Source: Planctomyces sp. SH-PL14 | Lineage (GTDB): Bacteria > Planctomycetota > Planctomycetia > Planctomycetales > Planctomycetaceae | Direction of reading: 5' to 3' | Assembly (NCBI RefSeq): GCF_001610835.1 | Contig: NZ_CP011270.1 | Location: 4,482,001 to 4,546,000, forward strand | Length of the DNA stretch: 64,000 nucleotides | In this document: one piece after another, positions 1-64,000 of the stretch | Layout of the letters: each line of letters begins with the position of its first letter | How positions within the stretch are numbered: the stretch's first letter is position 1 | Notes under the pieces: generated by a model | Database searches by the model: none | What the model saw: only the letters and a program-made list of their open reading frames with translations | What the model was told of the DNA's origin: nothing | Position numbers and translations under genes: made by a program

Positions 1-203
1 CCGCCTCGAGCGTCTACGAGTGGTACTCCCGGTGGTCCGGCGGCCAGTTGCCGGCGGTCATCACGCGGTACAAGAGCGACAGCATGTGGAAGCGGGTCCG
101 GTACACGAACCAGAAGGCGAAGGAGCGGCTGCAGTGGACCCCGCCCGTCTCCTTTGACGAGGCGTTCCGGAGAACGGTCTCGCACCCCTGCGGCGCCTCC
201 TGA
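1..203 (+). CDS. NAD-dependent epimerase/dehydratase, C-terminal fragment
   Basis: The gene enters from the left edge; only the last 66 codons are visible, in the frame beginning at base 3 and ending with TGA at 201-203. The readable tail contains YKSDSMWKRVRYTNQKAKE followed by LQWTPPVSFDEAFRRTV. This resembles the end of extended short-chain dehydrogenase/epimerases, where a cluster of basic residues is followed by a W-x-P-x-V-x-F-x-E-A segment. Such enzymes interconvert nucleotide sugars. The two glycosyltransferases and the deacetylase downstream on the same strand fit a surface-polysaccharide cluster. The substrate cannot be judged because the Rossmann and catalytic parts lie outside the window. 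Confidence 0.6.
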   Translation, partial: ASSVYEWYSRWSGGQLPAVITRYKSDSMWKRVRYTNQKAKERLQWTPPVSFDEAFRRTVSHPCGAS

Positions 204-317
204 CGGACCAGACGCTGCCGGTTTCCGCCCAACAGTCACCTGTCCCGTTCCTCCCTGGCCCGACCTCCTCTCCGCAATTCCGGCGGACTCCCCTCAGGCG
301 AAGTGCGGTCTCCCCTC

Positions 318-1574
318 ATGAACATCCTCTTCATCAGCGAGACGTTTCCGGACGCCGCGCACCCGGCGCAGGGGACGTACAACGAGGCGCTCTGCCGGGC
401 GCTGGCGGTCCGCCACCGGGTCCGTGTCGTCTCCCCCCGGCCGTGGATCGAGGCCCTCCCGCACCGGCTCCGCGGCCGTCGCTACGAGACTCCCGAGAAG
501 GTCCGGGCGAGCGGGATCGAAGCCCTCTATCCGACGCACTACTACCTCCCCCGCGTCCGCGAGTGGAACTACGGCCAGCGGATGTGGCAATCGGTCCGCC
601 GCTCGGTCGCCCGCCACGCCGCCGAAGGGGCCTTCGACGCGGTCCTGAGCTACTGGGCCCATCCAGACGGCGAGGCCGGGCTCATGGCGGCCCAGTCGCT
701 CGGCATTCCGTCGGCGGTCATCGTCGGCGGGTCGGACGTCCTGATGCTGCCGAAGCGGAAGAATCGCGGCGCCTGCGTGACGCGGGTCCTCACCGAATCG
801 AGCGCCGTCTTCACCGTCAGCGAGGGGCTGCGGCAGGCGGTCATCGGCCTGGGGATCGATCCCGCCAAGGTCCACACGACCTACCAGGGGGTCGATGGCG
901 AAGTCTTCTGTTCCGGCGACCAGAGCGAAGCCCGGAAGCGGGTCGGCCTCCGCGAAACGGGAGCCCGCCGCCTCGTCTGGGTCGGCCGGATGGTCCCGGT
1001 GAAGCGGGTCGACCTCCTGGTCGAAGCGGCCCATCTCCTGTGGCAGGAGGGCCTGCGGTTCTCGCTCCATCTCGTCGGCGACGGTCCCCTCCGGCGGCAG
1101 CTGCAGACCAGGGTGTCCGACCTCGGACTGCGGGAATGCGTCTTCTTCGAAGGGGCGGTGTCGCACGCCCGGCTCCCGGACTGGTACCGCGCGGCGGACC
1201 TCGTGGTCCTGAGCAGCGCCTCGGAAGGGCTCCCGAACGTCCTCCGCGAAGCGGCCGCCTGCGGAACGCCGTTCGTCTCGACCGACATCGGAAGCATCCG
1301 GGAGATCGCCGATCCCGGCTTCTCCCGCCTCGTCCCACCCGGCTCGGCCCCCCACCTGGCGAAAGGAATTCGCGAGGCCCTGGCGCCGGAACTCCGGGAC
1401 GCGGCGCAGCGGTACTGGCCGCGTTCCTGGGCGAATTGTGCCCGCGACATCGAAGAACACTTCGAACGACTCATCGGAAAGCGCGGAACGTCCGATCCAT
1501 CCCCCAAGGATGGCCCGGAGGACACCGGGTCCTCCGGCGAGCTCGCGCTGGAGCATGCGGACATCATCCGCTGA
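318..1574 (+). CDS. Glycosyltransferase family 4 (GT-B fold)
   Basis: A 418-residue cytoplasmic or membrane-associated glycosyltransferase. The N-terminus MNILFISETFPDAAHPAQG is the usual first beta-strand and donor loop of GT-B enzymes. The second Rossmann domain begins near residue 215 (RRLVWVGRMVPVKRVDLLVEA). The nucleotide-sugar motif SEGLPNVLREAAACGTP near residue 305 carries the E-x7-E pair typical of GT4. An in-frame GTG at 303 would add five residues, but the ATG at 318 gives the conserved family start. It lies 114 bp after the epimerase end and 64 bp before the next glycosyltransferase, so co-transcription is likely. Donor and acceptor are unknown. Confidence 0.88.
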   Translation: MNILFISETFPDAAHPAQGTYNEALCRALAVRHRVRVVSPRPWIEALPHRLRGRRYETPEKVRASGIEALYPTHYYLPRVREWNYGQRMWQSVRRSVARHAAEGAFDAVLSYWAHPDGEAGLMAAQSLGIPSAVIVGGSDVLMLPKRKNRGACVTRVLTESSAVFTVSEGLRQAVIGLGIDPAKVHTTYQGVDGEVFCSGDQSEARKRVGLRETGARRLVWVGRMVPVKRVDLLVEAAHLLWQEGLRFSLHLVGDGPLRRQLQTRVSDLGLRECVFFEGAVSHARLPDWYRAADLVVLSSASEGLPNVLREAAACGTPFVSTDIGSIREIADPGFSRLVPPGSAPHLAKGIREALAPELRDAAQRYWPRSWANCARDIEEHFERLIGKRGTSDPSPKDGPEDTGSSGELALEHADIIR

Positions 1575-1638
1575 CCGGCTCACCCAAATCACCTCGTCTT
1601 TCGTCCGACATTCGTCCCTGTCACCTCAGTCCATCACC

Positions 1639-3033
1639 ATGCGTCGCGTCCTCTTCGTTTCGTACCTCTTCCCGCCGGTCGGCGGAGTCGGGGTGCATCG
1701 CGTCACGAAGTTCGTGAAGTACCTGCCGCAGTTCGGCTGGGAGTCGACCGTCCTGACGGTCGAGAACCCCTCCGTCCCGCTGCTGGACGACAGCCTCCTG
1801 AAGGACATCCCCGCCGGGACCGCGATCCGCAAGGCGCGGACCTGGGAGCCGGGCTACGGGCTCAAGAAGTCGGTCTCCGGCGGACAGTCGACCGGACGCC
1901 GCAGCCTGCTGGGGCATGTCGCCGCCGGACTCAAGGCCGCCGCCCGCCAGATCGGGAACACGATCCTGCAGCCGGACGCCCAGATCCTGTGGCGGTGGAA
2001 CGCCATCCGGGAAGGGATGCGGGCTCTCCGCGAGACCCCCCACGACGCCATCATCGCCACCGGTCCGCCGTTCTCGTCGTTCCTCGTCGGCCAGGCGCTG
2101 GCGAAGAAGTCGGGACTCCCGCTGGTCCTCGATTACCGCGACGAGTGGGACATCAGCAACGCCTACTGGGAGAACAAGCGGCAGGGGGATTTCTCGAACT
2201 GGGTCCAGCAGAAGATGCAGCGGTCGGTGCTCCGGACCGCGCGGGCCATCGTCGCCACGACGCCGGCGAGCACGGAAGCGGTCAAGACGATCACGCGGCA
2301 CTCGACCTACAGTCCCCGCGCCGCCTGCATCTACAACGGCTTCGATCCCGAGGATTTTCCCCCCGCCAGCGCCCCGGCGGTGAAGAAGGACTACGGGAAC
2401 GGGACGCACCGCTTCCGGCTCTCGTTCATCGGGACGCTGTGGAACCTGAACTCGATCGAGCCGCTCGTCCGAGCGGTCCAGTACCTCGCCTCCTCGCAGA
2501 AGATCCTCCTCGAGCATCTCGAGATCGTCCTCGCGGGACGCCGGACTCCGGACCAGGAAGCGATCGTCGACCGGCTCAGCGCCTTCCCCTGTGCGGTCTC
2601 GCGGCTGCCGTTCGTCTCGCACGCCGAGGCGGTCGAGATGATGCGCTCCTCGGACGCCCTGCTGATGCTGAACGCGGACGTCCCGCACGCGCATCGGATC
2701 ATCAACGCCAAGACGTTCGAGTACATGGCGGCCCGCCGTCCGGTGTTCGTCATCGCCCCTCCCGGCGATGTGTGGGACATCCTCTGTAACCTCCCGGGGA
2801 CCGTCCTGTGCGAGCCCGCGCGGTTCCACGCCACGGCGGAGAAGCTGGCGATCGCCATCGAGCAGCACCGCTGCGGCGTCCATTTCGACGACGCCCACTG
2901 GGACATCTCCCGCTTCGAGCGAAAGAACCTCGCGGGCGAACTGGCGGACCTCCTCGACGACATCCTGGAGGAAGACCGCTCCCGCGTCGGCCGGACCTCC
3001 AAGCGCCATCCCGAGACCACCGCAGCCTACTGA
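1639..3033 (+). CDS. Glycosyltransferase, GT4-like
   Basis: A 464-residue protein. The reading frame is open from 1438, but the conserved N-terminus MRRVLFVSYLFPPVGGVGVHR starts at ATG 1639; the stretch before it overlaps the preceding gene and is not family-like. The P-P-x-G-G-V-G-V-x-R pattern is the GT4 donor loop. The middle has YRDEWDISNAYWENK, as in planctomycete and proteobacterial polysaccharide glycosyltransferases. The second domain (FRLSFIGTLWNLNSIEPLV) ends in a KTFEYMAARRPVFV segment that takes the place of the E-x7-E motif. It probably acts in the same surface-polysaccharide pathway as its neighbours. Sugar specificity cannot be read from the sequence. Confidence 0.85.
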   Translation: MRRVLFVSYLFPPVGGVGVHRVTKFVKYLPQFGWESTVLTVENPSVPLLDDSLLKDIPAGTAIRKARTWEPGYGLKKSVSGGQSTGRRSLLGHVAAGLKAAARQIGNTILQPDAQILWRWNAIREGMRALRETPHDAIIATGPPFSSFLVGQALAKKSGLPLVLDYRDEWDISNAYWENKRQGDFSNWVQQKMQRSVLRTARAIVATTPASTEAVKTITRHSTYSPRAACIYNGFDPEDFPPASAPAVKKDYGNGTHRFRLSFIGTLWNLNSIEPLVRAVQYLASSQKILLEHLEIVLAGRRTPDQEAIVDRLSAFPCAVSRLPFVSHAEAVEMMRSSDALLMLNADVPHAHRIINAKTFEYMAARRPVFVIAPPGDVWDILCNLPGTVLCEPARFHATAEKLAIAIEQHRCGVHFDDAHWDISRFERKNLAGELADLLDDILEEDRSRVGRTSKRHPETTAAY

Positions 3034-3133
3034 CCCTTCCGGATTCCCTCCGGCAATCCAGTTCTCCAACTGATCCAGTTCTCCAACTAATCCTCGAGAC
3101 TTGCGACCTGATCCTTCCCGCCGAAGACGCCCC

Positions 3134-4018
3134 ATGTTCCTCTCGCTGATGTACCACAACGTGGTGGAGGACGGATTCTTCGAGAGTCCGCGAGGGACCT
3201 ACGCGCGGCTCAGTCCGTCGATCACCTCGTACTTCCTCGAGGAGTCGGCGTTCCGGCAGCACGTCGCCTGGCTGCAGCGGGAGACGACCCCCCTGACGCT
3301 GAGCGACGTGCGGAACGAGCTTCTGCCACGGGTCGCCGACGCGCCATTCCGTCCGGACGTTATCGCGGCCCCGACCCGCTCCTGGCCGGAACGCAGGCCA
3401 CGGGTCCAGGTCACGTTCGACGACGGCTGGAAGGAGTCGGTCGACCGCGCGGGGCCGATCCTGGCCGAGGCGGGGATGGAAGCCCTCGTGTTCGTGACGA
3501 CGGATCTCATCGGCAAACCGATGTTCCTCTCCCGGGGAGAGCTCCAGCGGCTCCCGTCCCACTACCGAATCGGCTCACACGCCCGGACGCACGACTTCCT
3601 CAATGAGCTGTCGGAGACGGCGATCCGCGAGGAACTGGTGACGTCCCGCAAGGTCCTGGAGGACATCACGGGCAAGCCGGTCGACACGATCTCGATCCCG
3701 AACGGGGCGATCGACGCCCGGGTGCGGCGGATCGCGGTCGAAGCGGACTACCGGCTGATCTACACCTCGGATGTCCACGCGAACGGACCGCAGACGGGCC
3801 CGCTGGCGATCGGCCGGATCGCGATCCGCGACACGACGACCGCGGCCCATCTGGAAAATACCATCAGCGGAACCGGCCTCTCGAGCCAGTCGCTGCGGCG
3901 GGGCCTGCTCAACATCCCCAAGACGATCCTCGGCCCCCGCCGCTACCGCCGTCTCCGCGGCTGGCTGATCGGCGAGCGTTCGGACCAGCTGGAGATGACC
4001 GACCTGTCGCGGGCCTGA
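3134..4018 (+). CDS. Polysaccharide deacetylase (NodB homology domain)
   Basis: A 294-residue carbohydrate esterase of the CE4/NodB type, expected to remove N- or O-acetyl groups from a polysaccharide. The metal/catalytic motif VTFDDGW is near residue 95 and the second metal motif GSHARTH near residue 147, giving the expected Asp plus two His zinc triad. The N-terminus FLSLMYHNV matches the YHxV start of CE4 proteins of this subgroup. No signal peptide is visible, so it may act in the cytoplasm or be membrane associated. It follows the two glycosyltransferases after about 100 bp and probably finishes the same cluster; the next gene is on the other strand. Confidence 0.87.
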   Translation: MFLSLMYHNVVEDGFFESPRGTYARLSPSITSYFLEESAFRQHVAWLQRETTPLTLSDVRNELLPRVADAPFRPDVIAAPTRSWPERRPRVQVTFDDGWKESVDRAGPILAEAGMEALVFVTTDLIGKPMFLSRGELQRLPSHYRIGSHARTHDFLNELSETAIREELVTSRKVLEDITGKPVDTISIPNGAIDARVRRIAVEADYRLIYTSDVHANGPQTGPLAIGRIAIRDTTTAAHLENTISGTGLSSQSLRRGLLNIPKTILGPRRYRRLRGWLIGERSDQLEMTDLSRA

Positions 4019-4071
4019 CGGCCGCCCGGTTCGACCGACGATTGTTCGAAGCGACGAGGCTGTGCCGCCCC

Positions 4072-4764
4072 TCAGCCTTCGGGCGAAAGCTCGCCGTTCT
4101 CGTCGTCCCGGTTCCCCGCCTTCCCGATCTCCTTTAGAAACCGGGCGGCGGTGTCGGTGTCGCAGAAGTCTTCGACCTGGCAGATCTGGTCGCCGCGGAA
4201 GGTGAAGATGAGGTGGATCCAGACCGGCGGCGCGACAATGTCGCCGTGGCGGACCACTTCCGAGTAACGGGCCACCACGTGATCGCCGCTGACGCTGAAG
4301 ACCGGCGCGATCGGCTCCGGGTTGCAGCGGACAAACATCCCGAAGAACAGGTCGAGGTACGCCTGAAGTCCCTCGAAGCCGGGCCAGGTCCCGGAGAGCG
4401 GATTGACGCTCGGATCGGCGTGGAAGATGAACCGGACATCCTCCGTGAGCAGGTCCCGCATGTGGGCCAGCATCCGGATCTCGTACCGGTCGTAGATCTC
4501 GAAGAACCGCCGGACGGCCGCGACCGGGTCGAAGGCCAGCATCGGGACCGACACCGCCTCATCCTCGGTGCTCAGGGTCTGGGCAAGCGTGCTGAGAACG
4601 TCGTGGCGGACCGTCTCGCCCGCTTCGGCCTTGCGGATCACCCGTTCCGAGTAACCGGCGCGGGTCGCCAGTTCCAGCTGCGACCAGCCCCGCGACTTAC
4701 GGAGGGCCCGCAGCCGCGGACCGTTGGCGCGATTGAATCGTGACGATTCCCCTCTCTCCGGCAT
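4072..4764 (-). CDS. XRE-family HTH regulator fused to a SnoaL-like domain
   Basis: A 230-residue two-domain protein. Residues about 14-68 form a Cro/C1-type helix-turn-helix (RALRKSRGWSQLELATRAG, then YSERVIRKAEAG). Residues about 83-215 form a SnoaL/NTF2-like alpha-beta barrel (AVRRFFEIYDRYEIRML, GFEGLQAYLDLFF, HLIFTFRGDQICQVEDF). SnoaL domains bind or turn over small hydrophobic molecules, so a ligand-sensing transcription factor is a reasonable inference. It converges on the deacetylase gene, from whose stop it is 53 bp away, and diverges from the region holding a structured intergenic sequence. Target genes are unknown. Confidence 0.82.
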   Translation of the reverse strand: MPERGESSRFNRANGPRLRALRKSRGWSQLELATRAGYSERVIRKAEAGETVRHDVLSTLAQTLSTEDEAVSVPMLAFDPVAAVRRFFEIYDRYEIRMLAHMRDLLTEDVRFIFHADPSVNPLSGTWPGFEGLQAYLDLFFGMFVRCNPEPIAPVFSVSGDHVVARYSEVVRHGDIVAPPVWIHLIFTFRGDQICQVEDFCDTDTAARFLKEIGKAGNRDDENGELSPEG

Positions 4765-4789
4765 CGTCTCTCTCCGTTCCCTGTCCCGC

Positions 4790-5054
4790 TTACCGGCCCG
4801 TGCCTCAGGGAGAGCCCTCCCCCCGCCGCACTCGACCCGGAAAACACCGGGTGCACCAAGGAAAATCCTAGCGACTTCTCCGCCGTGCCGGTTAGTTGCC
4901 GGTCAGGCGAACGCTCCGAAGCTTAGCATCCCCGGGTAACGAACCGGGACTTCGCGGGCCAATCTCCCGGTGCGCACTGTGGTTCGCAGCGATGCGAGCC
5001 GCGGGGAAGGTTGCGGGCTAAGGGCCGATTCTCATCGGCCCGACCTTCTTTTTT
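4790..5054 (+). ncRNA. Possible structured intergenic RNA
   Basis: The 459 bp between the XRE gene and the DUF1501 gene contain no convincing ORF but much potential pairing. CCGGGA/TCCCGG flanks a loop near 4940-4970, and CGAACC can pair with GGTTCG around it. The stretch ends in a strong rho-independent terminator reading rightwards at 5022-5054, with no protein gene on this strand upstream of it before 4018. A terminator without a gene suggests a short transcript. The GCGGGCCAATCTCC segment is faintly like the 6S RNA core, but I cannot establish homology. Confidence 0.3.
5022..5054 (+). terminator. Rho-independent terminator
   Basis: A perfect 8-bp stem GGGCCGAT / ATCGGCCC with loop TCTC (5022-5041) is followed by CGACC and a T-rich run TTCTTTTTT. 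It reads rightwards and lies about 170 bp before the DUF1501 start. Confidence 0.65.
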
Positions 5055-5223
5055 GGCCCGTTCCCCGACTTTCACGCAGGGACCCAGCGCCGATCGGAGT
5101 CGAAAGCGGATTCCGTTCGATCAATCAACGATCGTTGAAGTATTCTTCCGTGCCGGCCGAGTCTTGGGTTACAGTGGTTCCCCTGGCTCGCCGCTCCTCG
5201 AGCCATTACGGAAGGAATGGACG

Positions 5224-6585
5224 ATGTTGCCACGCTATCAGTTCACCCGCCGGGGATGCCTGCAGGTCTCGGCCGCCGGTGTCCTGGGGACCGCTCTCGG
5301 ACGACCAGCCGCGGCGTCGACGGACCGGCCGCAGCGGGCCAAGTCGGTGATCCTGGTCCTGTGCAGCGGCGGACCGAGCCAGCTCGACACGGTCGATCCG
5401 AAGCCTGAGGCCCCCGCGGAAATCCGGGGCGAGTTCTCGACGATCGACACCACCCTCCCGGGTGTCCAGGTCTGCGAGCACCTCCCGCGGCTGGCCCAGA
5501 CGCTCGACCGCTGGACGATCCTCCGGACCCTCGTCCACAAGGAATACAACCACCTCCTGGCGACGCATGTCGCCCTGACCGGCCGGCCGACCCCGATCCC
5601 CCGCGGCGGCAGCGATCTCGACCGGGTCCAGTCGCGGTTCGACTTCCCGAACGTCGCCTCGTGCCTCGACTACGTCCGTCCGCGGAACGACGGCATTCCG
5701 TCGGGGGTGTCGCTCCCGAACTACTTCATTGAAGGCCCGCTCACGTGGCCCGGCCAGTACGCCGGGTTCATCGGGGCCAAGCACGACCCCTGGCAGATCA
5801 ACCAGGATCCGAACGATCCGAATTTCCGCGTCGAGGCCCTCTCGCTCCCGTCGGAAGTGACGGGCTCGCGGCTTGTCTCGCGGCGGCAACTCGTCGACAC
5901 GCTGACGAGCCTCGACGACCGGGATCTGGGAACCCGTCCGAAGCAGTACAAAGACCAGCAGGAGGTCGCGTTCTCGCTCCTGACCTCGGCCAAGGTGACG
6001 AAGGCGTTCGACATCGGCAGCGAGCCGGCGGAGGTCCGCGACCGCTATGGCCGGAACAAGTTCGGCCAGTCGCTCCTTCTCTCGCGGCGGCTCGTCGAGG
6101 CGGGTGTCCCGGTCATTCAGGCCGCGATGGGGATCGTCCAGACGTGGGACACCCACGTCGACAACTGGGGGCGCCTCAAGAACACGCTCCTGCCGCAGCT
6201 CGATCAGGGGCTGCAGGCGTTGATGGACGACCTCCACGCCACGGGCCGCATCGACGACACGATGGTCATCGTGATGGGCGAGTTCGGCCGGACCCCGAAG
6301 ATCTCGACGCTGCCGGGGTCGACGATCGCCGGGCGGGACCACTGGCCCAACGTCTACTCGGGCCTCTTTGCAGGGGCGGGGATCCGCGGCGGGCAGGTGA
6401 TCGGCACGAGCGACAGCATCGCCGCGTATCCGATCACGCGCGAATGGACCCCGGCGGACGTCCTGACGACGGTCTTCGACGCTCTCGGCGTCGATCATGA
6501 CGCGCACATCTCGGATCCGCTCGGGCGGCCGAACCGCTTGTGCAACGGCGAAGTGATTCGGCCGTTGTACGATGGGAGAGGCTGA
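5224..6585 (+). CDS. DUF1501 domain protein with Tat signal
   Basis: A 453-residue secreted protein of the DUF1501 family, abundant in planctomycetes and related to the alkaline-phosphatase/sulfatase fold. ATG 5224 is chosen because GGAAGGA lies just upstream and the twin-arginine signal then begins at residue 9 (TRRGCLQVSAAGVLGTAL). The frame extends to 5011 without support. Family features include LCSGGPSQLDTVDPKP near residue 45, a GEFGRTPKI segment near residue 355 and DHWPNVYSGLFAGAGIRGG just after it. DUF1501 genes usually sit next to a DUF1549/DUF1553 gene; here the only such gene is 5 kb away on the other strand. Biochemical role unknown. Confidence 0.85.
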   Translation: MLPRYQFTRRGCLQVSAAGVLGTALGRPAAASTDRPQRAKSVILVLCSGGPSQLDTVDPKPEAPAEIRGEFSTIDTTLPGVQVCEHLPRLAQTLDRWTILRTLVHKEYNHLLATHVALTGRPTPIPRGGSDLDRVQSRFDFPNVASCLDYVRPRNDGIPSGVSLPNYFIEGPLTWPGQYAGFIGAKHDPWQINQDPNDPNFRVEALSLPSEVTGSRLVSRRQLVDTLTSLDDRDLGTRPKQYKDQQEVAFSLLTSAKVTKAFDIGSEPAEVRDRYGRNKFGQSLLLSRRLVEAGVPVIQAAMGIVQTWDTHVDNWGRLKNTLLPQLDQGLQALMDDLHATGRIDDTMVIVMGEFGRTPKISTLPGSTIAGRDHWPNVYSGLFAGAGIRGGQVIGTSDSIAAYPITREWTPADVLTTVFDALGVDHDAHISDPLGRPNRLCNGEVIRPLYDGRG

Positions 6586-6740
6586 AGGCTGAAGGCGGAA
6601 GGTAGAGGGGAACAGAGTCCCTTCGGAACGGATGAGGCAAGGCATCGCAGGACACAGGCCCGCATCAAAGACGGAAGGGCGAGCCATAAGGCTCTTCTCT
6701 ACCTTCCGTCTTCAGCCTTAAGCCTTCCGCCTCTCCTCTC
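6577..6740. repeat. Palindromic element, stop-codon-associated family
   Basis: Two inverted arms frame this stretch. The left arm (6577-6614) has GGCTGAAGGCTGAAGGCGG and then GGTAGAGGGG. The right arm (6691-6740) is its reverse complement with few changes (CTCTACCTTCC, CTTCAGCC, TTAAGCCTTCCGCCTCTCC). The left arm overlaps the TGA of the DUF1501 gene and the right arm overlaps the stop codon of the converging small gene, so the element spans exactly from stop to stop. Related arms occur at 30011-30027, 36555-36599 and inside mnmG at 54726-54841. Confidence 0.75.
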
Positions 6741-6906
6741 ACGCTGCCTTCTGGTGCTGCTTGAGCACGTGATCGATGATCCGGCAGCCGGAGGTGAGGA
6801 GGATCCGCTTGACGTGCGGGTCTTCGGTCTTGGCGGCCTGCTTCTCGATCGAGTCCACCAGCTTGACGGCGGCGGAGAGGTGGATGGTGGACGATTCGGC
6901 AGACAT
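6739..6906 (-). CDS. Small conserved-looking protein, 55 residues
   Basis: The frame is open further upstream, but GGGAGGAATCCG immediately precedes ATG 6906 and gives a strong Shine-Dalgarno match. The 55-residue product (MSAESSTIHLSAAVKL at the start, CRIIDHVLKQHQKAA at the end) is soluble, basic towards the C-terminus and mostly helical by composition, with no signal peptide or known motif. It ends inside the palindromic element, converging on the DUF1501 gene. I do not recognise a family. The ribosome binding site and sensible amino-acid composition favour a real gene. Confidence 0.6.
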   Translation of the reverse strand: MSAESSTIHLSAAVKLVDSIEKQAAKTEDPHVKRILLTSGCRIIDHVLKQHQKAA

Positions 6907-7360
6907 CGGATTCCTCCCTGTTTTTGCAGCGGGCCAACGGAACATCCTGTCCGTGTTGCGCGGCCGGTAGGGAGGGAATCGTCTGGACAATCGTCCCCTC
7001 CGGACGATTTGGTCTCTCTCCCTCAGAGCCAGCCTCACCGCTCCAGTTTGCCTCGCTGGTGATTGCCTGTGTCTGCAGAATTCGCCGATTGTCTGTCGGA
7101 ATCGCAGTCCATCCGGGTCCAGGGGCACCCTGGTGGGGAGTGCAGAGGGGCAACGCCCCTTTGCCCGCCGGAGGCCCTCTCGTCGAGAGATGTCTGAAGG
7201 AGAGCGTGTCCAGGCGGGGACGACGTGTCGGATGCCCCCTCACCTAAGACGCGGGGATCGCAAAGCGAGCGTGGAGTCCTCAACGCCGGTTCCACAAAGC
7301 GATCGCCCGTTGTGTCCCACGGTTCCTCATGGAAGCGCCTCCGGCGGCAAGGGGTGACCC

Positions 7361-8876
7361 CCAACGCCGTTAACCCCGGTTGAGGAGCTTGAGTCTCCTG
7401 GCCTGGTCGATCTGCTGGGACGTGGCGTTGGTGATCTTTGGCGATCCCGCCGGCCGCTCCTTCTTCCTCCGTGTGTAGTCCCGGCTGGCCTTGTTCTTCC
7501 GCTCATACGGGTCGGTGACGGATTCACGCAGCATCGCGCACAGCGTCTGACCTCGAACAACGGGATGCCGGTAGTCCCGTATCAGTCGACGGAACGACCG
7601 CAAGACTCCCGCCATGCTGATTCGAGACAGCGGAACCTGGGCCTTCGCCAGTTCCACTGCAACCGACAGTCCCATGCCCCACAGGCCGACCAGCGACCAT
7701 TCGAGCTCGACCGCGGCATTCAGGGAGGACAGGCTGCGGAGTTTTCGTCGACCGAACGTCTGCTTCAGGGTTCGATAGAACAGTTCCACTCCCCAGCGTT
7801 TGCGGTACAGGTCCAGGACCGCCCGGTCGCTCAAGATCTTCGGGTCCCGGACGCTCGTGAGCAGAGAGATCGGAGATCTCGGTCCCTGGGCCACGATCAG
7901 CCGGAACACCAGAGGCGGATCGAGCCGTTTGGCGGCCTCGTCAGGCCAGACGTAGACGGTTCCTTGCGATTCCCGCACGAACCCCAGCTTCCGCAGAAGC
8001 TTGACGTTCGCTCCCACCCGAACCAGCAGATGCCGGCCGCTTCCCAGGACTTTCCGGGCGAAGTCATAGCCCACGAAGCCGGCGTCCGCCGTCATCAAGC
8101 TTCCCTCGGGCAGGTCCTGGAGCATCTGAAGGGCGTGTTCCCGCTCACTGCTGTCGGCGGGGCCGATCCGCCAGTCCCACGGAAGCCCCGTCCCGACATG
8201 GAACAAGGTCGTCAGCCACATCTGGGGAACGCGGGCCGCCTTGGCCCCGGCGGCTGTTCTCGTCCGTTGGCGGCGGTGGCGCCTCTTCCGGATCGATCTC
8301 TTGAACGACGGGGCATAGGCCGTCTCGTGGGACTGGGTGCGAGGGAGCTCCACTCGGCTGCCATCGACCCCGTAGACCACCAGACCGCAGGATTCCCACT
8401 GCCGGGGGAGCGTCTGGCGAATCCGCTTTCGGAGAGCCGTCGTGAGAAGATAGACCAGGGGAACGGTCCAGCGTCGGAGGAGCTTCATGAAGGCCTGGGA
8501 CGACCCGGCCAGAGGGCCGTGATGGGGGAACAGATGCGCCATCAGCCTGTGGGTCGTGACAAACCGTTCCTGCAGTGTCTGCTCATCGGACCAGGCCCAC
8601 AGAAGGGCGGCTCGAACCAACAGTGGTGGCGTCCACGTGCAGTCGTGCCGGAAGAGGATGGTCTTCCAGTCCGTCCCAGCCAGAAGCCATTGCAGAGCTT
8701 TCTCGAGATGCCGAGAATTGAGCGCAACATCCGGAGACAGGTCTTGATGCGGCATCCCCGAATCCTTTCGGGAGGGCGAAGTGGGTGGGTTTCAGTGTGA
8801 GAACCGAAGCGTCTCCACAACGCCATGTCGCATCAAGACTTTCTTTTTGAACACGAACCAGGGTTAACGGCGTTGG
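7361..8876 (-). mobile_element. IS4-type insertion sequence, copy 1
   Basis: A 1516-bp element with terminal inverted repeats CCAACGCCGTTAACCC followed by C/T and GGTT (20 of 21 match between ends). It is flanked by the 7-bp direct duplication GTGACCC at 7354-7360 and 8877-8883. A single transposase gene fills it. Its stop codon lies in one terminal repeat. It appears identical to the copies at 43035-44550 and 60453-61968, so all three probably transposed recently. Confidence 0.95.
7370..8755 (-). CDS. IS4-family DDE transposase (copy 1)
   Basis: A 461-residue transposase. The DDE catalytic acids are readable: D131 in VYGVDGSRVEL, D224 in LMTADAGFVGYDF and E324 in the C-terminal motif. That motif is YRKRWGVELFYRTLK and matches the IS4 signature Y-x2-R-x3-E-x6-K (Y317, R320, E324, K331) exactly. 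AAAGGA eight bases before ATG 8755 serves as ribosome binding site. A basic stretch at residues 152-167 (KRSIRKRRHRRQR) may contact DNA. The gene is intact and identical in product to the other two copies. It would cut at the terminal repeats and insert with a 7-bp stagger. Confidence 0.95.
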   Translation of the reverse strand: MPHQDLSPDVALNSRHLEKALQWLLAGTDWKTILFRHDCTWTPPLLVRAALLWAWSDEQTLQERFVTTHRLMAHLFPHHGPLAGSSQAFMKLLRRWTVPLVYLLTTALRKRIRQTLPRQWESCGLVVYGVDGSRVELPRTQSHETAYAPSFKRSIRKRRHRRQRTRTAAGAKAARVPQMWLTTLFHVGTGLPWDWRIGPADSSEREHALQMLQDLPEGSLMTADAGFVGYDFARKVLGSGRHLLVRVGANVKLLRKLGFVRESQGTVYVWPDEAAKRLDPPLVFRLIVAQGPRSPISLLTSVRDPKILSDRAVLDLYRKRWGVELFYRTLKQTFGRRKLRSLSSLNAAVELEWSLVGLWGMGLSVAVELAKAQVPLSRISMAGVLRSFRRLIRDYRHPVVRGQTLCAMLRESVTDPYERKNKASRDYTRRKKERPAGSPKITNATSQQIDQARRLKLLNRG

Positions 8877-9045
8877 GTGACCCCCTTGACCCCGGCTGCC
8901 GTCGCACGTTGGGTTTGAGGTGGCACAGCCGTGCCGGCAAGGACGTGCCACTCGGCCACTGTACGAAGCACAACGGCCCGATTATGGTCATACCACACAC
9001 TGCTTGGCCCTCCCCCCGCCCCGCTCGCCCACCACCCTCGCATCC

Positions 9046-11778
9046 ATGCCGCGACTCCCCTCGCTCCTGGTGTCGTTCGCCCTCGCCACCCTCGTCCCGG
9101 CAGCCCTGCTGGTCGGAACCACCCGCCCAGCCGCAGCGGCCGAACCGCTCGACCCGACCCGCTTCGAAATCACGGTCCTCTCCACCGGCCTCAAGCAGCC
9201 CATGGAGATGGCGGTCGGGCCCGACCGGACCGTCTACTACATCGAGCTCGACGGCAAACTCCGCGCCCTCCGCCCCGGCCGGTCCGAAGCGGAACTGATC
9301 GGCGAAGTCACCGTCACAACGGCCCAGGAGAACGGCCTCATCGGCCTCGCCCTCGATCCGGAATTCGCCCGCAACAGCTGGATCTATCTCCAGTACTCTC
9401 CGCCCGACTTCCCCGGCCAGCACATCAGCCGCTTCACGCTGAAGGACGGCAAGCTCGACCTCGCCTCGGAAAAGCTCCTGCTCAAGTACGAGGAGCAGCG
9501 AAAGGAGTGCTGCCACCACGCCGGCTCCCTCGCCTTCGGTCCGCGAGGCGAATTGTTCATCGCCGCCGGAGACAACACCCACCCCCACGGCGACTCCCAG
9601 GGATACGCCCCGATCGACGAGCGGGCCGACAAAGCCCCGTGGGACGCGCAGAAGTCCTCCTCGAACACGAACAGCTACAACGGCAAGGTCCTGCGGATTC
9701 GCCCGCTCCCGGACGGCACTGTCGAGATCCCCGACGGCAACCTCTTTCCGAAAGACGGCTCGCAGGGACGCCCCGAGATCTACGTCATGGGCTGCCGCAA
9801 CCCGTGGCGGATCAGCGTCGACTCCGCGAGCGGCAACCTCTACTGGGGCGACGTCGGTCCCGACGCCGGCGGCGACGGCGACCGCGGTCCCCGCGGCTAC
9901 GACGAGATCAACCAGGCCCGCCGCACCGGGAACTTCGGCTGGCCCTACTTCATCGGCAACAATTTTCCCTATGCGGACGTCGACTTCGCGACGGGCCAGA
10001 TCGGGCCCAAGTTCGATCCCCTCGCGCCGCTGAACGAGTCCCCGAACAACACCGGGATCAAGACGCTTCCACCCGCCCAGCCCGCGCTCCTCTACTACCC
10101 CTACGGCGACTCGACCGAGTTCCCCGAGCTCGGCAAAGGGGGCCGCACCGCCTGCGCCGGCCCGGTCTATCACTACTCCGAGGGGCTGGCGTCGGCCACG
10201 AAGTTCCCCCCCGCCTATGACAAGGCCCTGTTCATCTACGAGTGGACCCGCCACTGGATCAAGGTGGTCCACCTCGACGATGCTTTTCACGTGAAGTCGA
10301 TCGAGCCCTTCATGCCCGATCAGCCCTTCGTCCGGCCGATCGACATGGAGTTCGGTCCCGAAGGCGCGCTCTACCTCATCGAGTACGGCGAGACCTGGGG
10401 CGTGAACAAGGACTCGCGGCTCATCCGCATCGACTACGTCCGCGGCAACCGGGCCCCGCTCGCCGTCGCCACCGCGGAAAACAACATCGGCAAGCAGCCG
10501 CTCGCCGTCGCCCTCTCGAGCAAGGGCTCCTTCGACAAGGACCAGGACGATGCCCTGACCTACGAATGGCGGGTCATCCCCGGCACCCCGGCTGGAACCC
10601 CCGCGGAACCGAAGGTCGTCTCCCGCGAGCCGAACCCGACCGTCACCTTTAGCGACCCCGGCGTCTTCAACGTCGAGCTCGTCGTCTCCGACCGCCAGGG
10701 AGCCCAGCGGGCGGCCTCGATCCCGGTCGTCGTGGGGAACGCCCGCCCGACCGTGAAGTTCCTCCATCCGCAGGAGGGGGACTTCTACGACGCCGACCAG
10801 CCGATCCCCTACCGTCTTTATGTAAATGACCCGGAAGACGGCACCAGCGACTTCGACGAAGCCGACGCGAAGCAGCTCCCCGAGATCGATCCCGAAGCGG
10901 GCATCCGTCTCGCGTTGAACGCCGCCTTCGTCAACGGGCCGATCCCAACCGCCGCTTCGGCCGGACAGCCGGAGCAGGGCCCGCCCGGTCTCCTGATGAT
11001 GAAGCGAAGCGACTGCTTCAACTGCCACGCCGTCGACCAGAAGCGGGTCGGCCCGCCGCTCCTCGATGTCGCCTCAAAGTACCGCGGTCAGACGGGCACG
11101 ATCGACGCCTCGATCCAGCGGGTCCTCAAAGGCTCGACCGGCGTGTGGGGCAAGATCCCGATGATCCCCCACTCCCAGCACACCCCCGAACAGGTCCGCG
11201 AGATGGTCACGTGGATCTACTCTCTCGAACCGGCCGGTCTCGTCCGGGTCTTCCAGGGTTTCACCGGAGAGGTCCCGGTCGACAAGGCCGAGACGGCCAA
11301 GCCCGGCCACTATTCGCTCCAGGCGAACTACACCGACCGCGGCTTCGGCGAGATCCCGGCCCTCAACGCCTCCGCGACACTCCATCTCCGCCAGCGGCTC
11401 GTCGAAGCGGAAGCGGCCGATGAAGTCCACGGCGCGCAGATCCTCGGAGGAACCGCGAGCGGCGGCCGGTTCATCGGCGCCATCAACCACGAGAACTATC
11501 TCCGGTTCGACAAGATCGACTTCGACCGGGTCAAGCGGCTCTCGTTCCAGGTCACCTCGGCCGGTTCCGGAGGAAAGATCGAAGTCCACCTCGACCGCCC
11601 CGATGGCCCCGCGGTCGCGACCGCGGACGTGGAGGTCAACGGCTCGTGGGACAAGTGGTACGAGCGGACGGTCGACCTTGGAATGGTCTCCGGCCGCCAC
11701 GACCTCTACCTCGTCTTCGTGAACCCTGAGCGCCGCGGCGGGCTCATGAACCTCGACTCGGTCTACTTTCATCCTTGA
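9046..11778 (+). CDS. Secreted sugar dehydrogenase-like propeller / PKD / cytochrome c / CBM fusion
   Basis: A 910-residue exported protein. ATG 9046 starts a clear signal peptide (SLLVSFALATLVPAALLV, ending in AAAAE); the frame is open from 8920 but the extra part derives from the repeat. Residues about 35-480 form a glucose/sorbosone dehydrogenase-type six-bladed propeller (GLIGLALDPEF, CCHHAGSLAFGPRGELFIA, GCRNPWRISVD). Residues about 490-575 look like a PKD domain (DALTYEWRVIPG, FSDPGVFNVEL). A haem motif CFNCH is at 657-661, and residues about 785-910 are a CBM6-like carbohydrate-binding domain. The order suggests oxidation of a bound polysaccharide or sugar with electrons passed to its own haem. 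The true cofactor is not shown. Confidence 0.85.
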   Translation: MPRLPSLLVSFALATLVPAALLVGTTRPAAAAEPLDPTRFEITVLSTGLKQPMEMAVGPDRTVYYIELDGKLRALRPGRSEAELIGEVTVTTAQENGLIGLALDPEFARNSWIYLQYSPPDFPGQHISRFTLKDGKLDLASEKLLLKYEEQRKECCHHAGSLAFGPRGELFIAAGDNTHPHGDSQGYAPIDERADKAPWDAQKSSSNTNSYNGKVLRIRPLPDGTVEIPDGNLFPKDGSQGRPEIYVMGCRNPWRISVDSASGNLYWGDVGPDAGGDGDRGPRGYDEINQARRTGNFGWPYFIGNNFPYADVDFATGQIGPKFDPLAPLNESPNNTGIKTLPPAQPALLYYPYGDSTEFPELGKGGRTACAGPVYHYSEGLASATKFPPAYDKALFIYEWTRHWIKVVHLDDAFHVKSIEPFMPDQPFVRPIDMEFGPEGALYLIEYGETWGVNKDSRLIRIDYVRGNRAPLAVATAENNIGKQPLAVALSSKGSFDKDQDDALTYEWRVIPGTPAGTPAEPKVVSREPNPTVTFSDPGVFNVELVVSDRQGAQRAASIPVVVGNARPTVKFLHPQEGDFYDADQPIPYRLYVNDPEDGTSDFDEADAKQLPEIDPEAGIRLALNAAFVNGPIPTAASAGQPEQGPPGLLMMKRSDCFNCHAVDQKRVGPPLLDVASKYRGQTGTIDASIQRVLKGSTGVWGKIPMIPHSQHTPEQVREMVTWIYSLEPAGLVRVFQGFTGEVPVDKAETAKPGHYSLQANYTDRGFGEIPALNASATLHLRQRLVEAEAADEVHGAQILGGTASGGRFIGAINHENYLRFDKIDFDRVKRLSFQVTSAGSGGKIEVHLDRPDGPAVATADVEVNGSWDKWYERTVDLGMVSGRHDLYLVFVNPERRGGLMNLDSVYFHP

Positions 11779-11867
11779 GGTGCCGCTGCCCACAGCTCGC
11801 AACCGCAGTCAGCGAAGAGGTGAGCGGGAGTCCTACACGCCGATCCGCGCTCGGGCACCGGAATGTA

Positions 11868-11889
11868 GCCCTCTCGCTCCGCGAGAGGA
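11868..11889. terminator. Possible bidirectional hairpin
   Basis: CCTCTCG-CTC-CGCGAGAGG forms a compact hairpin in the 172 bp between the convergent propeller-fusion and DUF1549/DUF1553 genes. There is no T-run, so intrinsic termination is uncertain; position and symmetry are the only support. Confidence 0.3.
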
Positions 11890-11950
11890 GCGCGCGACCG
11901 GCGCTCTGTCGCCCAATCCGAGACCACACTCCCGCTCCGTCCTTACAGGC

Positions 11951-14900
11951 TTATTCTCGCGTGATGAATTCGTCCGTGTTGAGGAGCGTCCGCGCCACGG
12001 CACACCACGCAGCCGAAGTCGGCTGATCCACCTCCGGCCCCAACAGAACCGGCGCCACCTCCTTCGCCGCATCCAGACTTCCGGCAAACCGCGTCCGCTG
12101 CTGATCGAGATAGGAGAGAAGGATCGTCATCTCCTGAGCCGTCGCCTCACGGGCATAACAGATCCGGAACGCCCGCTCGATCCGGTCCCGGTCGCCCGAC
12201 GACGTGCCGTCGGCAATCTCGGTCCACAGTCGCTTCGCCAGCCCCCGCGCCAGCTCGATGAACACCTCATCGTTGGCGGTCATCAGCGCCTGCAGCGGCG
12301 TATTCGAACGGGGCCGACGCGTGCAAACGCTCGACAGACTCGGCGCGTCGAAGGTCGTGAACAGCGGGTAGGGAGCACTGCGGATGAACTGCGTGTACAG
12401 CGCCCGGCGGTACCGCTCTCCCCCCTGGCTCGTCTCCCACTTCTTCTTCGTCTGCGTGAAGGCGTACACCCCCTCCGGCTGCGGCGGCCGGACTGTCGGA
12501 CCGCCGATCGCGGGGTTCAACAGCCCGCTCGCCGTGAGAGCCGCATCGCGAACGGTCTCCGCCTCGAACCGGACCCGGTTCTGATGCGCGAGCCACTGAT
12601 TGCCCGGATCGCGGGCCTTGATCTCCGACCGATACCGCGATGCCTGCCGGTATGTGGCCGAAGTGACGATCGTCCGGTGCAGTTCCTTCATCGACCAGCC
12701 GCCGTCGACAAACAGCCGGGCCAGCCAGTCGAGGAGCTCCGGATGGGTCGGCGGCGTCCCCTGCATCCCGAAGTCGTTCTCGGTCTCGACGAGACCGGTC
12801 CCGAAGTACCGCATCCAGACCCGGTTGACCGTCACCCGCGGCGTGAGCGGGTTGTCGGCGCGGACCAGCCACCGCGCGAGATCGAGCCGGCTCGGCGTCC
12901 CCGTCGCGCCCAGGGGCGGCAAGGCCGCGGGGGTCCCCGGTTCGAGCTTGCCGGTCGCCTTGTCGGGATTAAGGAAGTCGCCGCGGAGGTGGATGTAGGT
13001 GTCGCGGGGCTTGGGCGTCTCCCGCATCACCATCACGGCGGTCACATTGGCGGGCTTCCGTGTCAGCCGGTCCGCTTCCCGGGTGGCGATCTGCTGCGGG
13101 TAGTCCATCTCCGCGAACGTCTGGTCGAGGAGCTTTCCCTCGTCCGCCGTCCGTTCCGCGGGCGCCTTGGCGGCAATCTCCCGGGCCTGCTTCGACCGCT
13201 CCGGATTCGGATGGAACGCCGGCACCTGGTCGGTCACGGTCAACTGGAACCGCCCGATCAGGTAGTTCTTGTTGACGTCGTGCCGCAGCTTGATCGTCAT
13301 CTTCGAGGGAGGCATGGCGATCGGCTCGGCGAAGATGAACCATGCCTCCTGCCGCCCCTTTCCCCCCTGTCCGATCTCGAGCGCCCAGCCGGTCTTGCGG
13401 TCCTCGTCGATCGCCGCCGTCACTGGATACTTGTCCTTCTCGTGCGACGCGACCGCATAGGCGATCGGGATCCGCTTGCCGTCGCCAATCACCTCGAACT
13501 CGGAGAGCACGAAGTTCCCGTTCCCGGCCGTCCCCGATCCGCCGTTGGCGAGGGTCTCGTGCGGAAACACTTCCAGCCGGATCGCCGCCATTCGCTCGAG
13601 CTTCGTCGTCGCCAAGAGCTCATAGTTGTCGTTCGGGGCTCCTTCGGCCGGGACGAGGTACGTCTGATCGGGAAGCTGAGCGATCTTCCGGCCCGCCTCG
13701 CTCGTCGTCCGCTCGATCTCGAAGTACGACCACTCCGGCGCGGCAGGAGCCGGTTCCGTCAGCGCCTTCTCCCAGGCCGCGCGGCGGGCAGGGGTTTCTT
13801 CCGCGAGCGTGTCGCGGCGGTCCATCGCCACCTTGGCCTGCGGACTGATCAGCATGTCGGGCGTCGTCGTGCCGAAGACTTCCCCCGGCAGGACGTCGAT
13901 CGTCTCGCCGCGGTTGTTGACGTCGGTCCCGTGATTGAAGAAGGCGAAGAGCTGGAAATACTCCTTGTGCGTGAGCGGGTCGAACTTGTGCGTGTGGCAC
14001 TGAGCACACCCCAGCGTCAGCCCCAGCCAGACCGCCCCGGTCGTGTTGACCCGGTCGACGACGATCTCGTTGCGGAACTGCTCGGCGTCGGTTCCCCCCT
14101 CCTCGTTGATCATCGTGTTGCGATGGAACGCCGACGCGATGAGCTGCAGCCGGGTCGGGTCGGGGAGGAGGTCCCCGGCGAGCTGCTCGACGGTGAACTG
14201 GTCGAACGGCATGTCCCGGTTGAGGGCCTGGATGACCCAGTCGCGGTAGGGCCACAGGTGCCGCTCGTTGTCGATCGTGTACCCGTTCGAGTCGGCGTAG
14301 CGGGCCTGGTCGAGCCAGTACCTCCCCCATCGCTCGCCGTAGTGCGGGCTGTCGAGCAGCCGGTCGACGAGTCGCTCGTAGGCCCCCGGCGCGGTGTCAG
14401 CCTCGAACGCCGTGACCTCTTCGGGGGTCGGCAGGAGGCCGATCAGATCGAGCGTCAGCCGGCGGATGAGAGTCTCGCGGTCGGCCTCCGGCGAGGGGGC
14501 GATCCCCTCCCGCTCCAGCTTCGCCAGGATGAAGGCGTCGATCTCATTCCGGATCCAGGACGGATTCTTGACGGCGGGCGGGTTTGGCGAGCCGACCGGA
14601 AGGAACGCCCAGTGTCCCTCGTACTCCGCCCCTTCGGTGATCCACCGCTCGAGGATCGCTTTCTGCGCCTCGGTCAGCTTGCGGTGCGAATGTGGCGGGG
14701 GCATCAGGACATCCGGATCCGCGGCGCGAATCCGGGCCACAAGCTCGCTCTCGGCGGTCCGGCCGGCGACGACCGCCGGGTGGTCTCCGCCGACGGCCCC
14801 GTCGCGGGTATCGAGCCGCAGGTCCGCCTCGCGGGTCTTGGGATCAGGCCCGTGACAGAAGAAGCAGTTGTTCGAGAGGATCGGCCGGACGTCCCGGTTG

Positions 14901-14998
14901 TAAGAGAGTTTGTCCTCGGCCCGCGCGGTCGCGATCGCCGCTCCCGTCACCGCGATAAGACAGAACAGACGGAGGATCGATCGGGAATCGGGCCGCAT
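11951..14998 (-). CDS. DUF1549/DUF1553 protein with planctomycete cytochrome c domain
   Basis: A 1015-residue secreted protein of the large planctomycete PSC1-DUF1549-DUF1553 type. ATG 14998 is chosen over an in-frame GTG at 15007, since GGAAGG lies at a usable distance from the ATG. A signal peptide (LRLFCLIAVTGAAIATARA) precedes the haem motif CFFCH at residues 45-49 within the PSC1 domain. DUF1549 follows (about 150-360; IDAFILAKLEREGIAPSPEA), then an internal beta-rich region, then DUF1553 (about 720-960; RLDLARWLVRADNPLTPRVTVNR in two parts). These proteins are usually encoded beside DUF1501 genes. Function is unknown but probably extracytoplasmic electron transfer or polymer breakdown. 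Confidence 0.88.
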   Translation of the reverse strand: MRPDSRSILRLFCLIAVTGAAIATARAEDKLSYNRDVRPILSNNCFFCHGPDPKTREADLRLDTRDGAVGGDHPAVVAGRTAESELVARIRAADPDVLMPPPHSHRKLTEAQKAILERWITEGAEYEGHWAFLPVGSPNPPAVKNPSWIRNEIDAFILAKLEREGIAPSPEADRETLIRRLTLDLIGLLPTPEEVTAFEADTAPGAYERLVDRLLDSPHYGERWGRYWLDQARYADSNGYTIDNERHLWPYRDWVIQALNRDMPFDQFTVEQLAGDLLPDPTRLQLIASAFHRNTMINEEGGTDAEQFRNEIVVDRVNTTGAVWLGLTLGCAQCHTHKFDPLTHKEYFQLFAFFNHGTDVNNRGETIDVLPGEVFGTTTPDMLISPQAKVAMDRRDTLAEETPARRAAWEKALTEPAPAAPEWSYFEIERTTSEAGRKIAQLPDQTYLVPAEGAPNDNYELLATTKLERMAAIRLEVFPHETLANGGSGTAGNGNFVLSEFEVIGDGKRIPIAYAVASHEKDKYPVTAAIDEDRKTGWALEIGQGGKGRQEAWFIFAEPIAMPPSKMTIKLRHDVNKNYLIGRFQLTVTDQVPAFHPNPERSKQAREIAAKAPAERTADEGKLLDQTFAEMDYPQQIATREADRLTRKPANVTAVMVMRETPKPRDTYIHLRGDFLNPDKATGKLEPGTPAALPPLGATGTPSRLDLARWLVRADNPLTPRVTVNRVWMRYFGTGLVETENDFGMQGTPPTHPELLDWLARLFVDGGWSMKELHRTIVTSATYRQASRYRSEIKARDPGNQWLAHQNRVRFEAETVRDAALTASGLLNPAIGGPTVRPPQPEGVYAFTQTKKKWETSQGGERYRRALYTQFIRSAPYPLFTTFDAPSLSSVCTRRPRSNTPLQALMTANDEVFIELARGLAKRLWTEIADGTSSGDRDRIERAFRICYAREATAQEMTILLSYLDQQRTRFAGSLDAAKEVAPVLLGPEVDQPTSAAWCAVARTLLNTDEFITRE

Positions 14999-15162
14999 CA
15001 AACGCACACCTTCCGTCCATCAGACCGCAGCGGCCGCGCGAGTCCCGCGGACCGGACGCTCCATTCTGCCCCGGAGAACGGCCCGACGCCATCGTCCCCG
15101 GGTTCTCCGGTCGACGGGAAGTGCAAACAGGACGCAGGCGGGTTTGGACCCGGAGGACGATT

Positions 15163-16305
15163 TCAGTCCGGAATCAACACCGCCCGAATCTGCGGAGCCC
15201 CGTCAGCCATCGACTCCCAGACCGCGATCGTCCGGTCCCCCGCCGGGCTCGAAACCACGACCGGATCGCGGGCCTGCGCAGCCAGCTTGCGCGGGGCTCC
15301 GTCACCGATTTGAACCATCAGGTCTCCCAGCCGCCCCTGGGTCCAGAGCACCACGACTCCCTTTCCGTGGCGGGCCACGGTCGGCTGTTCTCCCCGACCG
15401 AGAAGCGTTTCCCGCCCGTCGACCGCCAGGAAGACCTGATCCTGGCGGCGATACGCCGACCAGACCCGATCGTCGCCGCCGACCGCCAGCATGCCGCCGT
15501 CCATGGGGCACGCCTTGAGAGTCCAGGTCTTTTCCGAAAGAGCCTGGGCCGGCGAGAACGTCATGGCGTCCTTTGAACTGGCCACGAACATGTCCCGCTG
15601 TCCGTCGAGCTGATTGCGGAACAGGATGTGGACGCCGTCCTGGCTATCGACCGCAACCGAGGGGTGGCAGCACTCGCAGACGCTTCCATCCGGGGAGCGA
15701 TACACGACCTGATTCGGACTCCAGGTCTTTCCGCCATCCCGGGAGAACGCGGCGGCCAGCTCGGTCCCCTTGCGGCGGAGGTCGAGCCAAGTGCACCAGA
15801 GCGTTCCGTCCGGTCCGGCCGCCATGTTGTGGAGTCCTTCGCGGGCAGACGACTCGACGTCGTTGACATGGGCCGTTTCGGACCAGTCTCCCGCTGCCGA
15901 CCGGCGCCAGGTCCGGATGTCGCCATCCTTCCCCTTGCCGAGGAGGCCGCCGATGGCGGTCACGACGACCTCGCCCTTCACGACGGCGAGCCGCGGGCCG
16001 CGCCGCATCCCGAGGGACATGTTGGGGCAGCGAAAGGCGAGCGCGGGTGGCGAGAAGGTCTGTCCGCCGTCGTTCGACTGGGTGTGGTAGACGGCGTCGG
16101 CGACTCCGTAGACGAGATGGACCGTGCCGTCCGCGGCGATGGCAACCTGGGGTTGGCGGGGACGCTCTTCGGGGGTGCCGGTGGCGACGACGACTTCGGC
16201 CGCGATCGCCGGGCGTTGTCCGGGGATCAGCGCGAGGACGAATGCTGCCAGGAACACGAAGCGGATTCTCAGTTGTCCCGACCGCTGTTGCTGTCTGCTA
16301 TTCAT
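15163..16305 (-). CDS. Secreted BNR-repeat (sialidase-like) propeller protein
   Basis: A 380-residue exported beta-propeller. ATG 16305 is preceded by GGGAGA and starts a signal peptide (LRIRFVFLAAFVLALIPG, cleavage after AIA). Asp-box-like repeats S-x-D-G-G-x-T-x-S/W occur (QSNDGGQTFSP, FSRDGGKTWSPN, SSKDAMTFSPA), each marking a propeller blade. A CECCHPSVAVD stretch in the middle is unusual for BNR proteins and could bind metal. The sialidase Arg triad and YRIP start are not evident, so hydrolase activity is not assured; a carbohydrate-binding propeller is an equal possibility. It lies 164 bp upstream of, and is read toward, the DUF1549/DUF1553 gene on the same strand. Confidence 0.75.
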   Translation of the reverse strand: MNSRQQQRSGQLRIRFVFLAAFVLALIPGQRPAIAAEVVVATGTPEERPRQPQVAIAADGTVHLVYGVADAVYHTQSNDGGQTFSPPALAFRCPNMSLGMRRGPRLAVVKGEVVVTAIGGLLGKGKDGDIRTWRRSAAGDWSETAHVNDVESSAREGLHNMAAGPDGTLWCTWLDLRRKGTELAAAFSRDGGKTWSPNQVVYRSPDGSVCECCHPSVAVDSQDGVHILFRNQLDGQRDMFVASSKDAMTFSPAQALSEKTWTLKACPMDGGMLAVGGDDRVWSAYRRQDQVFLAVDGRETLLGRGEQPTVARHGKGVVVLWTQGRLGDLMVQIGDGAPRKLAAQARDPVVVSSPAGDRTIAVWESMADGAPQIRAVLIPD

Positions 16306-16395
16306 GCCTGCGATCTCCCGATGGTTCAGTTCCGTCGTTATTACGAATCGCCTCCTCGGCTGTGTCAACAACGGGCCCCTCGAGTGCTCGAAGAC

Positions 16396-16710
16396 CATCC
16401 TGCCGGCACGACTTCGATAGCTCAAACCCAACGTGCGACGGCCGCTGGGGTCAAGGGGGTCTCACCCCTTTGCCGCCGGAGGCACTTCCGTGAGGAACCG
16501 TGGTAAGCAACGGATGTCCCCTTTGTGGGACCGGCGCTGAGGACTCACCGCTCGCTCTGCAATCCCCGTGGGTTGGTGAGGGGGCATACGACATGGTGTC
16601 CGCGTTTTGGACACGTGCTCCTTCAGATACCTCTCGACGGCCAGGCCTCCGGCGGGCAAGGGGGTGTGACCCCCTTGCATCCCCCACCAGGGCGAGCCCC
16701 TGGACCCCGG
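16396..16710 (-). repeat. Hairpin repeat copy B
   Basis: A full reverse copy, from a degenerate CATCCTGCCGG end to CTGGACCCCGG. Hairpin B loop reads AAGGGGGTCTCACCCCTTT and hairpin A reads AAGGGGGTGTGACCCCCTT, so hairpin A here carries a different loop from most copies. It lies between the start of the BNR gene and the MerR promoter. Confidence 0.9.
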
Positions 16711-16734
16711 TATGGCTGTGAGACTATTCACGCC

Positions 16735-16766
16735 TTGACCCTGTAGTAAGGTCCAGAGTGTATACT
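16735..16766 (+). promoter_or_regulatory. MerR-type promoter/operator
   Basis: The -35 box TTGACC (16735-16740) and -10 box TATACT (16761-16766) are separated by an overlong 20-bp spacer, the hallmark of promoters activated by MerR-family DNA distortion. The spacer holds an imperfect dyad (ACCCTG...CCAGAGT). It reads directly into the merR-like gene, with CGGAGG at 16778-16783 as ribosome binding site. Confidence 0.8.
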
Positions 16767-16788
16767 GGTACGGTAATCGGAGGTTCCC

Positions 16789-17229
16789 ATGCCAACATTG
16801 ACGATCGGAAAACTCGCCCAGGCCGCAGACGTCGGAATCGAAACCATCCGCTTCTACGAACGCGAAGGCCTCCTCACCCCCCAATCCCGCAGCCGATCCG
16901 GATACCGCCACTACTCCGACGAAGCCGTTGCCCGCCTCCGCTTCATCCGCATGGCCAAACGCCTCGGCTTCACCCTCAGAGAAATCCAGTCCCTCCTCGC
17001 CCTCCGCGTCGATCCCCGCGCCAAACGATCCAGCCTCAAGGCCAAAGCCCTCGCCAAAATCGCCGACATCGAAACCCGGATCGAAGAACTCACCCAGATG
17101 AAACGAGCCCTCACCCCGCTGGTCGAAGCCTGCGACGGCCTCGGCCCCCTCGAAGGCTGCCCCATTCTGGACGCCCTCGAACACCCGACCGCCCCCTGCC
17201 ACGCCAAGGCCGCCGGCACCACAAAGTGA
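16789..17229 (+). CDS. MerR-family metal-responsive regulator, CueR-like
   Basis: A 146-residue regulator. Residues 4-70 are the winged MerR DNA-binding domain (IGKLAQAADVGIETIRFYER, RLGFTLREIQSLLAL), followed by a dimerisation helix (about 83-110). The C-terminal metal loop has C115 and C124 (CDGLGPLEGCPIL), plus C137 in PCHAK. The position equivalent to MerR Cys82 is Ser here (RSSLKAK). In characterised members this favours monovalent Cu/Ag/Au over Hg or Zn; that is inference from the family. The promoter reads into the gene itself, so it is autoregulated, and no metal transporter or reductase gene is adjacent. Confidence 0.85.
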   Translation: MPTLTIGKLAQAADVGIETIRFYEREGLLTPQSRSRSGYRHYSDEAVARLRFIRMAKRLGFTLREIQSLLALRVDPRAKRSSLKAKALAKIADIETRIEELTQMKRALTPLVEACDGLGPLEGCPILDALEHPTAPCHAKAAGTTK

Positions 17230-17259
17230 CCGCACTCTGTTGCGCCGCTGCCGACCGGC

Positions 17260-19143
17260 CTACTTGTGCGGCACAGCCGGGGCCGGCGCGTGGTAGTAGT
17301 TCCCCGTCATCCAGTTCACCAGCAGCTCCAGCTCATGCTCCTGGAGCTGGTCGATGAAGCTCGGCATGGCGTTGTTGTCGCCGTAAAACGCCTTCGGATC
17401 GCGGATGAAGTCGGTCAGCCACTTGTGGCCGCCGTAATTCGTCAAGTTCGGCGCGTCGGTCCCCTCGCCTAGCAGATTCTTTCCGTACTGCAGAGCGTGG
17501 CACCCGGCGCAGGCGTCGATCTCCCCTTCAGTCAGCTTCCCCTCGGAGAAGATCGCCAGGCCGCGGTCGAGGACCGCCTGGTCATGGCTGACATCCGCCC
17601 GCCCGCTCTGGGCATAGAGGAACTCGACGAGAGCGTCGAAGTCCGCTTTGTTGGACGGATTCTTGAGCGTCGGACCGTGCGTCGCCGACCAGTCCTTCAT
17701 GCTCCCGGCAAGAATCCCCTTCGCCGCCTCAGCCCGGGGACCGGTGATATTCTTCGTCGGGTCCATCTGCTGCGCGAAGTCGGTCAGCATGGCGACGATC
17801 CACTCCCGGCTGCCGAAGCGGATCTTGGCGCGATCGACGACGTCCGCCAGTTCCGGTCCTTCGGCCGGCTTCGCGAACGCTCCCGCCAGACTGGCGGGCT
17901 GATGGCAGTCGGCACAGTAGGTCCGGAAGAGCTTCGGGCCCTGCGTGAGGGGGTCGGTCTTCATCAGCTCGATCGCCCCCGCGGGGGGAATGCCGCTGGG
18001 GGACTGCGCCAGCGCGACCGCCCGTTCGCCTTCTTCGTGGGCTTCCTTCAAGGCGAGCCGGAACTCCTGTCCAGGCTTGTCGTCCTTGTAGAAGTCCTCA
18101 TAGACCGTCAGCGCCGTCAGGCTGCTCGCACCGAGCATGACGATGAACAGGAACATCAGGTTGAAGACGTGCCCGATCCGCTTCCGGCCGAGGATCGGCG
18201 CGAGCACCAGAATCCCCATCAGCGCGCCGGGAACCACGATCGCGCCGAAGGCCTCGCCGAGACCGGTCTTCTCGCCAACCTGAGAGACCCACTCAAACTT
18301 CAGGAACCGGAACAGGAACAGGTAGTACCACTCGGGACGCGCGGCCGAGAACGCCTCCGCGGGATTCGCCGGAGCAGTCAGTTCGGCTCCCTTCCACAGG
18401 GCGAGGCCCATCACCGCCGCCAGGACGGCGAAGCAGGCGATGGCGTCCTTGAGGACCTGGTCGGGCCAGAAGGTCGTCTCCGGAGCCCGCTGCGGGTCGG
18501 GAACGGTAATCCCGTGGCGGCGGAAGGCCCAGATGTGCAGGCCGAGGAACGCCACCAGCAGCGCCGGCAGCGCCACGACATGCATCGCAAAGAAGCGGGT
18601 CAGCGTGTGGTGGCCGTACTGCGTTCCCCCCTGGGCGACCTGCTGGATCTGCTGGCCGATGATCGGCGTCGACCCCATGATGTTCGTCGCGACCTGGGTC
18701 GAGTAGTACCCCTTCTGGTCCCACGGCAGGAGGTAGCCGGTCAGGCCCAGTCCCATAACGATCTGCATGAGGATCAGACCCAGCCAGAAGTTGACTTCGC
18801 GAGGGGCCTTGTAGGCGCCGTCGATGATGACCTGCACGAGGTGGAACACCATCAGGACGACCATCGTCTGGGCGGCAAAGTGGTGGATCGCGCGGATCAG
18901 CCAGCCCAGGGTCATCTCGTGCTGGATGTAGTAGACGCTCTCCCACGCGCCGCGGGCGTTGGCACTGTAGGCGGTCATGAGCATGAAGCCCGTGATGAGC
19001 TGCAGCACGAAGACAAAGACGAGCGTGCTTCCCCACACATACCGCCACCGCGCCCCGCCCGGAATCCGCTCATAGAGCGCTTCGTGCATGAGGGCCTTGT
19101 ATCCGGTGCGGCTGTCGAGCCACGTCAGCAAACTCGTAACCAT
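17260..19143 (-). CDS. Cytochrome b fused to a di-haem cytochrome c
   Basis: A 627-residue integral membrane protein of a bc-type quinol oxidising complex. Residues about 1-210 are the cytochrome b N-terminal domain with its haem-ligand His pairs (AIHHFAAQ and FFAMHVVALPALLVAFLGLH). Residues about 215-370 are the C-terminal domain including the Qo-site motif PEWY (ARPEWYYLFLFRFLK). After the last membrane helix comes an extracytoplasmic part with two c-type haem motifs, CADCH near residue 408 and CAGCH near 544. It lies 116 bp downstream of the Rieske gene and forms an operon with it. The fusion replaces a separate cytochrome c1. Electron acceptor unknown. Confidence 0.9.
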   Translation of the reverse strand: MVTSLLTWLDSRTGYKALMHEALYERIPGGARWRYVWGSTLVFVFVLQLITGFMLMTAYSANARGAWESVYYIQHEMTLGWLIRAIHHFAAQTMVVLMVFHLVQVIIDGAYKAPREVNFWLGLILMQIVMGLGLTGYLLPWDQKGYYSTQVATNIMGSTPIIGQQIQQVAQGGTQYGHHTLTRFFAMHVVALPALLVAFLGLHIWAFRRHGITVPDPQRAPETTFWPDQVLKDAIACFAVLAAVMGLALWKGAELTAPANPAEAFSAARPEWYYLFLFRFLKFEWVSQVGEKTGLGEAFGAIVVPGALMGILVLAPILGRKRIGHVFNLMFLFIVMLGASSLTALTVYEDFYKDDKPGQEFRLALKEAHEEGERAVALAQSPSGIPPAGAIELMKTDPLTQGPKLFRTYCADCHQPASLAGAFAKPAEGPELADVVDRAKIRFGSREWIVAMLTDFAQQMDPTKNITGPRAEAAKGILAGSMKDWSATHGPTLKNPSNKADFDALVEFLYAQSGRADVSHDQAVLDRGLAIFSEGKLTEGEIDACAGCHALQYGKNLLGEGTDAPNLTNYGGHKWLTDFIRDPKAFYGDNNAMPSFIDQLQEHELELLVNWMTGNYYHAPAPAVPHK

Positions 19144-19259
19144 AGTGTCGAAGTCCTGTCGACGGCGCTGTCAAGGGGGGGCGTCGAGGTGTGCGGGAGG
19201 CGGCAGTCGGAGCGGCGCGGTTTGGGCGGCCCAGGAATCGGGACCGCGGGCCGGCGATG

Positions 19260-19877
19260 TCAGAGCGGCTTCTTCTCGTGCTTGCCGGTGACGAAGTTCT
19301 GGAACTTGACCCACAGGACGCCGTCCTTGCTCTTCACTTCGAGGGAGTCGAGGTTCCGCGGCGGGATCTCGTTGGACCGGGTGCCGTCGAGGCTGAAGGC
19401 GCTGTCGTGGCAGGGGCAGATGTACTTCTTCTCATCCGCCTTGTAGTTCACGGTGCAGCCCAGGTGGGGGCAGCGGGAGTTGAAGCAGCTCACCGAGCCG
19501 TTCTCTTCCTTCCGCAGGAAGACTGATCCGATTTCGGTGTTCGGGAACTTGTTCCAGGCGTCCTGGAGGTCGGCGACGACCTTGAAGAGCTGGGGTGTTC
19601 CGTCTTCAGGGAGTTTCGCCTCGATGGCGGTCGGCATGATGATGAAGCCGTCCGCGTCGATCTTGCTGTCGCCGCCGCTGCCGCCCTTCTTCTTCCGTAG
19701 CAGGGGGTCGAGGAAGAAGGCTCCTCCGATGCCGGCGGGGAGGATGGTGACCAGTCCGCCGAACAGAACGGCCAGCAAGCCGGCGATGACGCCGCGGCGC
19801 GGGACTTCGTGTGTGGAGGCAGCGGAGTGAGGGGGTGGCGAAGGATGAGACGGAGCGGGTGCCGAGGGTTTCGACAT
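19260..19877 (-). CDS. Rieske iron-sulfur subunit of the bc complex
   Basis: A 205-residue membrane-anchored Rieske protein. A proline-rich head is followed by a basic patch and a transmembrane helix (RRGVIAGLLAVLFGGLVTIL, residues 27-46). The [2Fe-2S] site is complete: C136-P-H138-L-G-C141 and C154-P-C156-H157, where C136, H138, C154 and H157 bind the cluster and C141-C156 form the stabilising disulfide. The region before the anchor has RR but no classical Tat motif. It transfers electrons from quinol to the haems of the cytochrome b/c protein encoded next. The repeat copy C ends the upstream region. Confidence 0.92.
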   Translation of the reverse strand: MSKPSAPAPSHPSPPPHSAASTHEVPRRGVIAGLLAVLFGGLVTILPAGIGGAFFLDPLLRKKKGGSGGDSKIDADGFIIMPTAIEAKLPEDGTPQLFKVVADLQDAWNKFPNTEIGSVFLRKEENGSVSCFNSRCPHLGCTVNYKADEKKYICPCHDSAFSLDGTRSNEIPPRNLDSLEVKSKDGVLWVKFQNFVTGKHEKKPL

Positions 19878-20018
19878 GGCGAACGTCCAGGTGGGATGTC
19901 AGCAGCCCGGTCAGACACAGGGCCGGTGGGAGGGCGCGAGCGGATCGCAACAACGCCTGCTGATCAGTGTCCTGAAGCGGCGAACGGGAGTCAACTTCGC
20001 GGTCGCTGTGTCGAACCA

Positions 20019-20260
20019 CGTCCTCGCCGGCGGAGGCTCTTTCATGAGGAACCGTGGGACACAACGGACGACCGCTTTGTGAAACCGGCGTCGAGAACTC
20101 CCCGCTCGCTCTGGAATCCCCACAGGTTGGTGAGGGGGCATACGGCACGTTGTCCGCGCTTGGACACGATCTCCTTCAGACATCTCTCGACGGCCAAGCC
20201 TCCGGCGGGCAAAGGGGCGTTGCCCCTCTGCACTCCCCACCAGGGTGCCCCTGGACCCGG
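20019..20260 (-). repeat. Hairpin repeat copy C, internally deleted
   Basis: A 242-bp reverse copy. The outer boundary CGTCCTCGCCGG is fused directly to CGGAGGC, so the tail (GTTGGGTTTGAG part) and hairpin B are missing. The break falls at the short identity GCCGG/GCCG shared by the two ends of the lost part, as expected for slippage or short-homology deletion. Hairpin A and the middle are intact, ending in CTGGACCCGG at 20260. Confidence 0.85.
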
Positions 20261-20272
20261 TTCAGGTCAGCA

Positions 20273-21493
20273 CTACTTTCTCGGTCCCAACCCCACCTGC
20301 GTCAGCGTCTTCAACGGAAACCGCTCCATCAGCTCCTGAATGTCCCGAGCCGTCACACCACGCAGCTGAGCCAGATCCTCCGCCACCGACCGATACTCAT
20401 GCCGATACAACCAGTCGTTCCCCAGCACCGAAAGCCGACCCATCGGCCGCTCACTCCTGAGCACCGTCCGCGACGAAACCTTGTTCCGCGCCTGCTCCAA
20501 CTCCTCCTCCGTCACCCCCTCCCGCATGACCTTGTTGAGAACCCGCTCAATCAGCTCCAGGTTCTCATCCACGTCATCCGGCTCGCAACAGAGATACGTC
20601 ATCCAAGACCCATGCCCGTCGAACTCGCTGTAGCCCAGGTCGGCCGTCTCGGCCCGCCCGCTCTCGACCAGCTCCCAGTACAGCCGTCCGCTCCCCTCTT
20701 CACCGACGATCATGCTCAGCATCTCGGCGGCAAACCGCAGCGGATCCGTCGCCTCCGGCGCGGGCGACATGGCAATGACATGCTCCTGATGAATCGTCCC
20801 CTTCTCGACCCACTTCGTGATCTCGGTCGGCCGCGGAGCAATCAGCTTCCGCTCCGCCCCGCCGCGAAGCCAACTGCCGCACCGCTTCTCGGCGAGCGAC
20901 TTCAGGTTCTCAAAATCAAAGTTTCCGGCGGCAACCAGCGTCAGGTTTTCCGTGCCATACTGCCGGGCGTGGTACTGAAGCATCTGCTCCGCCGTCAGGG
21001 CGGTGATGCTCTCTTTGGTCCCGAGGACGCTGTAGCCGAGCGGATGGCTGCCGAAGTACGCCTGCATCGCCTGCTCGTAGACGGCGTACGACGGCTGGTC
21101 ATCGTACATCCCGATCTCTTCGATGATGACCTGCTTCTCCATGTCGAAGTCGGCGGTCCGCAGCGACGGGCGGATCAGGGCTGACAGGAGATCGAGCGTC
21201 GGCTCAAGCGACTCCGGCAGAACGGCGGCGTAGTAGAGCGTCGTCTCTTCGCTCGTCGAGGCGTTGTAGTTCGCCCCCAACTCGTCGAAGACCCGGTTGA
21301 CGTCGGCCGCGGAATACCGCTCGTCCCCCTTGAACGCCATGTGCTCCAGGAAGTGGCTCACCCCGGCGACCTCGGGAGTCTCATCCCGCGAGCCGGTGCG
21401 GACGAAGAACCCCAGGGCGACGCTATGGGCGCGGGGATTCACCTCTCCGAGAACGTGAAGACCGTTGGGCAGTTCGGCGTGCGAGAATTCCAT
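20273..21493 (-). CDS. M16-family zinc peptidase
   Basis: A 406-residue peptidase of the processing-peptidase-like M16 group. The inverted zinc motif HFLEH is at residues 47-51 and the distal metal ligand lies in EKQVIIEEIGMYDD (E125/E126), matching the HxxEH-x(about 75)-E rule. Glycine-rich strand-forming segments typical of both halves are present (YNASTSEETTLYY near 75; GENLTLVAAGNF equivalents after 195). ATG 21493 is preferred to an upstream TTG. No signal peptide, so probably cytoplasmic or peripheral. Its stop codon is 13 bp from repeat copy C. Substrate unknown. Confidence 0.9.
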   Translation of the reverse strand: MEFSHAELPNGLHVLGEVNPRAHSVALGFFVRTGSRDETPEVAGVSHFLEHMAFKGDERYSAADVNRVFDELGANYNASTSEETTLYYAAVLPESLEPTLDLLSALIRPSLRTADFDMEKQVIIEEIGMYDDQPSYAVYEQAMQAYFGSHPLGYSVLGTKESITALTAEQMLQYHARQYGTENLTLVAAGNFDFENLKSLAEKRCGSWLRGGAERKLIAPRPTEITKWVEKGTIHQEHVIAMSPAPEATDPLRFAAEMLSMIVGEEGSGRLYWELVESGRAETADLGYSEFDGHGSWMTYLCCEPDDVDENLELIERVLNKVMREGVTEEELEQARNKVSSRTVLRSERPMGRLSVLGNDWLYRHEYRSVAEDLAQLRGVTARDIQELMERFPLKTLTQVGLGPRK

Positions 21494-21615
21494 GCGGAAA
21501 TGATAGCGGGAGGGCGACGGCAAAATAGCCCGCCCGGCGCACTCGCCGAGCGGGTTTGCGAACCGTCAATCTGTTCGTGACCAGTGCGATTCGACACCAG
21601 CCTGCATCAGACCTC

Positions 21616-21966
21616 TCAAGGGGCTTTCTTTTCCCGAAGAGCACCGATCGCATCACTGATCTTGTCGTGGTTGGCCTGCGTCTGCCGGATGACGAGGGAT
21701 GCGGTCTTCTCATGGACGCTAATCCCAGCCTCGGCCCACGACTTGGGATCGACCGACGACCGGATGAAGTCGACGAGGAGTGTGGCGTCGAATTCCGGGG
21801 ACTTGAGGTCCTTCCCGATGCGGTACACCGGGAGGTCCGCCACCTGATAGACACAGACGTACAACGTCGGCTCCGGCGGTTGCGGCTTCTCATCCGCCGC
21901 CGTGACGAAGGTCCGCAGACCGATGAACAACACAATGGCCAGCACGGCCCCGGAAGATCGCAGCAT
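21616..21966 (-). CDS. Exported hypothetical protein, secretin-like STN/N1 fragment
   Basis: A 116-residue protein. AAAGGA upstream supports ATG 21966, which starts a signal peptide (AVLAIVLFIGLRTFVTAA). The mature part has YQVADLPVY, LLVDFIRSSVDPKSWAE, then SLVIRQTQANHDKISDAIGAL. This pattern resembles a single secretin N-type domain as found in short planctomycete proteins: a Tyr-x-Val-x-Asp-Leu strand, a helix ending in V-x-P-x-S-W, and an Ile-x-Gln-Thr-x-x-x-His strand-helix. It lacks any secretin pore domain, so pore formation is excluded. Role unknown; periplasmic protein-protein contact is plausible. Confidence 0.65.
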   Translation of the reverse strand: MLRSSGAVLAIVLFIGLRTFVTAADEKPQPPEPTLYVCVYQVADLPVYRIGKDLKSPEFDATLLVDFIRSSVDPKSWAEAGISVHEKTASLVIRQTQANHDKISDAIGALREKKAP

Positions 21967-22101
21967 GCCCCGATTCCTTTCGATCAAGAGACTCGTCTCG
22001 TCCTGAAGACGAACAACAGGGTAAAACAGGACCGGCCGTCGTGGACAGACGAGTTGCTCGGCGGCGACGTTAGGGATGGCTGAATCAGTGAGATTCTTTG
22101 G

Positions 22102-23205
22102 ATGACGACATCGGCCGGGGTGACGAGCGAATTTTCACCGGACTACGTCACTGCGCGTGCCAACTTTCGCAAGATGGCTGAGCGTCTCCAATGGCAGCAC
22201 GAAACTCACTCCATTGGCCAGACCGGTCCCGATGGCCAGAACCTGACGATCGACGTCGTCCTCTCCCCCGGTGACGACGCCCGTCCCACGCTGGTTCTCT
22301 CTTCCGGACTGCACGGCGTCGAAGGACCGTTCGGCTCCGCCGTCCAGTGCGACGCCCTCCTGAGCTGGGAACGGTCCGCGCCGCCGGTGCGCGTCGTCCT
22401 GATCCATGCTCTGAATCCCTACGGCTTCGCCTGGCGGCGGCGGGCCAACGAAAACAACGTCGACCTGAACCGGAACTTCCTCCTGCCGGACGAGCGGTAT
22501 GAAGGATCGCCGCCGGGCTATACCGACCTCGACGGCTTCCTGAATCCGAAGTCCGCTCCTTCGCCGTGGGAGCCGTTCACGCTCAAGGCTCTGTGGCTGA
22601 TCGCCCGGGAAGGGCTGCCGAAGCTGCGGCAGGCGATCGCCGGCGGGCAGTACGACTTTCCACAGGGGGTGTTCTTCGGCGGGATCGGGCCGGAGCGTGT
22701 CCCCCAGATCCTGGGCGAGCACCTCCCCCGCTGGCTCGGCGCGAGCCGCGCCGTCGTCCATCTCGACTTCCACACGGGCCTCGGCGCCGGCGGCACCGGG
22801 AAGCTGCTGATTGACTACCCGCTGAGCGAGAGTGACCGCCGCCGGCTGATCGACTGGTACGGTCCGCAGGGCTTTGAAGCGAGCGACTCGCGGACGATCG
22901 CCTACGACAGCTGGGGAAGCCTGGGCCGCTGGTGTCGGGCTACGAACCCGGAGCGAGACTACCTCTATGCCTGCGCGGAGTTCGGTACCTTCGGTCCCGT
23001 CGCGGTCCTCGGCGGCCTGCGGGCGGAGAACCGGGCGCATCATTGGAGCAAGTCGAGCTCCGCGACCGTCGAACGGACGAAGCAGCGGCTGGCGGAACTG
23101 TTCTGCCCGAGCTCACCCCGCTGGCGGCAACAGGTCCTCGAAGGAGCCCGGATGCTGATTGCGCAGTCGATCGCCGGACTCCGGAGCGTTGCACCGGCGC
23201 GTTGA
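22102..23205 (+). CDS. M14-family (DUF2817) zinc carboxypeptidase-like protein
   Basis: A 367-residue soluble protein. The zinc motif H71-G-V-E74 occurs in SSGLHGVEGPFGSA and the third ligand is probably the His of VVHLDFHTGLG near residue 226. NENNVDLNRNFL near residue 117 supplies the substrate-binding Asn-Arg of M14 peptidases. The C-terminal catalytic Glu may lie in the AEFGTFGPV segment near 295. This matches DUF2817, a branch of succinylglutamate desuccinylase/M14 enzymes. No signal peptide. Its neighbours give no pathway clue; substrate unknown. Confidence 0.82.
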   Translation: MTTSAGVTSEFSPDYVTARANFRKMAERLQWQHETHSIGQTGPDGQNLTIDVVLSPGDDARPTLVLSSGLHGVEGPFGSAVQCDALLSWERSAPPVRVVLIHALNPYGFAWRRRANENNVDLNRNFLLPDERYEGSPPGYTDLDGFLNPKSAPSPWEPFTLKALWLIAREGLPKLRQAIAGGQYDFPQGVFFGGIGPERVPQILGEHLPRWLGASRAVVHLDFHTGLGAGGTGKLLIDYPLSESDRRRLIDWYGPQGFEASDSRTIAYDSWGSLGRWCRATNPERDYLYACAEFGTFGPVAVLGGLRAENRAHHWSKSSSATVERTKQRLAELFCPSSPRWRQQVLEGARMLIAQSIAGLRSVAPAR

Positions 23206-23282
23206 TTCCAATGCTGCGACGCCGTTATCACCGCCACGGCTCTCGCGACTCCAATCCGCGTTGAGAGCGCGCCCCGCGCGAT

Positions 23283-23417
23283 CGGGAGGGCGAAGCTCCT
23301 GCTGAGCCGCGCAGGGTCCTTGCGGCGTCTCGCCTGCAAAGACTCTTGATGCCCGCCGGGACCGCTTCGGTCACCTCTTCCACCGGCGCGGCTCGGCCGG
23401 AGCCTCGCCCTCCCGAG
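23283..23417. repeat. Snap-back repeat (CGGGAGGGCGA family)
   Basis: The arms CGGGAGGGCGAAGCTCC... (23283-23312) and ...GGAGCCTCGCCCTCCCGAG (23386-23417) are inverted copies with a few mismatches, separated by about 73 bp. The segment fills most of the 287-bp space between the M14 and sialidase genes, which otherwise holds no gene. Confidence 0.7.
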
Positions 23418-23492
23418 AGTCCCCGAGGCAGACGACCGGACGCCGGTCGTCTACGGTATAGACCGGTTCTTCATGCTTCTGGAGACTCCTTC

Positions 23493-24701
23493 ATGCGCGC
23501 TCTGCTCTCTTTCGTGCTCCTTCTCGGAACAGCTCCGGCCGTCGCCCACGCCGCGGAGCCGCGGTTCGACCAGCACGATCTGTTCACGGCCGGCAGCGCC
23601 GGATACCAGCTCTACCGGATTCCCGGCGTTGTCGTGACGAACAAGGGAACCGTGCTCGCCTACTGCGAAGCCCGCAAGAGCGACAAGGGGGACTGGGGGA
23701 CGATCAACGTCCAGCTTCGGCGGAGCACCGACGGCGGCACTACCTGGTCCGAGCCGAAGACGATTTCCGACGTCCCCGGCCCCAAGGTCAAGAACCCGGT
23801 CGCGGTCGCGAAGAAGCTCGGCGGCGACGGCGAAGTGACCTACAACAACCCGGTCCTGATCGTCGACCGGAAGACCGGCGCGGTCCACTTCCTGTTCTGC
23901 CTGGAGTACATGCGGTGCTTCTACGCCCGCAGCGAGGATGACGGCCAGACGTTCTCGCCCCCCGTTGAGATCACGCAGTCCTTCGAGGCCTTTCGCCCGC
24001 ACTACGACTGGAAGGTCCTGGCGACCGGTCCCGCCCACGGCATCCAGCTCACCTCGGGGCGGCTCGTCGTGCCGGTCTGGCTATCGCTCGGAACCGGGGG
24101 GCACGCTCATCGCCCCTCCGTGACGTCGACGATCTACAGCGACGACCACGGCGCCACCTGGAAAGCCGGGGAGATCGCAGTCCCGAATACCGAGGAATGG
24201 GTCAACCCGAACGAAACCGTCGTGGCCCAACTGGTCGATGGCCGCGTGATGCTCAACGTCCGGAGCGAGTCGAAGCCGCACCGCCGCCTCGTGACGACGA
24301 GCCCGGACGGAATCGGGGGGTGGACCCCCGCGAAGTTCGACGACACGCTCCTGGAACCGATCTGCATGGCGAGCCTCGTCCGGCTGACGGGGAAGGAGTC
24401 CGACAAGACGCGGCTGCTCTTCACCAACCCGGCGACGGTCGACGCCCGGAAGAAGATCACCGTCCGGATGAGCTACGACGAAGGGACGACGTGGCCGGTC
24501 TCCCGGATGGTCGAGGAGGGGTTCAGCGGCTACTCCGACATGGCGATCCTGCCGGACCACACGGTCGTGATGGTTTATGAGCGGGGGAGCGTCGACAACC
24601 AGTCTCCGTACAAGAGCGGCTCGCTGACGGTGGCCCGGTTCAACGTCGAGTGGCTGTCGGAGGGGAAGGATCGGATCGCGGCGGCCGGCGCCTTACGGTA
24701 G
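23493..24701 (+). CDS. Secreted exo-alpha-sialidase (GH33-like)
   Basis: A 402-residue exported propeller enzyme. ATG 23493 follows GGAGA and begins a signal peptide (LLSFVLLLGTAPAVAHA). The sialidase start YRIPG is at 41-45, with R42 the first Arg of the catalytic triad. Asp boxes occur near residues 79 (STDGGTTWS), 149 (SEDDGQTFS), 215 (SDDHGATWK) and 330 (YDEGTTW). A nucleophile Tyr/Glu pair is plausible in the C-terminal GYSDMAIL and VMVYERG region. It would release terminal sialic acids or related sugars from glycans outside the cytoplasm, in line with the sulfatases nearby. The frame continues upstream to 23346 but only through repeat DNA. Confidence 0.88.
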   Translation: MRALLSFVLLLGTAPAVAHAAEPRFDQHDLFTAGSAGYQLYRIPGVVVTNKGTVLAYCEARKSDKGDWGTINVQLRRSTDGGTTWSEPKTISDVPGPKVKNPVAVAKKLGGDGEVTYNNPVLIVDRKTGAVHFLFCLEYMRCFYARSEDDGQTFSPPVEITQSFEAFRPHYDWKVLATGPAHGIQLTSGRLVVPVWLSLGTGGHAHRPSVTSTIYSDDHGATWKAGEIAVPNTEEWVNPNETVVAQLVDGRVMLNVRSESKPHRRLVTTSPDGIGGWTPAKFDDTLLEPICMASLVRLTGKESDKTRLLFTNPATVDARKKITVRMSYDEGTTWPVSRMVEEGFSGYSDMAILPDHTVVMVYERGSVDNQSPYKSGSLTVARFNVEWLSEGKDRIAAAGALR

Positions 24702-24750
24702 GCCGGATGTCGGACTACAGTGAGGCATCGTCCCCGCACCTGATGCCTCC

Positions 24751-25467
24751 ATGCCCCTCCTCTCCCTGTCCGGTCTCGAAGTCGCCTACGGAGCCATTCA
24801 CGCGCTCCGCGGGATCTCGCTGGAGGTCGAAGCGGGGGAGATCGTGACCCTCATCGGGGCCAACGGGGCGGGCAAGACGACGACGCTGCGGACCATCTCC
24901 GGGCTGCTGACGCCGCGGGCGGGGACGATTGAGTTTGACGGCCAGTCGATCGCGGGACTCGCCCCGCACCGGATCGTCGGTCGGGGGCTGGTGCAGGTCC
25001 CCGAGGGGCGGGGGATCTTCTCGAACCTCACGGTCGATGAGAACCTGCAGCTTGGCGCCTACGGGAGCGACGATCCGAAGCAGGTCGAGGCGGACCGCCG
25101 ACGGGCGTTCGAGCTCTTTCCGCGCGTGCAGGAGCGGCTCCGCCAGAATGCCGGGACGCTCTCCGGGGGGGAGCAGCAGATGGTCGCCATCGCCCGGGCG
25201 CTGATCGCGCGGCCGAAGCTGCTGTTGCTGGACGAGCCGTCTCTGGGGCTTGCGCCGCAGATTGTCGAGACGATTTTCCGGGTGATCCGCGAGATCAACC
25301 AGCAGGGGACGACGATCCTTCTCGTCGAGCAGAACGCCCGGATGTCGCTGCAGGTCGCTCACCGGGCTTATGTTATGGAAGTTGGTGAGATCACGATGTC
25401 GGGCCCGGCGAAGGAGCTGGCTGCGAGCGATGAGGTCCGCAAGGCTTATCTCGGCGTCCACGACTGA
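24751..25467 (+). CDS. livF: ABC transporter ATPase, LivF-like
   Basis: A 238-residue cytoplasmic ATPase. Walker A GANGAGKTT begins at residue 36, the ABC signature LSGGEQQ is near 139 and Walker B LLLLDEPSLGLAP near 157. VQVPEGRGIFSNLTVDENL is the diagnostic LivF segment, and the usual C-terminal VEQNARMSLQVAHRAYVMEVG follows. LivF proteins power branched-chain amino acid or urea uptake together with LivG, LivH, LivM and a binding protein. None of these is encoded next to it here, so the rest must lie elsewhere. The gene follows the sialidase by 49 bp on the same strand. Confidence 0.88.
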   Translation: MPLLSLSGLEVAYGAIHALRGISLEVEAGEIVTLIGANGAGKTTTLRTISGLLTPRAGTIEFDGQSIAGLAPHRIVGRGLVQVPEGRGIFSNLTVDENLQLGAYGSDDPKQVEADRRRAFELFPRVQERLRQNAGTLSGGEQQMVAIARALIARPKLLLLDEPSLGLAPQIVETIFRVIREINQQGTTILLVEQNARMSLQVAHRAYVMEVGEITMSGPAKELAASDEVRKAYLGVHD

Positions 25468-25540
25468 CCAGGGGGGAGGGCGTGGACTTGGTCGGTGGTG
25501 GTCGGGTGGTGGCGGGCAGATGATTCATCGCGCGAGTGAA

Positions 25541-25854
25541 CCGGGGTCCAGGGGGACCCCTGGTGGGGAGTGCAGAGGGGCAACGCCCCTTTGCCCGCCG
25601 GAGGCCGTCTCGCCGGAAGATGTCTGAAGGAGCCCGTGTCCAAGCGCGGACAAGGTGCCGTATGCCCCCTCACCAACCCGCTCGGACTCCAGAGCGAGCG
25701 AGGAGTCCTCAACGCCGGTTCCACAAAGCGGACGTCCGTTGCTTACCACGGTTCCTCATGGAAGCGCCTCCGGCGGCAAGGGGTCGAAACCCCTTGACCC
25801 CAGGCTGCCGTCGCACGTTGGGTTTGAGCTATCAACGCTGCGCCGGCAAGAACG
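25541..25854 (+). repeat. Hairpin repeat copy D
   Basis: A full forward copy from CCGGGGTCC to CCGGCAAGAACG. Hairpin B reads CAAGGGGTCGAAACCCCTTG, an uninterrupted example of the structure that the IS targets elsewhere. It lies between the livF-like gene and the ArsR promoter. Confidence 0.9.
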
Positions 25855-25924
25855 CGGTTCGAGCCAACGTGCTCCGCAATCGGAATGGACAGCAGCCTTC
25901 GAGGCATGGTCGAACGGAGTGCTC

Positions 25925-25952
25925 TTGACGTGCAACCAAATGGTTGCATAAT
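25925..25952 (+). promoter_or_regulatory. ArsR-type promoter with operator in the spacer
   Basis: -35 TTGACG (25925-25930) and -10 CATAAT (25947-25952) are 16 bp apart, and the spacer is almost entirely the perfect palindrome GCAACCAAATGGTTGC (25932-25947, 7-2-7). A repressor bound here would block RNA polymerase directly. It is 20 bp upstream of the ArsR start. Confidence 0.85.
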
Positions 25953-25971
25953 CGGGCCGGGAGTGCGGGAC

Positions 25972-26289
25972 ATGGATGACGTTTTCAAGGCGCTGGCCGA
26001 TCCGACGCGGCGGTTGCTGCTCGACCGGCTGTTCGTCGAGAACGGCCAGACGCTCGGAGCCCTGTGCACCCAACTCGGCATGACCCGCCAGGCGGTCACA
26101 AAGCACCTGCGGATCCTCGAGGCCGCGAACCTCGTGGCCACGGTCCGCCAGGGGCGGGAGAAGCTGCATTACCTGAATCCGGTTCCGATCCACGAGATCG
26201 CCCAGCGATGGATCGGCAAGTACGAGCGCGGACGCCTCCGCCTGCTCGACGACCTCAAGACCCGTCTCGAAGGAGACCACGATGGCTGA
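25972..26289 (+). CDS. ArsR/SmtB-family repressor
   Basis: A 105-residue winged-helix repressor. The frame runs upstream to 25885, but ATG 25972 gives the family start MDDVFKALADPTRRLLLDRL and lies just downstream of the promoter and a GGGAG site. The recognition helix is TRQAVTKHLRILEAANLV (residues about 42-59). The metal-binding ELCVCDL motif is absent, as in ArsR proteins paired with SRPBCC proteins, which do not sense metals. It overlaps the SRPBCC gene by 8 bp, so both are co-translated and repressed together through the palindrome upstream. Confidence 0.92.
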   Translation: MDDVFKALADPTRRLLLDRLFVENGQTLGALCTQLGMTRQAVTKHLRILEAANLVATVRQGREKLHYLNPVPIHEIAQRWIGKYERGRLRLLDDLKTRLEGDHDG

Positions 26290-26743
26290 GTCCCGATTCG
26301 TCTACGTCACCTACATCCGCACAACGCCTGAGAAGCTCTGGCAGGCCCTCCTCGAACCGGAGTTCACCCGCCAATACTGGGCGGAGTGCTGGCACGACTG
26401 CGCGTGGAAACCTGGCTCCCCCTGGAAGCTGATGATCCCCGACGGCCGCGTCGGCGACAGCGGCGAGGTCCTGGAGATCGACCCGCCCCGCAAGCTGGTC
26501 CTCTCCTGGCAGAACGAGTTCAAGGAGGAGCTGAAGCCGGAAGGACATTCGCGGCTGACCTACCAGCTCGATCCGGAAGGGGAGTCGGTCAAGCTGACGG
26601 TGATCCACGAAATGGACCAGCCGAAGTCCAAACTGATCGACGCCGTGTCACAGGGCTGGCCGCACATCCTGTCGAGCCTCAAGACCCTGCTCGAAACCGG
26701 CGAGTCGCTCGTCGAAACCCGCCGGTGGCCCGAGGGGCTGTGA
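26282..26743 (+). CDS. SRPBCC (AHSA1/CalC-like) domain protein
   Basis: A 153-residue soluble helix-grip protein. The START-like fold is recognisable from VYVTYIRTTPEKLWQALLEPEF, GEVLEIDPPRKLVLSWQNEF and a C-terminal helix GWPHILSSLKTLLETGE. Members bind hydrophobic ligands in a central cavity or act as Hsp90-activator-like proteins. It starts inside the last codons of the ArsR gene and is surely in the same operon. The pairing is common and usually interpreted as a stress- or ligand-responsive module, but the ligand is unknown. Confidence 0.9.
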   Translation: MAESRFVYVTYIRTTPEKLWQALLEPEFTRQYWAECWHDCAWKPGSPWKLMIPDGRVGDSGEVLEIDPPRKLVLSWQNEFKEELKPEGHSRLTYQLDPEGESVKLTVIHEMDQPKSKLIDAVSQGWPHILSSLKTLLETGESLVETRRWPEGL

Positions 26744-26832
26744 GGCGAAGCGCGGAAGGCGCCAATTGGTAGTGGCGGAAGTTTCAGGCCATCGCCGTAG
26801 AGAGCGGGCGGGCGTTTTCCGAACGCTGAAGG

Positions 26833-26999
26833 CGTTGAACAACATAGCCTGGGGCAACGCCCCAGGTTTGTGGCACGTACGAATCGACCAGCCCTGAAGG
26901 GGCGACACAACGCCTATCGTTGTTGCGCCCCTTCAGGGCTCAGGATCGAGCGCCGTCACCGTTCCTGGGGCGTTGCCCCAGGCTATGTTGTTTCACGCC
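26833..26999. repeat. Nested palindromic repeat
   Basis: The outer arms (26833-26865, with CATAGCCTGGGGC and CAACGCCCCAGG) are inverted at 26963-26999 (CCTGGGGCGTTG, CCCCAGGCTATGTTG). Inside lies a second inverted pair, AGCCCTGAAGGGGCG and CGCCCCTTCAGGGCT. Each arm is itself a hairpin (CCTGGGGCAACGCCCCAGG). It lies in the 382-bp space between the SRPBCC and sulfatase genes, which has no ORF I would call. Units of this kind are widespread in planctomycetes to my knowledge. Confidence 0.75.
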
Positions 27000-27125
27000 G
27001 TTGGCGTGGGCTGCCTCGAAGATCTCCGTCCTTGGGAGCTTCGTGATTCCTCTCCGGCCGGCGCGTCCGAACGCCTCCACTCGGACGCGCCTGTCCCATC
27101 CGCTCTGATCCGAGCGAGACGTATC

Positions 27126-28565
27126 TCAGTCCTCGTTCTTCTGCTGCTTCTTGCCCTTCCCCTTGGCCTTGCCGTTTCCTGATCCTTCGCCCGGTTCCGG
27201 GGCGCCCGGGAGGTTGGCGGCGTCGGTCTTCGGCAGCCACTTGGCGAGTTCCTCCTTGCGGGAGGCGTACTCCGGCTTGCCGGCGAGGTTGGCGTACTCC
27301 AGCGGGTCGGCCGCCTCGTCGTAGAGTTCTTCCTCGCCATTGGCGTAGCGGATGTACCGCCAGCCTTCGGTCCGGACGGTGTGGTTCTTCCGGCCGTGGG
27401 TCGTGATCGCCGGGAGGTCCCAGGCCGCCTTCGGGTCCTTCAGCAGCGGGACGAGGCTCCGGCTGTCGAGGTGGTCGGGCTTCGGGAGGTTCGCCAGGTC
27501 GCAAACGGTCGGATAGATCGTGACGTAGTCGACGGTCCGCTCGCAGACGCCGCCGGGCTGCGTCATGCCGGGGACTTTCCAGACAAAGACGGTCCGCGTC
27601 GGCTCTTCCCAGAGGGCAAACTTCCGCCAGTGCGACTTCTCGCCAAGGCTCCAGCCGTGGTCGCTCCACAGGCAGACGATCGTGTTGTCGCGGTGCGGCG
27701 ACTTCTCGAGGGCGTCGAGCAGGCGGCCGACCTGGGAGTCGCAGAAGGCGATCGTCGCCAAGTAGGCCTGGACCGCTTCCTTCCAGCGGCCGGAGGCGAC
27801 GATCTTGGCGTGGTCGCCGTTCGGTCCGGCCATCTTGACGCCGGCCGGGGGGACGTCGGCAAGGTCGTCTTCGCGGTGCGGCGGGAGCTGGATCGACTCC
27901 AGCGGGAACATGTCGAACCACTTCTTCGGGACGCTGAAGGGCATGTGGGGCTTCACCAGACCGACGGCCAGGAAGAACGGCTTGTCGCTCTTTTCGTTCA
28001 GCTTCTCGATGCCGTAGCTGACGACGCCGTAGTCCGGCATTTCCTCGTCGGTGTTGGCGAGGGGATAGAACTGGATGCCGCCGACGCCGTCATCCTTCGC
28101 GTCGGGATGTCGCCGCGTCTGGCCTTTGCCGGGGAAGTAGTCGGCCCAGTCGCCGCCGCGGTCGCCGGGGCCGTGGTAGATCTTTCCGGCGCCGTAGACG
28201 CGGTAGTCCGCCTTGGCGAACTGGGAGTTGAGGAGTTTGTCTTCGCTGATGCCGGGGCGCCAGTTCTGGCTGTTGAGGTAGCAGCCGGTGGTGCTGGGCC
28301 GCATTCCGGACATGAGGGAGGCCCGCGAGGGGTTGCAGGCGGGGGCGGTGCAGTAGGCCCGTTTGAAGGTGACCCCCTGGGCGGCGAGGCGGTCGATGTT
28401 GGGGGTCTTGGTCTGTGGGTGTCGGCCGAGGTGTCCGACCCAGTGGTTCAGGTCATCGATGGCGATGAAGAGGACGTTGGGGCGGTCGGCGGCGGTCGCC
28501 GCAGTGGCCCAGAGCCCGAGGAGGAGGGCGAGGAGGGTGTGCCAGGAGGCAGGTCGGATCATCAA
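27126..28565 (-). CDS. Secreted sulfatase (iduronate-2-sulfatase-like)
   Basis: A 479-residue exported sulfatase. A signal peptide (LLALLLGLWATAATA) precedes NVLFIAIDDLNHW, whose two Asp bind Ca. The active-site motif C-N-P-S-R (ACNPSRASLMSG, near residue 80) carries the Cys that becomes formylglycine. GAGKIYHG, a VGLVKPHMPF segment and SDHGWSLGE supply the Lys, His and Asp/His ligands. The LNHW and VKPHMPF patterns resemble the iduronate-2-sulfatase group. The C-terminus ends in a Lys/Gly/Gln-rich tail (KAKGKGKKQQKNED), unusual for the family and possibly for surface binding. It would desulfate algal or animal polysaccharides. A formylglycine-generating enzyme is not in the window. Confidence 0.9.
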   Translation of the reverse strand: MMIRPASWHTLLALLLGLWATAATAADRPNVLFIAIDDLNHWVGHLGRHPQTKTPNIDRLAAQGVTFKRAYCTAPACNPSRASLMSGMRPSTTGCYLNSQNWRPGISEDKLLNSQFAKADYRVYGAGKIYHGPGDRGGDWADYFPGKGQTRRHPDAKDDGVGGIQFYPLANTDEEMPDYGVVSYGIEKLNEKSDKPFFLAVGLVKPHMPFSVPKKWFDMFPLESIQLPPHREDDLADVPPAGVKMAGPNGDHAKIVASGRWKEAVQAYLATIAFCDSQVGRLLDALEKSPHRDNTIVCLWSDHGWSLGEKSHWRKFALWEEPTRTVFVWKVPGMTQPGGVCERTVDYVTIYPTVCDLANLPKPDHLDSRSLVPLLKDPKAAWDLPAITTHGRKNHTVRTEGWRYIRYANGEEELYDEAADPLEYANLAGKPEYASRKEELAKWLPKTDAANLPGAPEPGEGSGNGKAKGKGKKQQKNED

Positions 28566-28668
28566 TCTAGTCCAAGCGAAGTCTGGCAGGATTTGGGGGG
28601 ACCGTGGGCGGCGGTCAGAGGAATTCTGTTCGAAACCGCCCCCCCGTCGCCAGCCACCCGCTCTTCAG

Positions 28669-28981
28669 CCGGGTCCAGGGGTTACCCTGGTGGGGGATGC
28701 AAGGGGGCAACGCCCCTTTGCCCGCCGGAGGCCGTCTCGTCGCACAGCGCCGGAACGAGTGTGTGTCCAAGCGCGGACAACGTGCCGTATGCCCCCACAC
28801 CACCCCGCGGGGATTGCAAACCGAGCGAGGAGTCCTCGACGCCGGTTCCCTAAAGCGAACGTCCGTTGTTTACCACGGTTCCTCACAGGACTGCCTCCGG
28901 CGGCAAGGGGGTGGCCTCCCTTGACCCCCAATGGCCGTGGCACATTGGGTTTGAGCTAACGGAGTCGCGCCGGCAAGGACG
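28669..28981 (+). repeat. Hairpin repeat copy E
   Basis: A full forward copy from CCGGGTCC to CCGGCAAGGACG. Hairpin A has the GATGCAAGGGGGCAACG form and hairpin B reads CAAGGGGGTGGCCTCCCTTG. It is placed between the divergent sulfatase and MoxR genes, where it separates their promoters. Confidence 0.9.
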
Positions 28982-29056
28982 ACCCTCCCGGAATGTCATC
29001 CATTGCTATAGACTCGCGCCTCCTCCATTGCTGCCCCACTGAGTTCCTCCCCGACG

Positions 29057-30010
29057 ATGCTGAACGCCGCTGCCGTTGCCGAGGGACACGCCCGGATCGA
29101 GCTTCTCCGCCGCAACCTCGCCTCGGTTATTCGCGGCAAAGTCGAGATCATCGACCTCCTGATCACCGCCCTCCTGGCCGGCGGCTCCGTCCTCCTCGAA
29201 GACGTCCCCGGAGTCGGCAAAACAACACTCGCCAAAGCCTTGGCGAAATCGCTCGACACTCAATTCCGCCGCGTCCAGTTCACCCCCGACCTGCTCCCGA
29301 CCGACATCCTCGGGGCCTCGATCTACAACCCCCGCGACGGCTCGTTCACGTTTCATCCGGGCCCCATCTTCAGCCACATCCTCCTGGCCGACGAGATCAA
29401 CCGCGCGTCGCCGCGAACCCAGTCGGCGCTCTTGGAAGCGATGAGCGAAGGGCAGGCGACCATCGAAGGGCACCGCCACCCCCTCCCCCACCCCTTCCTC
29501 GTCCTGGCGACCCAGAACCCGGTCGACTTCCACGGCACCTACCCGCTCCCCGAGGCGCAGCTCGACCGGTTCCTGCTGCACCTCAACATGGGCTACCCGG
29601 ACCAGAAGACCGAAGTCGACATCCTCTTCGCCCAGGCCCTCGAACCGCCGATCGATCACGTCGAGCCGGTCCTCTCGATCGCCGACGTCAGCCAGATGCA
29701 GGCCCAGGTCCGCGAGGTCCAGGTCGAACGGACCGTCGCGAACTACATCGTCGAGATCGTCCGGGAAACGCGGAAGCACCCCATGCTGAAGCTCGGCGTC
29801 AGCCCTCGCGGCTCGCTGATGCTCTTCCGCGCCGCCCAGGCGGCCGCCTTCACGGCGGAGCGGACGTTCGTCATGCCCGACGACGTCCAGCGGGTCGCCG
29901 TCCAGGTCCTCGCTCACCGGACGATGCTCTCGTCCAAAGCCAAGTACAGCGGCCTGACGGGCGACCAGGTGATGCGAGAGGTCATCTCGACGATCAAGGT
30001 GCCTGTGTAG
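29057..30010 (+). CDS. MoxR-family AAA+ ATPase
   Basis: A 317-residue AAA+ ATPase. Walker A is EDVPGVGKTTLAKALA (near residue 55), Walker B ILLADEINRAS (near 110), sensor 1 LATQNP (near 153) and an arginine-finger region follows (LPEAQLDRFLLHL). The C-terminal lid domain ends in HRTMLSSKAKYSGLTGDQV. MoxR ATPases act as chaperones that activate metalloenzymes or cell-envelope complexes and are normally followed by DUF58 and von Willebrand A genes. Here the next genes are unrelated and on the other strand, so this is an orphan. A half-arm of the palindromic family starts right after its stop codon. Confidence 0.9.
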   Translation: MLNAAAVAEGHARIELLRRNLASVIRGKVEIIDLLITALLAGGSVLLEDVPGVGKTTLAKALAKSLDTQFRRVQFTPDLLPTDILGASIYNPRDGSFTFHPGPIFSHILLADEINRASPRTQSALLEAMSEGQATIEGHRHPLPHPFLVLATQNPVDFHGTYPLPEAQLDRFLLHLNMGYPDQKTEVDILFAQALEPPIDHVEPVLSIADVSQMQAQVREVQVERTVANYIVEIVRETRKHPMLKLGVSPRGSLMLFRAAQAAAFTAERTFVMPDDVQRVAVQVLAHRTMLSSKAKYSGLTGDQVMREVISTIKVPV

Positions 30011-30027
30011 GGAGAGGCGGAAGGTAG
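30011..30027. repeat. Half-arm of the stop-codon palindromic family
   Basis: GGAGAGGCGGAAGGTAGA follows the TAG of the MoxR gene directly and matches the arm of the 6577-6740 element. No inverted partner is visible nearby, so this is a partial or decayed copy. Confidence 0.5.
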
Positions 30028-30135
30028 AGACCGCGCCGGTGCTGAGAGCGCTTGCCCGGTTGGTGCCGTTGTTGGTGATCTGGATCGTCGGGTTGAGCAC
30101 TGCGGAGCAAGCCAGCGGTTGCCCGGGCATTGTTT

Positions 30136-30603
30136 TCACGCAACAAGGTTTCTCTGGACATCAGGCCAGATGTCCTTGCTGACCACAATGGTCATATTCG
30201 TGCCCTCAACTTCCAACGCGACGCCGTGCCTCCAAAGGCGAAGGTAGTATAAAGGAATCGTCACTTCCTTGGGGTTCGATAATGAAGCCCAAGGAATGAG
30301 AATCGTGCGCGGCCTTGGGAACCCAAACGGGGAAGGGCCTTCGCGCACAAGAAGGCCATCCGTTGCCACGGCGATATTCCGGCCCATGAGTTCGTGCCCG
30401 GGTGAATCGCGGTAGTAGCACCACTTCCAGTGCGGACTAGCTTGACTTGTGGTGGGTGCGCCGAACCTGCGCGTTGCCATGAACCAGTTGGGGAATCTCC
30501 GATGCCGTGTTGCTGTGTCGAGCACAGCACACACTCCCATAACGAGAGCAGCTATTGCGAGCAAGAACGCCCAAACAACCCCTGTTCCAGAAAGGCCATC
30601 CAT
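30136..30603 (-). CDS. Hypothetical membrane-anchored protein
   Basis: About 155 residues starting at ATG 30603 (a GTG at 30612 is also in frame; AAGGAG lies 12 bp before the ATG and too close to the GTG). An N-terminal transmembrane helix (VVWAFLLAIAALVMGVCAVL) is followed by a short basic linker and a soluble part with aromatic clusters (WKWCYYRDSPGHEL, IPLYYLRLWRHG) and a final VVSKDIWPDVQRNLVA. No family recognised. The base composition is visibly less G/C-rich than its neighbours, and third codon positions are often A or T, suggesting recent acquisition. Confidence 0.55.
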   Translation of the reverse strand: MDGLSGTGVVWAFLLAIAALVMGVCAVLDTATRHRRFPNWFMATRRFGAPTTSQASPHWKWCYYRDSPGHELMGRNIAVATDGLLVREGPSPFGFPRPRTILIPWASLSNPKEVTIPLYYLRLWRHGVALEVEGTNMTIVVSKDIWPDVQRNLVA

Positions 30604-30813
30604 TGTGCCCACGTTCTCCTTGGGGACAGGGGCAAATACTATCGCGGGGAGCGTAAAGGAACGAGATTATCTTCGCGGCCAACGCGCCCAGCAGTCCGTG
30701 TAAGGCATGGCGATTTCGCACGCCTTCGGCGATACGGCCATCAATGCGAAACCGCCACCCCAGTTCGAGCGAACGTGGCGCGGCGTTTCCGATTCACGTC
30801 CGCGGAGGTCGGA

Positions 30814-32232
30814 TCAAGTTCCCGTCCCCGCCTCCTTCCTGAGCACCAGCCGCGCGACCGGAATCCCGGCCGCCAGCGTCGCCAGGCTGAGGAGGCTGGG
30901 AATCCGGCGGTCTCGGTCGAGAAGCGCGACGGCGATCGTCCCGAGGCTCAGGAGCAGGAAGACGAGCGGCGGCAGCGGATAGAGCGGGACCGAGTAAGGG
31001 CGGACGAGATCCGTGCGCCTCCGGAGCGGGAAGACGCACACGACCACGAGGGCCGCGATCGCCGCCAGACCGATCGAGGCGTAGTCGAGGATCTGGGCGA
31101 AGGATCCGGACCACACGATCCCGACCGCCGCGGCGGCCTGCGCCAGCGTGGCGATTACCGGAGTGCCGCGCGTCGGGTGGAGTCGGCTGGCGATCTGGGG
31201 AAAGGCCCGGTCGCGGGCCATCGCCACGGCGACCCGCGGGCCGGCCAACAGGTACGCGCTGACCGAGGCGATCAGTCCCAGTCCCAGGACGGCCGAGACC
31301 AGGGCCGCCGCCCGCGGGCCGAAGAGCGCGGTCGTTGCCAGCTCCGCCACGCGCTCCACCTCCGCGGGGGACTTCCGCATCATGACCGCGGGATCCAGGG
31401 CATAGACGTAGACGACATTGATCACGACGTAAAGCGCGACGACCGACAGACAGCCCCAGATCGTGGCCCGCGGCAGGAGTTGCGCCGGATCGCGGATCTC
31501 CCCCGCGATGTAGGCCGCCCCGTTCCATCCCGAGTACGCATAGCCCACATAGACGAGTCCCGTCGCCAGGGCGGACCACTGGGGCGCCGTCGGCCAGCCC
31601 CCTTGGGCAAAGTGGCTCCAGTCCCCCCGCCCCCAGAGCAGCGCCGCCGCCGCCATCGCCACGAAGACGAGCGTCTTGAGGAGGGTGCTCGATCCCTGAA
31701 GCCAGGCACTCTGTCGATGCCCCAGGCCGTGCCCGAACGAGACCGCCACGATCAGGAGCGACGCCAGCGCGCGGCTGAGCGTCGCGAGTTGGTCAGGGGG
31801 CCAATGGGAGAACGAGGAGCCGGCCGGCACGAGGAGGTAATCGATCGCCAGCCGGGCGATGACGGCGGTCGGGGCGGCGAAGCCGAGGACGAACGTCGCC
31901 CAGCCGGCGACGATCCCGGCGTGCCGCCCGTAGGCTTCGCGGACAAAGACGTAGTCGCCGCCAACGTGCGGAAGGGTCGTCGCGAGCTCGACCACCGTCA
32001 GCGCCCCGCAAAGGGCCATCCCGCCGCCGACGATCCACAGCGCGATCAGGGCCGCCGGATTGCCGGTGTCGCGGAGCGTGTAGCCGGAGGTCGCGAGGAT
32101 GCCCGCCCCGACCATGCTGGCCACGACCAGGGCATAGCCGGTCCCGAGACCGAACTGCCGCGCCGAGTCGGCAGAACCGTCGCGCGATCCCTCCGGCGGG
32201 GCAATCGAGGCGTTCGCGTGAGATTCGGACAC
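30814..32232 (-). CDS. APC-family amino acid permease
   Basis: A 472-residue inner-membrane transporter with about 12 hydrophobic helices. The APC consensus in helix 1 is GYALVVASMVGAGILATSG, where the G-A-G-I segment binds the substrate backbone. Helix 3 carries GGDYVFVREAYGRHAGIVAGW, and FSGWN-like residues occur in AYSGWNGAAYIAGEIRDP (helix 6). It most resembles the amino acid-polyamine-organocation antiporters used for uptake or exchange of amino acids. It stands alone; the HEAT-repeat gene upstream is on the same strand, 136 bp away. Substrate unknown. Confidence 0.88.
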   Translation of the reverse strand: MSESHANASIAPPEGSRDGSADSARQFGLGTGYALVVASMVGAGILATSGYTLRDTGNPAALIALWIVGGGMALCGALTVVELATTLPHVGGDYVFVREAYGRHAGIVAGWATFVLGFAAPTAVIARLAIDYLLVPAGSSFSHWPPDQLATLSRALASLLIVAVSFGHGLGHRQSAWLQGSSTLLKTLVFVAMAAAALLWGRGDWSHFAQGGWPTAPQWSALATGLVYVGYAYSGWNGAAYIAGEIRDPAQLLPRATIWGCLSVVALYVVINVVYVYALDPAVMMRKSPAEVERVAELATTALFGPRAAALVSAVLGLGLIASVSAYLLAGPRVAVAMARDRAFPQIASRLHPTRGTPVIATLAQAAAAVGIVWSGSFAQILDYASIGLAAIAALVVVCVFPLRRRTDLVRPYSVPLYPLPPLVFLLLSLGTIAVALLDRDRRIPSLLSLATLAAGIPVARLVLRKEAGTGT

Positions 32233-32285
32233 CGGGACCTCGGGGCCTCAGCAGCAGTGCCCCGGCGGCCGCTCACGTGCGTCCT

Positions 32286-32312
32286 GAACCGGGGTCTCGA
32301 CGACCCCGGTTC
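32286..32312 (-). terminator. Strong hairpin downstream of the HEAT-repeat gene
   Basis: AACCGGGGTC-TCGAC-GACCCCGGTT forms a 10-bp perfect stem in the space between the HEAT gene and the permease. There is no T-run on either side, so it may be a pause or RNA-end stabiliser rather than an intrinsic terminator. Confidence 0.4.
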
Positions 32313-32368
32313 TCCTCCGGCACTCCCTGCTGCCGGTGTTTAACCCGTCCAATCGGCGGCGGAAAGGC

Positions 32369-34618
32369 TCACGGCGTCGGAAGCGGCTGCTCGGCGATCG
32401 GGAACTCGCGAATCCGGGCTTCGATCGTCTTCACATCCGGCTTGAACGAGCCGACGACCGCCGCCAGCGCGCTCCGCAGATTGGCGTCCTGCTCCGCTTC
32501 ATAGATGTCGTACACGGCGCGGACTTCGTCGTTCGAGAGCGTCAGGCCGTGCTTCTGGATATGGTACGCCAGGTTGCGGGCGGCCAGGGTCCGGAGCTCC
32601 ACGGGGTTCGAGGCGGTCCGGGCAACTTCAGCCAGTTCCCGCTGGACCGACGGCCGGCCGATGCTCGCCAGGGCGAGCAGGACATCGCCGCCGATCTCCG
32701 GCTTCGTGATCGAGGCGGTCAGCGCCTCCTCGGCGGGACCGAGGTCGAAGATCTTCTCGCGGCGGCCTTCCGCGATGTGCCGCAGCCAGTAGGCGGCCGC
32801 CTTGACCCGCTCTTCCCGCTGCTCCGCCGTCAGCGGCGGCGGAGTGAGCTCGGCCAGGAACGGCGTGAGCTGAACCTGCAGCTCGCCGGGGGTCGAGGCT
32901 TCCTGGAGGTAGGCGACGTGGTCGTACTCGCGAATCAGCCTGTCGGCGGCGGACCGCATGGCGGCCGGTCCGTAGATCACGATCGGGATCGACGCGGTCC
33001 GGGCGTCGGCCCGGAACTGGGCGATCGTCGGCGTGAGATCGGGACGGATCGTATTGAGGTGCAGGACGGCGACCGCCATGTCGCCCCGCGCGGCGGCGGC
33101 ATTGAACCCTTCAGCCCCCGTCCGGACGGCGGCGGCGTCATATCCGAGCGCCTGGAGCAGGCTGCGGAACTCGTCGCCGCGGGGATAGTTCGGGTCGACG
33201 ATCACCATGTTCGGCTTCTCGTCGCTGTTGAGCTCCCGGGCCAGGATCTCGACCACGCGGCGGGCGCCGGGGAACGGCTCGACCGGATCCCAGCTCAGGA
33301 TCGTCGTCGCGGCGCTGAACTGGACGCGGGGATCGGCATCGTCGAGAGCGGCGACGACGGCGGATTTCTGCTGGTTCGTCGGGCGGAGGAGGGCGACCGA
33401 TCCGTTCTGGGACATGACCCGCAGGGCGCCGACCGCGGCGGCGATGTTCCGCTGCTCGAGGGCGACCTTCAGGACGTCCGCGGCGAATTCCGGTCCCGAC
33501 GTCAGGAGGAGGTTGTGCGCCGTTCCCGGACCTTCGGGGAGGGGAGCGGCCCAGCCCGCCTGCTCGACGTCGCGGAGGAGCAGGATCGAGAGGAGTTGTG
33601 TCTGGATCGCCCGGTCGGCGGGGCTGAAGTCGAGCGCCTGCCGGGTGAGCTGCTCCGCCTTGAAGAGGGCGGCCGATTTCGCCGAAACCCGATTCTCCTG
33701 CGGCAACCCTTCGGTCTTGTTCCAGGTCCAGAGAGTGACGAGCCCGTTGTCTCCCACGGGCATCCGGATGCGGCCGGTCAGGTAGTCCGCGGCGGTCCGC
33801 CGGATCCGCTCCGCCAGGCCGTCCGGATTGAGCCGCCCCGTCTTGAGGACATCCTTATAGAGGATGCGGGCGAGCGCCTGCCGGGCGCTGAGCTGGACCC
33901 GGTCGTCCTTGGCCGGGGAGAAGGCGGCGATCAAGAGCGGCAGTTCTTCGTTCTTATCGCCCACGGAGCCCAGCACTTCGGCCGCCAGGGCCTGGCGGGT
34001 GGGGTTGTCGGCGTCGAGCATCGCCACGAGCGGCGGGACGGTGGCGGGACCCAGCCGGGTCATCACGTAGGCCAGCATCCCCTGCTTGTCGGTGTTCTGC
34101 GGGTCGGAGAGCGCTTTGACGAGCGGTCCGACGGCATGCGGTCCCAGGTGCTGCAGCTCGAGGATCGCCAGTTCCCGCTGCCGGTCGGTGCCGGAGAGCT
34201 GGCCGATGAGCTGGTCCATCCGCGCGGCGGAGGGGCCCCGGCGGTTCCCGGCCTCGGTCATCCGGTCGAGGAGTTGTCCGGCGGCGGGTTTGAGGTCGCT
34301 GTTGCGCGAGAACTCAATAAAGAGCGCGGTCCCGAACTTGTCCCGGAGCTGGAGGAGCGTGTCGTCGTCCGGCTCCATCTTGACGAGGGCGTCCATATAC
34401 CGGCGGGCCAGCTCGGGCCGGGCCAGCTTCAGCGTGAGCGAGACCGCCCGCACGAGTTCCTCGGGGGTCTTGGGCTCTTCCGGGAGGACCAGATCGAGCT
34501 TTTCCGCCTCCGCTCCGGCAGCATCGGCCGGCGGTTCGTTCTGCGCGAAGGAGGGGACGGCGCTCAGTCCCAGCGAAAGCCCCACGGCGGAGACGGCGAA
34601 CCAGCGGCTTCGGAGCAT
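32369..34618 (-). CDS. Exported HEAT-repeat protein with degenerate receiver-like domain
   Basis: A 749-residue protein with a signal peptide (VSAVGLSLGLSAVPSFAQ). Helical HEAT-like repeats are seen at about 150-260 (AILELQHLGPHAVGPLVKAL, VMTRLGPATVPPLVAML, LAAEVLGSVGDKNEELPLL) and again around 395-450 and 640-740. Residues about 468-548 look like a receiver fold (MVIVDPNYPRGDEFRSLLQALG, then SIPIVIYGP). The expected phospho-acceptor strand reads AVAVLHLNT, with no Asp at the acceptor place, so phosphorylation is unlikely. A receiver fold in an exported scaffold is odd. The protein probably mediates protein-protein contacts outside the cytoplasm. Confidence 0.75.
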   Translation of the reverse strand: MLRSRWFAVSAVGLSLGLSAVPSFAQNEPPADAAGAEAEKLDLVLPEEPKTPEELVRAVSLTLKLARPELARRYMDALVKMEPDDDTLLQLRDKFGTALFIEFSRNSDLKPAAGQLLDRMTEAGNRRGPSAARMDQLIGQLSGTDRQRELAILELQHLGPHAVGPLVKALSDPQNTDKQGMLAYVMTRLGPATVPPLVAMLDADNPTRQALAAEVLGSVGDKNEELPLLIAAFSPAKDDRVQLSARQALARILYKDVLKTGRLNPDGLAERIRRTAADYLTGRIRMPVGDNGLVTLWTWNKTEGLPQENRVSAKSAALFKAEQLTRQALDFSPADRAIQTQLLSILLLRDVEQAGWAAPLPEGPGTAHNLLLTSGPEFAADVLKVALEQRNIAAAVGALRVMSQNGSVALLRPTNQQKSAVVAALDDADPRVQFSAATTILSWDPVEPFPGARRVVEILARELNSDEKPNMVIVDPNYPRGDEFRSLLQALGYDAAAVRTGAEGFNAAAARGDMAVAVLHLNTIRPDLTPTIAQFRADARTASIPIVIYGPAAMRSAADRLIREYDHVAYLQEASTPGELQVQLTPFLAELTPPPLTAEQREERVKAAAYWLRHIAEGRREKIFDLGPAEEALTASITKPEIGGDVLLALASIGRPSVQRELAEVARTASNPVELRTLAARNLAYHIQKHGLTLSNDEVRAVYDIYEAEQDANLRSALAAVVGSFKPDVKTIEARIREFPIAEQPLPTP

Positions 34619-34937
34619 CGCTTACCTCATCCTGTTCGGGCGCAAGAGGAACACCGCGGCGCGGTTCGCCCCTGCTCGTCTTATCGAGTTCCGTCGGAAG
34701 AGCGCTTGAGGTCCGGCGGCTTTGAACGGATCGTCTCGGGCGAACAAACCCCTTCAGCCATCCTGCCTTCTCCAGTGTGACGCCGCAACAACCGTTGCAT
34801 CCGGGAGACGCGTCAAAACCGGAATATTCTCACAAGTCGTCGCCGTCATCCGTTCGATAACTGATCCTGTGGATTCGAGGCTTTCGTGAATGCGGAACCC
34901 GCAGTCCAAGTCACCGATGCACCTGGAGGCGACTGGG
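34619..34937. other. Divergent intergenic region, no gene seen
   Basis: This 319-bp stretch separates the divergent HEAT-repeat and lipoprotein genes and must contain both promoters. It is less G/C-rich in its right half (AATATTCTCACAAG near 34830). No ORF, repeat or clear palindrome was found, and no -35/-10 pair stands out enough to call. Confidence 0.4.
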
Positions 34938-35528
34938 ATGACCAAGCGATACTGGCTCAAACGCCTGTGCCTGGCATTGATGCTGGCACTGACCGTTGTG
35001 CCGAGCAGCGGATGTAAGCTGTTCTTCTATGCCGTCAAAGATCTGTTCATTGCCGGCAACTTTTTCTGGACGACGCCGTTCATCCCGGTTTCGCCCTACT
35101 TCAGTCAGCAGATTGAAGACACGTACTGGGAAGAAGAGCGTTACAAGCGGGTCATTGTGATGGACCCGATCGAGGGCGAGAACGCCCCGCTCTTCTGTCT
35201 CGACCCGCCGTCCCCGGACGAAGTCTACCGGGCGCTTCCCGACATGACCTCGGGTGGCGTGGCGTTCCTGGCTGAGACGAGCTGGAACAACGTCCGGATG
35301 GTCGTGGAGCCGATCGTCGACCGACTCGACGACTGCCGCTTCTACCCGATGGTCGGACCGGCCCGGCTGCACCACTGTCACTACAAGTGCACGGTGTACT
35401 ACGAAGAAACCAAGCGGTCTTACTGGCCCGTGCCGTTCACTCATAAGGACCAGGTGCAGCAGGTGGTCTATGTCGACCATGACTACCTGATCCGTTGTGC
35501 CGGCCCGGACATGGACCAGGAACCGTAG
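34938..35528 (+). CDS. Putative lipoprotein
   Basis: A 196-residue protein. GGAGG at 34925-34929 fixes ATG 34938; an open extension to 34890 is unlikely. The signal sequence (TKRYWLKRLCLALMLALTVV) ends in a lipobox PSSGC, with the Cys at about residue 26, followed by KLFFYAVKDLFIAGNFFW. The mature part is rich in aromatics and has several Cys and His (RLHHCHYKCTVYYEE). No family recognised; the predicted destination is the outer face of the inner or outer membrane. It ends 26 bp before a strong terminator, so it is the end of its unit. Confidence 0.7.
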   Translation: MTKRYWLKRLCLALMLALTVVPSSGCKLFFYAVKDLFIAGNFFWTTPFIPVSPYFSQQIEDTYWEEERYKRVIVMDPIEGENAPLFCLDPPSPDEVYRALPDMTSGGVAFLAETSWNNVRMVVEPIVDRLDDCRFYPMVGPARLHHCHYKCTVYYEETKRSYWPVPFTHKDQVQQVVYVDHDYLIRCAGPDMDQEP

Positions 35529-35554
35529 GAATACGCGATTCAGGTGCACGAGAG

Positions 35555-35590
35555 CCCGGCGGAGGAGCAATCCTCCGCCGGGTTTTCTCG
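35555..35590 (+). terminator. Rho-independent terminator of the lipoprotein gene
   Basis: A perfect 12-bp stem CCCGGCGGAGGA / TCCTCCGCCGGG with loop GCAA (35555-35582) is followed by TTTTCTCGTTTT. Confidence 0.9.
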
Positions 35591-35614
35591 TTTTGGGAGG
35601 GCGTGATCAGACGG

Positions 35615-35950
35615 CGTCCTTGCCGGCACGGCTGTGCTCGCTCAAACCCAACGTGCTACGGCAGTTGGGGTCAAGGGGCCAGAAAAACAACACAGGCCCC
35701 CTTGCCGCCGGAGGCCGTTCCTATGAGGAACCTTTGTAAGCAACGGACGCCCCCTTTGTGGGACCCGCGTTGAGGACTCTTTCAAAGTCCACCGCTGGCG
35801 ATGCACTCCCCGCGTGTTGGTGAGGGGGCATCCGGCACGCTGTCCGCGCCTGGACACACCCTCCTTCAGACATCTCTCGACGAGAGGGCCTCCGGCGGGC
35901 AAAGGGGCGTTGCCCCCTTGCATCCCCCACCAGGGTGCCCCTGGACCCGG
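35615..35950 (-). repeat. Hairpin repeat copy F, long-loop hairpin B
   Basis: A full reverse copy. Hairpin B carries a long loop: GGGG-CCAGAAAAACAACACAGG-CCCC replaces the usual 3-6 base loop. The same 18 bases occur in copies J and M, and a variant in H. Hairpin A is standard. Confidence 0.9.
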
Positions 35951-36037
35951 TGGATCAGCGGCGCCGTGCATATCAGCGGCGAACCTTGCCGGTTTGCCCC
36001 GTGTCCCCACCCCACCCGTCGCGGGAGGGACTCAACC

Positions 36038-36409
36038 ATGGGACGCAAACTGGAGATCGAGAACGAAATCGAGCCGGTTCCGGCAACGGAACTCGCCACG
36101 ACCGTCGCCGGCGAAGACCTCAAGATCGGCGACGATGTCGCCATCCTCAACGAGACCTTCGAAACCCCCGGCTGGATCTGGGACTGCGACATCAACACCC
36201 ACTCCCCCCAGGAACCGGTCCGCACCCGCTACGCCTCCCGCGACCCCGGCGTCCCATTCCGCGTCCAGGCGATCTGCCTCCCGTTCGTGTTCCTCAAATC
36301 CCCCAGGAAAGAACACCGGACCATCGACCTGCGAATGGTCCAGCTCGTCCGAGTCAGCGCCGCCTACGCCAAGTGCGTCCGCAAGGCGCTCCGACCCCGG
36401 ACCCTCTGA
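36038..36409 (+). CDS. Hypothetical soluble protein, 123 residues
   Basis: ATG 36038 follows GGGAGGGA at a suitable distance; the frame upstream is repeat DNA. The product begins MGRKLEIENEIEPVPATEL and contains KIGDDVAILNETFETPGW and a Cys-bearing second half (IWDCDINTH, AKCVRKAL). It is acidic at the start and basic at the end, with no signal peptide or membrane helix. No family recognised. Codon use is strongly C-ending like real genes of this window, which supports it being expressed. Confidence 0.6.
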   Translation: MGRKLEIENEIEPVPATELATTVAGEDLKIGDDVAILNETFETPGWIWDCDINTHSPQEPVRTRYASRDPGVPFRVQAICLPFVFLKSPRKEHRTIDLRMVQLVRVSAAYAKCVRKALRPRTL

Positions 36410-36554
36410 ACGGCCCCGCGACCACAAGCACCCCCAAACCCCACCCCAGAAACCAGAACACCCGGCCGGGACCACTGTCCCCACCGGGTGTCACTGTTTG
36501 AGCAGCACGCTTGAGCAACTCGGCGCCCGCAAAGCGGGCCACCAGATTCCGACC

Positions 36555-36599
36555 TTCAGCCTTCCGCCTTCAGTCTGAACCCCTCTCCCTCTACGCCTA
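36555..36599. repeat. Arm of the stop-codon palindromic family
   Basis: CTTCAGCCTTCCGCCTTCAG followed by CCCCTCTCCCTCTAC runs up to the TAG of the leftward gene ending at 36597. It is the same arm as at 6691-6740, again touching a stop codon. Confidence 0.55.
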
Positions 36600-37085
36600 C
36601 TTCTTCGCTTCGCGGAAGTCATACGTCGCCAGCGCCGTCAGCTCGCGCGGCGGAACACCGTTGCGGCGGTTCGAATACCCGAACCCATACACCGCCACCT
36701 TGCCGGTCGTCAGCTCGGCAATGAACACCCCTTCGAGCCCCGGGGGATCTCCGCCCGAACGGCCGGTCAGGAGCAGGTTCCCGGGACACATCACGAACGT
36801 TCCCGCTTCCGTCAGGCCAAAGTCCTGGGCAATGCTTCGGCCATAGGCCTGTGTGAACGCCCCGGCCTGGGCGTTGTAGGCGGCGCCGGTCAGCCGCCCG
36901 GTCACGTGATCGAGCACGAACACCGCGTCCGTGAATCCCGCCTGCGTCGCACACGTCGCAATCGAGAGCTTCTGATTGCTGTCCGCCGAGCCGGCGTAGG
37001 CTCGTTCTGCCGGCCAGTAGACGGAGATCATGGACCCCAACACCACACCGACCGCCACCCAACTGAGCTTCTGATTCGTGTTCAC
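36597..37085 (-). CDS. Exported hypothetical protein
   Basis: A 162-residue protein. AGGAG lies seven bases before GTG 37085, which begins VNTNQKLSWVAVGVVLGSM, a signal or anchor helix ending near AYA. An ATG at 37133 would add 16 residues without helping the signal. The mature part has two short repeated segments, IATCATQAGFTDAVFVLDHVTGRL and a later VAVYGFGYSNRRNG, suggesting a small beta-rich domain in which the product reports or stores a value-like series. The family is common in planctomycetes to my eye but unnamed. Function unknown. Confidence 0.65.
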   Translation of the reverse strand: MNTNQKLSWVAVGVVLGSMISVYWPAERAYAGSADSNQKLSIATCATQAGFTDAVFVLDHVTGRLTGAAYNAQAGAFTQAYGRSIAQDFGLTEAGTFVMCPGNLLLTGRSGGDPPGLEGVFIAELTTGKVAVYGFGYSNRRNGVPPRELTALATYDFREAKK

Positions 37086-37754
37086 CGGCTGACTCCTGAT
37101 GTGTCCTGACGACGGGTTCTCCCGCATCTGCATCCTATCGCTCCGTTTTCTGACTCGATAGGGAATTCGTTGGCAGGGATCCCTGGGGTCAGCTCGCGAT
37201 TCCGCGCCGGCCGTAAACTGGGCGGTTCAGGGAAAGGTGCCTGCCTGCCGGTGTGCCGCCGGGCCCGCGACAAGGCTCCTGGACCAAGTCCGTGGGGGAG
37301 GATGGAGCGGGCGAGAGCCCTGCCGATGAGAGCCCATCGGATCACAGCACAGACCTTGGCCCTGGCAGCGGTCGTACGAGGGGTTTGAACGAGCCGGGAC
37401 ATGCCTGTGAGCGAGCCCTTCGAGACAGGTCCGGGCTCGCCGGTGGAACGCAACCAACGTTCCCGTGAAACCCCAATTTCGACATTCCACGCGATGTCGG
37501 CGAATTGCGAAAAATGGCGAAATCCGGGGTGGCGGGATCTGCCGATCCGGCTAGGATCCCACCCCTTCCGGCACCGCCCGGGATGGCGTTGCTGTTGTTG
37601 GCTTGCCTGTTTTCAGGCAGTGATTTTTCTGTCTGTTTCAGCCGTATGTTTCAGACAGTCCTTTTCGCTCTGACGGATCGCGCTCGCTCATCCGTCTGAG
37701 ACCCGCACGGATCGTCCTCTGACGGACACCGCCCTTTGAAGTAAGGAGACTTCA
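37086..37754. other. Large intergenic region with hairpins, no gene seen
   Basis: 669 bp without a credible ORF. The left half (37190-37450) is G/C-rich with short self-complementary stretches and could be a structured transcript. The right half holds two hairpins with T-rich flanks: GCCTG-TTTT-CAGGC followed by AGTGATTTTTC near 37603, and CTGTCTG...CAGACAG followed by TCCTTTT near 37630-37668. GTAAGGAG at 37741 is the ribosome binding site of the next gene. Confidence 0.4.
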
Positions 37755-38702
37755 ATGGCCGCCGCCGCTGCACTTCCGCGCTGCGAATGCGTTCCGCTCC
37801 CCGGGCATCAGGTGTCCCTCCGGATCGATGGTCGCGAGCGCTGCCGCTGGCACCACGGAGCCGAATACCCGCGCCCGTTCTTCTGGCCCCTCGTCGCCCC
37901 GCGCTCCGATGAATCGCTCACGCGCATCGGACACCCCGGCGCCCCCAATCACGATCACCATCGTTCCGTCTGGTTCGCGCACGCCAAGGTCCAGGGGGTC
38001 GACTTCTGGAGCGAGAACACCAAGGCCCGCATCGAGCAGAAGGAATGGCTCCTCTACGAGGACGCCGATGACGAAGCCGCCATGGCTGTCCGGCTCGAAT
38101 GGCGCGATGGCCATGATGCCGCGCCGCTCCTTACGCAGGACCTCATCGCCACCCTCCGTCCGCAAGAGGACGACGAATACGTTCTCGACCTGGAAACGGT
38201 CTTCACCCCTCGTTCACCGGACCTAGAATTCCAGCAGTCCAACTTTGGCGTGCTGGCGGTGCGAGTCGCCCGCAGCCTGTCGGCTCACTTCGGTAGCGGA
38301 ACGCTCTCGAGCAGTGAGGGGAAGACGGGGGAGCCGGAGATCTTTGGTCAGCCTGCGCGCTGGGTCGACTACTCCGGTCCGATTCGCCAACGAGACACCC
38401 GCGATGCGATCGAAGCGGGGGTCACTTACTTTTCGCACCCCTCGAACGGAGCGAGCTTTCCGCAGTGGCATGTCCGCGCGGACGGCTGGATGGGATGCTC
38501 GCTGACGTACGAGGCCCCGCGGACGATCCGCCGGGAGTCTCCGCTGCACCTGCGGTATCTGCTGTACGTGCATGGCGGGAAAGGCGATCCCGACCGGGCC
38601 GCCCGCGTGTGGGACGAGTGGACCAGGCGTCCGGCCCGCCGGGTGGTGAAGTCCATGCAGCCGCACCGGATGTTCGAGCTCCAACCGGTCCCAACGGCGT
38701 AA
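37755..38702 (+). CDS. PmoA-like (DUF6807) family protein
   Basis: A 315-residue protein with GTAAGGAG six bases before ATG 37755. The segment [21 protein letters not shown] followed by [26 protein letters not shown] is the conserved core of planctomycete proteins annotated as PmoA family. The name is historical: there are no methane monooxygenase features. The H-P-x2-x-x-N-H-D-H-H-R cluster could bind a metal or sugar. A beta-sandwich fold is likely ([26 protein letters not shown]). No signal peptide. Often such genes accompany sugar oxidoreductases and sulfatases, consistent with glycan use. Confidence 0.78.
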
Positions 38703-38925
38703 CCCGCCGGATTCGCGGCAGATTTCCAATTCGGGTTTGACCGGAGTGGACAAATCTGCAAAGTTTGATGCGTTGGTGCCGATGGCTCTCCATCGGTGGC
38801 TTGCGATCGACAGTCCTTCGAACGCCCGAGTGAGCGGCTCCGGTGTTCGCCGATCACGGTTCCTGCAGTTGGCTGGCTGCGGGCCGTCCTTTTTGAAACC
38901 TCCCTGCCTCAGGAGGCCCCTGCCA

Positions 38926-40266
38926 ATGTTGAATATTTTTGGCCGTCGTGTCGGCATGTGTGACGGACTTTCCCGCCGCGCGTTCCTGAAGATCGGCGGA
39001 CTGGCGATGGGCGGAATGGCCCTGCCCGACATGCTCCGCGCAGAAGAAGCGGCCGGGACCAATGGTGCCGGCAAGGGGATCATCATGGTCTTCCTGCCCG
39101 GGGGACCGCCGCACCAGGACATGTGGGACATCAAGGTCGATGCCCCGGTCGACATCAAGGGGCCGTTCAACCCGATCCACACCAAGGTCCCCGGGGTCGA
39201 GATCTGCGAACTCTTCCCCCGCATGGCCTCCTGCTCGGACAAGGTCGCCTACATCCGCTCGGTCGTCGGCGCGACCGGGAACCACTACGCCCACCAGTGC
39301 CTGACCGGTCATGACGACCGCAACCAGCCGCCTGGTGGCTGGCCGGCGCTCGGCTCGGTCCTCTCGAAGGTGTACGGCCCCAAGAACGCTTCGCTGCCGT
39401 CGTACGTTGGCCTGTCCCCGAAGATGGGGCACATGCCCTGGGCGGACAACGGCAGCCCAGGCTTCCTCGGCGTGTCGCATGCTCCCTTCTCTCCGCATGG
39501 CGAAGGGAAGGACGACATGACCCTGCAGGGGCTGACGCTGGACCGGCTCGGCGACCGGCGGCAGGTGCTGGCGTCGCTGGACCGTTTCCGCCGCGATGCG
39601 GACAACAGCGGGATGATGGAGGGGGTGGACGCGTTCCATCAGCAGGCCTTCGGGATCCTGACCTCCAGCAAGCTGGCCGATGCCCTGGACATCGAGAAGG
39701 AAGACAAGAGCCTGCGCGATCGGTACGGCCGTGGGTTCAATCAGCTCAAGGATGACGGCGGGCCGCGGCTGCTCGACAACTTCCTGACGGCCCGGCGGCT
39801 GATCGAAGCCGGCGTGCGGTGCGTGTCGCTGTCGTTCAGCCGGTGGGACTGGCACAACGACAACTTCAAGCAGGCGAGCGAGGAGATGCCGATGCTCGAC
39901 CAGGCGCTGAGCGCCCTGCTCGAGGATCTGGAGTATCGCGGTCTGTTCAAGGACGTGACGGTCATTGTCTGGGGTGAGTTCGGCCGGACGCCGAAGATCA
40001 ACGCTCAGGGTGGCCGCGATCACTGGCCGCAGGTTTCCTGCGCCCTGATGGCAGGCGGTGGGATTCGTGGCGGTCAGGTGGTGGGGGCGACGAACCGGCT
40101 GGGTGAGTTTGCCTCGGAGCGTCCGGTCCACTTCCAGGAGATTTTTGCGACGCTCTACAAGACGCAGGGGATCGACATTGACCGGGTGACGCTGCCGGAT
40201 CTGCAGGGTCGTCCGCGGTTCCTGGTGGAGCATGAGAAGTATGCTCCGATCAAAGAGTTGCTGTAG
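38926..40266 (+). CDS. DUF1501 domain protein with Tat signal (second copy)
   Basis: A 446-residue secreted DUF1501 protein. AGGAGG at 38911-38916 fixes ATG 38926; the frame is open back to 38737 but not supported. The Tat signal is [19 protein letters not shown] (residues 16-34). Conserved segments include [15 protein letters not shown] near 47, [11 protein letters not shown] near 347 and [19 protein letters not shown] near 362. It is only distantly similar to the 5224-6585 protein and belongs to a different subgroup ([19 protein letters not shown]). No DUF1553 partner is adjacent, although one lies elsewhere in the window. Function unknown. Confidence 0.88.
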
Positions 40267-40286
40267 GAAGCGGTTCTGCTGATCCG

Positions 40287-40606
40287 CGTTCTTGCCGGCA
40301 CGACTCGATAGCTCAAACCCAACGTGCTACGGCAGCCGGGGTCAAGGGGGTCACCCCTTGCCGCCGGAGGCGCTTCTATGAGGAACCGTGGGACACGACG
40401 GACGTCCCCTTTTTGGGACCCGCGTTGAGGACTCCCTCGAAAAACACCGCTCGCTTTGCAATCCCCGCAGGCTGGTGAGAGGGCATCCGGCACGGTGTCC
40501 GCGCTTGGACATGTGCTCCTTCAAAGAAGCCCCGCCGAGACGGGCCTCCGGCGGGCAAAGGGGCGTTGCCCCTCTGCACTCCCCACCAGGGGACCCCTGG
40601 ACCCGG
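40287..40606 (-). repeat. Hairpin repeat copy G
   Basis: A full reverse copy, with CGTTCTTGCCGG at its outer end. Hairpin B is the simple form CAAGGGGGTCACCCCTTG, the pre-insertion equivalent of the IS copy 1 site. The middle has an extra CCTCGAAAAACA-like insertion also seen in copy L. Confidence 0.9.
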
Positions 40607-40840
40607 TTTGGTCGGCGACGTTGAGTGCGCGCTGTTGGAGTCTTCACAAAGCCTCCTCCGACCCTTCAAAGACGCTGGCGACTTCGCGCTGGCCATGCCG
40701 CTTCGTACCATAAGAGTCTTCCCCCAACCGCCGCGCCCCGCGCGGACTCAACCCCCTAACGACGGAAGCCCACGCCTTCCGTCCCCCTCGCGCGCGGGTC
40801 CACCGGCCGCCGCGACGACAGCCCCGGTGACGGCCAAATC

Positions 40841-42325
<1,485 letters not shown>

Positions 42326-42492
42326 GATGGGTTGAGCGTCGAGGGTTGAGCGTCGTGCGTTTGGAAACGAACGCCCCGCATCGCCTGCCATTCGAACGAA
42401 GATGCCCGCCGGAAAAGTCTTGAGGCCCTTGGCCGAAGTTTCCTACGCTCAGCGTTTCCCTATTTCACGCTCAACGCCCGTCGGAGTTCGCA
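42326..42492. repeat. Direct and inverted TTGAGCGTCGAG repeats between ffh and rpsP
   Basis: GGTTGAGCGTCGAG and GGTTGAGCGTCG lie in tandem right after the ffh stop, and partly inverted copies (CGCTCAGCG, CACGCTCAACG) end just before rpsP. A related GTTGAGTGTCGAGAGTTGAG follows the stop of the propeller gene at 63483. They could form a structure in the ffh-rpsP mRNA. Confidence 0.55.
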
Positions 42493-42852
42493 GTGGTTGT
42501 TCGTATTCGGATGAAGCGCCTGGGTCGGACGCACCGCCCGTTCTACCGTATTTGCGTCATGGACAAGCTCCAGGCCCGCGACGCCGAGGCGATCGAGGAA
42601 GTCGGCACCTATGACCCGATGGTCAAGGACAAGTCGAAGCGCGTCACGATGAACCTTGAGCGGATCAAGTACTGGGTTTCGGTCGGCGCGCAGCCGAGCG
42701 ACAAGGTCGCGGTTCTGATCAAGAAGTTCGAAACGAACTCCTGGGGTGCTGAGAAGCCCCCGGCGCCGCTGACCCCGCCGAAGGAGAAGAAGGCTCCGGA
42801 AGCGGCCGCCGCTGAAGGTGAAGCCCCCGCGGAAGCACCGGCCGAAGGCTGA
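42493..42852 (+). CDS. rpsP: Ribosomal protein S16
   Basis: A 119-residue 30S subunit protein. GTG 42493 begins VVVRIRMKRLGRTHRPFYRI, the diagnostic S16 start, with GGAG seven bases upstream. The S16 domain ends near residue 80 (SVGAQPSDKVAVLIKKF); the remaining tail is Ala/Pro/Glu-rich (PPKEKKAPEAAAAEGEAP), longer than in E. coli S16 (82 residues). The ffh-rpsP order is the classical one, but a terminator and a repeat with an IS follow where rimM and trmD would be expected. Confidence 0.96.
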   Translation: MVVRIRMKRLGRTHRPFYRICVMDKLQARDAEAIEEVGTYDPMVKDKSKRVTMNLERIKYWVSVGAQPSDKVAVLIKKFETNSWGAEKPPAPLTPPKEKKAPEAAAAEGEAPAEAPAEG

Positions 42853-42878
42853 GCGATCGCGTTGTGAACATGATTTCC

Positions 42879-42914
42879 ACACGGTTCCGGTCTCCCGGAA
42901 CCGTGTTTGTTTTT
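42879..42914 (+). terminator. Rho-independent terminator after rpsP
   Basis: A 12-bp stem ACACGGTTCCGG / CCGGAACCGTGT with loop TCTC (42879-42906) is followed by TTGTTTTT. It closes the ffh-rpsP unit 26 bp after the stop. Confidence 0.93.
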
Positions 42915-43034
42915 GCGCAGCGCGAATCTCCCGTCCGCTCTATGGAGACGGGAGGCAGACGAACCCGTCCTTGCCGGCACGGCGCTGTTAGCTCAAACTC
43001 AACGTGCGACGGCAGCCGGGGTCAAGGGGGGCAC

Positions 43035-44550
43035 CCAACGCCGTTAACCCCGGTTGAGGAGCTTGAGTCTCCTGGCCTGGTCGATCTGCTGGGACGTGGC
43101 GTTGGTGATCTTTGGCGATCCCGCCGGCCGCTCCTTCTTCCTCCGTGTGTAGTCCCGGCTGGCCTTGTTCTTCCGCTCATACGGGTCGGTGACGGATTCA
43201 CGCAGCATCGCGCACAGCGTCTGACCTCGAACAACGGGATGCCGGTAGTCCCGTATCAGTCGACGGAACGACCGCAAGACTCCCGCCATGCTGATTCGAG
43301 ACAGCGGAACCTGGGCCTTCGCCAGTTCCACTGCAACCGACAGTCCCATGCCCCACAGGCCGACCAGCGACCATTCGAGCTCGACCGCGGCATTCAGGGA
43401 GGACAGGCTGCGGAGTTTTCGTCGACCGAACGTCTGCTTCAGGGTTCGATAGAACAGTTCCACTCCCCAGCGTTTGCGGTACAGGTCCAGGACCGCCCGG
43501 TCGCTCAAGATCTTCGGGTCCCGGACGCTCGTGAGCAGAGAGATCGGAGATCTCGGTCCCTGGGCCACGATCAGCCGGAACACCAGAGGCGGATCGAGCC
43601 GTTTGGCGGCCTCGTCAGGCCAGACGTAGACGGTTCCTTGCGATTCCCGCACGAACCCCAGCTTCCGCAGAAGCTTGACGTTCGCTCCCACCCGAACCAG
43701 CAGATGCCGGCCGCTTCCCAGGACTTTCCGGGCGAAGTCATAGCCCACGAAGCCGGCGTCCGCCGTCATCAAGCTTCCCTCGGGCAGGTCCTGGAGCATC
43801 TGAAGGGCGTGTTCCCGCTCACTGCTGTCGGCGGGGCCGATCCGCCAGTCCCACGGAAGCCCCGTCCCGACATGGAACAAGGTCGTCAGCCACATCTGGG
43901 GAACGCGGGCCGCCTTGGCCCCGGCGGCTGTTCTCGTCCGTTGGCGGCGGTGGCGCCTCTTCCGGATCGATCTCTTGAACGACGGGGCATAGGCCGTCTC
44001 GTGGGACTGGGTGCGAGGGAGCTCCACTCGGCTGCCATCGACCCCGTAGACCACCAGACCGCAGGATTCCCACTGCCGGGGGAGCGTCTGGCGAATCCGC
44101 TTTCGGAGAGCCGTCGTGAGAAGATAGACCAGGGGAACGGTCCAGCGTCGGAGGAGCTTCATGAAGGCCTGGGACGACCCGGCCAGAGGGCCGTGATGGG
44201 GGAACAGATGCGCCATCAGCCTGTGGGTCGTGACAAACCGTTCCTGCAGTGTCTGCTCATCGGACCAGGCCCACAGAAGGGCGGCTCGAACCAACAGTGG
44301 TGGCGTCCACGTGCAGTCGTGCCGGAAGAGGATGGTCTTCCAGTCCGTCCCAGCCAGAAGCCATTGCAGAGCTTTCTCGAGATGCCGAGAATTGAGCGCA
44401 ACATCCGGAGACAGGTCTTGATGCGGCATCCCCGAATCCTTTCGGGAGGGCGAAGTGGGTGGGTTTCAGTGTGAGAACCGAAGCGTCTCCACAACGCCAT
44501 GTCGCATCAAGACTTTCTTTTTGAACACGAACCAGGGTTAACGGCGTTGG
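43035..44550 (-). mobile_element. IS4-type insertion sequence, copy 2
   Basis: 1516 bp, same terminal repeats as copy 1 and an identical transposase gene in the same orientation. Flanked by the 7-bp direct duplication GGGGCAC at 43028-43034 and 44551-44557. Relative to the repeat it lies in the opposite orientation from copies 1 and 3. Confidence 0.95.
43044..44429 (-). CDS. IS4-family DDE transposase (copy 2)
   Basis: 461 residues, identical in product to the genes at 7370-8755 and 60574-61959. All catalytic residues are intact (D131, D224, E324 with Y317, R320, K331). Its stop lies in the terminal repeat of the element, and AAAGGA precedes ATG 44429. Confidence 0.95.
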   Translation of the reverse strand: MPHQDLSPDVALNSRHLEKALQWLLAGTDWKTILFRHDCTWTPPLLVRAALLWAWSDEQTLQERFVTTHRLMAHLFPHHGPLAGSSQAFMKLLRRWTVPLVYLLTTALRKRIRQTLPRQWESCGLVVYGVDGSRVELPRTQSHETAYAPSFKRSIRKRRHRRQRTRTAAGAKAARVPQMWLTTLFHVGTGLPWDWRIGPADSSEREHALQMLQDLPEGSLMTADAGFVGYDFARKVLGSGRHLLVRVGANVKLLRKLGFVRESQGTVYVWPDEAAKRLDPPLVFRLIVAQGPRSPISLLTSVRDPKILSDRAVLDLYRKRWGVELFYRTLKQTFGRRKLRSLSSLNAAVELEWSLVGLWGMGLSVAVELAKAQVPLSRISMAGVLRSFRRLIRDYRHPVVRGQTLCAMLRESVTDPYERKNKASRDYTRRKKERPAGSPKITNATSQQIDQARRLKLLNRG

Positions 44551-44938
44551 GGGGCACCCCTTGCCGCCGGAGGCGCTTCCATGAGGAACCGTGGGACACA
44601 ACGCGCGTCTCCTTTGTGGACCGGCATTGAGGACTCCCTCCAACTAGACCGCTGGCTTTGCAGTCCCCACGTGTTGGTGAGGGGGCATACGACACGTCAT
44701 CCGCGCTTGGACACTCACTCCTTCAGACATCCCTCGACGGCCAGGCCTCCGGCGGGCAAGAGGGCCAAAGAAATAACACAGGCCCCCTTGCATCCCCCAC
44801 CAGGGGTGACCCCCTGGACCCCGGTATGAGGCACGATGGATCGTCCGTCGCCGCTGCGGACCATCGCCGCATTCGCATCACGGCCGCCTCCGGAATACAA
44901 CAGCATCTCGTGCTCCCCGAATCTCCGGAGACCGACCG

Positions 44939-46378
44939 ATGCGCTCGCTGCTCCTGCTGACGCTGTGCTTCCTGTGGCCCTCCTTACTGCTCGCGGCCCC
45001 GCGGCCGAACATCATCCTCATCATCACCGATGACCAGGGTTACGGCGACCTCGCCTGCCACGGCAACCCGCACGTCCATACGCCAAACATCGACCGACTC
45101 GCCTCAGAGAGCGTCCGGCTCACGAACTTTCACGTCAGCCCCACCTGCGCCCCGACCCGCTGCGCCCTCATGACCGGCCGGCACGAGTTCCGCTCCGGGG
45201 TCACGCACACGATCAATGAGCGGGAGCGGATGAGCCTCAAGGCCACCCCCTATCCCCAACTCCTCCAGAAGGCGGGCTACCGGGCCGGGATCTTCGGCAA
45301 GTGGCACCTCGGAGACCAGCCGGAGTACCAACCGGGGAAGCGGGGTTTCGACGAGGTCTTCATCCACGGCGCGGGAGGGATCGGCCAGACCTATCCCGGC
45401 AGCTGCGGAGACGCCCCCGGCAACTCCTACTTCAGCCCGGCCATCCTCCACAACGGCACGTTCGAGAAGACCAAGGGCTACTGCACCGACGTCTTCTTCA
45501 GCGAAGCCCTGAACTGGATCGACCGGCAGCGGTCGCAGGGCCCGTTCTACTGCCACATCGCCACGAATGCGCCGCATGGCCCGCTCGACTGCCCCGAGGA
45601 GTACCAGAAGCGCTATCCGGATCTCGCTCCGGACCTGGCCAAGTTCTACGGGATGATTACGAACATCGACGACAACGTCGGCCGGCTGATGGCGAAGCTC
45701 ACCGAGTGGAAGATGGACGAGAACACCCTCGTGATCTTCATGACCGACAACGGCGGGACCGTCGGCGTCAAGGACTTCAACGCCGGCATGCGGGGGCAGA
45801 AGGTGACGCCGTGGGAAGGGGGGATCCGGGTCCCTTCTTTCTGGCGGTGGAAGGGGACGTGGGGGCCGAAGGAGGTCCCCGAGCTGACCGCGCACCTCGA
45901 CTACTTCCGGACCTTCTGCGATCTCGCGGGCGCCTCGATCCCGGAAGACGTGGCGGGACGGCTCGACGGCCGCAGCCTGATCCCTCTGCTCTCGCAGCCG
46001 AAGGCCGACTGGCCCGACCGGACGCTCGTGGCCCACATGGGGCGGTGGGAGCGGGGCAAGGTCGAGGAGGCGAAGTATGCGAACTGCAGCATCCGCAACG
46101 CGCGGTACTCGCTCGTCAGTGTTCCGGCCAAGCCCCGCCAGCCGGCGACGACTCCGATGTGGCAGTTGTTCGACCTCCAGGCCGACCCGGGGCAGAAGAC
46201 CAACATTGCCGAGAGCGAGCCGAAGGTCGTGGAGTCACTCAGCGGTGCCTATGACGCGTGGTGGACTTCGATTCTTCCGGAGCTTTCGAACGAGGACGCG
46301 CCGGTGACGGGGACGAACACGTTTCATGACCTGTATTGGAAGCAGTTTCCAGACGAGCGCCCCCGAGACGCGAAGTAA
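44939..46378 (+). CDS. Secreted arylsulfatase
   Basis: A 479-residue exported sulfatase with a signal peptide (LLLLTLCFLWPSLLLAA). Metal-binding IIITDDQGYGDLACHG is near residue 28 and the active-site C-A-P-T-R lies in PTCAPTRCALMTGRHEF near residue 64, with the Cys converted to formylglycine. GKWHLGDQPEY near 120 gives the catalytic Lys and His, and MTDNGGTVGV near 263 the Asp-Asn pair. It belongs to the main FGly arylsulfatase group, a different branch from the sulfatase at 27126. Expected to release sulfate from polysaccharides outside the cytoplasm. Monocistronic between repeats H and I. Confidence 0.92.
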   Translation: MRSLLLLTLCFLWPSLLLAAPRPNIILIITDDQGYGDLACHGNPHVHTPNIDRLASESVRLTNFHVSPTCAPTRCALMTGRHEFRSGVTHTINERERMSLKATPYPQLLQKAGYRAGIFGKWHLGDQPEYQPGKRGFDEVFIHGAGGIGQTYPGSCGDAPGNSYFSPAILHNGTFEKTKGYCTDVFFSEALNWIDRQRSQGPFYCHIATNAPHGPLDCPEEYQKRYPDLAPDLAKFYGMITNIDDNVGRLMAKLTEWKMDENTLVIFMTDNGGTVGVKDFNAGMRGQKVTPWEGGIRVPSFWRWKGTWGPKEVPELTAHLDYFRTFCDLAGASIPEDVAGRLDGRSLIPLLSQPKADWPDRTLVAHMGRWERGKVEEAKYANCSIRNARYSLVSVPAKPRQPATTPMWQLFDLQADPGQKTNIAESEPKVVESLSGAYDAWWTSILPELSNEDAPVTGTNTFHDLYWKQFPDERPRDAK

Positions 46379-46391
46379 TGATGTCAGCCAA

Positions 46392-46709
46392 CCGGGGGTC
46401 CAGGGGGTAACCCCTGGTGGGGAGTGCAGAGGGGCAACGCCCCTTTGCCCGCCGGAGGCCTGGCCGTCGAGAGATGTCTGAAAGAGTACGTGTCCAAACG
46501 CGGACACGGTGCCGTATGCCCCCTCACCAACCCGCGAGGATTGCAAAGCGAGCGGGGAGTCCTCAACGCTGGTACCACAAAGGGGACATCCGTTGCTTAC
46601 CACGGTTCCTCACAGGAGTGCCTCCGGCGGCAAGGGGGTGAGACCCCCTTGACCCCAGGCTGCCGTAGCATGCTGGGTTTGAGCTATGGGAGTCGTGCCG
46701 GCAAGGACG
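46392..46709 (+). repeat. Hairpin repeat copy I
   Basis: A full forward copy from CCGGGGGTCC to CCGGCAAGGACG. Hairpin B is CAAGGGGGTGAGACCCCCTTG, hairpin A standard. It lies between the convergent arylsulfatase and kinase genes, 14 bp after the sulfatase stop. Confidence 0.92.
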
Positions 46710-46736
46710 AGGTTTGAGCAGCGAATCCATCCCGGG

Positions 46737-48479
46737 TCAGCAGACCATCTCGCAGACTTCCGCGTCGAGCGCCTTCTTCTCCGGGCAGCCGCAGTCGGTC
46801 CACCACAGGTCCGCCTTGTCCCGCGACCATTGCCCCGCGTCGCCGCACAGCGCCAAGGCATCCCGCAGTTCGGAGGCCGACTGCAGCCGATCGTCCGGCC
46901 GCTTCTCAAGACACTTGAGAACCACTGCCTCCAGATCCGCCGGGACTTCCAGGTCTGGAACCGAGAGGGGCGGGACCGGCTGCTGGGCGTGAGCCAGGAT
47001 CACCTTGATCGGCGTGTCGGCATCGAACGGCACCCGCCCGGAGAGCAGGTAGTACGCCGCGATCCCCAGTGAGTAAATGTCGCTGCGGGCATCCGGTGTA
47101 TCGCCCGAAGCCTGCTCCGGCGACATGAAGAGCGGCGAACCCGTGATCAGCCCCTCCTGCGTCAGCCCCAGGTCGGTCGCCTTGGAGAACTGATCGCGGA
47201 CGAGACCGAAGTCCAGGAGCTTGGCCACATCGTGCACGCCGCCGCGGTACGCGGAGAAAATGTTGGCGGGCTTGATGTCGCGATGAACCATCCCGTGCTG
47301 ATGCGCCTCCTGCAGCGCGTCGCACACCTGCGTCAGCAGATGAATCACGCGGGCCGGCTCAAGCGGTCCATGCCGCTCGACAATCTGCTGCAGGTTCATC
47401 CCCGGCAGGTATTCCATGACGTAGTAGAAGATCCCATCCGCCGTCCGGCCGTAGTCGTAGATCTCGATCGTGTTCCAGTGCGTGAGCCGCGCGGTCGCCT
47501 GGACCTCCCGCTCGAAGCGGGCCAGCGCCTGCGGATCTCCCGCCTTCGAGGCGGCGATGAGCTTGATGGCGCACGGCCGGCGGAGGAGGACATGCTCCGC
47601 CAGATGGACCTCTCCCATCCCTCCTTTGCCGAGCAGCTTCTTCAGCCGGTACTGCCCGATCTGGCGGGCCTCGTAGGCTTCCCGCCGCAGCAGGCCGATC
47701 GTCCGCACTCCCCACACCGCGACCCCGGCGCTGAACACGATCGCCAGCGACTGGTTGGCGAGGACGGAGACGAAGATCGGCTGCTCGGTGAGGACGCGGG
47801 CGACTTCGGGACGGAGCAGCGAAGGGAGCCATGTCGCCAGGACCGCGAGCCCGGTGATCGGCCCGAGGATCTGGACCGCCCGCTGCCAGGTGGTCGGGAT
47901 GTAGAGGGCGTAGATGAAGATCAGGACGATCCAGGGGTGGACCGGGTTGATCAGAAAGCCGAGCGGCGCGGTCTCGATCTGGGCGACGTTCGTATTGAAG
48001 AAGAACTCGAACGTCGTCGAGGCGAAGATCAGGAACTCGACGACCCGGAGGGAGGCGATGGCGTGTGTGCAGCGGACGCACAGTCGCCAGGCGATCAGCA
48101 TCAGGAGCATCGTCACTCCCAGATGCGTCCACCACTGGGCGCGGTGCCACATCGTCGTCAGACCGTCGACGTCGAACAGGCCGAGGACGGTGAAGACGAT
48201 AAAGCCGACCGAGAGCACGAGGGCGACGTTCCGGAGCCGGCTGGCGAGGAGGGAGCTCATCTCCCCGGTCAGTCCGGGCGTGGTTCCGGCGATGATCTGG
48301 ACGGCGGCCCGTTGAGCGACGGGGGTTGGCGCGAGTGGCGACGCCATCAGCTGGGTCGCTTCATACGCGGAGGAGAGAGGGGGCATGATGACGAGGTCGG
48401 GGGCCGTTGTCGGTCGCAAGGCAGTGTGGCCGTGGGCAGCACGGCATCGCCGCAGGAACGCTCGGATTTCGCCAATCAT
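46737..48479 (-). CDS. Membrane Ser/Thr protein kinase with C-terminal kinase domain
   Basis: A 580-residue kinase of unusual topology. Residues about 80-270 contain five to six hydrophobic helices (LVLSVGFIVFTVLGLF, MLLMLIAWRL, IVLIFIYALYIPTTW, LAIVFSAGVAVWGV). The kinase domain follows at about 275-535: P-loop GKGGMGEVHLAEH, Lys in AIKLI, catalytic HRDIKPANI near 401, DFG near 421 and SPEQASGDTPDARSD. The tail after the kinase is Cys-rich (WWTDCGCPEKK, EVCEMVC) and could bind metal or form disulfides. Most bacterial kinases have the kinase first and the membrane helix after it, so this order is reversed. No SD decides between start codons 48479 and 48386. Confidence 0.88.
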   Translation of the reverse strand: MIGEIRAFLRRCRAAHGHTALRPTTAPDLVIMPPLSSAYEATQLMASPLAPTPVAQRAAVQIIAGTTPGLTGEMSSLLASRLRNVALVLSVGFIVFTVLGLFDVDGLTTMWHRAQWWTHLGVTMLLMLIAWRLCVRCTHAIASLRVVEFLIFASTTFEFFFNTNVAQIETAPLGFLINPVHPWIVLIFIYALYIPTTWQRAVQILGPITGLAVLATWLPSLLRPEVARVLTEQPIFVSVLANQSLAIVFSAGVAVWGVRTIGLLRREAYEARQIGQYRLKKLLGKGGMGEVHLAEHVLLRRPCAIKLIAASKAGDPQALARFEREVQATARLTHWNTIEIYDYGRTADGIFYYVMEYLPGMNLQQIVERHGPLEPARVIHLLTQVCDALQEAHQHGMVHRDIKPANIFSAYRGGVHDVAKLLDFGLVRDQFSKATDLGLTQEGLITGSPLFMSPEQASGDTPDARSDIYSLGIAAYYLLSGRVPFDADTPIKVILAHAQQPVPPLSVPDLEVPADLEAVVLKCLEKRPDDRLQSASELRDALALCGDAGQWSRDKADLWWTDCGCPEKKALDAEVCEMVC

Positions 48480-48611
48480 AGTCTCGGCAGCGGCGAATCG
48501 AGAGTCTTGTAGCAGCTTTGTTCATCGCAAAGTGTTGTGGGGCAACGAGCCCAAGGCGTTCGCCCGAAGCCGGGAGACACTTCTGCCCGGGACATCTGCT
48601 GGCCCGAACCG

Positions 48612-48731
48612 CGTCCTTGCCGGCGCAGCGATGCCACCTCAAACCCAACCTGCTACGGCAGCCGGGGTCAAGGGGCCAGAAAAACAACACAGGCCCCTCT
48701 GCACTCCCCACCAGGGTGCCCCTGGACCCGG
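48612..48731 (-). repeat. Hairpin repeat copy J, deletion derivative
   Basis: Only 120 bp. The outer tail of the repeat leads into the long-loop hairpin (GGGGCCAGAAAAACAACACAGG) and passes directly to the CCCCTCTGCACTCCCC end that normally belongs to hairpin A. The middle, about 200 bp, is missing. The junction is what recombination between the same long loop in hairpins B and A would leave. Confidence 0.9.
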
Positions 48732-48761
48732 ATGGGGGCGATGTCAGGCCGGCCGCGGCAA

Positions 48762-50021
48762 TCACTTTCCGATACAGATCAGCGACTTTTGACCGCGAAG
48801 AACGAGCGCACCATCCACAACCGCCGGCGTGGCATTCGTCGCATCCCCCACATCGTTCCGCGCGAGCTCGACATATCCCGCCGACTGCGGCTCAAACACA
48901 ACCGTCTTGCCGTTCTGAGCCGTCGCGTACGCCCTCCCTTCCGCCAGGACCATCGAGCTCCAGTAGTTCCCCCCGGCTCCCCGGTCCTGCCACAGGACCT
49001 TTCCACTCCGGGGATCCAGGCACTCAATCGTCCCCGGGCCGGCGTTGGGCCGGTAGACGTGCTCGCCAACGACCAGCCCCGTCCCGATGCTCTGCGGGCT
49101 CTTCTCCGTCCGCCACAGACGGGCCGTGTCCGTCATGTCCCCCGTACCGCCCAGCGTGAAAGCCATCGCCGGCCCGCTGAACCCGCCGGTCATGAAACAC
49201 AGGTTCCCCACGATCAGCGGCGAGGAATAGGCAAGGTCCCCCCCGCCATGCCGCAGCCCGGAACACCACCACAGCGCCTTGCCGTCCCGCGGGTCATACC
49301 CCACGACGCGGGTCGGCATCGCCACGATCAACTGGTCCTGCCCGCCAACCTTGGCCACGACCGGCGTGGCCCATGAGCCAAAGTACCGCCGGTCGGGCGT
49401 GTTGCTCCCGTCCCCTTCGACCGGCTCCTCCGTCTGCCAGATCGTCTCACCGGACTGGAGATCGAGAGCCGCCACGAAGACCCGTTTTCCTGGTCCCGAG
49501 TGCAGGATCACGCGTCCCCCGTGGAGAATCGGGGAGGTCCCGTATCCCCAGATGTGACGGAACTCGCCGAAGTCCCGCGTCCAGCGCTTCTCGCCGCTGA
49601 GGGCATAGGCATGAAGTCCGCCGGTGGCGTGCCACACGACCACCGTCTGGCCGTCCGCAACGGGCGTGGTTCCAGCGTGCGGGTTGGTCTTGTGCGTCGG
49701 CATCTCGCGGTCGATCTCGACCGTCTGTTTCCATTCGAGCGACCCGTCGAGCAGGCGGTGGCAGATCAGGCTCAACCGCTTGCCGGCGGGGTCTTCGGCA
49801 CTCGTGACGAAGACGCGGTCTCCCACCACGATGGCGCTGCCGTTGCCCGGCTGCGGGAGGGGCACTTTCCAGCGGATGTTTTCGTCGGGGCCCCACTTCA
49901 GCGGGACACGGGCGGCGTCGGCGGTCCCGTCCCCCCGCGGTCCCCGGAAGGCGGGCCAGTCGTCGGCAAGGGCCGGAATCGCCGTCGCGAGACAGGCCAG
50001 GATCGCCAGCCCGTGCCGCAT
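48762..50021 (-). CDS. Secreted PQQ-type beta-propeller protein
   Basis: A 419-residue exported propeller. The ATG at about 50021 starts the signal peptide (LAILACLATAIPALADD) followed by the planctomycete PQQ-like start WPAFRGPRGDG; the frame upstream to 50192 is not supported. Blade motifs of the type A-x-D-x-x-x-G-x-x-x-W recur (AALDLQSGETIWQTE, YDPRDGKALWW, LDPRSGKVLWQ). No catalytic residues of PQQ dehydrogenases or transmembrane parts are evident, so it is probably a binding or scaffolding protein rather than an enzyme, similar in kind to the 62305 gene. It ends 31 bp from the truncated repeat copy J. Confidence 0.85.
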   Translation of the reverse strand: MRHGLAILACLATAIPALADDWPAFRGPRGDGTADAARVPLKWGPDENIRWKVPLPQPGNGSAIVVGDRVFVTSAEDPAGKRLSLICHRLLDGSLEWKQTVEIDREMPTHKTNPHAGTTPVADGQTVVVWHATGGLHAYALSGEKRWTRDFGEFRHIWGYGTSPILHGGRVILHSGPGKRVFVAALDLQSGETIWQTEEPVEGDGSNTPDRRYFGSWATPVVAKVGGQDQLIVAMPTRVVGYDPRDGKALWWCSGLRHGGGDLAYSSPLIVGNLCFMTGGFSGPAMAFTLGGTGDMTDTARLWRTEKSPQSIGTGLVVGEHVYRPNAGPGTIECLDPRSGKVLWQDRGAGGNYWSSMVLAEGRAYATAQNGKTVVFEPQSAGYVELARNDVGDATNATPAVVDGALVLRGQKSLICIGK

Positions 50022-50269
50022 GCGGCGGACGATCGATGTTCGAGGTGAAAGGTCGTCGGAAACGCCGGTCCGCATGGTGCCGTCCCCTCTGTCGTCGAAG
50101 ATATGGCCCGCCAACGCTCCTCCTTTGCGAAGTATGGGCTTGCGGCTGGCGAACTTTCCAGATCGGGGGGCCCGCCCAGTGACCGACTGCACCCGACGGG
50201 AGCGGGGACTATGCTGTGACGAGCGACACCGGACCTCCGACCGACCTCGTCCAAGGCTCCTCTCTCCTG

Positions 50270-51673
50270 ATGTCTTCCCCTCCTTCGATCCCTCGGTCGG
50301 CCCGAGAGGCCACGGCCCACGCGGAGGGAGCGGGGCCGGGAGTCGGACTGGTCGTCCTATCGGTCCTTGATGCCGCCAAACTCGCGCTGGTGCTTCTCTC
50401 GGGGTTGGGGCAGCCTTGGCCGGACTCGGTCGGTTACTGGTCCCTCGGTCGGGACGTCGCCGCGGGGGACCTGGCCCTGTGGGGCGCGGCGGTCGGCTAT
50501 CGCACCCCCGGGTATCCGTGGTTCCTGGGAGGACTGCAGTGGGCCCTGGGCGACCGGGCCCTGCTGGCGACTGCGATCTTCCAGCAGGGATGCGTGTGGC
50601 TCACCCACCTGATCGTCGTGCTCTGGACCTGGCGGCTTTCCGGATCGCGACGAGGGGCGCAGATTGCCTATGCGCTCTGCGTCTGTTCGACGGCCCGGCC
50701 CCTGTACGCCAACTGGATTCTGACGGAAACGCTGGCGACCTTCATCCTCGTCGGGGTGTCATTCCTGCTCTCATCGACCGGGAGCGCCGCGCGGCTCCGG
50801 TCCATGCTGCTGGTGGGGCTCCTGGCCGGGATCGGGGTCCTGATCCGTCCTTCGCTGATCGTGCTGCCGATTGCCGTCCTGGCGGCGGGAGTCTGGCAGG
50901 CTCGAAGCCTGTCCGGGTCGCGAAGTCGCGCCGCCACGATCATTGGTCCGGTTCTCCTGGCGCTTCTGATCGTGGTTCCGTGGGCCGGGCGAAACAAGGT
51001 CCTCTTCGGCCGCTGGGCGCTCGTGACTTTCGCGGGGCGGGAACTCTGGACAGCCAACTTCAGCCCGTGGCCCGGAGCGGGGCTGGCAATACCGGAAGAC
51101 GGCCCGGGAGGGGAGCTGCGCGACCGCATCGCGGCGGAACCGGCGATCGATCTCCGTCACAACTGGAGCGTGGCGAAAGCCCTGGCGGCCTCGGGGCTCA
51201 ATGATGCGGAGCTCGACCGTCTCATGGAGCGGACGACATGGCAGGCGATCCTCCGCCAGCCAAACCGCGCGGCGTTCTACGGGGCGGCGCGGTGTCTCAC
51301 GTTCTGGTATTGCCGGGAGTTCGCCCCTCCGACGAACGAGATCGGCCGATTCCCATCAGGAACGACGATGCCGATCCCCTCCAGCACCCGGGAAACGGTT
51401 CTCGCCTGGACGCCTGAGCGTCGGCAATGGTTCGTCGTGGCGGCGGGGGCGATCAGCGGATTGTGTGTCCTGCTGCTGATCCGGGATCCGGCGACGCGCT
51501 GGAACGGTCTCCTGCTGGCGGGGCTCTGCGGAGGGACGACCCTCCTGACCGCCGGCTTGGAGATCCCGACCTACCGCTATCGCCTGCCGCTGGAACCGCT
51601 CCTTATCGTCGCCGTCGCGACCGCAGCGTCTCGATTCCTCCACACGCCGACGGACGAACCCGCCGGAGGATGA
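50270..51673 (+). CDS. Integral membrane protein, GT39/ArnT-like glycosyltransferase candidate
   Basis: A protein of about 467 residues; ATG 50270 is used, but GTG 50216 is also in frame and neither has a strong SD. Ten or more hydrophobic helices are visible (LVVLSVLDAAKLALVLLSG, LLVGLLAGIGVLIRPSLIVL, IIGPVLLALLIVVPWAG). DSVGYWSLGRDVAAGDLALW near residue 55 and GYRTPGYPWFLGGLQ just after resemble the first luminal loop of dolichol/undecaprenyl-phosphate-mannose-type transferases, where an Asp is catalytic. VLIRPSLIVLPIAVLA is typical of this superfamily. It would move a lipid-linked sugar onto a surface acceptor. Confidence 0.65.
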   Translation: MSSPPSIPRSAREATAHAEGAGPGVGLVVLSVLDAAKLALVLLSGLGQPWPDSVGYWSLGRDVAAGDLALWGAAVGYRTPGYPWFLGGLQWALGDRALLATAIFQQGCVWLTHLIVVLWTWRLSGSRRGAQIAYALCVCSTARPLYANWILTETLATFILVGVSFLLSSTGSAARLRSMLLVGLLAGIGVLIRPSLIVLPIAVLAAGVWQARSLSGSRSRAATIIGPVLLALLIVVPWAGRNKVLFGRWALVTFAGRELWTANFSPWPGAGLAIPEDGPGGELRDRIAAEPAIDLRHNWSVAKALAASGLNDAELDRLMERTTWQAILRQPNRAAFYGAARCLTFWYCREFAPPTNEIGRFPSGTTMPIPSSTRETVLAWTPERRQWFVVAAGAISGLCVLLLIRDPATRWNGLLLAGLCGGTTLLTAGLEIPTYRYRLPLEPLLIVAVATAASRFLHTPTDEPAGG

Positions 51674-51679
51674 TGTCGC

Positions 51680-51973
51680 TCAGGCTTCCTGACGCACGCG
51701 GGCCGGCCGCGGCGAGCTGTTGACGCGGGCCGGCTCCAGGTCGTCTTCGGCGGTCGACATCCCGAGGGCCTCGTAGGTCATGCAGTGACCGGTCATTCCG
51801 CGGTAGAGAAGCCCGCCTCCAACCGCCAGCGTGAGGATGTTCCAGGATCGGGCGAACAGCAGGCTGCTTGCCAGGAGTCCGCCGCCGATCAGAAGGGAAA
51901 GCTGCTGCTCGTGCTGGCTGATGTTCCGGTGACAGGCGGAACCGCATTCGGAGGAAGTGTTTTGAGATGCCAT
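51680..51973 (-). CDS. DUF2892/YgaP-like small membrane protein
   Basis: A 97-residue protein; GAGG five bases before ATG 51973 favours it over the ATG three bases upstream. After a Cys-bearing head (TSSECGSACHRNISQHEQQ) come two membrane helices (LSLLIGGGLLASSLLFA and LTLAVGGGLLYRGMTG). The second ends in GMTGHCMTYEALG, the DUF2892 signature where Gly-x-x-Gly-x-Cys follows the second helix. This family is a standalone version of the membrane part of rhodanese YgaP. It converges on the GT39-like gene with only 6 bp between stops. Role unknown. Confidence 0.75.
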   Translation of the reverse strand: MASQNTSSECGSACHRNISQHEQQLSLLIGGGLLASSLLFARSWNILTLAVGGGLLYRGMTGHCMTYEALGMSTAEDDLEPARVNSSPRPARVRQEA

Positions 51974-52166
51974 CATGTCCTCGATTCTTGCAGAGATAGA
52001 TTCGGTGAGGGTGGAGCGGGCAAACTGTGTGCCCCGGACGAAGGAAGGTGATCCCTGGAAGGCCGGATGTTGTTGAACCGAGTGGTTCGACGGTGGTAGA
52101 GTCGGGCGCGGATCGGTGTCGGCTTTGGGCATCGTGGATCGTGAGGGCAGGGGACGAGGTGACGGA

Positions 52167-53927
52167 ATGAGCACATTCCTGTGGCGAACGACCGGCCTCT
52201 TCATGCTGGCGGTGCTGATGTCCCTCGGGCCGACAAGTCTCGCCCAGACGAAACCGGGGCTCGGGACCGCTTCGAAGAGTCCCGCCGACAAGGCGATCGA
52301 CGGGGCGTTTTCCAAGCTCCGGACGATGCGCCGGCCGGCCGACGGAGTCGCCCTGCTGACCACGCTCCTCGAAGACAAGACCTTCTCCGCCGTCCAGCGG
52401 CAGAAGGTCGCCAGGGAACTGGAGGTCTGGCAGAAGCGCGAGGCGGACAAGCTCGTCCGCAGCGGGACCAGCTGGATCACCGCGGAGGAGAAGACCCGCC
52501 GGGAGAAGGAGGCGGACCTGCTGATCGAGAAGGCCTTCCTCCTGATCGACACGAAGGACTATCGGTCGGCCCGGGAAGCCCTCGAAAAGGCGAGCCGGAC
52601 CGACGACGCCGGGCTGAGGGCGGACTTTCTGCTGGGCCTGCTCAACACGCCGATCCTCGCCAATTCGCCCGAGACGGCGGAGAAGCATTTCCGCAAAGTG
52701 CTGACGCGCTCGCCGAATCATATTCCGACGCTCAACAACCTCGCCCTGTGCTGCGTTCGGCAGAAGGAGTTCTCGAAGGCGTATGAGTGCTGGCGGCAGC
52801 TGGGCGAAGTCGCCCCCAACACGCCGGAGCTGTCGCACAACCTCGGCCGGCTGCTCGACGAGTCCGGCAAGGGGCTCATCAACCTCGGGAACTCCGAGAA
52901 GAAGCGGTTTCAGGACCTGTACCTCGATATCGCCACCGGGGAGAACGCGCCGGACCGCTACAAGCAGGGGGGCTGGCGGTACATGCACCTCACGCTTCCG
53001 AAGGAGGAAGCGGACCGCACCCCTGTCCGCGACGCCTCGTCGCTGATCCTGGCGGCGAGCGGGACGGGGTTCGCGATTCTGCCGGGGGTGGTGCTGACCA
53101 ACCGGCACGTCGTGAACGACGCGCATTCGATCCGGGTCGATGTCGAGACCGCCTCCGGCTGGACGTCGCTCGAAGCGAAGGTCAAGGCGGTCAGCGACAC
53201 GCTCGACCTGGCGATCGTGGAGTGTCCCAAGCTGGTTTCACCGGCGGTGCAGGTCTCGACCGGCGCGCAGCGCCGCGGCTCGGAGGTGATGATCCTGGGC
53301 TACCCGAAGCCGGGCGCGCTCGGTCGGACGCTCAAGACGACGCGGGGCTCGATCACCGCTCTCCCCAGCAGCGACTACGACGGCATGCTGCTGTTCGACG
53401 CGACCGCCAACCCCGGCAACAGCGGCGGTCCGATCGTCGATCAGAACGGGAACGTCATCGCGGTCCTGACGGTGGGATTCGACCTCAAGGGGCAGCTCAC
53501 CGGGGGCGTGACGATGTCGGACGCGCTGAAGTTCATCCAGTTCCACTATGGGGACTATCGGCCGAAGCAGGGGGGCAAGAAGCTCGAATGGCCCGACGTC
53601 GATGAGCTGATCGCCAAGTCGACCGTGATGGTCGGGGTCTACCAGCAGGTCGTGAAGCTCGGAGCGGGGACAGGGGGGGCCGCGGGACAGGCGACGAAGT
53701 CGTCCGGCTCCTACATCGAAGACAACGCCTGCTCGTTCTGTGGCGGTTCGCAGATGGTCACCTGTTCGGCGAAGGGGTGTTCGCGGGGTGGCATGTCGGT
53801 GACGGAGACGGTCCAGGCGGGGACGAACCCGGTCACCGGGCAGGCGCTCTTCAAGTCGGTGACGCGGAAGGTCTCGTGTGGTACCTGTGGCGGGACGGGA
53901 AAGATCGACTGCCCCCGATGCCACTGA
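52167..53927 (+). CDS. Exported trypsin-like protease with TPR region and C-terminal zinc-ribbon motifs
   Basis: A 586-residue protein with GAGG seven bases before ATG 52167 and a signal peptide (LFMLAVLMSLGPTSLAQ). Residues about 115-240 hold TPR-like helices (AFLLIDTKDYRSAREALEKAS, ALCCVRQKEFSKAYECWRQLG). The protease domain spans about 285-460 with a complete S1 triad: His in TNRHVV (about 313), Asp in LDLAIV (about 348) and Ser in GNSGGP (about 416). The last 60 residues carry CSFCGG, CSAKGC, CGTCGG and CPRC motifs like a DnaJ zinc-finger. The combination of HtrA-like protease, TPR and zinc ribbon is not a standard architecture. Probably envelope quality control. Confidence 0.85.
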   Translation: MSTFLWRTTGLFMLAVLMSLGPTSLAQTKPGLGTASKSPADKAIDGAFSKLRTMRRPADGVALLTTLLEDKTFSAVQRQKVARELEVWQKREADKLVRSGTSWITAEEKTRREKEADLLIEKAFLLIDTKDYRSAREALEKASRTDDAGLRADFLLGLLNTPILANSPETAEKHFRKVLTRSPNHIPTLNNLALCCVRQKEFSKAYECWRQLGEVAPNTPELSHNLGRLLDESGKGLINLGNSEKKRFQDLYLDIATGENAPDRYKQGGWRYMHLTLPKEEADRTPVRDASSLILAASGTGFAILPGVVLTNRHVVNDAHSIRVDVETASGWTSLEAKVKAVSDTLDLAIVECPKLVSPAVQVSTGAQRRGSEVMILGYPKPGALGRTLKTTRGSITALPSSDYDGMLLFDATANPGNSGGPIVDQNGNVIAVLTVGFDLKGQLTGGVTMSDALKFIQFHYGDYRPKQGGKKLEWPDVDELIAKSTVMVGVYQQVVKLGAGTGGAAGQATKSSGSYIEDNACSFCGGSQMVTCSAKGCSRGGMSVTETVQAGTNPVTGQALFKSVTRKVSCGTCGGTGKIDCPRCH

Positions 53928-53936
53928 TTCAAACCG

Positions 53937-54247
53937 CGTCCTCGTCGGCACGACTCCCATAGCTTAAGCCCAAGGTGCTACGGCCGCTGGGGTCAAGTTG
54001 GCTCACCCCCTTGCCGCCGGAGGCGCTTCCATGAGGAACCGTGGTAAGCAACGGACGCCCGCTTTGTGTCACCGGCGTTGAGGACTCCACGCTCGCTTCG
54101 TAGTCCCCGTGGGTTGGTGAGGGGGCATACGACACGTCGTCCGCGTCTGGACACTCACTCCTTCAGACAGTTCTCGACGGCCAGGCCTCCGGCGGGCAAA
54201 GGGGCGTTGCCCCTCTGCACTCCCCACCAGGGTGCCCCTGGACCCGG
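53937..54247 (-). repeat. Hairpin repeat copy K
   Basis: A full reverse copy with slightly degenerate ends (CGTCCTCGTCGG) and a mismatched hairpin B (CAAGTTGGCTCACCCCCTTG). Hairpin A is standard. It begins 10 bp after the TPR-protease stop. Confidence 0.9.
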
Positions 54248-54332
54248 TGAGGGCTGTGACTTCGGGTGAGCTGTTTCACCGGGGAGCGCGCCGGTAGACT
54301 TACGGGCTTGTGCTTGAACGAGAACGGTGAGA

Positions 54333-56252
54333 ATGAGCGGCTGCAGTTACGAATTCGACGTCGTGGTCATCGGGGCGGGACACGCCGGAATCGAGGCGGC
54401 CCTCGCGTCCGCACGGCTCGGAGCCCGCACCGCCTTCCTCACCATGAACTGCGACACCGTCGGCCAGATGAGCTGCAACCCAGCCATCGGCGGCGTTGCC
54501 AAGGGACAGATCGTCCGCGAAATCGACGCCCTCGGCGGCGAAATGGGGAAGTGCATCGACGCCACCGGCATCCAGTTCCGGATGCTCAACAGCGGCAAGG
54601 GGCCCGCCATGCACAGCCCCCGCGCCCAGGCCGACAAGAAGGCCTACCAGTTCCGCATGAAGGAAGTGGTCGAAAACGAGCCGAATCTGCACCTGCGACA
54701 GGAGATGGTCGAAGGCCTCCTGACGGAGGAGGCGGAAGGCGGAAGGCTTAAGGCGGAAGGTAGAGGGGAAGAGGCCGTGAACGGCCTCCCATCAGAGGCG
54801 CCGGACGCTGAGCTCCCCTCTTCTCTACCTTCAGCCTCCCGCCGCATTCGCGGCGTCGCCGTCCGCGGCGGCGCTGTCTACCGCTGCCGCGCCGTCATCG
54901 TCACGACCGGGACGTTTCTTCAGGCGATCATGCACACGGGAGAAGCGAAGACTCCCGGCGGACGCGCGGGGGACGGCACGACGGGGACGATGTCCGACAG
55001 CCTGCGGGACCTCGGCTTCGAGCTGGAGCGGTTCAAGACCGGCACCCCGTGCCGCCTCAACGGCCGGACGATCGACTTCTCCGTCCTCAAGGAACAGCCC
55101 GGCGACCCCGAGCCGACCCCCTTCTCGTTCCTGACCGACCGGATCGCGCAGCCGCAGATGTCCTGCTGGCTGACCGACACCAACCCTTACGTCCACGACC
55201 TGATCCGAGCCAACCTCCACCGGGCCCCGATGTACAGCGGTCAGATCCGCTCGACCGGCCCGCGGTACTGCCCGTCGATCGAGGACAAGGTGGTCCGGTT
55301 CGCCGACAAGGAATCGCACCAGATCTTCCTGGAGCCCGAAGGACGGAACACCTGGGAGTATTACTGCAACGGGATCTCGACCAGCCTGCCGCGGGACGTG
55401 CAGGACGAGCTCGTCCACTCGATCCAGGGGCTGGAAAAGGCCCAGATCATGCGGTACGGGTACGCCGTCGAGTACGACTTCGCGCCGCCGACGCAGCTCC
55501 ACGCGACGCTGGAAACGAAGCGTGTCGAAGGGCTCTACTTCGCCGGCCAGATCAACGGCACGACCGGCTACGAAGAAGCCGCGGGACAGGGGCTGATGGC
55601 GGGGATCAACGCGGCCCTCAAGCTGAAGGGGGAGCCGCCCCTGATCCTCGACCGCAACCAGGCCTACCTGGGGGTGTTGATCGACGACCTCGTGACCCGC
55701 GGCGTCGACGAGCCGTACCGGATGTTCACGTCGCGGGCCGAGTACCGGCTGCTGCTGCGGCAGGACAACGCCGACCGCCGCCTGACGCCGACCGGAGTTC
55801 GGATCGGCCTGGCGACGGAAGAGCGGCGGACGCGGCATGAGGCCTACGAAGAGGAACTGGCGCGAGGGCTGGCCTTCCTCCGGAAGACGCGGCACGAACA
55901 CGACACACTGGAGGCGTGGCTGCGGCGGCCGGAGATGACTTGGGACAGCCTGTGTCAGATGGCCCCGGCCGTGGGAGAGCTGGGGCTCAGCCCGCGGGCG
56001 GGCGAGCAGGTCCAGATCGAGGTGAAGTACGCTGGTTACGTCCAGCGGCAGGAGCTGGATGTGAAGCGGGCCGAGAAGGTCCAGGCAATGCGGATCCCCG
56101 AGACGTTCGACTTCCGGGCGATCCCGCAGCTCCGGGCCGAGGCGCGGGACAAGTTGAGCCGGGTCCAGCCGCGCGATGTCGGACAGGCGGGCCGGATCAG
56201 CGGCATTACGCCCGCGGACCTGGCGGTCGTGATGCTCTATCTCAAGAAGTGA
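54333..56252 (+). CDS. mnmG: tRNA uridine-5-carboxymethylaminomethyl modification enzyme MnmG (GidA), with in-frame insertion
   Basis: A 639-residue FAD enzyme that, with MnmE, modifies the wobble uridine of tRNAs. The FAD motif GAGHAG is at residues 14-19, followed by CDTVGQMSCNPAIGGVAKG and the FLEPEGRNTWEYYCNGIST segment near 335. Conserved GTTGYEEAAGQGLMAG and YRMFTSRAEYRLLLRQDNAD are present, and the C-terminal ISGITPADLAVVMLYLKK is complete. Residues about 132-170 are extra: VEGLLTE is followed by a Glu/Ser/Pro-rich insert encoded by a palindromic element, after which RRIRGVAVRGGAVYRCRAVIV resumes the family. MnmE is not in the window. Start chosen at ATG 54333 (GTG 54327 in frame). Confidence 0.96.
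   Translation: MSGCSYEFDVVVIGAGHAGIEAALASARLGARTAFLTMNCDTVGQMSCNPAIGGVAKGQIVREIDALGGEMGKCIDATGIQFRMLNSGKGPAMHSPRAQADKKAYQFRMKEVVENEPNLHLRQEMVEGLLTEEAEGGRLKAEGRGEEAVNGLPSEAPDAELPSSLPSASRRIRGVAVRGGAVYRCRAVIVTTGTFLQAIMHTGEAKTPGGRAGDGTTGTMSDSLRDLGFELERFKTGTPCRLNGRTIDFSVLKEQPGDPEPTPFSFLTDRIAQPQMSCWLTDTNPYVHDLIRANLHRAPMYSGQIRSTGPRYCPSIEDKVVRFADKESHQIFLEPEGRNTWEYYCNGISTSLPRDVQDELVHSIQGLEKAQIMRYGYAVEYDFAPPTQLHATLETKRVEGLYFAGQINGTTGYEEAAGQGLMAGINAALKLKGEPPLILDRNQAYLGVLIDDLVTRGVDEPYRMFTSRAEYRLLLRQDNADRRLTPTGVRIGLATEERRTRHEAYEEELARGLAFLRKTRHEHDTLEAWLRRPEMTWDSLCQMAPAVGELGLSPRAGEQVQIEVKYAGYVQRQELDVKRAEKVQAMRIPETFDFRAIPQLRAEARDKLSRVQPRDVGQAGRISGITPADLAVVMLYLKK
54726..54841. repeat. Palindromic element inside mnmG
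   Basis: The left arm GAGGCGGAAGGCGGAAGG...GGTAGAGGGGAAGAGG (54726-54772) and right arm CCCCTCTTCTCTACCTTCAG...CCTCCCGC (54815-54841) repeat the element at 6577-6740. It keeps the mnmG frame open, adding about 38 residues at a loop between beta-strands where relatives have only a few. Confidence 0.85.
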
Positions 56253-56289
56253 CGAAGCGGGCCGGGTCGGTGCGGGGAGGGAGAACGCA

Positions 56290-56754
56290 ATGAAGGCGTC
56301 GGCGATCCCGAAGGCGAGTCTCGATCCGCACAGGAACTACGTCGACACGTTCATCACGGTCGCGCCGGACTCCACGGCGAAGGAGGGGACTGCGCCGCCC
56401 GTCCGGGGCGAGGCGCCGACGATTCCGCAGCTGGAGTTCGAGCTGTTGTCGAAGAGCCCCGGAAAGTGGACGCAGCAGGAGCTTCAGTTCGCGGTCCATC
56501 TGCGGCGGGAGGGGATTGCGGCCGCGGAGGCGAAGAGTCGGCACCGGGAGTTGTGGGAGGCGTTCTTCTCGAAGTCTCACGCCTGCCTGCGGGCCTCTGC
56601 GCTCCCCAAGAAGTACGGCTGGGGGTTGCGATTCGATTCGGATGGCCGGATTACGCTCGTGTCGGTGGAGAGTTCCGAGTACGCGCGGATTGCAGCGGGT
56701 CGTGAAGCCGGGACGAAGATCGTTCCGGCGATGCGGAGTCGTCGGGCGATGTAG
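56290..56754 (+). CDS. DUF6157 family protein
   Basis: A 154-residue soluble protein 37 bp after mnmG on the same strand. The core matches DUF6157: NYVDTFITVAPDSTAKEGT at the start, LEFELLSKSPGKWTQQELQF in the middle, then AFFSKSHACLRASALPKKYGWGLRFD and a final segment with MRSRR. FFSKSHACLRASAL is the diagnostic stretch. No enzyme motif is evident; family function is unknown. GGGAGGGAGAACGCA upstream of ATG 56290 gives a good ribosome binding site. Probably co-transcribed with mnmG. Confidence 0.85.
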   Translation: MKASAIPKASLDPHRNYVDTFITVAPDSTAKEGTAPPVRGEAPTIPQLEFELLSKSPGKWTQQELQFAVHLRREGIAAAEAKSRHRELWEAFFSKSHACLRASALPKKYGWGLRFDSDGRITLVSVESSEYARIAAGREAGTKIVPAMRSRRAM

Positions 56755-56770
56755 CGTACTGCACGGGCCG

Positions 56771-57093
56771 CGTCCTTGCCGGACGGACTCTGGTAGCTCA
56801 AACCCAACGTGCTACGGCCGCTGGGGTCAAGGGGGCCACGCCCCCTTGCCGCCGGAGGCACTTCCATGAGGAACCGTGGGACACAACGGATGTCCGCTTT
56901 GTGGAACCGGCGTTGAGGACTCCCTCAAAATACACCGCTCGCTTTGCAATCCCCGCGGGTTGGTGAGGGGGCATACGACACGTTGTCCGCGCTTGGATAC
57001 GCCCTCCTTCAGACATTCCCCGACGGCCAGGCCTCCGGCGGGCAAAGGGGCGTTGCCCCTCTGCACTCCCCACCAGGGTGCCCCTGGACCCGG
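56771..57093 (-). repeat. Hairpin repeat copy L
   Basis: A full reverse copy from CGTCCTTGCCGG to CTGGACCCGG. Hairpin B is CAAGGGGGCCACGCCCCCTTG. The middle contains an 11-bp insertion relative to copy B (CCTCAAAATACA region), which would shift any reading frame. Confidence 0.92.
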
Positions 57094-57147
57094 TCGGGAC
57101 GGAGAGCCCCCGTCGGACGTCTGCTCTCCCTTCAGCCTCTCCCACCA

Positions 57148-57600
57148 CTACTTCGACTTCAAATCAAACGTCTGCGTCCACCCCGCGTCCGGCACCGTCA
57201 GCGTCAGCTTGGTCTGAGCGGCGTCGCTGAATCGCGGCGGCACCGTCTCGATCGCACCAACGTCCGCCGCCGACTGGCCCGGCGGAACAGGAGAGCCATT
57301 CGGCAGACCCATGCGGGAGACGACGATCTTGTACGATCCCGGCGGAATCCCGGTCTCGGTCCGCCACTTCGCTTCGAACTTCCCGTCCTCGCCCGTGTAA
57401 GCGACCCCCGCAATCCCCTTCGTCTCGCCGTCGGGAAGGAACGTCATGGCAGCCATCGTCAACGGCTTGCCGTCGAGAGTCACCATCCCATTGACGGGAG
57501 CCAGCTTCTCCGGCTTCTCCGACTTGGCCCCCCCGCAACCGACAAGCGCGGAGACGAGGAGCATGTAAGGAGCGAGTGAGCGCATCGGACGAATCGACAT
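57148..57600 (-). CDS. Lipoprotein with transthyretin/carboxypeptidase-regulatory-like domain
   Basis: A 150-residue lipoprotein. The signal sequence (SIRPMRSLAPYMLLVSAL) ends in LVGC with Cys22 as lipid attachment site, then a Ser/Lys-rich spacer. PVNGMVTLDGKPLTMAAMTF and GIAGVAYTGEDGKFEAKW with a following IPPGSYKIVVSRMG give the seven-stranded beta-sandwich pattern of carboxypeptidase regulatory domains. This small family typically follows DUF1559 genes in planctomycetes, as here (196 bp downstream of one). It may bind a component of the pilin-like machinery or a surface polymer. Start at ATG 57600; ATG 57585 is an alternative. Confidence 0.8.
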   Translation of the reverse strand: MSIRPMRSLAPYMLLVSALVGCGGAKSEKPEKLAPVNGMVTLDGKPLTMAAMTFLPDGETKGIAGVAYTGEDGKFEAKWRTETGIPPGSYKIVVSRMGLPNGSPVPPGQSAADVGAIETVPPRFSDAAQTKLTLTVPDAGWTQTFDLKSK

Positions 57601-57795
57601 CGGACAGAAACCCGGGAATGGAGAAACCCTCCGTTCTCCGCTGACCACCCAAAGGGCCAGCGGAGAACCGGGGAGGGATGAGGGAAGGAGGGCTGTGGTG
57701 GTGGGACAAGGCCGGGTGCGGCCGCCCGCGCGGCCGAGAGAAGCGGAAGCGGAACGACAGGTCCCGCCTCCGTCACGACATCCGGCTGGAGGGAA

Positions 57796-58812
57796 TCAGA
57801 AGTCGCCGAGCAGCTGACCGTCGGAGATCGTCCCCAGACGGCCGCGGGCGGTGTTGTCGAGGTTCTCGGTCAGGAACCGGACGGCGCCGTCCCCCATCAG
57901 GACGTTCATGCCTCCGGCGTGCACACTCCCGGGAGCGCTCCAGGTTCCGAGGCGGAGCGGGATCTGCGTGATCGGCGGAGTCCAGGCGCAGCAGTCCCAG
58001 TTGTTGATGTTCGCGGCGCGGGCCAGGTCGACCCCCTGCCCGACCCACTTGGCGTAGCCCCACGTCCCGGTGACGCCGTCGCGGATATCGAGCGTCGTCT
58101 CGCAGACCGCGACACTGTTGCTCATGCCGTCCTTCACGTCGCCGATTCGGGCGCTCGAGTTGATCCCGAACATCCGGCGGCTCGTCGAAGCAACGTTCAT
58201 CCAGTCCGTGCAGTTGCTCGAGGTGCCGACAACATTGAACTCGTAGCTCGTCTTGGCCCCCAGGTAGGCGGCGTTGGCACCGCTGGACGCGATGGAGTAG
58301 TCCGCGGATGTCGTCGACCGGTAGAACCGGTCGCCAGGATCCGAGGGGCACAGGAATGCCGGAAGCGAGACGGAGACGACCTTGTCGTTCGTCCCCACCG
58401 CCGTCCCGGTCAGCACAGCCGGACTTCCGGTCCGCACGTGGTTGCTCGCGGGCGAGCTGTGGTCGTACTGGTTGTAGAGGGCCCCCTGGTCGATGTAGGG
58501 GAGCAGCATCGTCCAGCCGCGGGCGTTCCGGACGGGACTGTTCACCGTATTGGGGGCCGCCACGCTGATGCACGAGCCCGGGTTCATCGACGAGAACGGG
58601 AAGATGAAGTGCGTCTCGTGATAGCTGTGGAGGGCGATTCCGAGCTGCTTGAGGTTGTTCTGGCACTGCGACCGCCGGGCCGCTTCGCGGGCCTGCTGCA
58701 CGGCGGGCAGCAGGATCGCCACGAGGACGGCGATGATGGCGATGACGACGAGCAGTTCGATCAACGTGAAACCGCTTGATCTCCCGCGGAGACCGGACTT
58801 CGAAAACAGCAT
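57796..58812 (-). CDS. DUF1559 prepilin-like protein
   Basis: A 338-residue pseudopilin-like protein. After a short basic leader comes the type IV prepilin cleavage/methylation motif GFTLIELLVVIAIIAVL (residues about 14-30), where PilD would cut before Phe and methylate it. QAREAARRSQCQNNLKQLG and LHSYHETH follow as in all DUF1559 proteins. The C-terminal signature HAGGMNVLMGDGAVRFL is complete near residue 310. Planctomycetes encode dozens of such proteins; they are thought to be exported through a type II/IV-like system and form surface structures. The lipoprotein at 57148 is its likely partner. Confidence 0.95.
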   Translation of the reverse strand: MLFSKSGLRGRSSGFTLIELLVVIAIIAVLVAILLPAVQQAREAARRSQCQNNLKQLGIALHSYHETHFIFPFSSMNPGSCISVAAPNTVNSPVRNARGWTMLLPYIDQGALYNQYDHSSPASNHVRTGSPAVLTGTAVGTNDKVVSVSLPAFLCPSDPGDRFYRSTTSADYSIASSGANAAYLGAKTSYEFNVVGTSSNCTDWMNVASTSRRMFGINSSARIGDVKDGMSNSVAVCETTLDIRDGVTGTWGYAKWVGQGVDLARAANINNWDCCAWTPPITQIPLRLGTWSAPGSVHAGGMNVLMGDGAVRFLTENLDNTARGRLGTISDGQLLGDF

Positions 58813-59314
58813 CAGCTCACCCTGGGAAAAACGGAGACACTTTCGGGGCCGCCTTGATTCCTCGCGGGCGGCGCCGTTCGAACCTGTTCGACGCGTGGAA
58901 CTCCACGCATTCGCGGAGGAGAGACACGGAGACGACCGCGTCGTGATCCGGCGATCGGACCAAGAGGTCCGGACAGGCGCTCAGCACGTTTCCGATCCCA
59001 TCCTGGGCGGTCGCGCGAGCGATGTGCCTAGTGACTTAGCAAGCGACATTCCAACACCGCGAAACTGGCGATTGCCACGCGGGAAACGCAATCGGCAAAG
59101 GCCTCCGCCGGGACATCTGCTGCTGGAAACACTTCGCACAGAGTGGATTTAGGTCGATCTGCACCGCCCGTCTCGAAGCTCTCTCTGTTTTGCGAACAGT
59201 GCCCTTCAAAGCGGCAGTGTCCGATGGGTTCGCCGTGATGAGAGAGGCGCTCAGGCCCGCGCTGCCTCAAAAGCGGATGAGGATGCCTGTGGAGTGCGCA
59301 AACACTGCCTCGCC
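58813..59314. other. Intergenic region, no gene seen
   Basis: 502 bp between the start of the DUF1559 gene and the end of holA, both on the minus strand. It must carry the DUF1559 promoter near 58813-58900. Open frames here are short and not gene-like; no repeat or strong hairpin was found. Confidence 0.5.
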
Positions 59315-60337
59315 TCACGCCTGGCTCACGGGGACCGTTCCGGTGAGCCACAGGACGAGGTTCTCGATCTGCAGCCGATCCGAGACGCGGCTCGCTCCCT
59401 TGAGTCCGCGGTCGGCGGCGACGAGGCGGGGGATGATCCGTTCGGCTCGGTCCCGGCCGATGCGGCGGAGGTACCGCTCCACCAGCTCCAGCTCCTTGTA
59501 GTAGACGCCCGCCTCCTTGAGGGCGGCCGGCAGGGCCATGGAGCGGGACTTCTCGGTGGCGTTGGCGATCCGGCGGAAGACAAAGTTCATCCCGCCGAGG
59601 ATCTTTTGCGGGGCTTCTCCGGCGTGGAGAAGTTTCTGGATGCACTCGAGGGCTTCGCCCGGTTTGCCGTCGCGGATGGCGTTGACCATGGTCCAGGTGG
59701 TTTCGGCCTTCCAGCCGCCGACGAGCTGGCGGACTTCGTCGACGCCGATCCGTTTCCCGTCGCCGACGAACGAGGCGAGTTTGGCGAGTTCCTGGGCCAG
59801 GAGGGTCAGGCTGGTTCCGGCGAGTTCCGGGAGGAGGGCGGCGGCGTCGCGGGTGAGTTGTTTGCCGTACTGGGACTCGGCCTGTTCGGCGAGCCATTTG
59901 GCGAGGGCGTTGCCTTCGAGCTGGGAGCAGTCGAGCTCGAGGCCCATCTCGGCGATCTTTTTGGCGAGTTTGGTGTTGGCTCGCCAGGTCTTGAGTTCGA
60001 GGACGAGGGTGGAGCGGGAGGAGGGTTTGTCGCAGTAGGCTTCGAGGGCGGGGCGGTGTTCGGTGACGAAGTCATCCGCGCCGTGGACGACGATGACGCG
60101 TGCGGAGCCGAACATGGAGACGGTCTGGAGTTCTCCTTTGACCATCTTGAAGTCGCACTGTTTGCCGTCGAAGGGGACGAGTCCCATGGAGGCGTCGGCG
60201 TCGGGGCCGAGGAGGGCTTGGGCGAGACGGGAGATGGCGCTGTTTTTGAGGTGGGCTTCGTCGCCGTGGAGGACGATGACCGGGCCGAGTTTGGCGGGGG
60301 TCTTGGCGAGGAAGGCGGTGGCGTGGAGGGCGGGCAT
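59315..60337 (-). CDS. holA: DNA polymerase III delta subunit
   Basis: A 340-residue clamp-loader subunit that opens the sliding clamp. ATG 60337 starts MPALHATAFLAKTPAKLG, followed by VIVLHGDEAHLKN, the usual degenerate P-loop-like start of HolA. SMGLVPFDGKQCDFKMVKGELQTV-like strands, then VIVVHGADDF, then LVLELKTW belong to domain I. LAKWLAEQAESQYGKQLTRDAAALL and LAQELAKLASFVGDGKRIGVDEVRQLVG form domain II, and the C-terminal part (AAADRGLKGAS region) is domain III. The frame extends upstream to 60409 within repeat copy M. Its 5-prime end is only about 50 bp from the repeat, so its promoter lies close to or in that element. Confidence 0.92.
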   Translation of the reverse strand: MPALHATAFLAKTPAKLGPVIVLHGDEAHLKNSAISRLAQALLGPDADASMGLVPFDGKQCDFKMVKGELQTVSMFGSARVIVVHGADDFVTEHRPALEAYCDKPSSRSTLVLELKTWRANTKLAKKIAEMGLELDCSQLEGNALAKWLAEQAESQYGKQLTRDAAALLPELAGTSLTLLAQELAKLASFVGDGKRIGVDEVRQLVGGWKAETTWTMVNAIRDGKPGEALECIQKLLHAGEAPQKILGGMNFVFRRIANATEKSRSMALPAALKEAGVYYKELELVERYLRRIGRDRAERIIPRLVAADRGLKGASRVSDRLQIENLVLWLTGTVPVSQA

Positions 60338-60452
60338 GGAGAAGATTAGAGCGTGTCTGGAACCGCCTTTCAGTCTCGAACCGCGTTCTAGCCGGCACGG
60401 CTGTGCCACCTCAAACCCAACGTGCCACGGCAGCCGGGGTCAAGGGGGCAAC

Positions 60453-61968
60453 CCAACGCCGTTAACCCTGGTTCGTGTTCAAAAAGAAAGTCTTGATGCG
60501 ACATGGCGTTGTGGAGACGCTTCGGTTCTCACACTGAAACCCACCCACTTCGCCCTCCCGAAAGGATTCGGGGATGCCGCATCAAGACCTGTCTCCGGAT
60601 GTTGCGCTCAATTCTCGGCATCTCGAGAAAGCTCTGCAATGGCTTCTGGCTGGGACGGACTGGAAGACCATCCTCTTCCGGCACGACTGCACGTGGACGC
60701 CACCACTGTTGGTTCGAGCCGCCCTTCTGTGGGCCTGGTCCGATGAGCAGACACTGCAGGAACGGTTTGTCACGACCCACAGGCTGATGGCGCATCTGTT
60801 CCCCCATCACGGCCCTCTGGCCGGGTCGTCCCAGGCCTTCATGAAGCTCCTCCGACGCTGGACCGTTCCCCTGGTCTATCTTCTCACGACGGCTCTCCGA
60901 AAGCGGATTCGCCAGACGCTCCCCCGGCAGTGGGAATCCTGCGGTCTGGTGGTCTACGGGGTCGATGGCAGCCGAGTGGAGCTCCCTCGCACCCAGTCCC
61001 ACGAGACGGCCTATGCCCCGTCGTTCAAGAGATCGATCCGGAAGAGGCGCCACCGCCGCCAACGGACGAGAACAGCCGCCGGGGCCAAGGCGGCCCGCGT
61101 TCCCCAGATGTGGCTGACGACCTTGTTCCATGTCGGGACGGGGCTTCCGTGGGACTGGCGGATCGGCCCCGCCGACAGCAGTGAGCGGGAACACGCCCTT
61201 CAGATGCTCCAGGACCTGCCCGAGGGAAGCTTGATGACGGCGGACGCCGGCTTCGTGGGCTATGACTTCGCCCGGAAAGTCCTGGGAAGCGGCCGGCATC
61301 TGCTGGTTCGGGTGGGAGCGAACGTCAAGCTTCTGCGGAAGCTGGGGTTCGTGCGGGAATCGCAAGGAACCGTCTACGTCTGGCCTGACGAGGCCGCCAA
61401 ACGGCTCGATCCGCCTCTGGTGTTCCGGCTGATCGTGGCCCAGGGACCGAGATCTCCGATCTCTCTGCTCACGAGCGTCCGGGACCCGAAGATCTTGAGC
61501 GACCGGGCGGTCCTGGACCTGTACCGCAAACGCTGGGGAGTGGAACTGTTCTATCGAACCCTGAAGCAGACGTTCGGTCGACGAAAACTCCGCAGCCTGT
61601 CCTCCCTGAATGCCGCGGTCGAGCTCGAATGGTCGCTGGTCGGCCTGTGGGGCATGGGACTGTCGGTTGCAGTGGAACTGGCGAAGGCCCAGGTTCCGCT
61701 GTCTCGAATCAGCATGGCGGGAGTCTTGCGGTCGTTCCGTCGACTGATACGGGACTACCGGCATCCCGTTGTTCGAGGTCAGACGCTGTGCGCGATGCTG
61801 CGTGAATCCGTCACCGACCCGTATGAGCGGAAGAACAAGGCCAGCCGGGACTACACACGGAGGAAGAAGGAGCGGCCGGCGGGATCGCCAAAGATCACCA
61901 ACGCCACGTCCCAGCAGATCGACCAGGCCAGGAGACTCAAGCTCCTCAACCGGGGTTAACGGCGTTGG
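60453..61968 (+). mobile_element. IS4-type insertion sequence, copy 3
   Basis: 1516 bp in the opposite window orientation to the other two, same terminal repeats, identical transposase product. Flanked by the 7-bp direct duplication GGGCAAC at 60446-60452 and 61969-61975. Confidence 0.95.
60574..61959 (+). CDS. IS4-family DDE transposase (copy 3)
   Basis: 461 residues, identical in product to copies 1 and 2, with intact D131, D224 and E324 and the Y-x2-R-x3-E-x6-K motif. The very long antisense frame across it (60529-63549) is a shadow. The gene reads away from holA. Confidence 0.95.
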   Translation: MPHQDLSPDVALNSRHLEKALQWLLAGTDWKTILFRHDCTWTPPLLVRAALLWAWSDEQTLQERFVTTHRLMAHLFPHHGPLAGSSQAFMKLLRRWTVPLVYLLTTALRKRIRQTLPRQWESCGLVVYGVDGSRVELPRTQSHETAYAPSFKRSIRKRRHRRQRTRTAAGAKAARVPQMWLTTLFHVGTGLPWDWRIGPADSSEREHALQMLQDLPEGSLMTADAGFVGYDFARKVLGSGRHLLVRVGANVKLLRKLGFVRESQGTVYVWPDEAAKRLDPPLVFRLIVAQGPRSPISLLTSVRDPKILSDRAVLDLYRKRWGVELFYRTLKQTFGRRKLRSLSSLNAAVELEWSLVGLWGMGLSVAVELAKAQVPLSRISMAGVLRSFRRLIRDYRHPVVRGQTLCAMLRESVTDPYERKNKASRDYTRRKKERPAGSPKITNATSQQIDQARRLKLLNRG

Positions 61969-62304
61969 GGGCAACCCCTTGCCGCCGGAGGCACTTCCAT
62001 GAGGAACCGTGGTAAACAACGGACGTCCGTTTTGTGGTACCGGCGTCGAGGATTCACCGCTCGCTCTGGACTTTCCGCGGGTTGGGTGAGGGGGCATCCG
62101 GCACGCTGTCCGCGCTTGGACACGCGCTCCTTCAGACATCTCTCGACGGCCAGGCCTCCGGCGGGCAAAGGGCCAGAAAAACAACACAGGCCCCTCTGCA
62201 CTCCCCACCATGGGTTCCCGCTGGACCCCGATATTCTTCGAGTTTGTCGCTCCACCGGATAGAATCACCACGGCACCCGAGTCACCATCCCTCCCGGTCC
62301 ACCT

Positions 62305-63483
62305 ATGCCCTTTCCGCGTCTCCACGCGATCTGCCTCACGCTCATCGCGTCGCTGGCTCCCCCCGGTCCCATCCACGCCCAGGAACCGGCCGCGAACTTC
62401 CAACCCGACTGGCCCAACTTCCGCAACGGCCCCGCCCTCCTCGGCGTGAGCAACACACCCCTCCCCCCCCAGTTCGAACTCCTCTGGGAATACCCCACCG
62501 TCGACGGCACCAACTCCACCCCCGCCATCGCCGACAGCCGCGTCTACATCGGAGCCCTCAGCGGCGACCTCCTCTGCCTCGACCTCGCCACCGGCAAGAA
62601 GGTCTGGAGCTACCACTCCATCGAGTCCAAGGACCCCAATGAATTCGCCCCCGGCTTCGCCGCCCCGATCGGCATCACGGCCGACCTCGCGATGGGAGGC
62701 GACGAAGACGGCGTCTTCCACGCCGTCGACCGCAAGACCGGCGAGAAGCGGTGGACGTTCAAGACCGGCACCATCATCAACGGCGGCCCGGCGATCTATC
62801 AGGACAGCGTCCTCGTCGGCTCCCGCGACGGAAAACTCTACCGCCTGAAACTCGCCACCGGCGAAAAGATGTGGGAGTTCGACGCCGGCGGCCCGGTCAA
62901 CGCCACCGCCACCATCGCCGGCCAGTTCACCTTCATGACCGGCTGCAGCGAGCCCTACCTCCTCGTCGTCGATCTCGAAACCGGCAAGCTCAGCAAGAAG
63001 ATCGCCATCGACGGCCGGATCATCGCCTCCATCGCCTTCAAGGACGGGATCCTCTACTTCGGAACGGCCGAAGGAAAGATCTGCGCCCTCGACTGGCAGA
63101 AGGGGGCCGGCGAGATGGTCTGGGCTCACGAAGTCGCCAACCAGGACCAGCAGATCGACTCCTCCCCCGCGGTCACGGAGAACGAGGTCGTCATCGGCGG
63201 ACCGGGGAAAATGATCCTGAGCCTCGACCGCAAGACGGGAAAGCCGCTCTGGACCTTCCCCTCGCGGGCCAAGTTCGAAGGCTCGCCGGTCGTGGCCGGA
63301 GACAAAGTCGCCGTCGGGGGCGTCGATCGGACGTTCTACGTCCTGACGCTCAAGGATGGCAAAGAGGTCTGGCGCTATGGCGCAGGACAGGCCTTCAAGG
63401 GTTCGGCGGCGGTCGGCGGCGGGCGGGTCGTCATCGGGACGGAGGCCGGGGACGGCCGCGTCCTGTGCTTCGGCAAGCGTTGA
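62305..63483 (+). CDS. Secreted PQQ-type beta-propeller protein (second)
   Basis: A 392-residue exported propeller with a signal peptide (LHAICLTLIASLAPPGPIHA). WPNFRNGPALLGVS follows as in other planctomycete PQQ-like proteins, then blade motifs (CLDLATGKKVWSYH, AVDRKTGEKRWTFKTG, RLKLATGEKMWEF, SLDRKTGKPLWTFPS, VLTLKDGKEVWRYG). The TGEKMWEFDAGGP type repeats resemble outer-membrane BamB more than the 48762 protein does. No catalytic residues of quinoprotein dehydrogenases are evident, so binding or scaffolding is more likely than redox activity. It ends 48 bp before the next gene and probably heads a transcription unit with it. Confidence 0.87.
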   Translation: MPFPRLHAICLTLIASLAPPGPIHAQEPAANFQPDWPNFRNGPALLGVSNTPLPPQFELLWEYPTVDGTNSTPAIADSRVYIGALSGDLLCLDLATGKKVWSYHSIESKDPNEFAPGFAAPIGITADLAMGGDEDGVFHAVDRKTGEKRWTFKTGTIINGGPAIYQDSVLVGSRDGKLYRLKLATGEKMWEFDAGGPVNATATIAGQFTFMTGCSEPYLLVVDLETGKLSKKIAIDGRIIASIAFKDGILYFGTAEGKICALDWQKGAGEMVWAHEVANQDQQIDSSPAVTENEVVIGGPGKMILSLDRKTGKPLWTFPSRAKFEGSPVVAGDKVAVGGVDRTFYVLTLKDGKEVWRYGAGQAFKGSAAVGGGRVVIGTEAGDGRVLCFGKR

Positions 63484-63531
63484 GTGTCGAGAGTTGAGCG
63501 GTAAGCGAAAGAAGGGGAGAGGAGCAGCGCG

Positions 63532-64000
63532 GTGGTCGTGCATCTTCATCGCCGAAGGGGGCGCCTGACGTTCCGCGTTCCGTCCGGAGAGCGGGCTCCG
63601 TTCTCTCTCCTGCTCTCGGTTCTCCTCTTCCTGAGCCTCCTCGCCACCACCGTGCGGGCAGCCGATCCGGCCAAGATCGAACGGGCGATTCAGCAGGGAC
63701 GGATGGGGCTCAAGGGGCTGTGGGCGGGAGCCGGACCGGGAGGGCGGCGGACGCTGGCGGCGATGGCGCTCCTCAAGTCAGGCGAGCCCCACGGCGGGGA
63801 AGTCGAGAAGAAAGAGATCGAGTCGATCCGCGGCAAGATCAAGGACGGCGTCTATTCCCCCAGCACGACGTCGCACGAAGCGATCTACACCGCCGGCGTC
63901 GACGCGATGTTCGTCGCCGAGCTGGAGGACCACGACCAGCGGAAGGAACTGATCGAGCCGATCGCGAAGTATCTTCTCGCGGCCCAGCGGGAGAACGGCT
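63532..64000 (+). CDS. Exported protein, N-terminal part (prenyltransferase/terpene-cyclase-repeat-like)
   Basis: The gene runs off the right edge; 156 codons are visible. GAGGAG about seven bases before GTG 63532 supports this start. A signal peptide (SLLLSVLLFLSLLATTVRA) is followed by ADPAKIERAIQQGRMGLKGLW, then RRTLAAMALLKSGEPHGGEV and a segment with YTAGVDAMFVAELED. The alternating helix pairs (I-x-x-G-x-x-x-L, A-L-L-K-S-G, Y-x-x-A-V/M) resemble the alpha/alpha-toroid repeats of squalene-cyclase-like planctomycete proteins. The missing C-terminal part would show how many repeats there are. It overlaps no repeat and probably shares a transcript with the propeller gene upstream. Confidence 0.6.
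   Translation, partial: MVVHLHRRRGRLTFRVPSGERAPFSLLLSVLLFLSLLATTVRAADPAKIERAIQQGRMGLKGLWAGAGPGGRRTLAAMALLKSGEPHGGEVEKKEIESIRGKIKDGVYSPSTTSHEAIYTAGVDAMFVAELEDHDQRKELIEPIAKYLLAAQRENG

Follow-up and report, generated by a model that had tools for sequence, protein, structure and literature searches.

Several short repeats in the genome of Planctomyces sp. SH-PL14 lie at the ends of protein-coding genes, which raises the question whether their position is determined by the stop codon, by the 3' end of the mRNA or by the gene border itself. The window, a stretch of 64,000 nucleotides (NZ_CP011270.1, positions 4,482,001 to 4,546,000), had been described in an earlier note as carrying palindromic repeats located exactly at stop codons, which were suggested to be either selected as mRNA 3' ends or inserted preferentially at such sites.

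Repeat copies in the window

The repeat unit is approximately 40 nt long and consists of a G-rich head, about four to five 7-nt repeats and a tail. In the arms of family A (AAGG heptads), the run of 7-nt units behind the G-rich head GGAGAGGCGG comprises AAGGCTT, AAGGCTG and AAGGCGG in variable order, with AAGGTAG as the last unit. Two such arms are located between convergent genes. The left arm (6574 to 6610, plus strand; identified by its sequence and a model match) follows a DUF1501 gene, the TGA of which (6583 to 6585) lies inside the arm. Since the Pfam match to DUF1501 extends to profile position 387 of 390 at residue 446 of 453, approximately the last three residues and the stop codon are supplied by the arm. 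The right arm (6694 to 6736, minus strand; model match of 49.8 bits) starts 2 nt past the stop codon (6739 to 6741) of the convergent minus-strand gene, for which no Pfam family was matched. The whole inverted-repeat spacer (6574 to 6742) is predicted to fold into a strong hairpin (MFE -87.4 kcal/mol, z -6.1 compared to dinucleotide shuffles).

A short single arm of family A (30011 to 30032, plus strand) is found directly 3' of the TAG (30008 to 30010) of a gene for a MoxR-type AAA ATPase (Pfam AAA_3, AAA_lid_2 and bpMoxR). It has three mismatches to the 17-nt core and is missing from the genome-wide model matches described below. Another single arm (36552 to 36589, minus strand; model match with E 0.0016) is separated by a short linker from the TAG (36597 to 36599) of a minus-strand gene without a matching Pfam family; the arm starts about 7 nt and the recognisable 7-nt units about 20 nt past this stop. 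The claim that the arm begins at or overlaps a stop codon in all three intergenic cases is thus correct for the convergent genes and the moxR gene and applies only loosely to the third case. The stops named for the two repeats of different sequence were confirmed as well. These heptads (family F, TTGAGCG/TCGAGGG), both detected by the heptad scan on the plus strand, start 5 nt past the TGA (42323 to 42325) of ffh (42331 to 42359) and overlap the TGA (63481 to 63483) of a PQQ/beta-propeller gene (63477 to 63505; Pfam Beta-prop_ACSF4 and PQQ_2). The former repeat precedes the gene for ribosomal protein S16, and the names of both neighbours are supported by Pfam (SRP54 and Ribosomal_S16).

An arm pair of family A (54729 to 54836, plus strand), recognised by its sequence, is located in frame within a gene which we take from its sequence to be mnmG (gidA). 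Compared to 15 aligned relatives (picked from 80), the copy lengthens a variable loop in frame, the stretch being longer than in the relatives. One of the relatives (L206) appears to have an insertion of its own at this site, and extra repeat-like residues are found there in other planctomycetes as well (L206 and L208), perhaps an insertion-tolerant loop that was used repeatedly.

The term palindromic fits the spacer at 6574 to 6742 and, as judged by sequence, the mnmG copy, the fold of which reaches a z of only -0.9. It does not fit the repeats at 30011, 42331 and 63477, for which no significant fold was obtained, while the copy at 36552 forms a small hairpin (36540 to 36600; modest, z -2.3). 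Altogether, a strong hairpin was found in one out of six folded copies, and four copies had neither a strong nor a modest one. No Rfam family was matched in the window at gathering scores, and a tRNA scan of the window gave no hit. The window also harbors three copies of an insertion sequence (7157 to 8945, 43026 to 44559 and 60384 to 62172), which are 98-100% identical; the first copy, the one tested, encodes a DDE transposase (PF01609), and two of the copies share about 250 nt beyond the third.

Genome-wide placement of family-A arms

A sequence model made from 20 arms was used to search the genome (a single contig of 8.44 Mb). It gave 125 matches at E <=0.1, 119 of which were retained below E 0.01; with 150 of 6771 candidates scored by the search tool, the genome contains at least 119 copies. 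They are dense between 2.0 and 6.7 Mb (101 of 119 versus 66 expected, p 1e-11, with limits picked after inspection of the list). The placement analysis covered 83 of the 119 copies, those with flanking DNA. Genes were called with a purpose-written codon-model script, the start calls of which are rough, so that distances to starts are approximate. The first base matched by the model served as the reference point for distances, and for partial matches the true head lies further out. Most copies (76 of 83) are intergenic. Among the seven copies within called genes, there is one case in which the gene ends in the arm and one in which the arm is located at a called start; from the remaining five, mnmG alone was compared with homologues and is in frame.

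The arm outer edge was found within 10 nt of a stop codon in 28 of the 76 intergenic copies. Random placement in the same spacers and in either orientation (20,000 placements) gave a mean of 3.2 stop-adjacent copies and a maximum of 12, which bears out the bias toward stops. More than half of the 83 copies had been chosen by matching the repeat, but the evenly spaced tiles, the unbiased part of the sample, gave 11 stop-adjacent copies out of 25 on their own. The adjacency of the repeat to stop codons is therefore confirmed as genuine and extends beyond the window. Among the 28 type-I arms that face a stop, 23 lie within 10 nt of it (median 1.5). Of all 54 type-I arms, 22 are more than 20 nt away from any called border, start calls being rough. 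Twenty-two arms form a subtype with GGGTTCAG that appears to be embedded in a larger repeat; only five of them are located within 10 nt of a stop.

Units that carry TGA, TAA or TAG in shifting phase might simply supply the stop to any gene running into them. Stops are contained in AAGGCTGAAGG, CTTAAGG and GGTAGAG and also in some variants of family B, and genes end inside a repeat at 6583 to 6585 and 63481 to 63483 as well as at genome places 5708401 and 5841743, the stop being inside family-A units in three of these cases (6583 to 6585 and the latter two). At 5841743, a short called gene runs approximately 38 nt into the arm; since arms entered by a gene over more than half their length were counted as inside a gene, this copy, the one such case, fell into that class. 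GTAG REPs are likewise reported to give TAG to flanking genes (PMC3733652). If genes had run into the repeat, however, most stops would be expected deeper in the arm. In 26 of the 28 stop-adjacent arms, the stop falls outside the model match or no more than 4 nt into it. This refutes stop supply as the main cause, and as an explanation of the placement it is highly improbable.

Family-A arms were also found near start codons (8 of 76 within 20 nt, 4 of 76 within 10 nt). The units at start borders point outward from the gene as those at stop borders do, which means that their orientation relative to transcription is reversed. Overall, the head edge is nearer to the gene than the tail edge in 68 of 76 copies; a single copy has its tail edge 20 nt or less from a gene border. 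Stop borders exceed start borders among these arms (30 versus 8), and convergent spacers, which represent 277 of 1548 spacers, hold 18 of the 38 border arms. Separate 7-nt units at both borders were detected in eight spacers (0.9 expected; a non-coding position drawn at random has a probability of 0.0007 of being within 8 nt of both borders). Both units belong to family A in four of these, where strong pairing is possible (z -4.9 to -6.2). The other four combine different families (A and D twice, A and the AAGTATC family twice) and show no pairing (z -0.6 to 1.3). Since mixed-family borders occur without pairing, the palindrome is not essential, and the single outward-pointing unit is.

This bears on the possibility that the repeat is an ordinary palindromic mobile element of the REP or MITE type, the two arms being the ends of one inserted element. 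Facing family-A pairs are present in 10 of the 65 spacers holding any analysed family-A arm, and also in the mnmG copy, and REPs elsewhere are reported within 20 bp of 3' ends (PMC3733652). In the ten spacers with facing pairs, both arms lie within 10 nt of a gene in four cases, one arm in three and neither in three. An inverted family-A partner is absent for 18 of the 28 stop arms and present for 10, most arms being single rather than parts of the short imperfect palindrome typical of REPs, and four of the eight two-border spacers have different, non-complementary families. A target-site duplication, as would accompany the terminal inverted repeats of a MITE, was not found; flanking direct repeats of the analysed copies were no longer (mean 2.73) than those obtained with shuffled flanks (mean 3.00). 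Y1 (RAYT) transposases, the sole transposase type sought near the arms, are encoded at 6246572 and 2097753 (PF01797), and both genes are kilobases away from any listed arm (nearest ones at about 6 kb and 52 kb). The mixed-family borders and the absent duplications weaken this reading, which we regard as very unlikely.

An mRNA 3'-end element, i.e. selection at stops for units or hairpins with a role in transcription termination or in the protection of 3' ends, would agree with the excess of stop over start borders, with the share of border arms in convergent spacers and with the strong hairpin at 6574 to 6742. In Xanthomonas, transcripts are reported to start or stop in G4-forming heptads above control rate (PMC4692102). 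The median fold z compared to shuffles was also lower at arm-bearing stops (-1.85) than at 60 non-repeat controls (-0.68), so that a weak excess of structure past arm-bearing stops is possible. On the other hand, the mean fold energy of the 150 nt past stops is similar for 28 arm-bearing (-62.0 kcal/mol), 200 non-repeat (-60.5 kcal/mol) and 150 other-repeat stops (-65.4 kcal/mol), the inverted partner is present for no more than 10 of 28 stop arms, and one out of six window copies folds strongly. A strong hairpin was thus rejected as a general property, with the reservation of the lower median z. Moreover, the families have neither a sequence nor a fold in common, and the same units are present at starts, where their orientation to the gene is unchanged but that to transcription is reversed, so that the 3'-end reading is not supported in general. 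We consider it unlikely. From the two interpretations offered by the earlier note, preferential insertion is compatible with the data, while selection as mRNA 3' ends is not supported as the general reason.

Period 7, dispersed repeats and a possible explanation

Tandem repeats with a 7-nt period are concentrated in non-coding DNA, with 9.25 per 100 kb in intergenic, 0.37 in coding and 0.10 in shuffled sequence (period scan at a lax threshold, the first threshold having been too strict). When 1523 stop edges and 1589 start edges were scanned for any period, period 7 was detected at 46 stop and 25 start edges. Other periods were found at one to seven edges, with the exception of the harmonic 14 (25 stop and 16 start edges) and of period 10 at stops. 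The latter is also enriched (11 edges), and ACACCAAG-type and ATCTGTGTTCATCTGTGGC repeats start shortly past stops. A slightly lower threshold gave 82 period-7 gene edges, 63 of which were assigned to word families including AAGGNNN, TCAGTNN, GGGNCNA, AGGANNN, TTGAGNG and AAGTATC and 19 of which carry no label; the labels derive from a crude word count, and at least two rows are mislabelled. The genome contains at least six heptad families, family A being one of them. In the labelled families, the units have a single direction, outward from the gene, whether they follow a stop or, on the opposite strand, precede a start. Many of these families open, as judged by eye, with a GGGGAG-like head directly at the border.

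Crowding past stop codons is also observed for dispersed repeats in general. In spacers of at least 200 nt, repeats cover 25% of the first 5 nt past stops and 44% by 25 nt, compared to 1-2% over the first 40 nt before starts. A dispersed repeat of approximately 330 bp, found in the window at 16463 to 16707, 20017 to 20261, 35707 to 35951, 54004 to 54248 and 56850 to 57094 and in many other spacers, often ends within about 30 nt past stops. Small hairpins of this repeat seem, by eye, to retain pairing while the letters differ between copies. As located by its end motifs, its gap sums in convergent spacers have a median of 69.5 nt compared to 75.5 nt in repeat-free ones, and in tandem spacers it lies at a median distance of 23 nt from the stop and 141 nt from the start. 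These gaps are as expected from insertion anywhere outside genes and leaders, and the crowding of dispersed repeats at stops mostly reflects places where insertion is tolerated.

Tolerance might account for the heptads as well: repeats would insert anywhere and survive where they are harmless, the DNA past stops being free and about 100 bp before starts not. The gaps of the 330-bp repeat and the low repeat coverage before starts agree with this, as does the BLAST coverage of all repeats including family A, which puts the median gap past stops at 6 nt (at most 10 nt in 61% of 202 tandem cases). With this measure the contrast to the heptads is smaller and partly measure-dependent. The heptad units are nevertheless tighter than the large repeat, since 23 of 28 lie within 10 nt of the stop compared to 97 of 355 by raw motif (median 23, p 7e-9) or to 128 of 355 (median 19, p 1.5e-5) when the second end of the large repeat is shifted out by 10 nt to where conservation fades. 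They also abut starts, a random non-coding position falls within 8 nt of a stop with a probability of 0.032, and tolerance gives no reason for single units to be strictly polar. As dispersed repeats crowd past stops and avoid about 100 bp before starts, part of the stop bias is ordinary tolerance; as the whole explanation for the heptads, tolerance seems doubtful.

The period of 7 nt, the position, the outward polarity, the occurrence in several families and the presence at both gene ends are observed features of the units, and their placement appears to be set at the gene border on the DNA. The explanation to which we lean, albeit with somewhat less than even confidence, is directional copying or insertion favouring gene borders combined with purifying selection against copies in genes. 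The unit head would lie against the border of a coding sequence, pointing away from it, after stops and less often just before starts, and the border at the level of DNA rather than the mRNA 3' end would set the position. Purifying selection would clear most copies that land in genes. Counting against this explanation are the absence of a flanking duplication and of Y1 genes near the arms, the type-I arms distant from called borders, the smaller contrast by BLAST coverage and the weak stop adjacency in named public loci (see below). A copying step, e.g. polymerase slippage, may set the 7-nt period, as suggested by the constancy of this period across unrelated sequences. That placement is directed, rather than the outcome of selection after random insertion, and that copying is involved, we infer from these features; the data are compatible with selection after insertion, too.

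Related repeats in other genomes

Outside SH-PL14, matches to the family-A model were found in 6 of the 58 relatives returned, which did not include a genome of the same genus; most of them (11) are in one genome of another genus of the family (G007), the loci of which also hold a GAATGAC heptad pair. Inverted pairs of heptads with other words (GAATGAC, TAATTGG and TGAAGGA) are located in L194 (10905 to 11000) and L202 (13185 to 13250), both from G007, and in L220 (3124 to 3257) and L276 (2673 to 2747) of other planctomycetes. In 56 planctomycete loci, period 7 was detected in 29 segments from 14 loci, compared to two to five segments for periods 5, 8, 10 and 11, eight for period 13 and 24 for the harmonic 14. 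Another 24 loci, which their titles, read by hand, placed in other or unclear phyla, gave 13 segments in seven loci for period 7 and two to four segments for periods 5, 8, 10 and 11. Stop adjacency in the named public loci is weak (8 of 23 intergenic segments versus 5.2 expected, p 0.054), a crude gene caller having placed the other 19 of 42 segments inside ORFs. Among 294 planctomycete genomes, 31 contain TCAGT heptads compared to about 26 for the backward control (368 versus 89 matches), and 10 contain the AAGG word compared to about 8; the control figures and the numbers of matches are hand counts. Words shared throughout the phylum were discarded, as they are barely above the backward controls and the sharing of TCAGT is weakly specific at best.

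A search of the open-licence literature gave no paper on heptad repeats at planctomycete gene borders. Among the systems described elsewhere, the GTAG/CGTC REPs are reported as intergenic, most convergent copies being no more than 20 bp from a 3' end, with termini that often supply TAG and with occasional copies inside genes (PMC3733652, 2013); palindromic elements of the Rickettsia type within protein genes are mentioned in the same paper. The units described here are likewise intergenic and near 3' ends, may supply the stop and are sometimes found in genes. REPs, as described there, are small palindromes with a tetranucleotide tag, whereas the arms in SH-PL14 are mostly unpaired and directional runs of heptads.

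A resemblance is also seen to the TAACTGA heptads of Beggiatoaceae, cyanobacteria and Bacteroidetes, which are reported to contain stops in all frames and to be commonest 1 nt before the start (PMC4679880, 2015). Their word is similar to that of family B (ACTGANN), and the polarity is the same at the one clear start border. In that report they are mainly found before starts and mostly as one word, while those described here lie mainly past stops, have variable units and include some inverted pairs.

The intergenic 7-nt repeats of Xanthomonas (GGGAATC) and Nostoc (GGGGA(C/T)T), for which four units are reported to be preferred (PMC4692102, 2015), share the period, both positions at gene borders and the polarity. 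According to this source they lie 0-50 bp from the stop on the coding strand and from the start on the non-coding strand, sometimes overlap the stop and are under-represented between divergent genes. The arrangement of family A is the same (28 of 76 within 10 nt of a stop, 4 of 76 within 10 nt of a start), and the 7-nt period is likewise concentrated in non-coding DNA. The published repeats consist of one kind of word that forms G-quadruplexes, whereas SH-PL14 carries at least six families. As judged by eye, arrays with four G3+ tracts are not the general case here: family D has such tracts, units of family A have GG tracts and families B and G have none. Since the units of families B and G contain no G tracts, a quadruplex cannot be the reason common to all families.

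A more far-reaching idea, which we put forward as a long shot, is that genes may carry directional border marks, i.e. period-7 units of diverse sequence, head-first at both gene ends and pointing outward, which would derive from border-aware copying or be kept as fences at the DNA level. If so, the repeats of Xanthomonas, Nostoc, Beggiatoa and planctomycetes would be one phenomenon with interchangeable words. Compared to the published heptads, the new feature is that several families exist side by side in one genome. Unrelated families with a common period, position and polarity weaken sequence-specific answers such as a G-quadruplex, one binding protein or stop supply, and a genome with many families points to a common process behind the 7-nt period and the position at gene ends.
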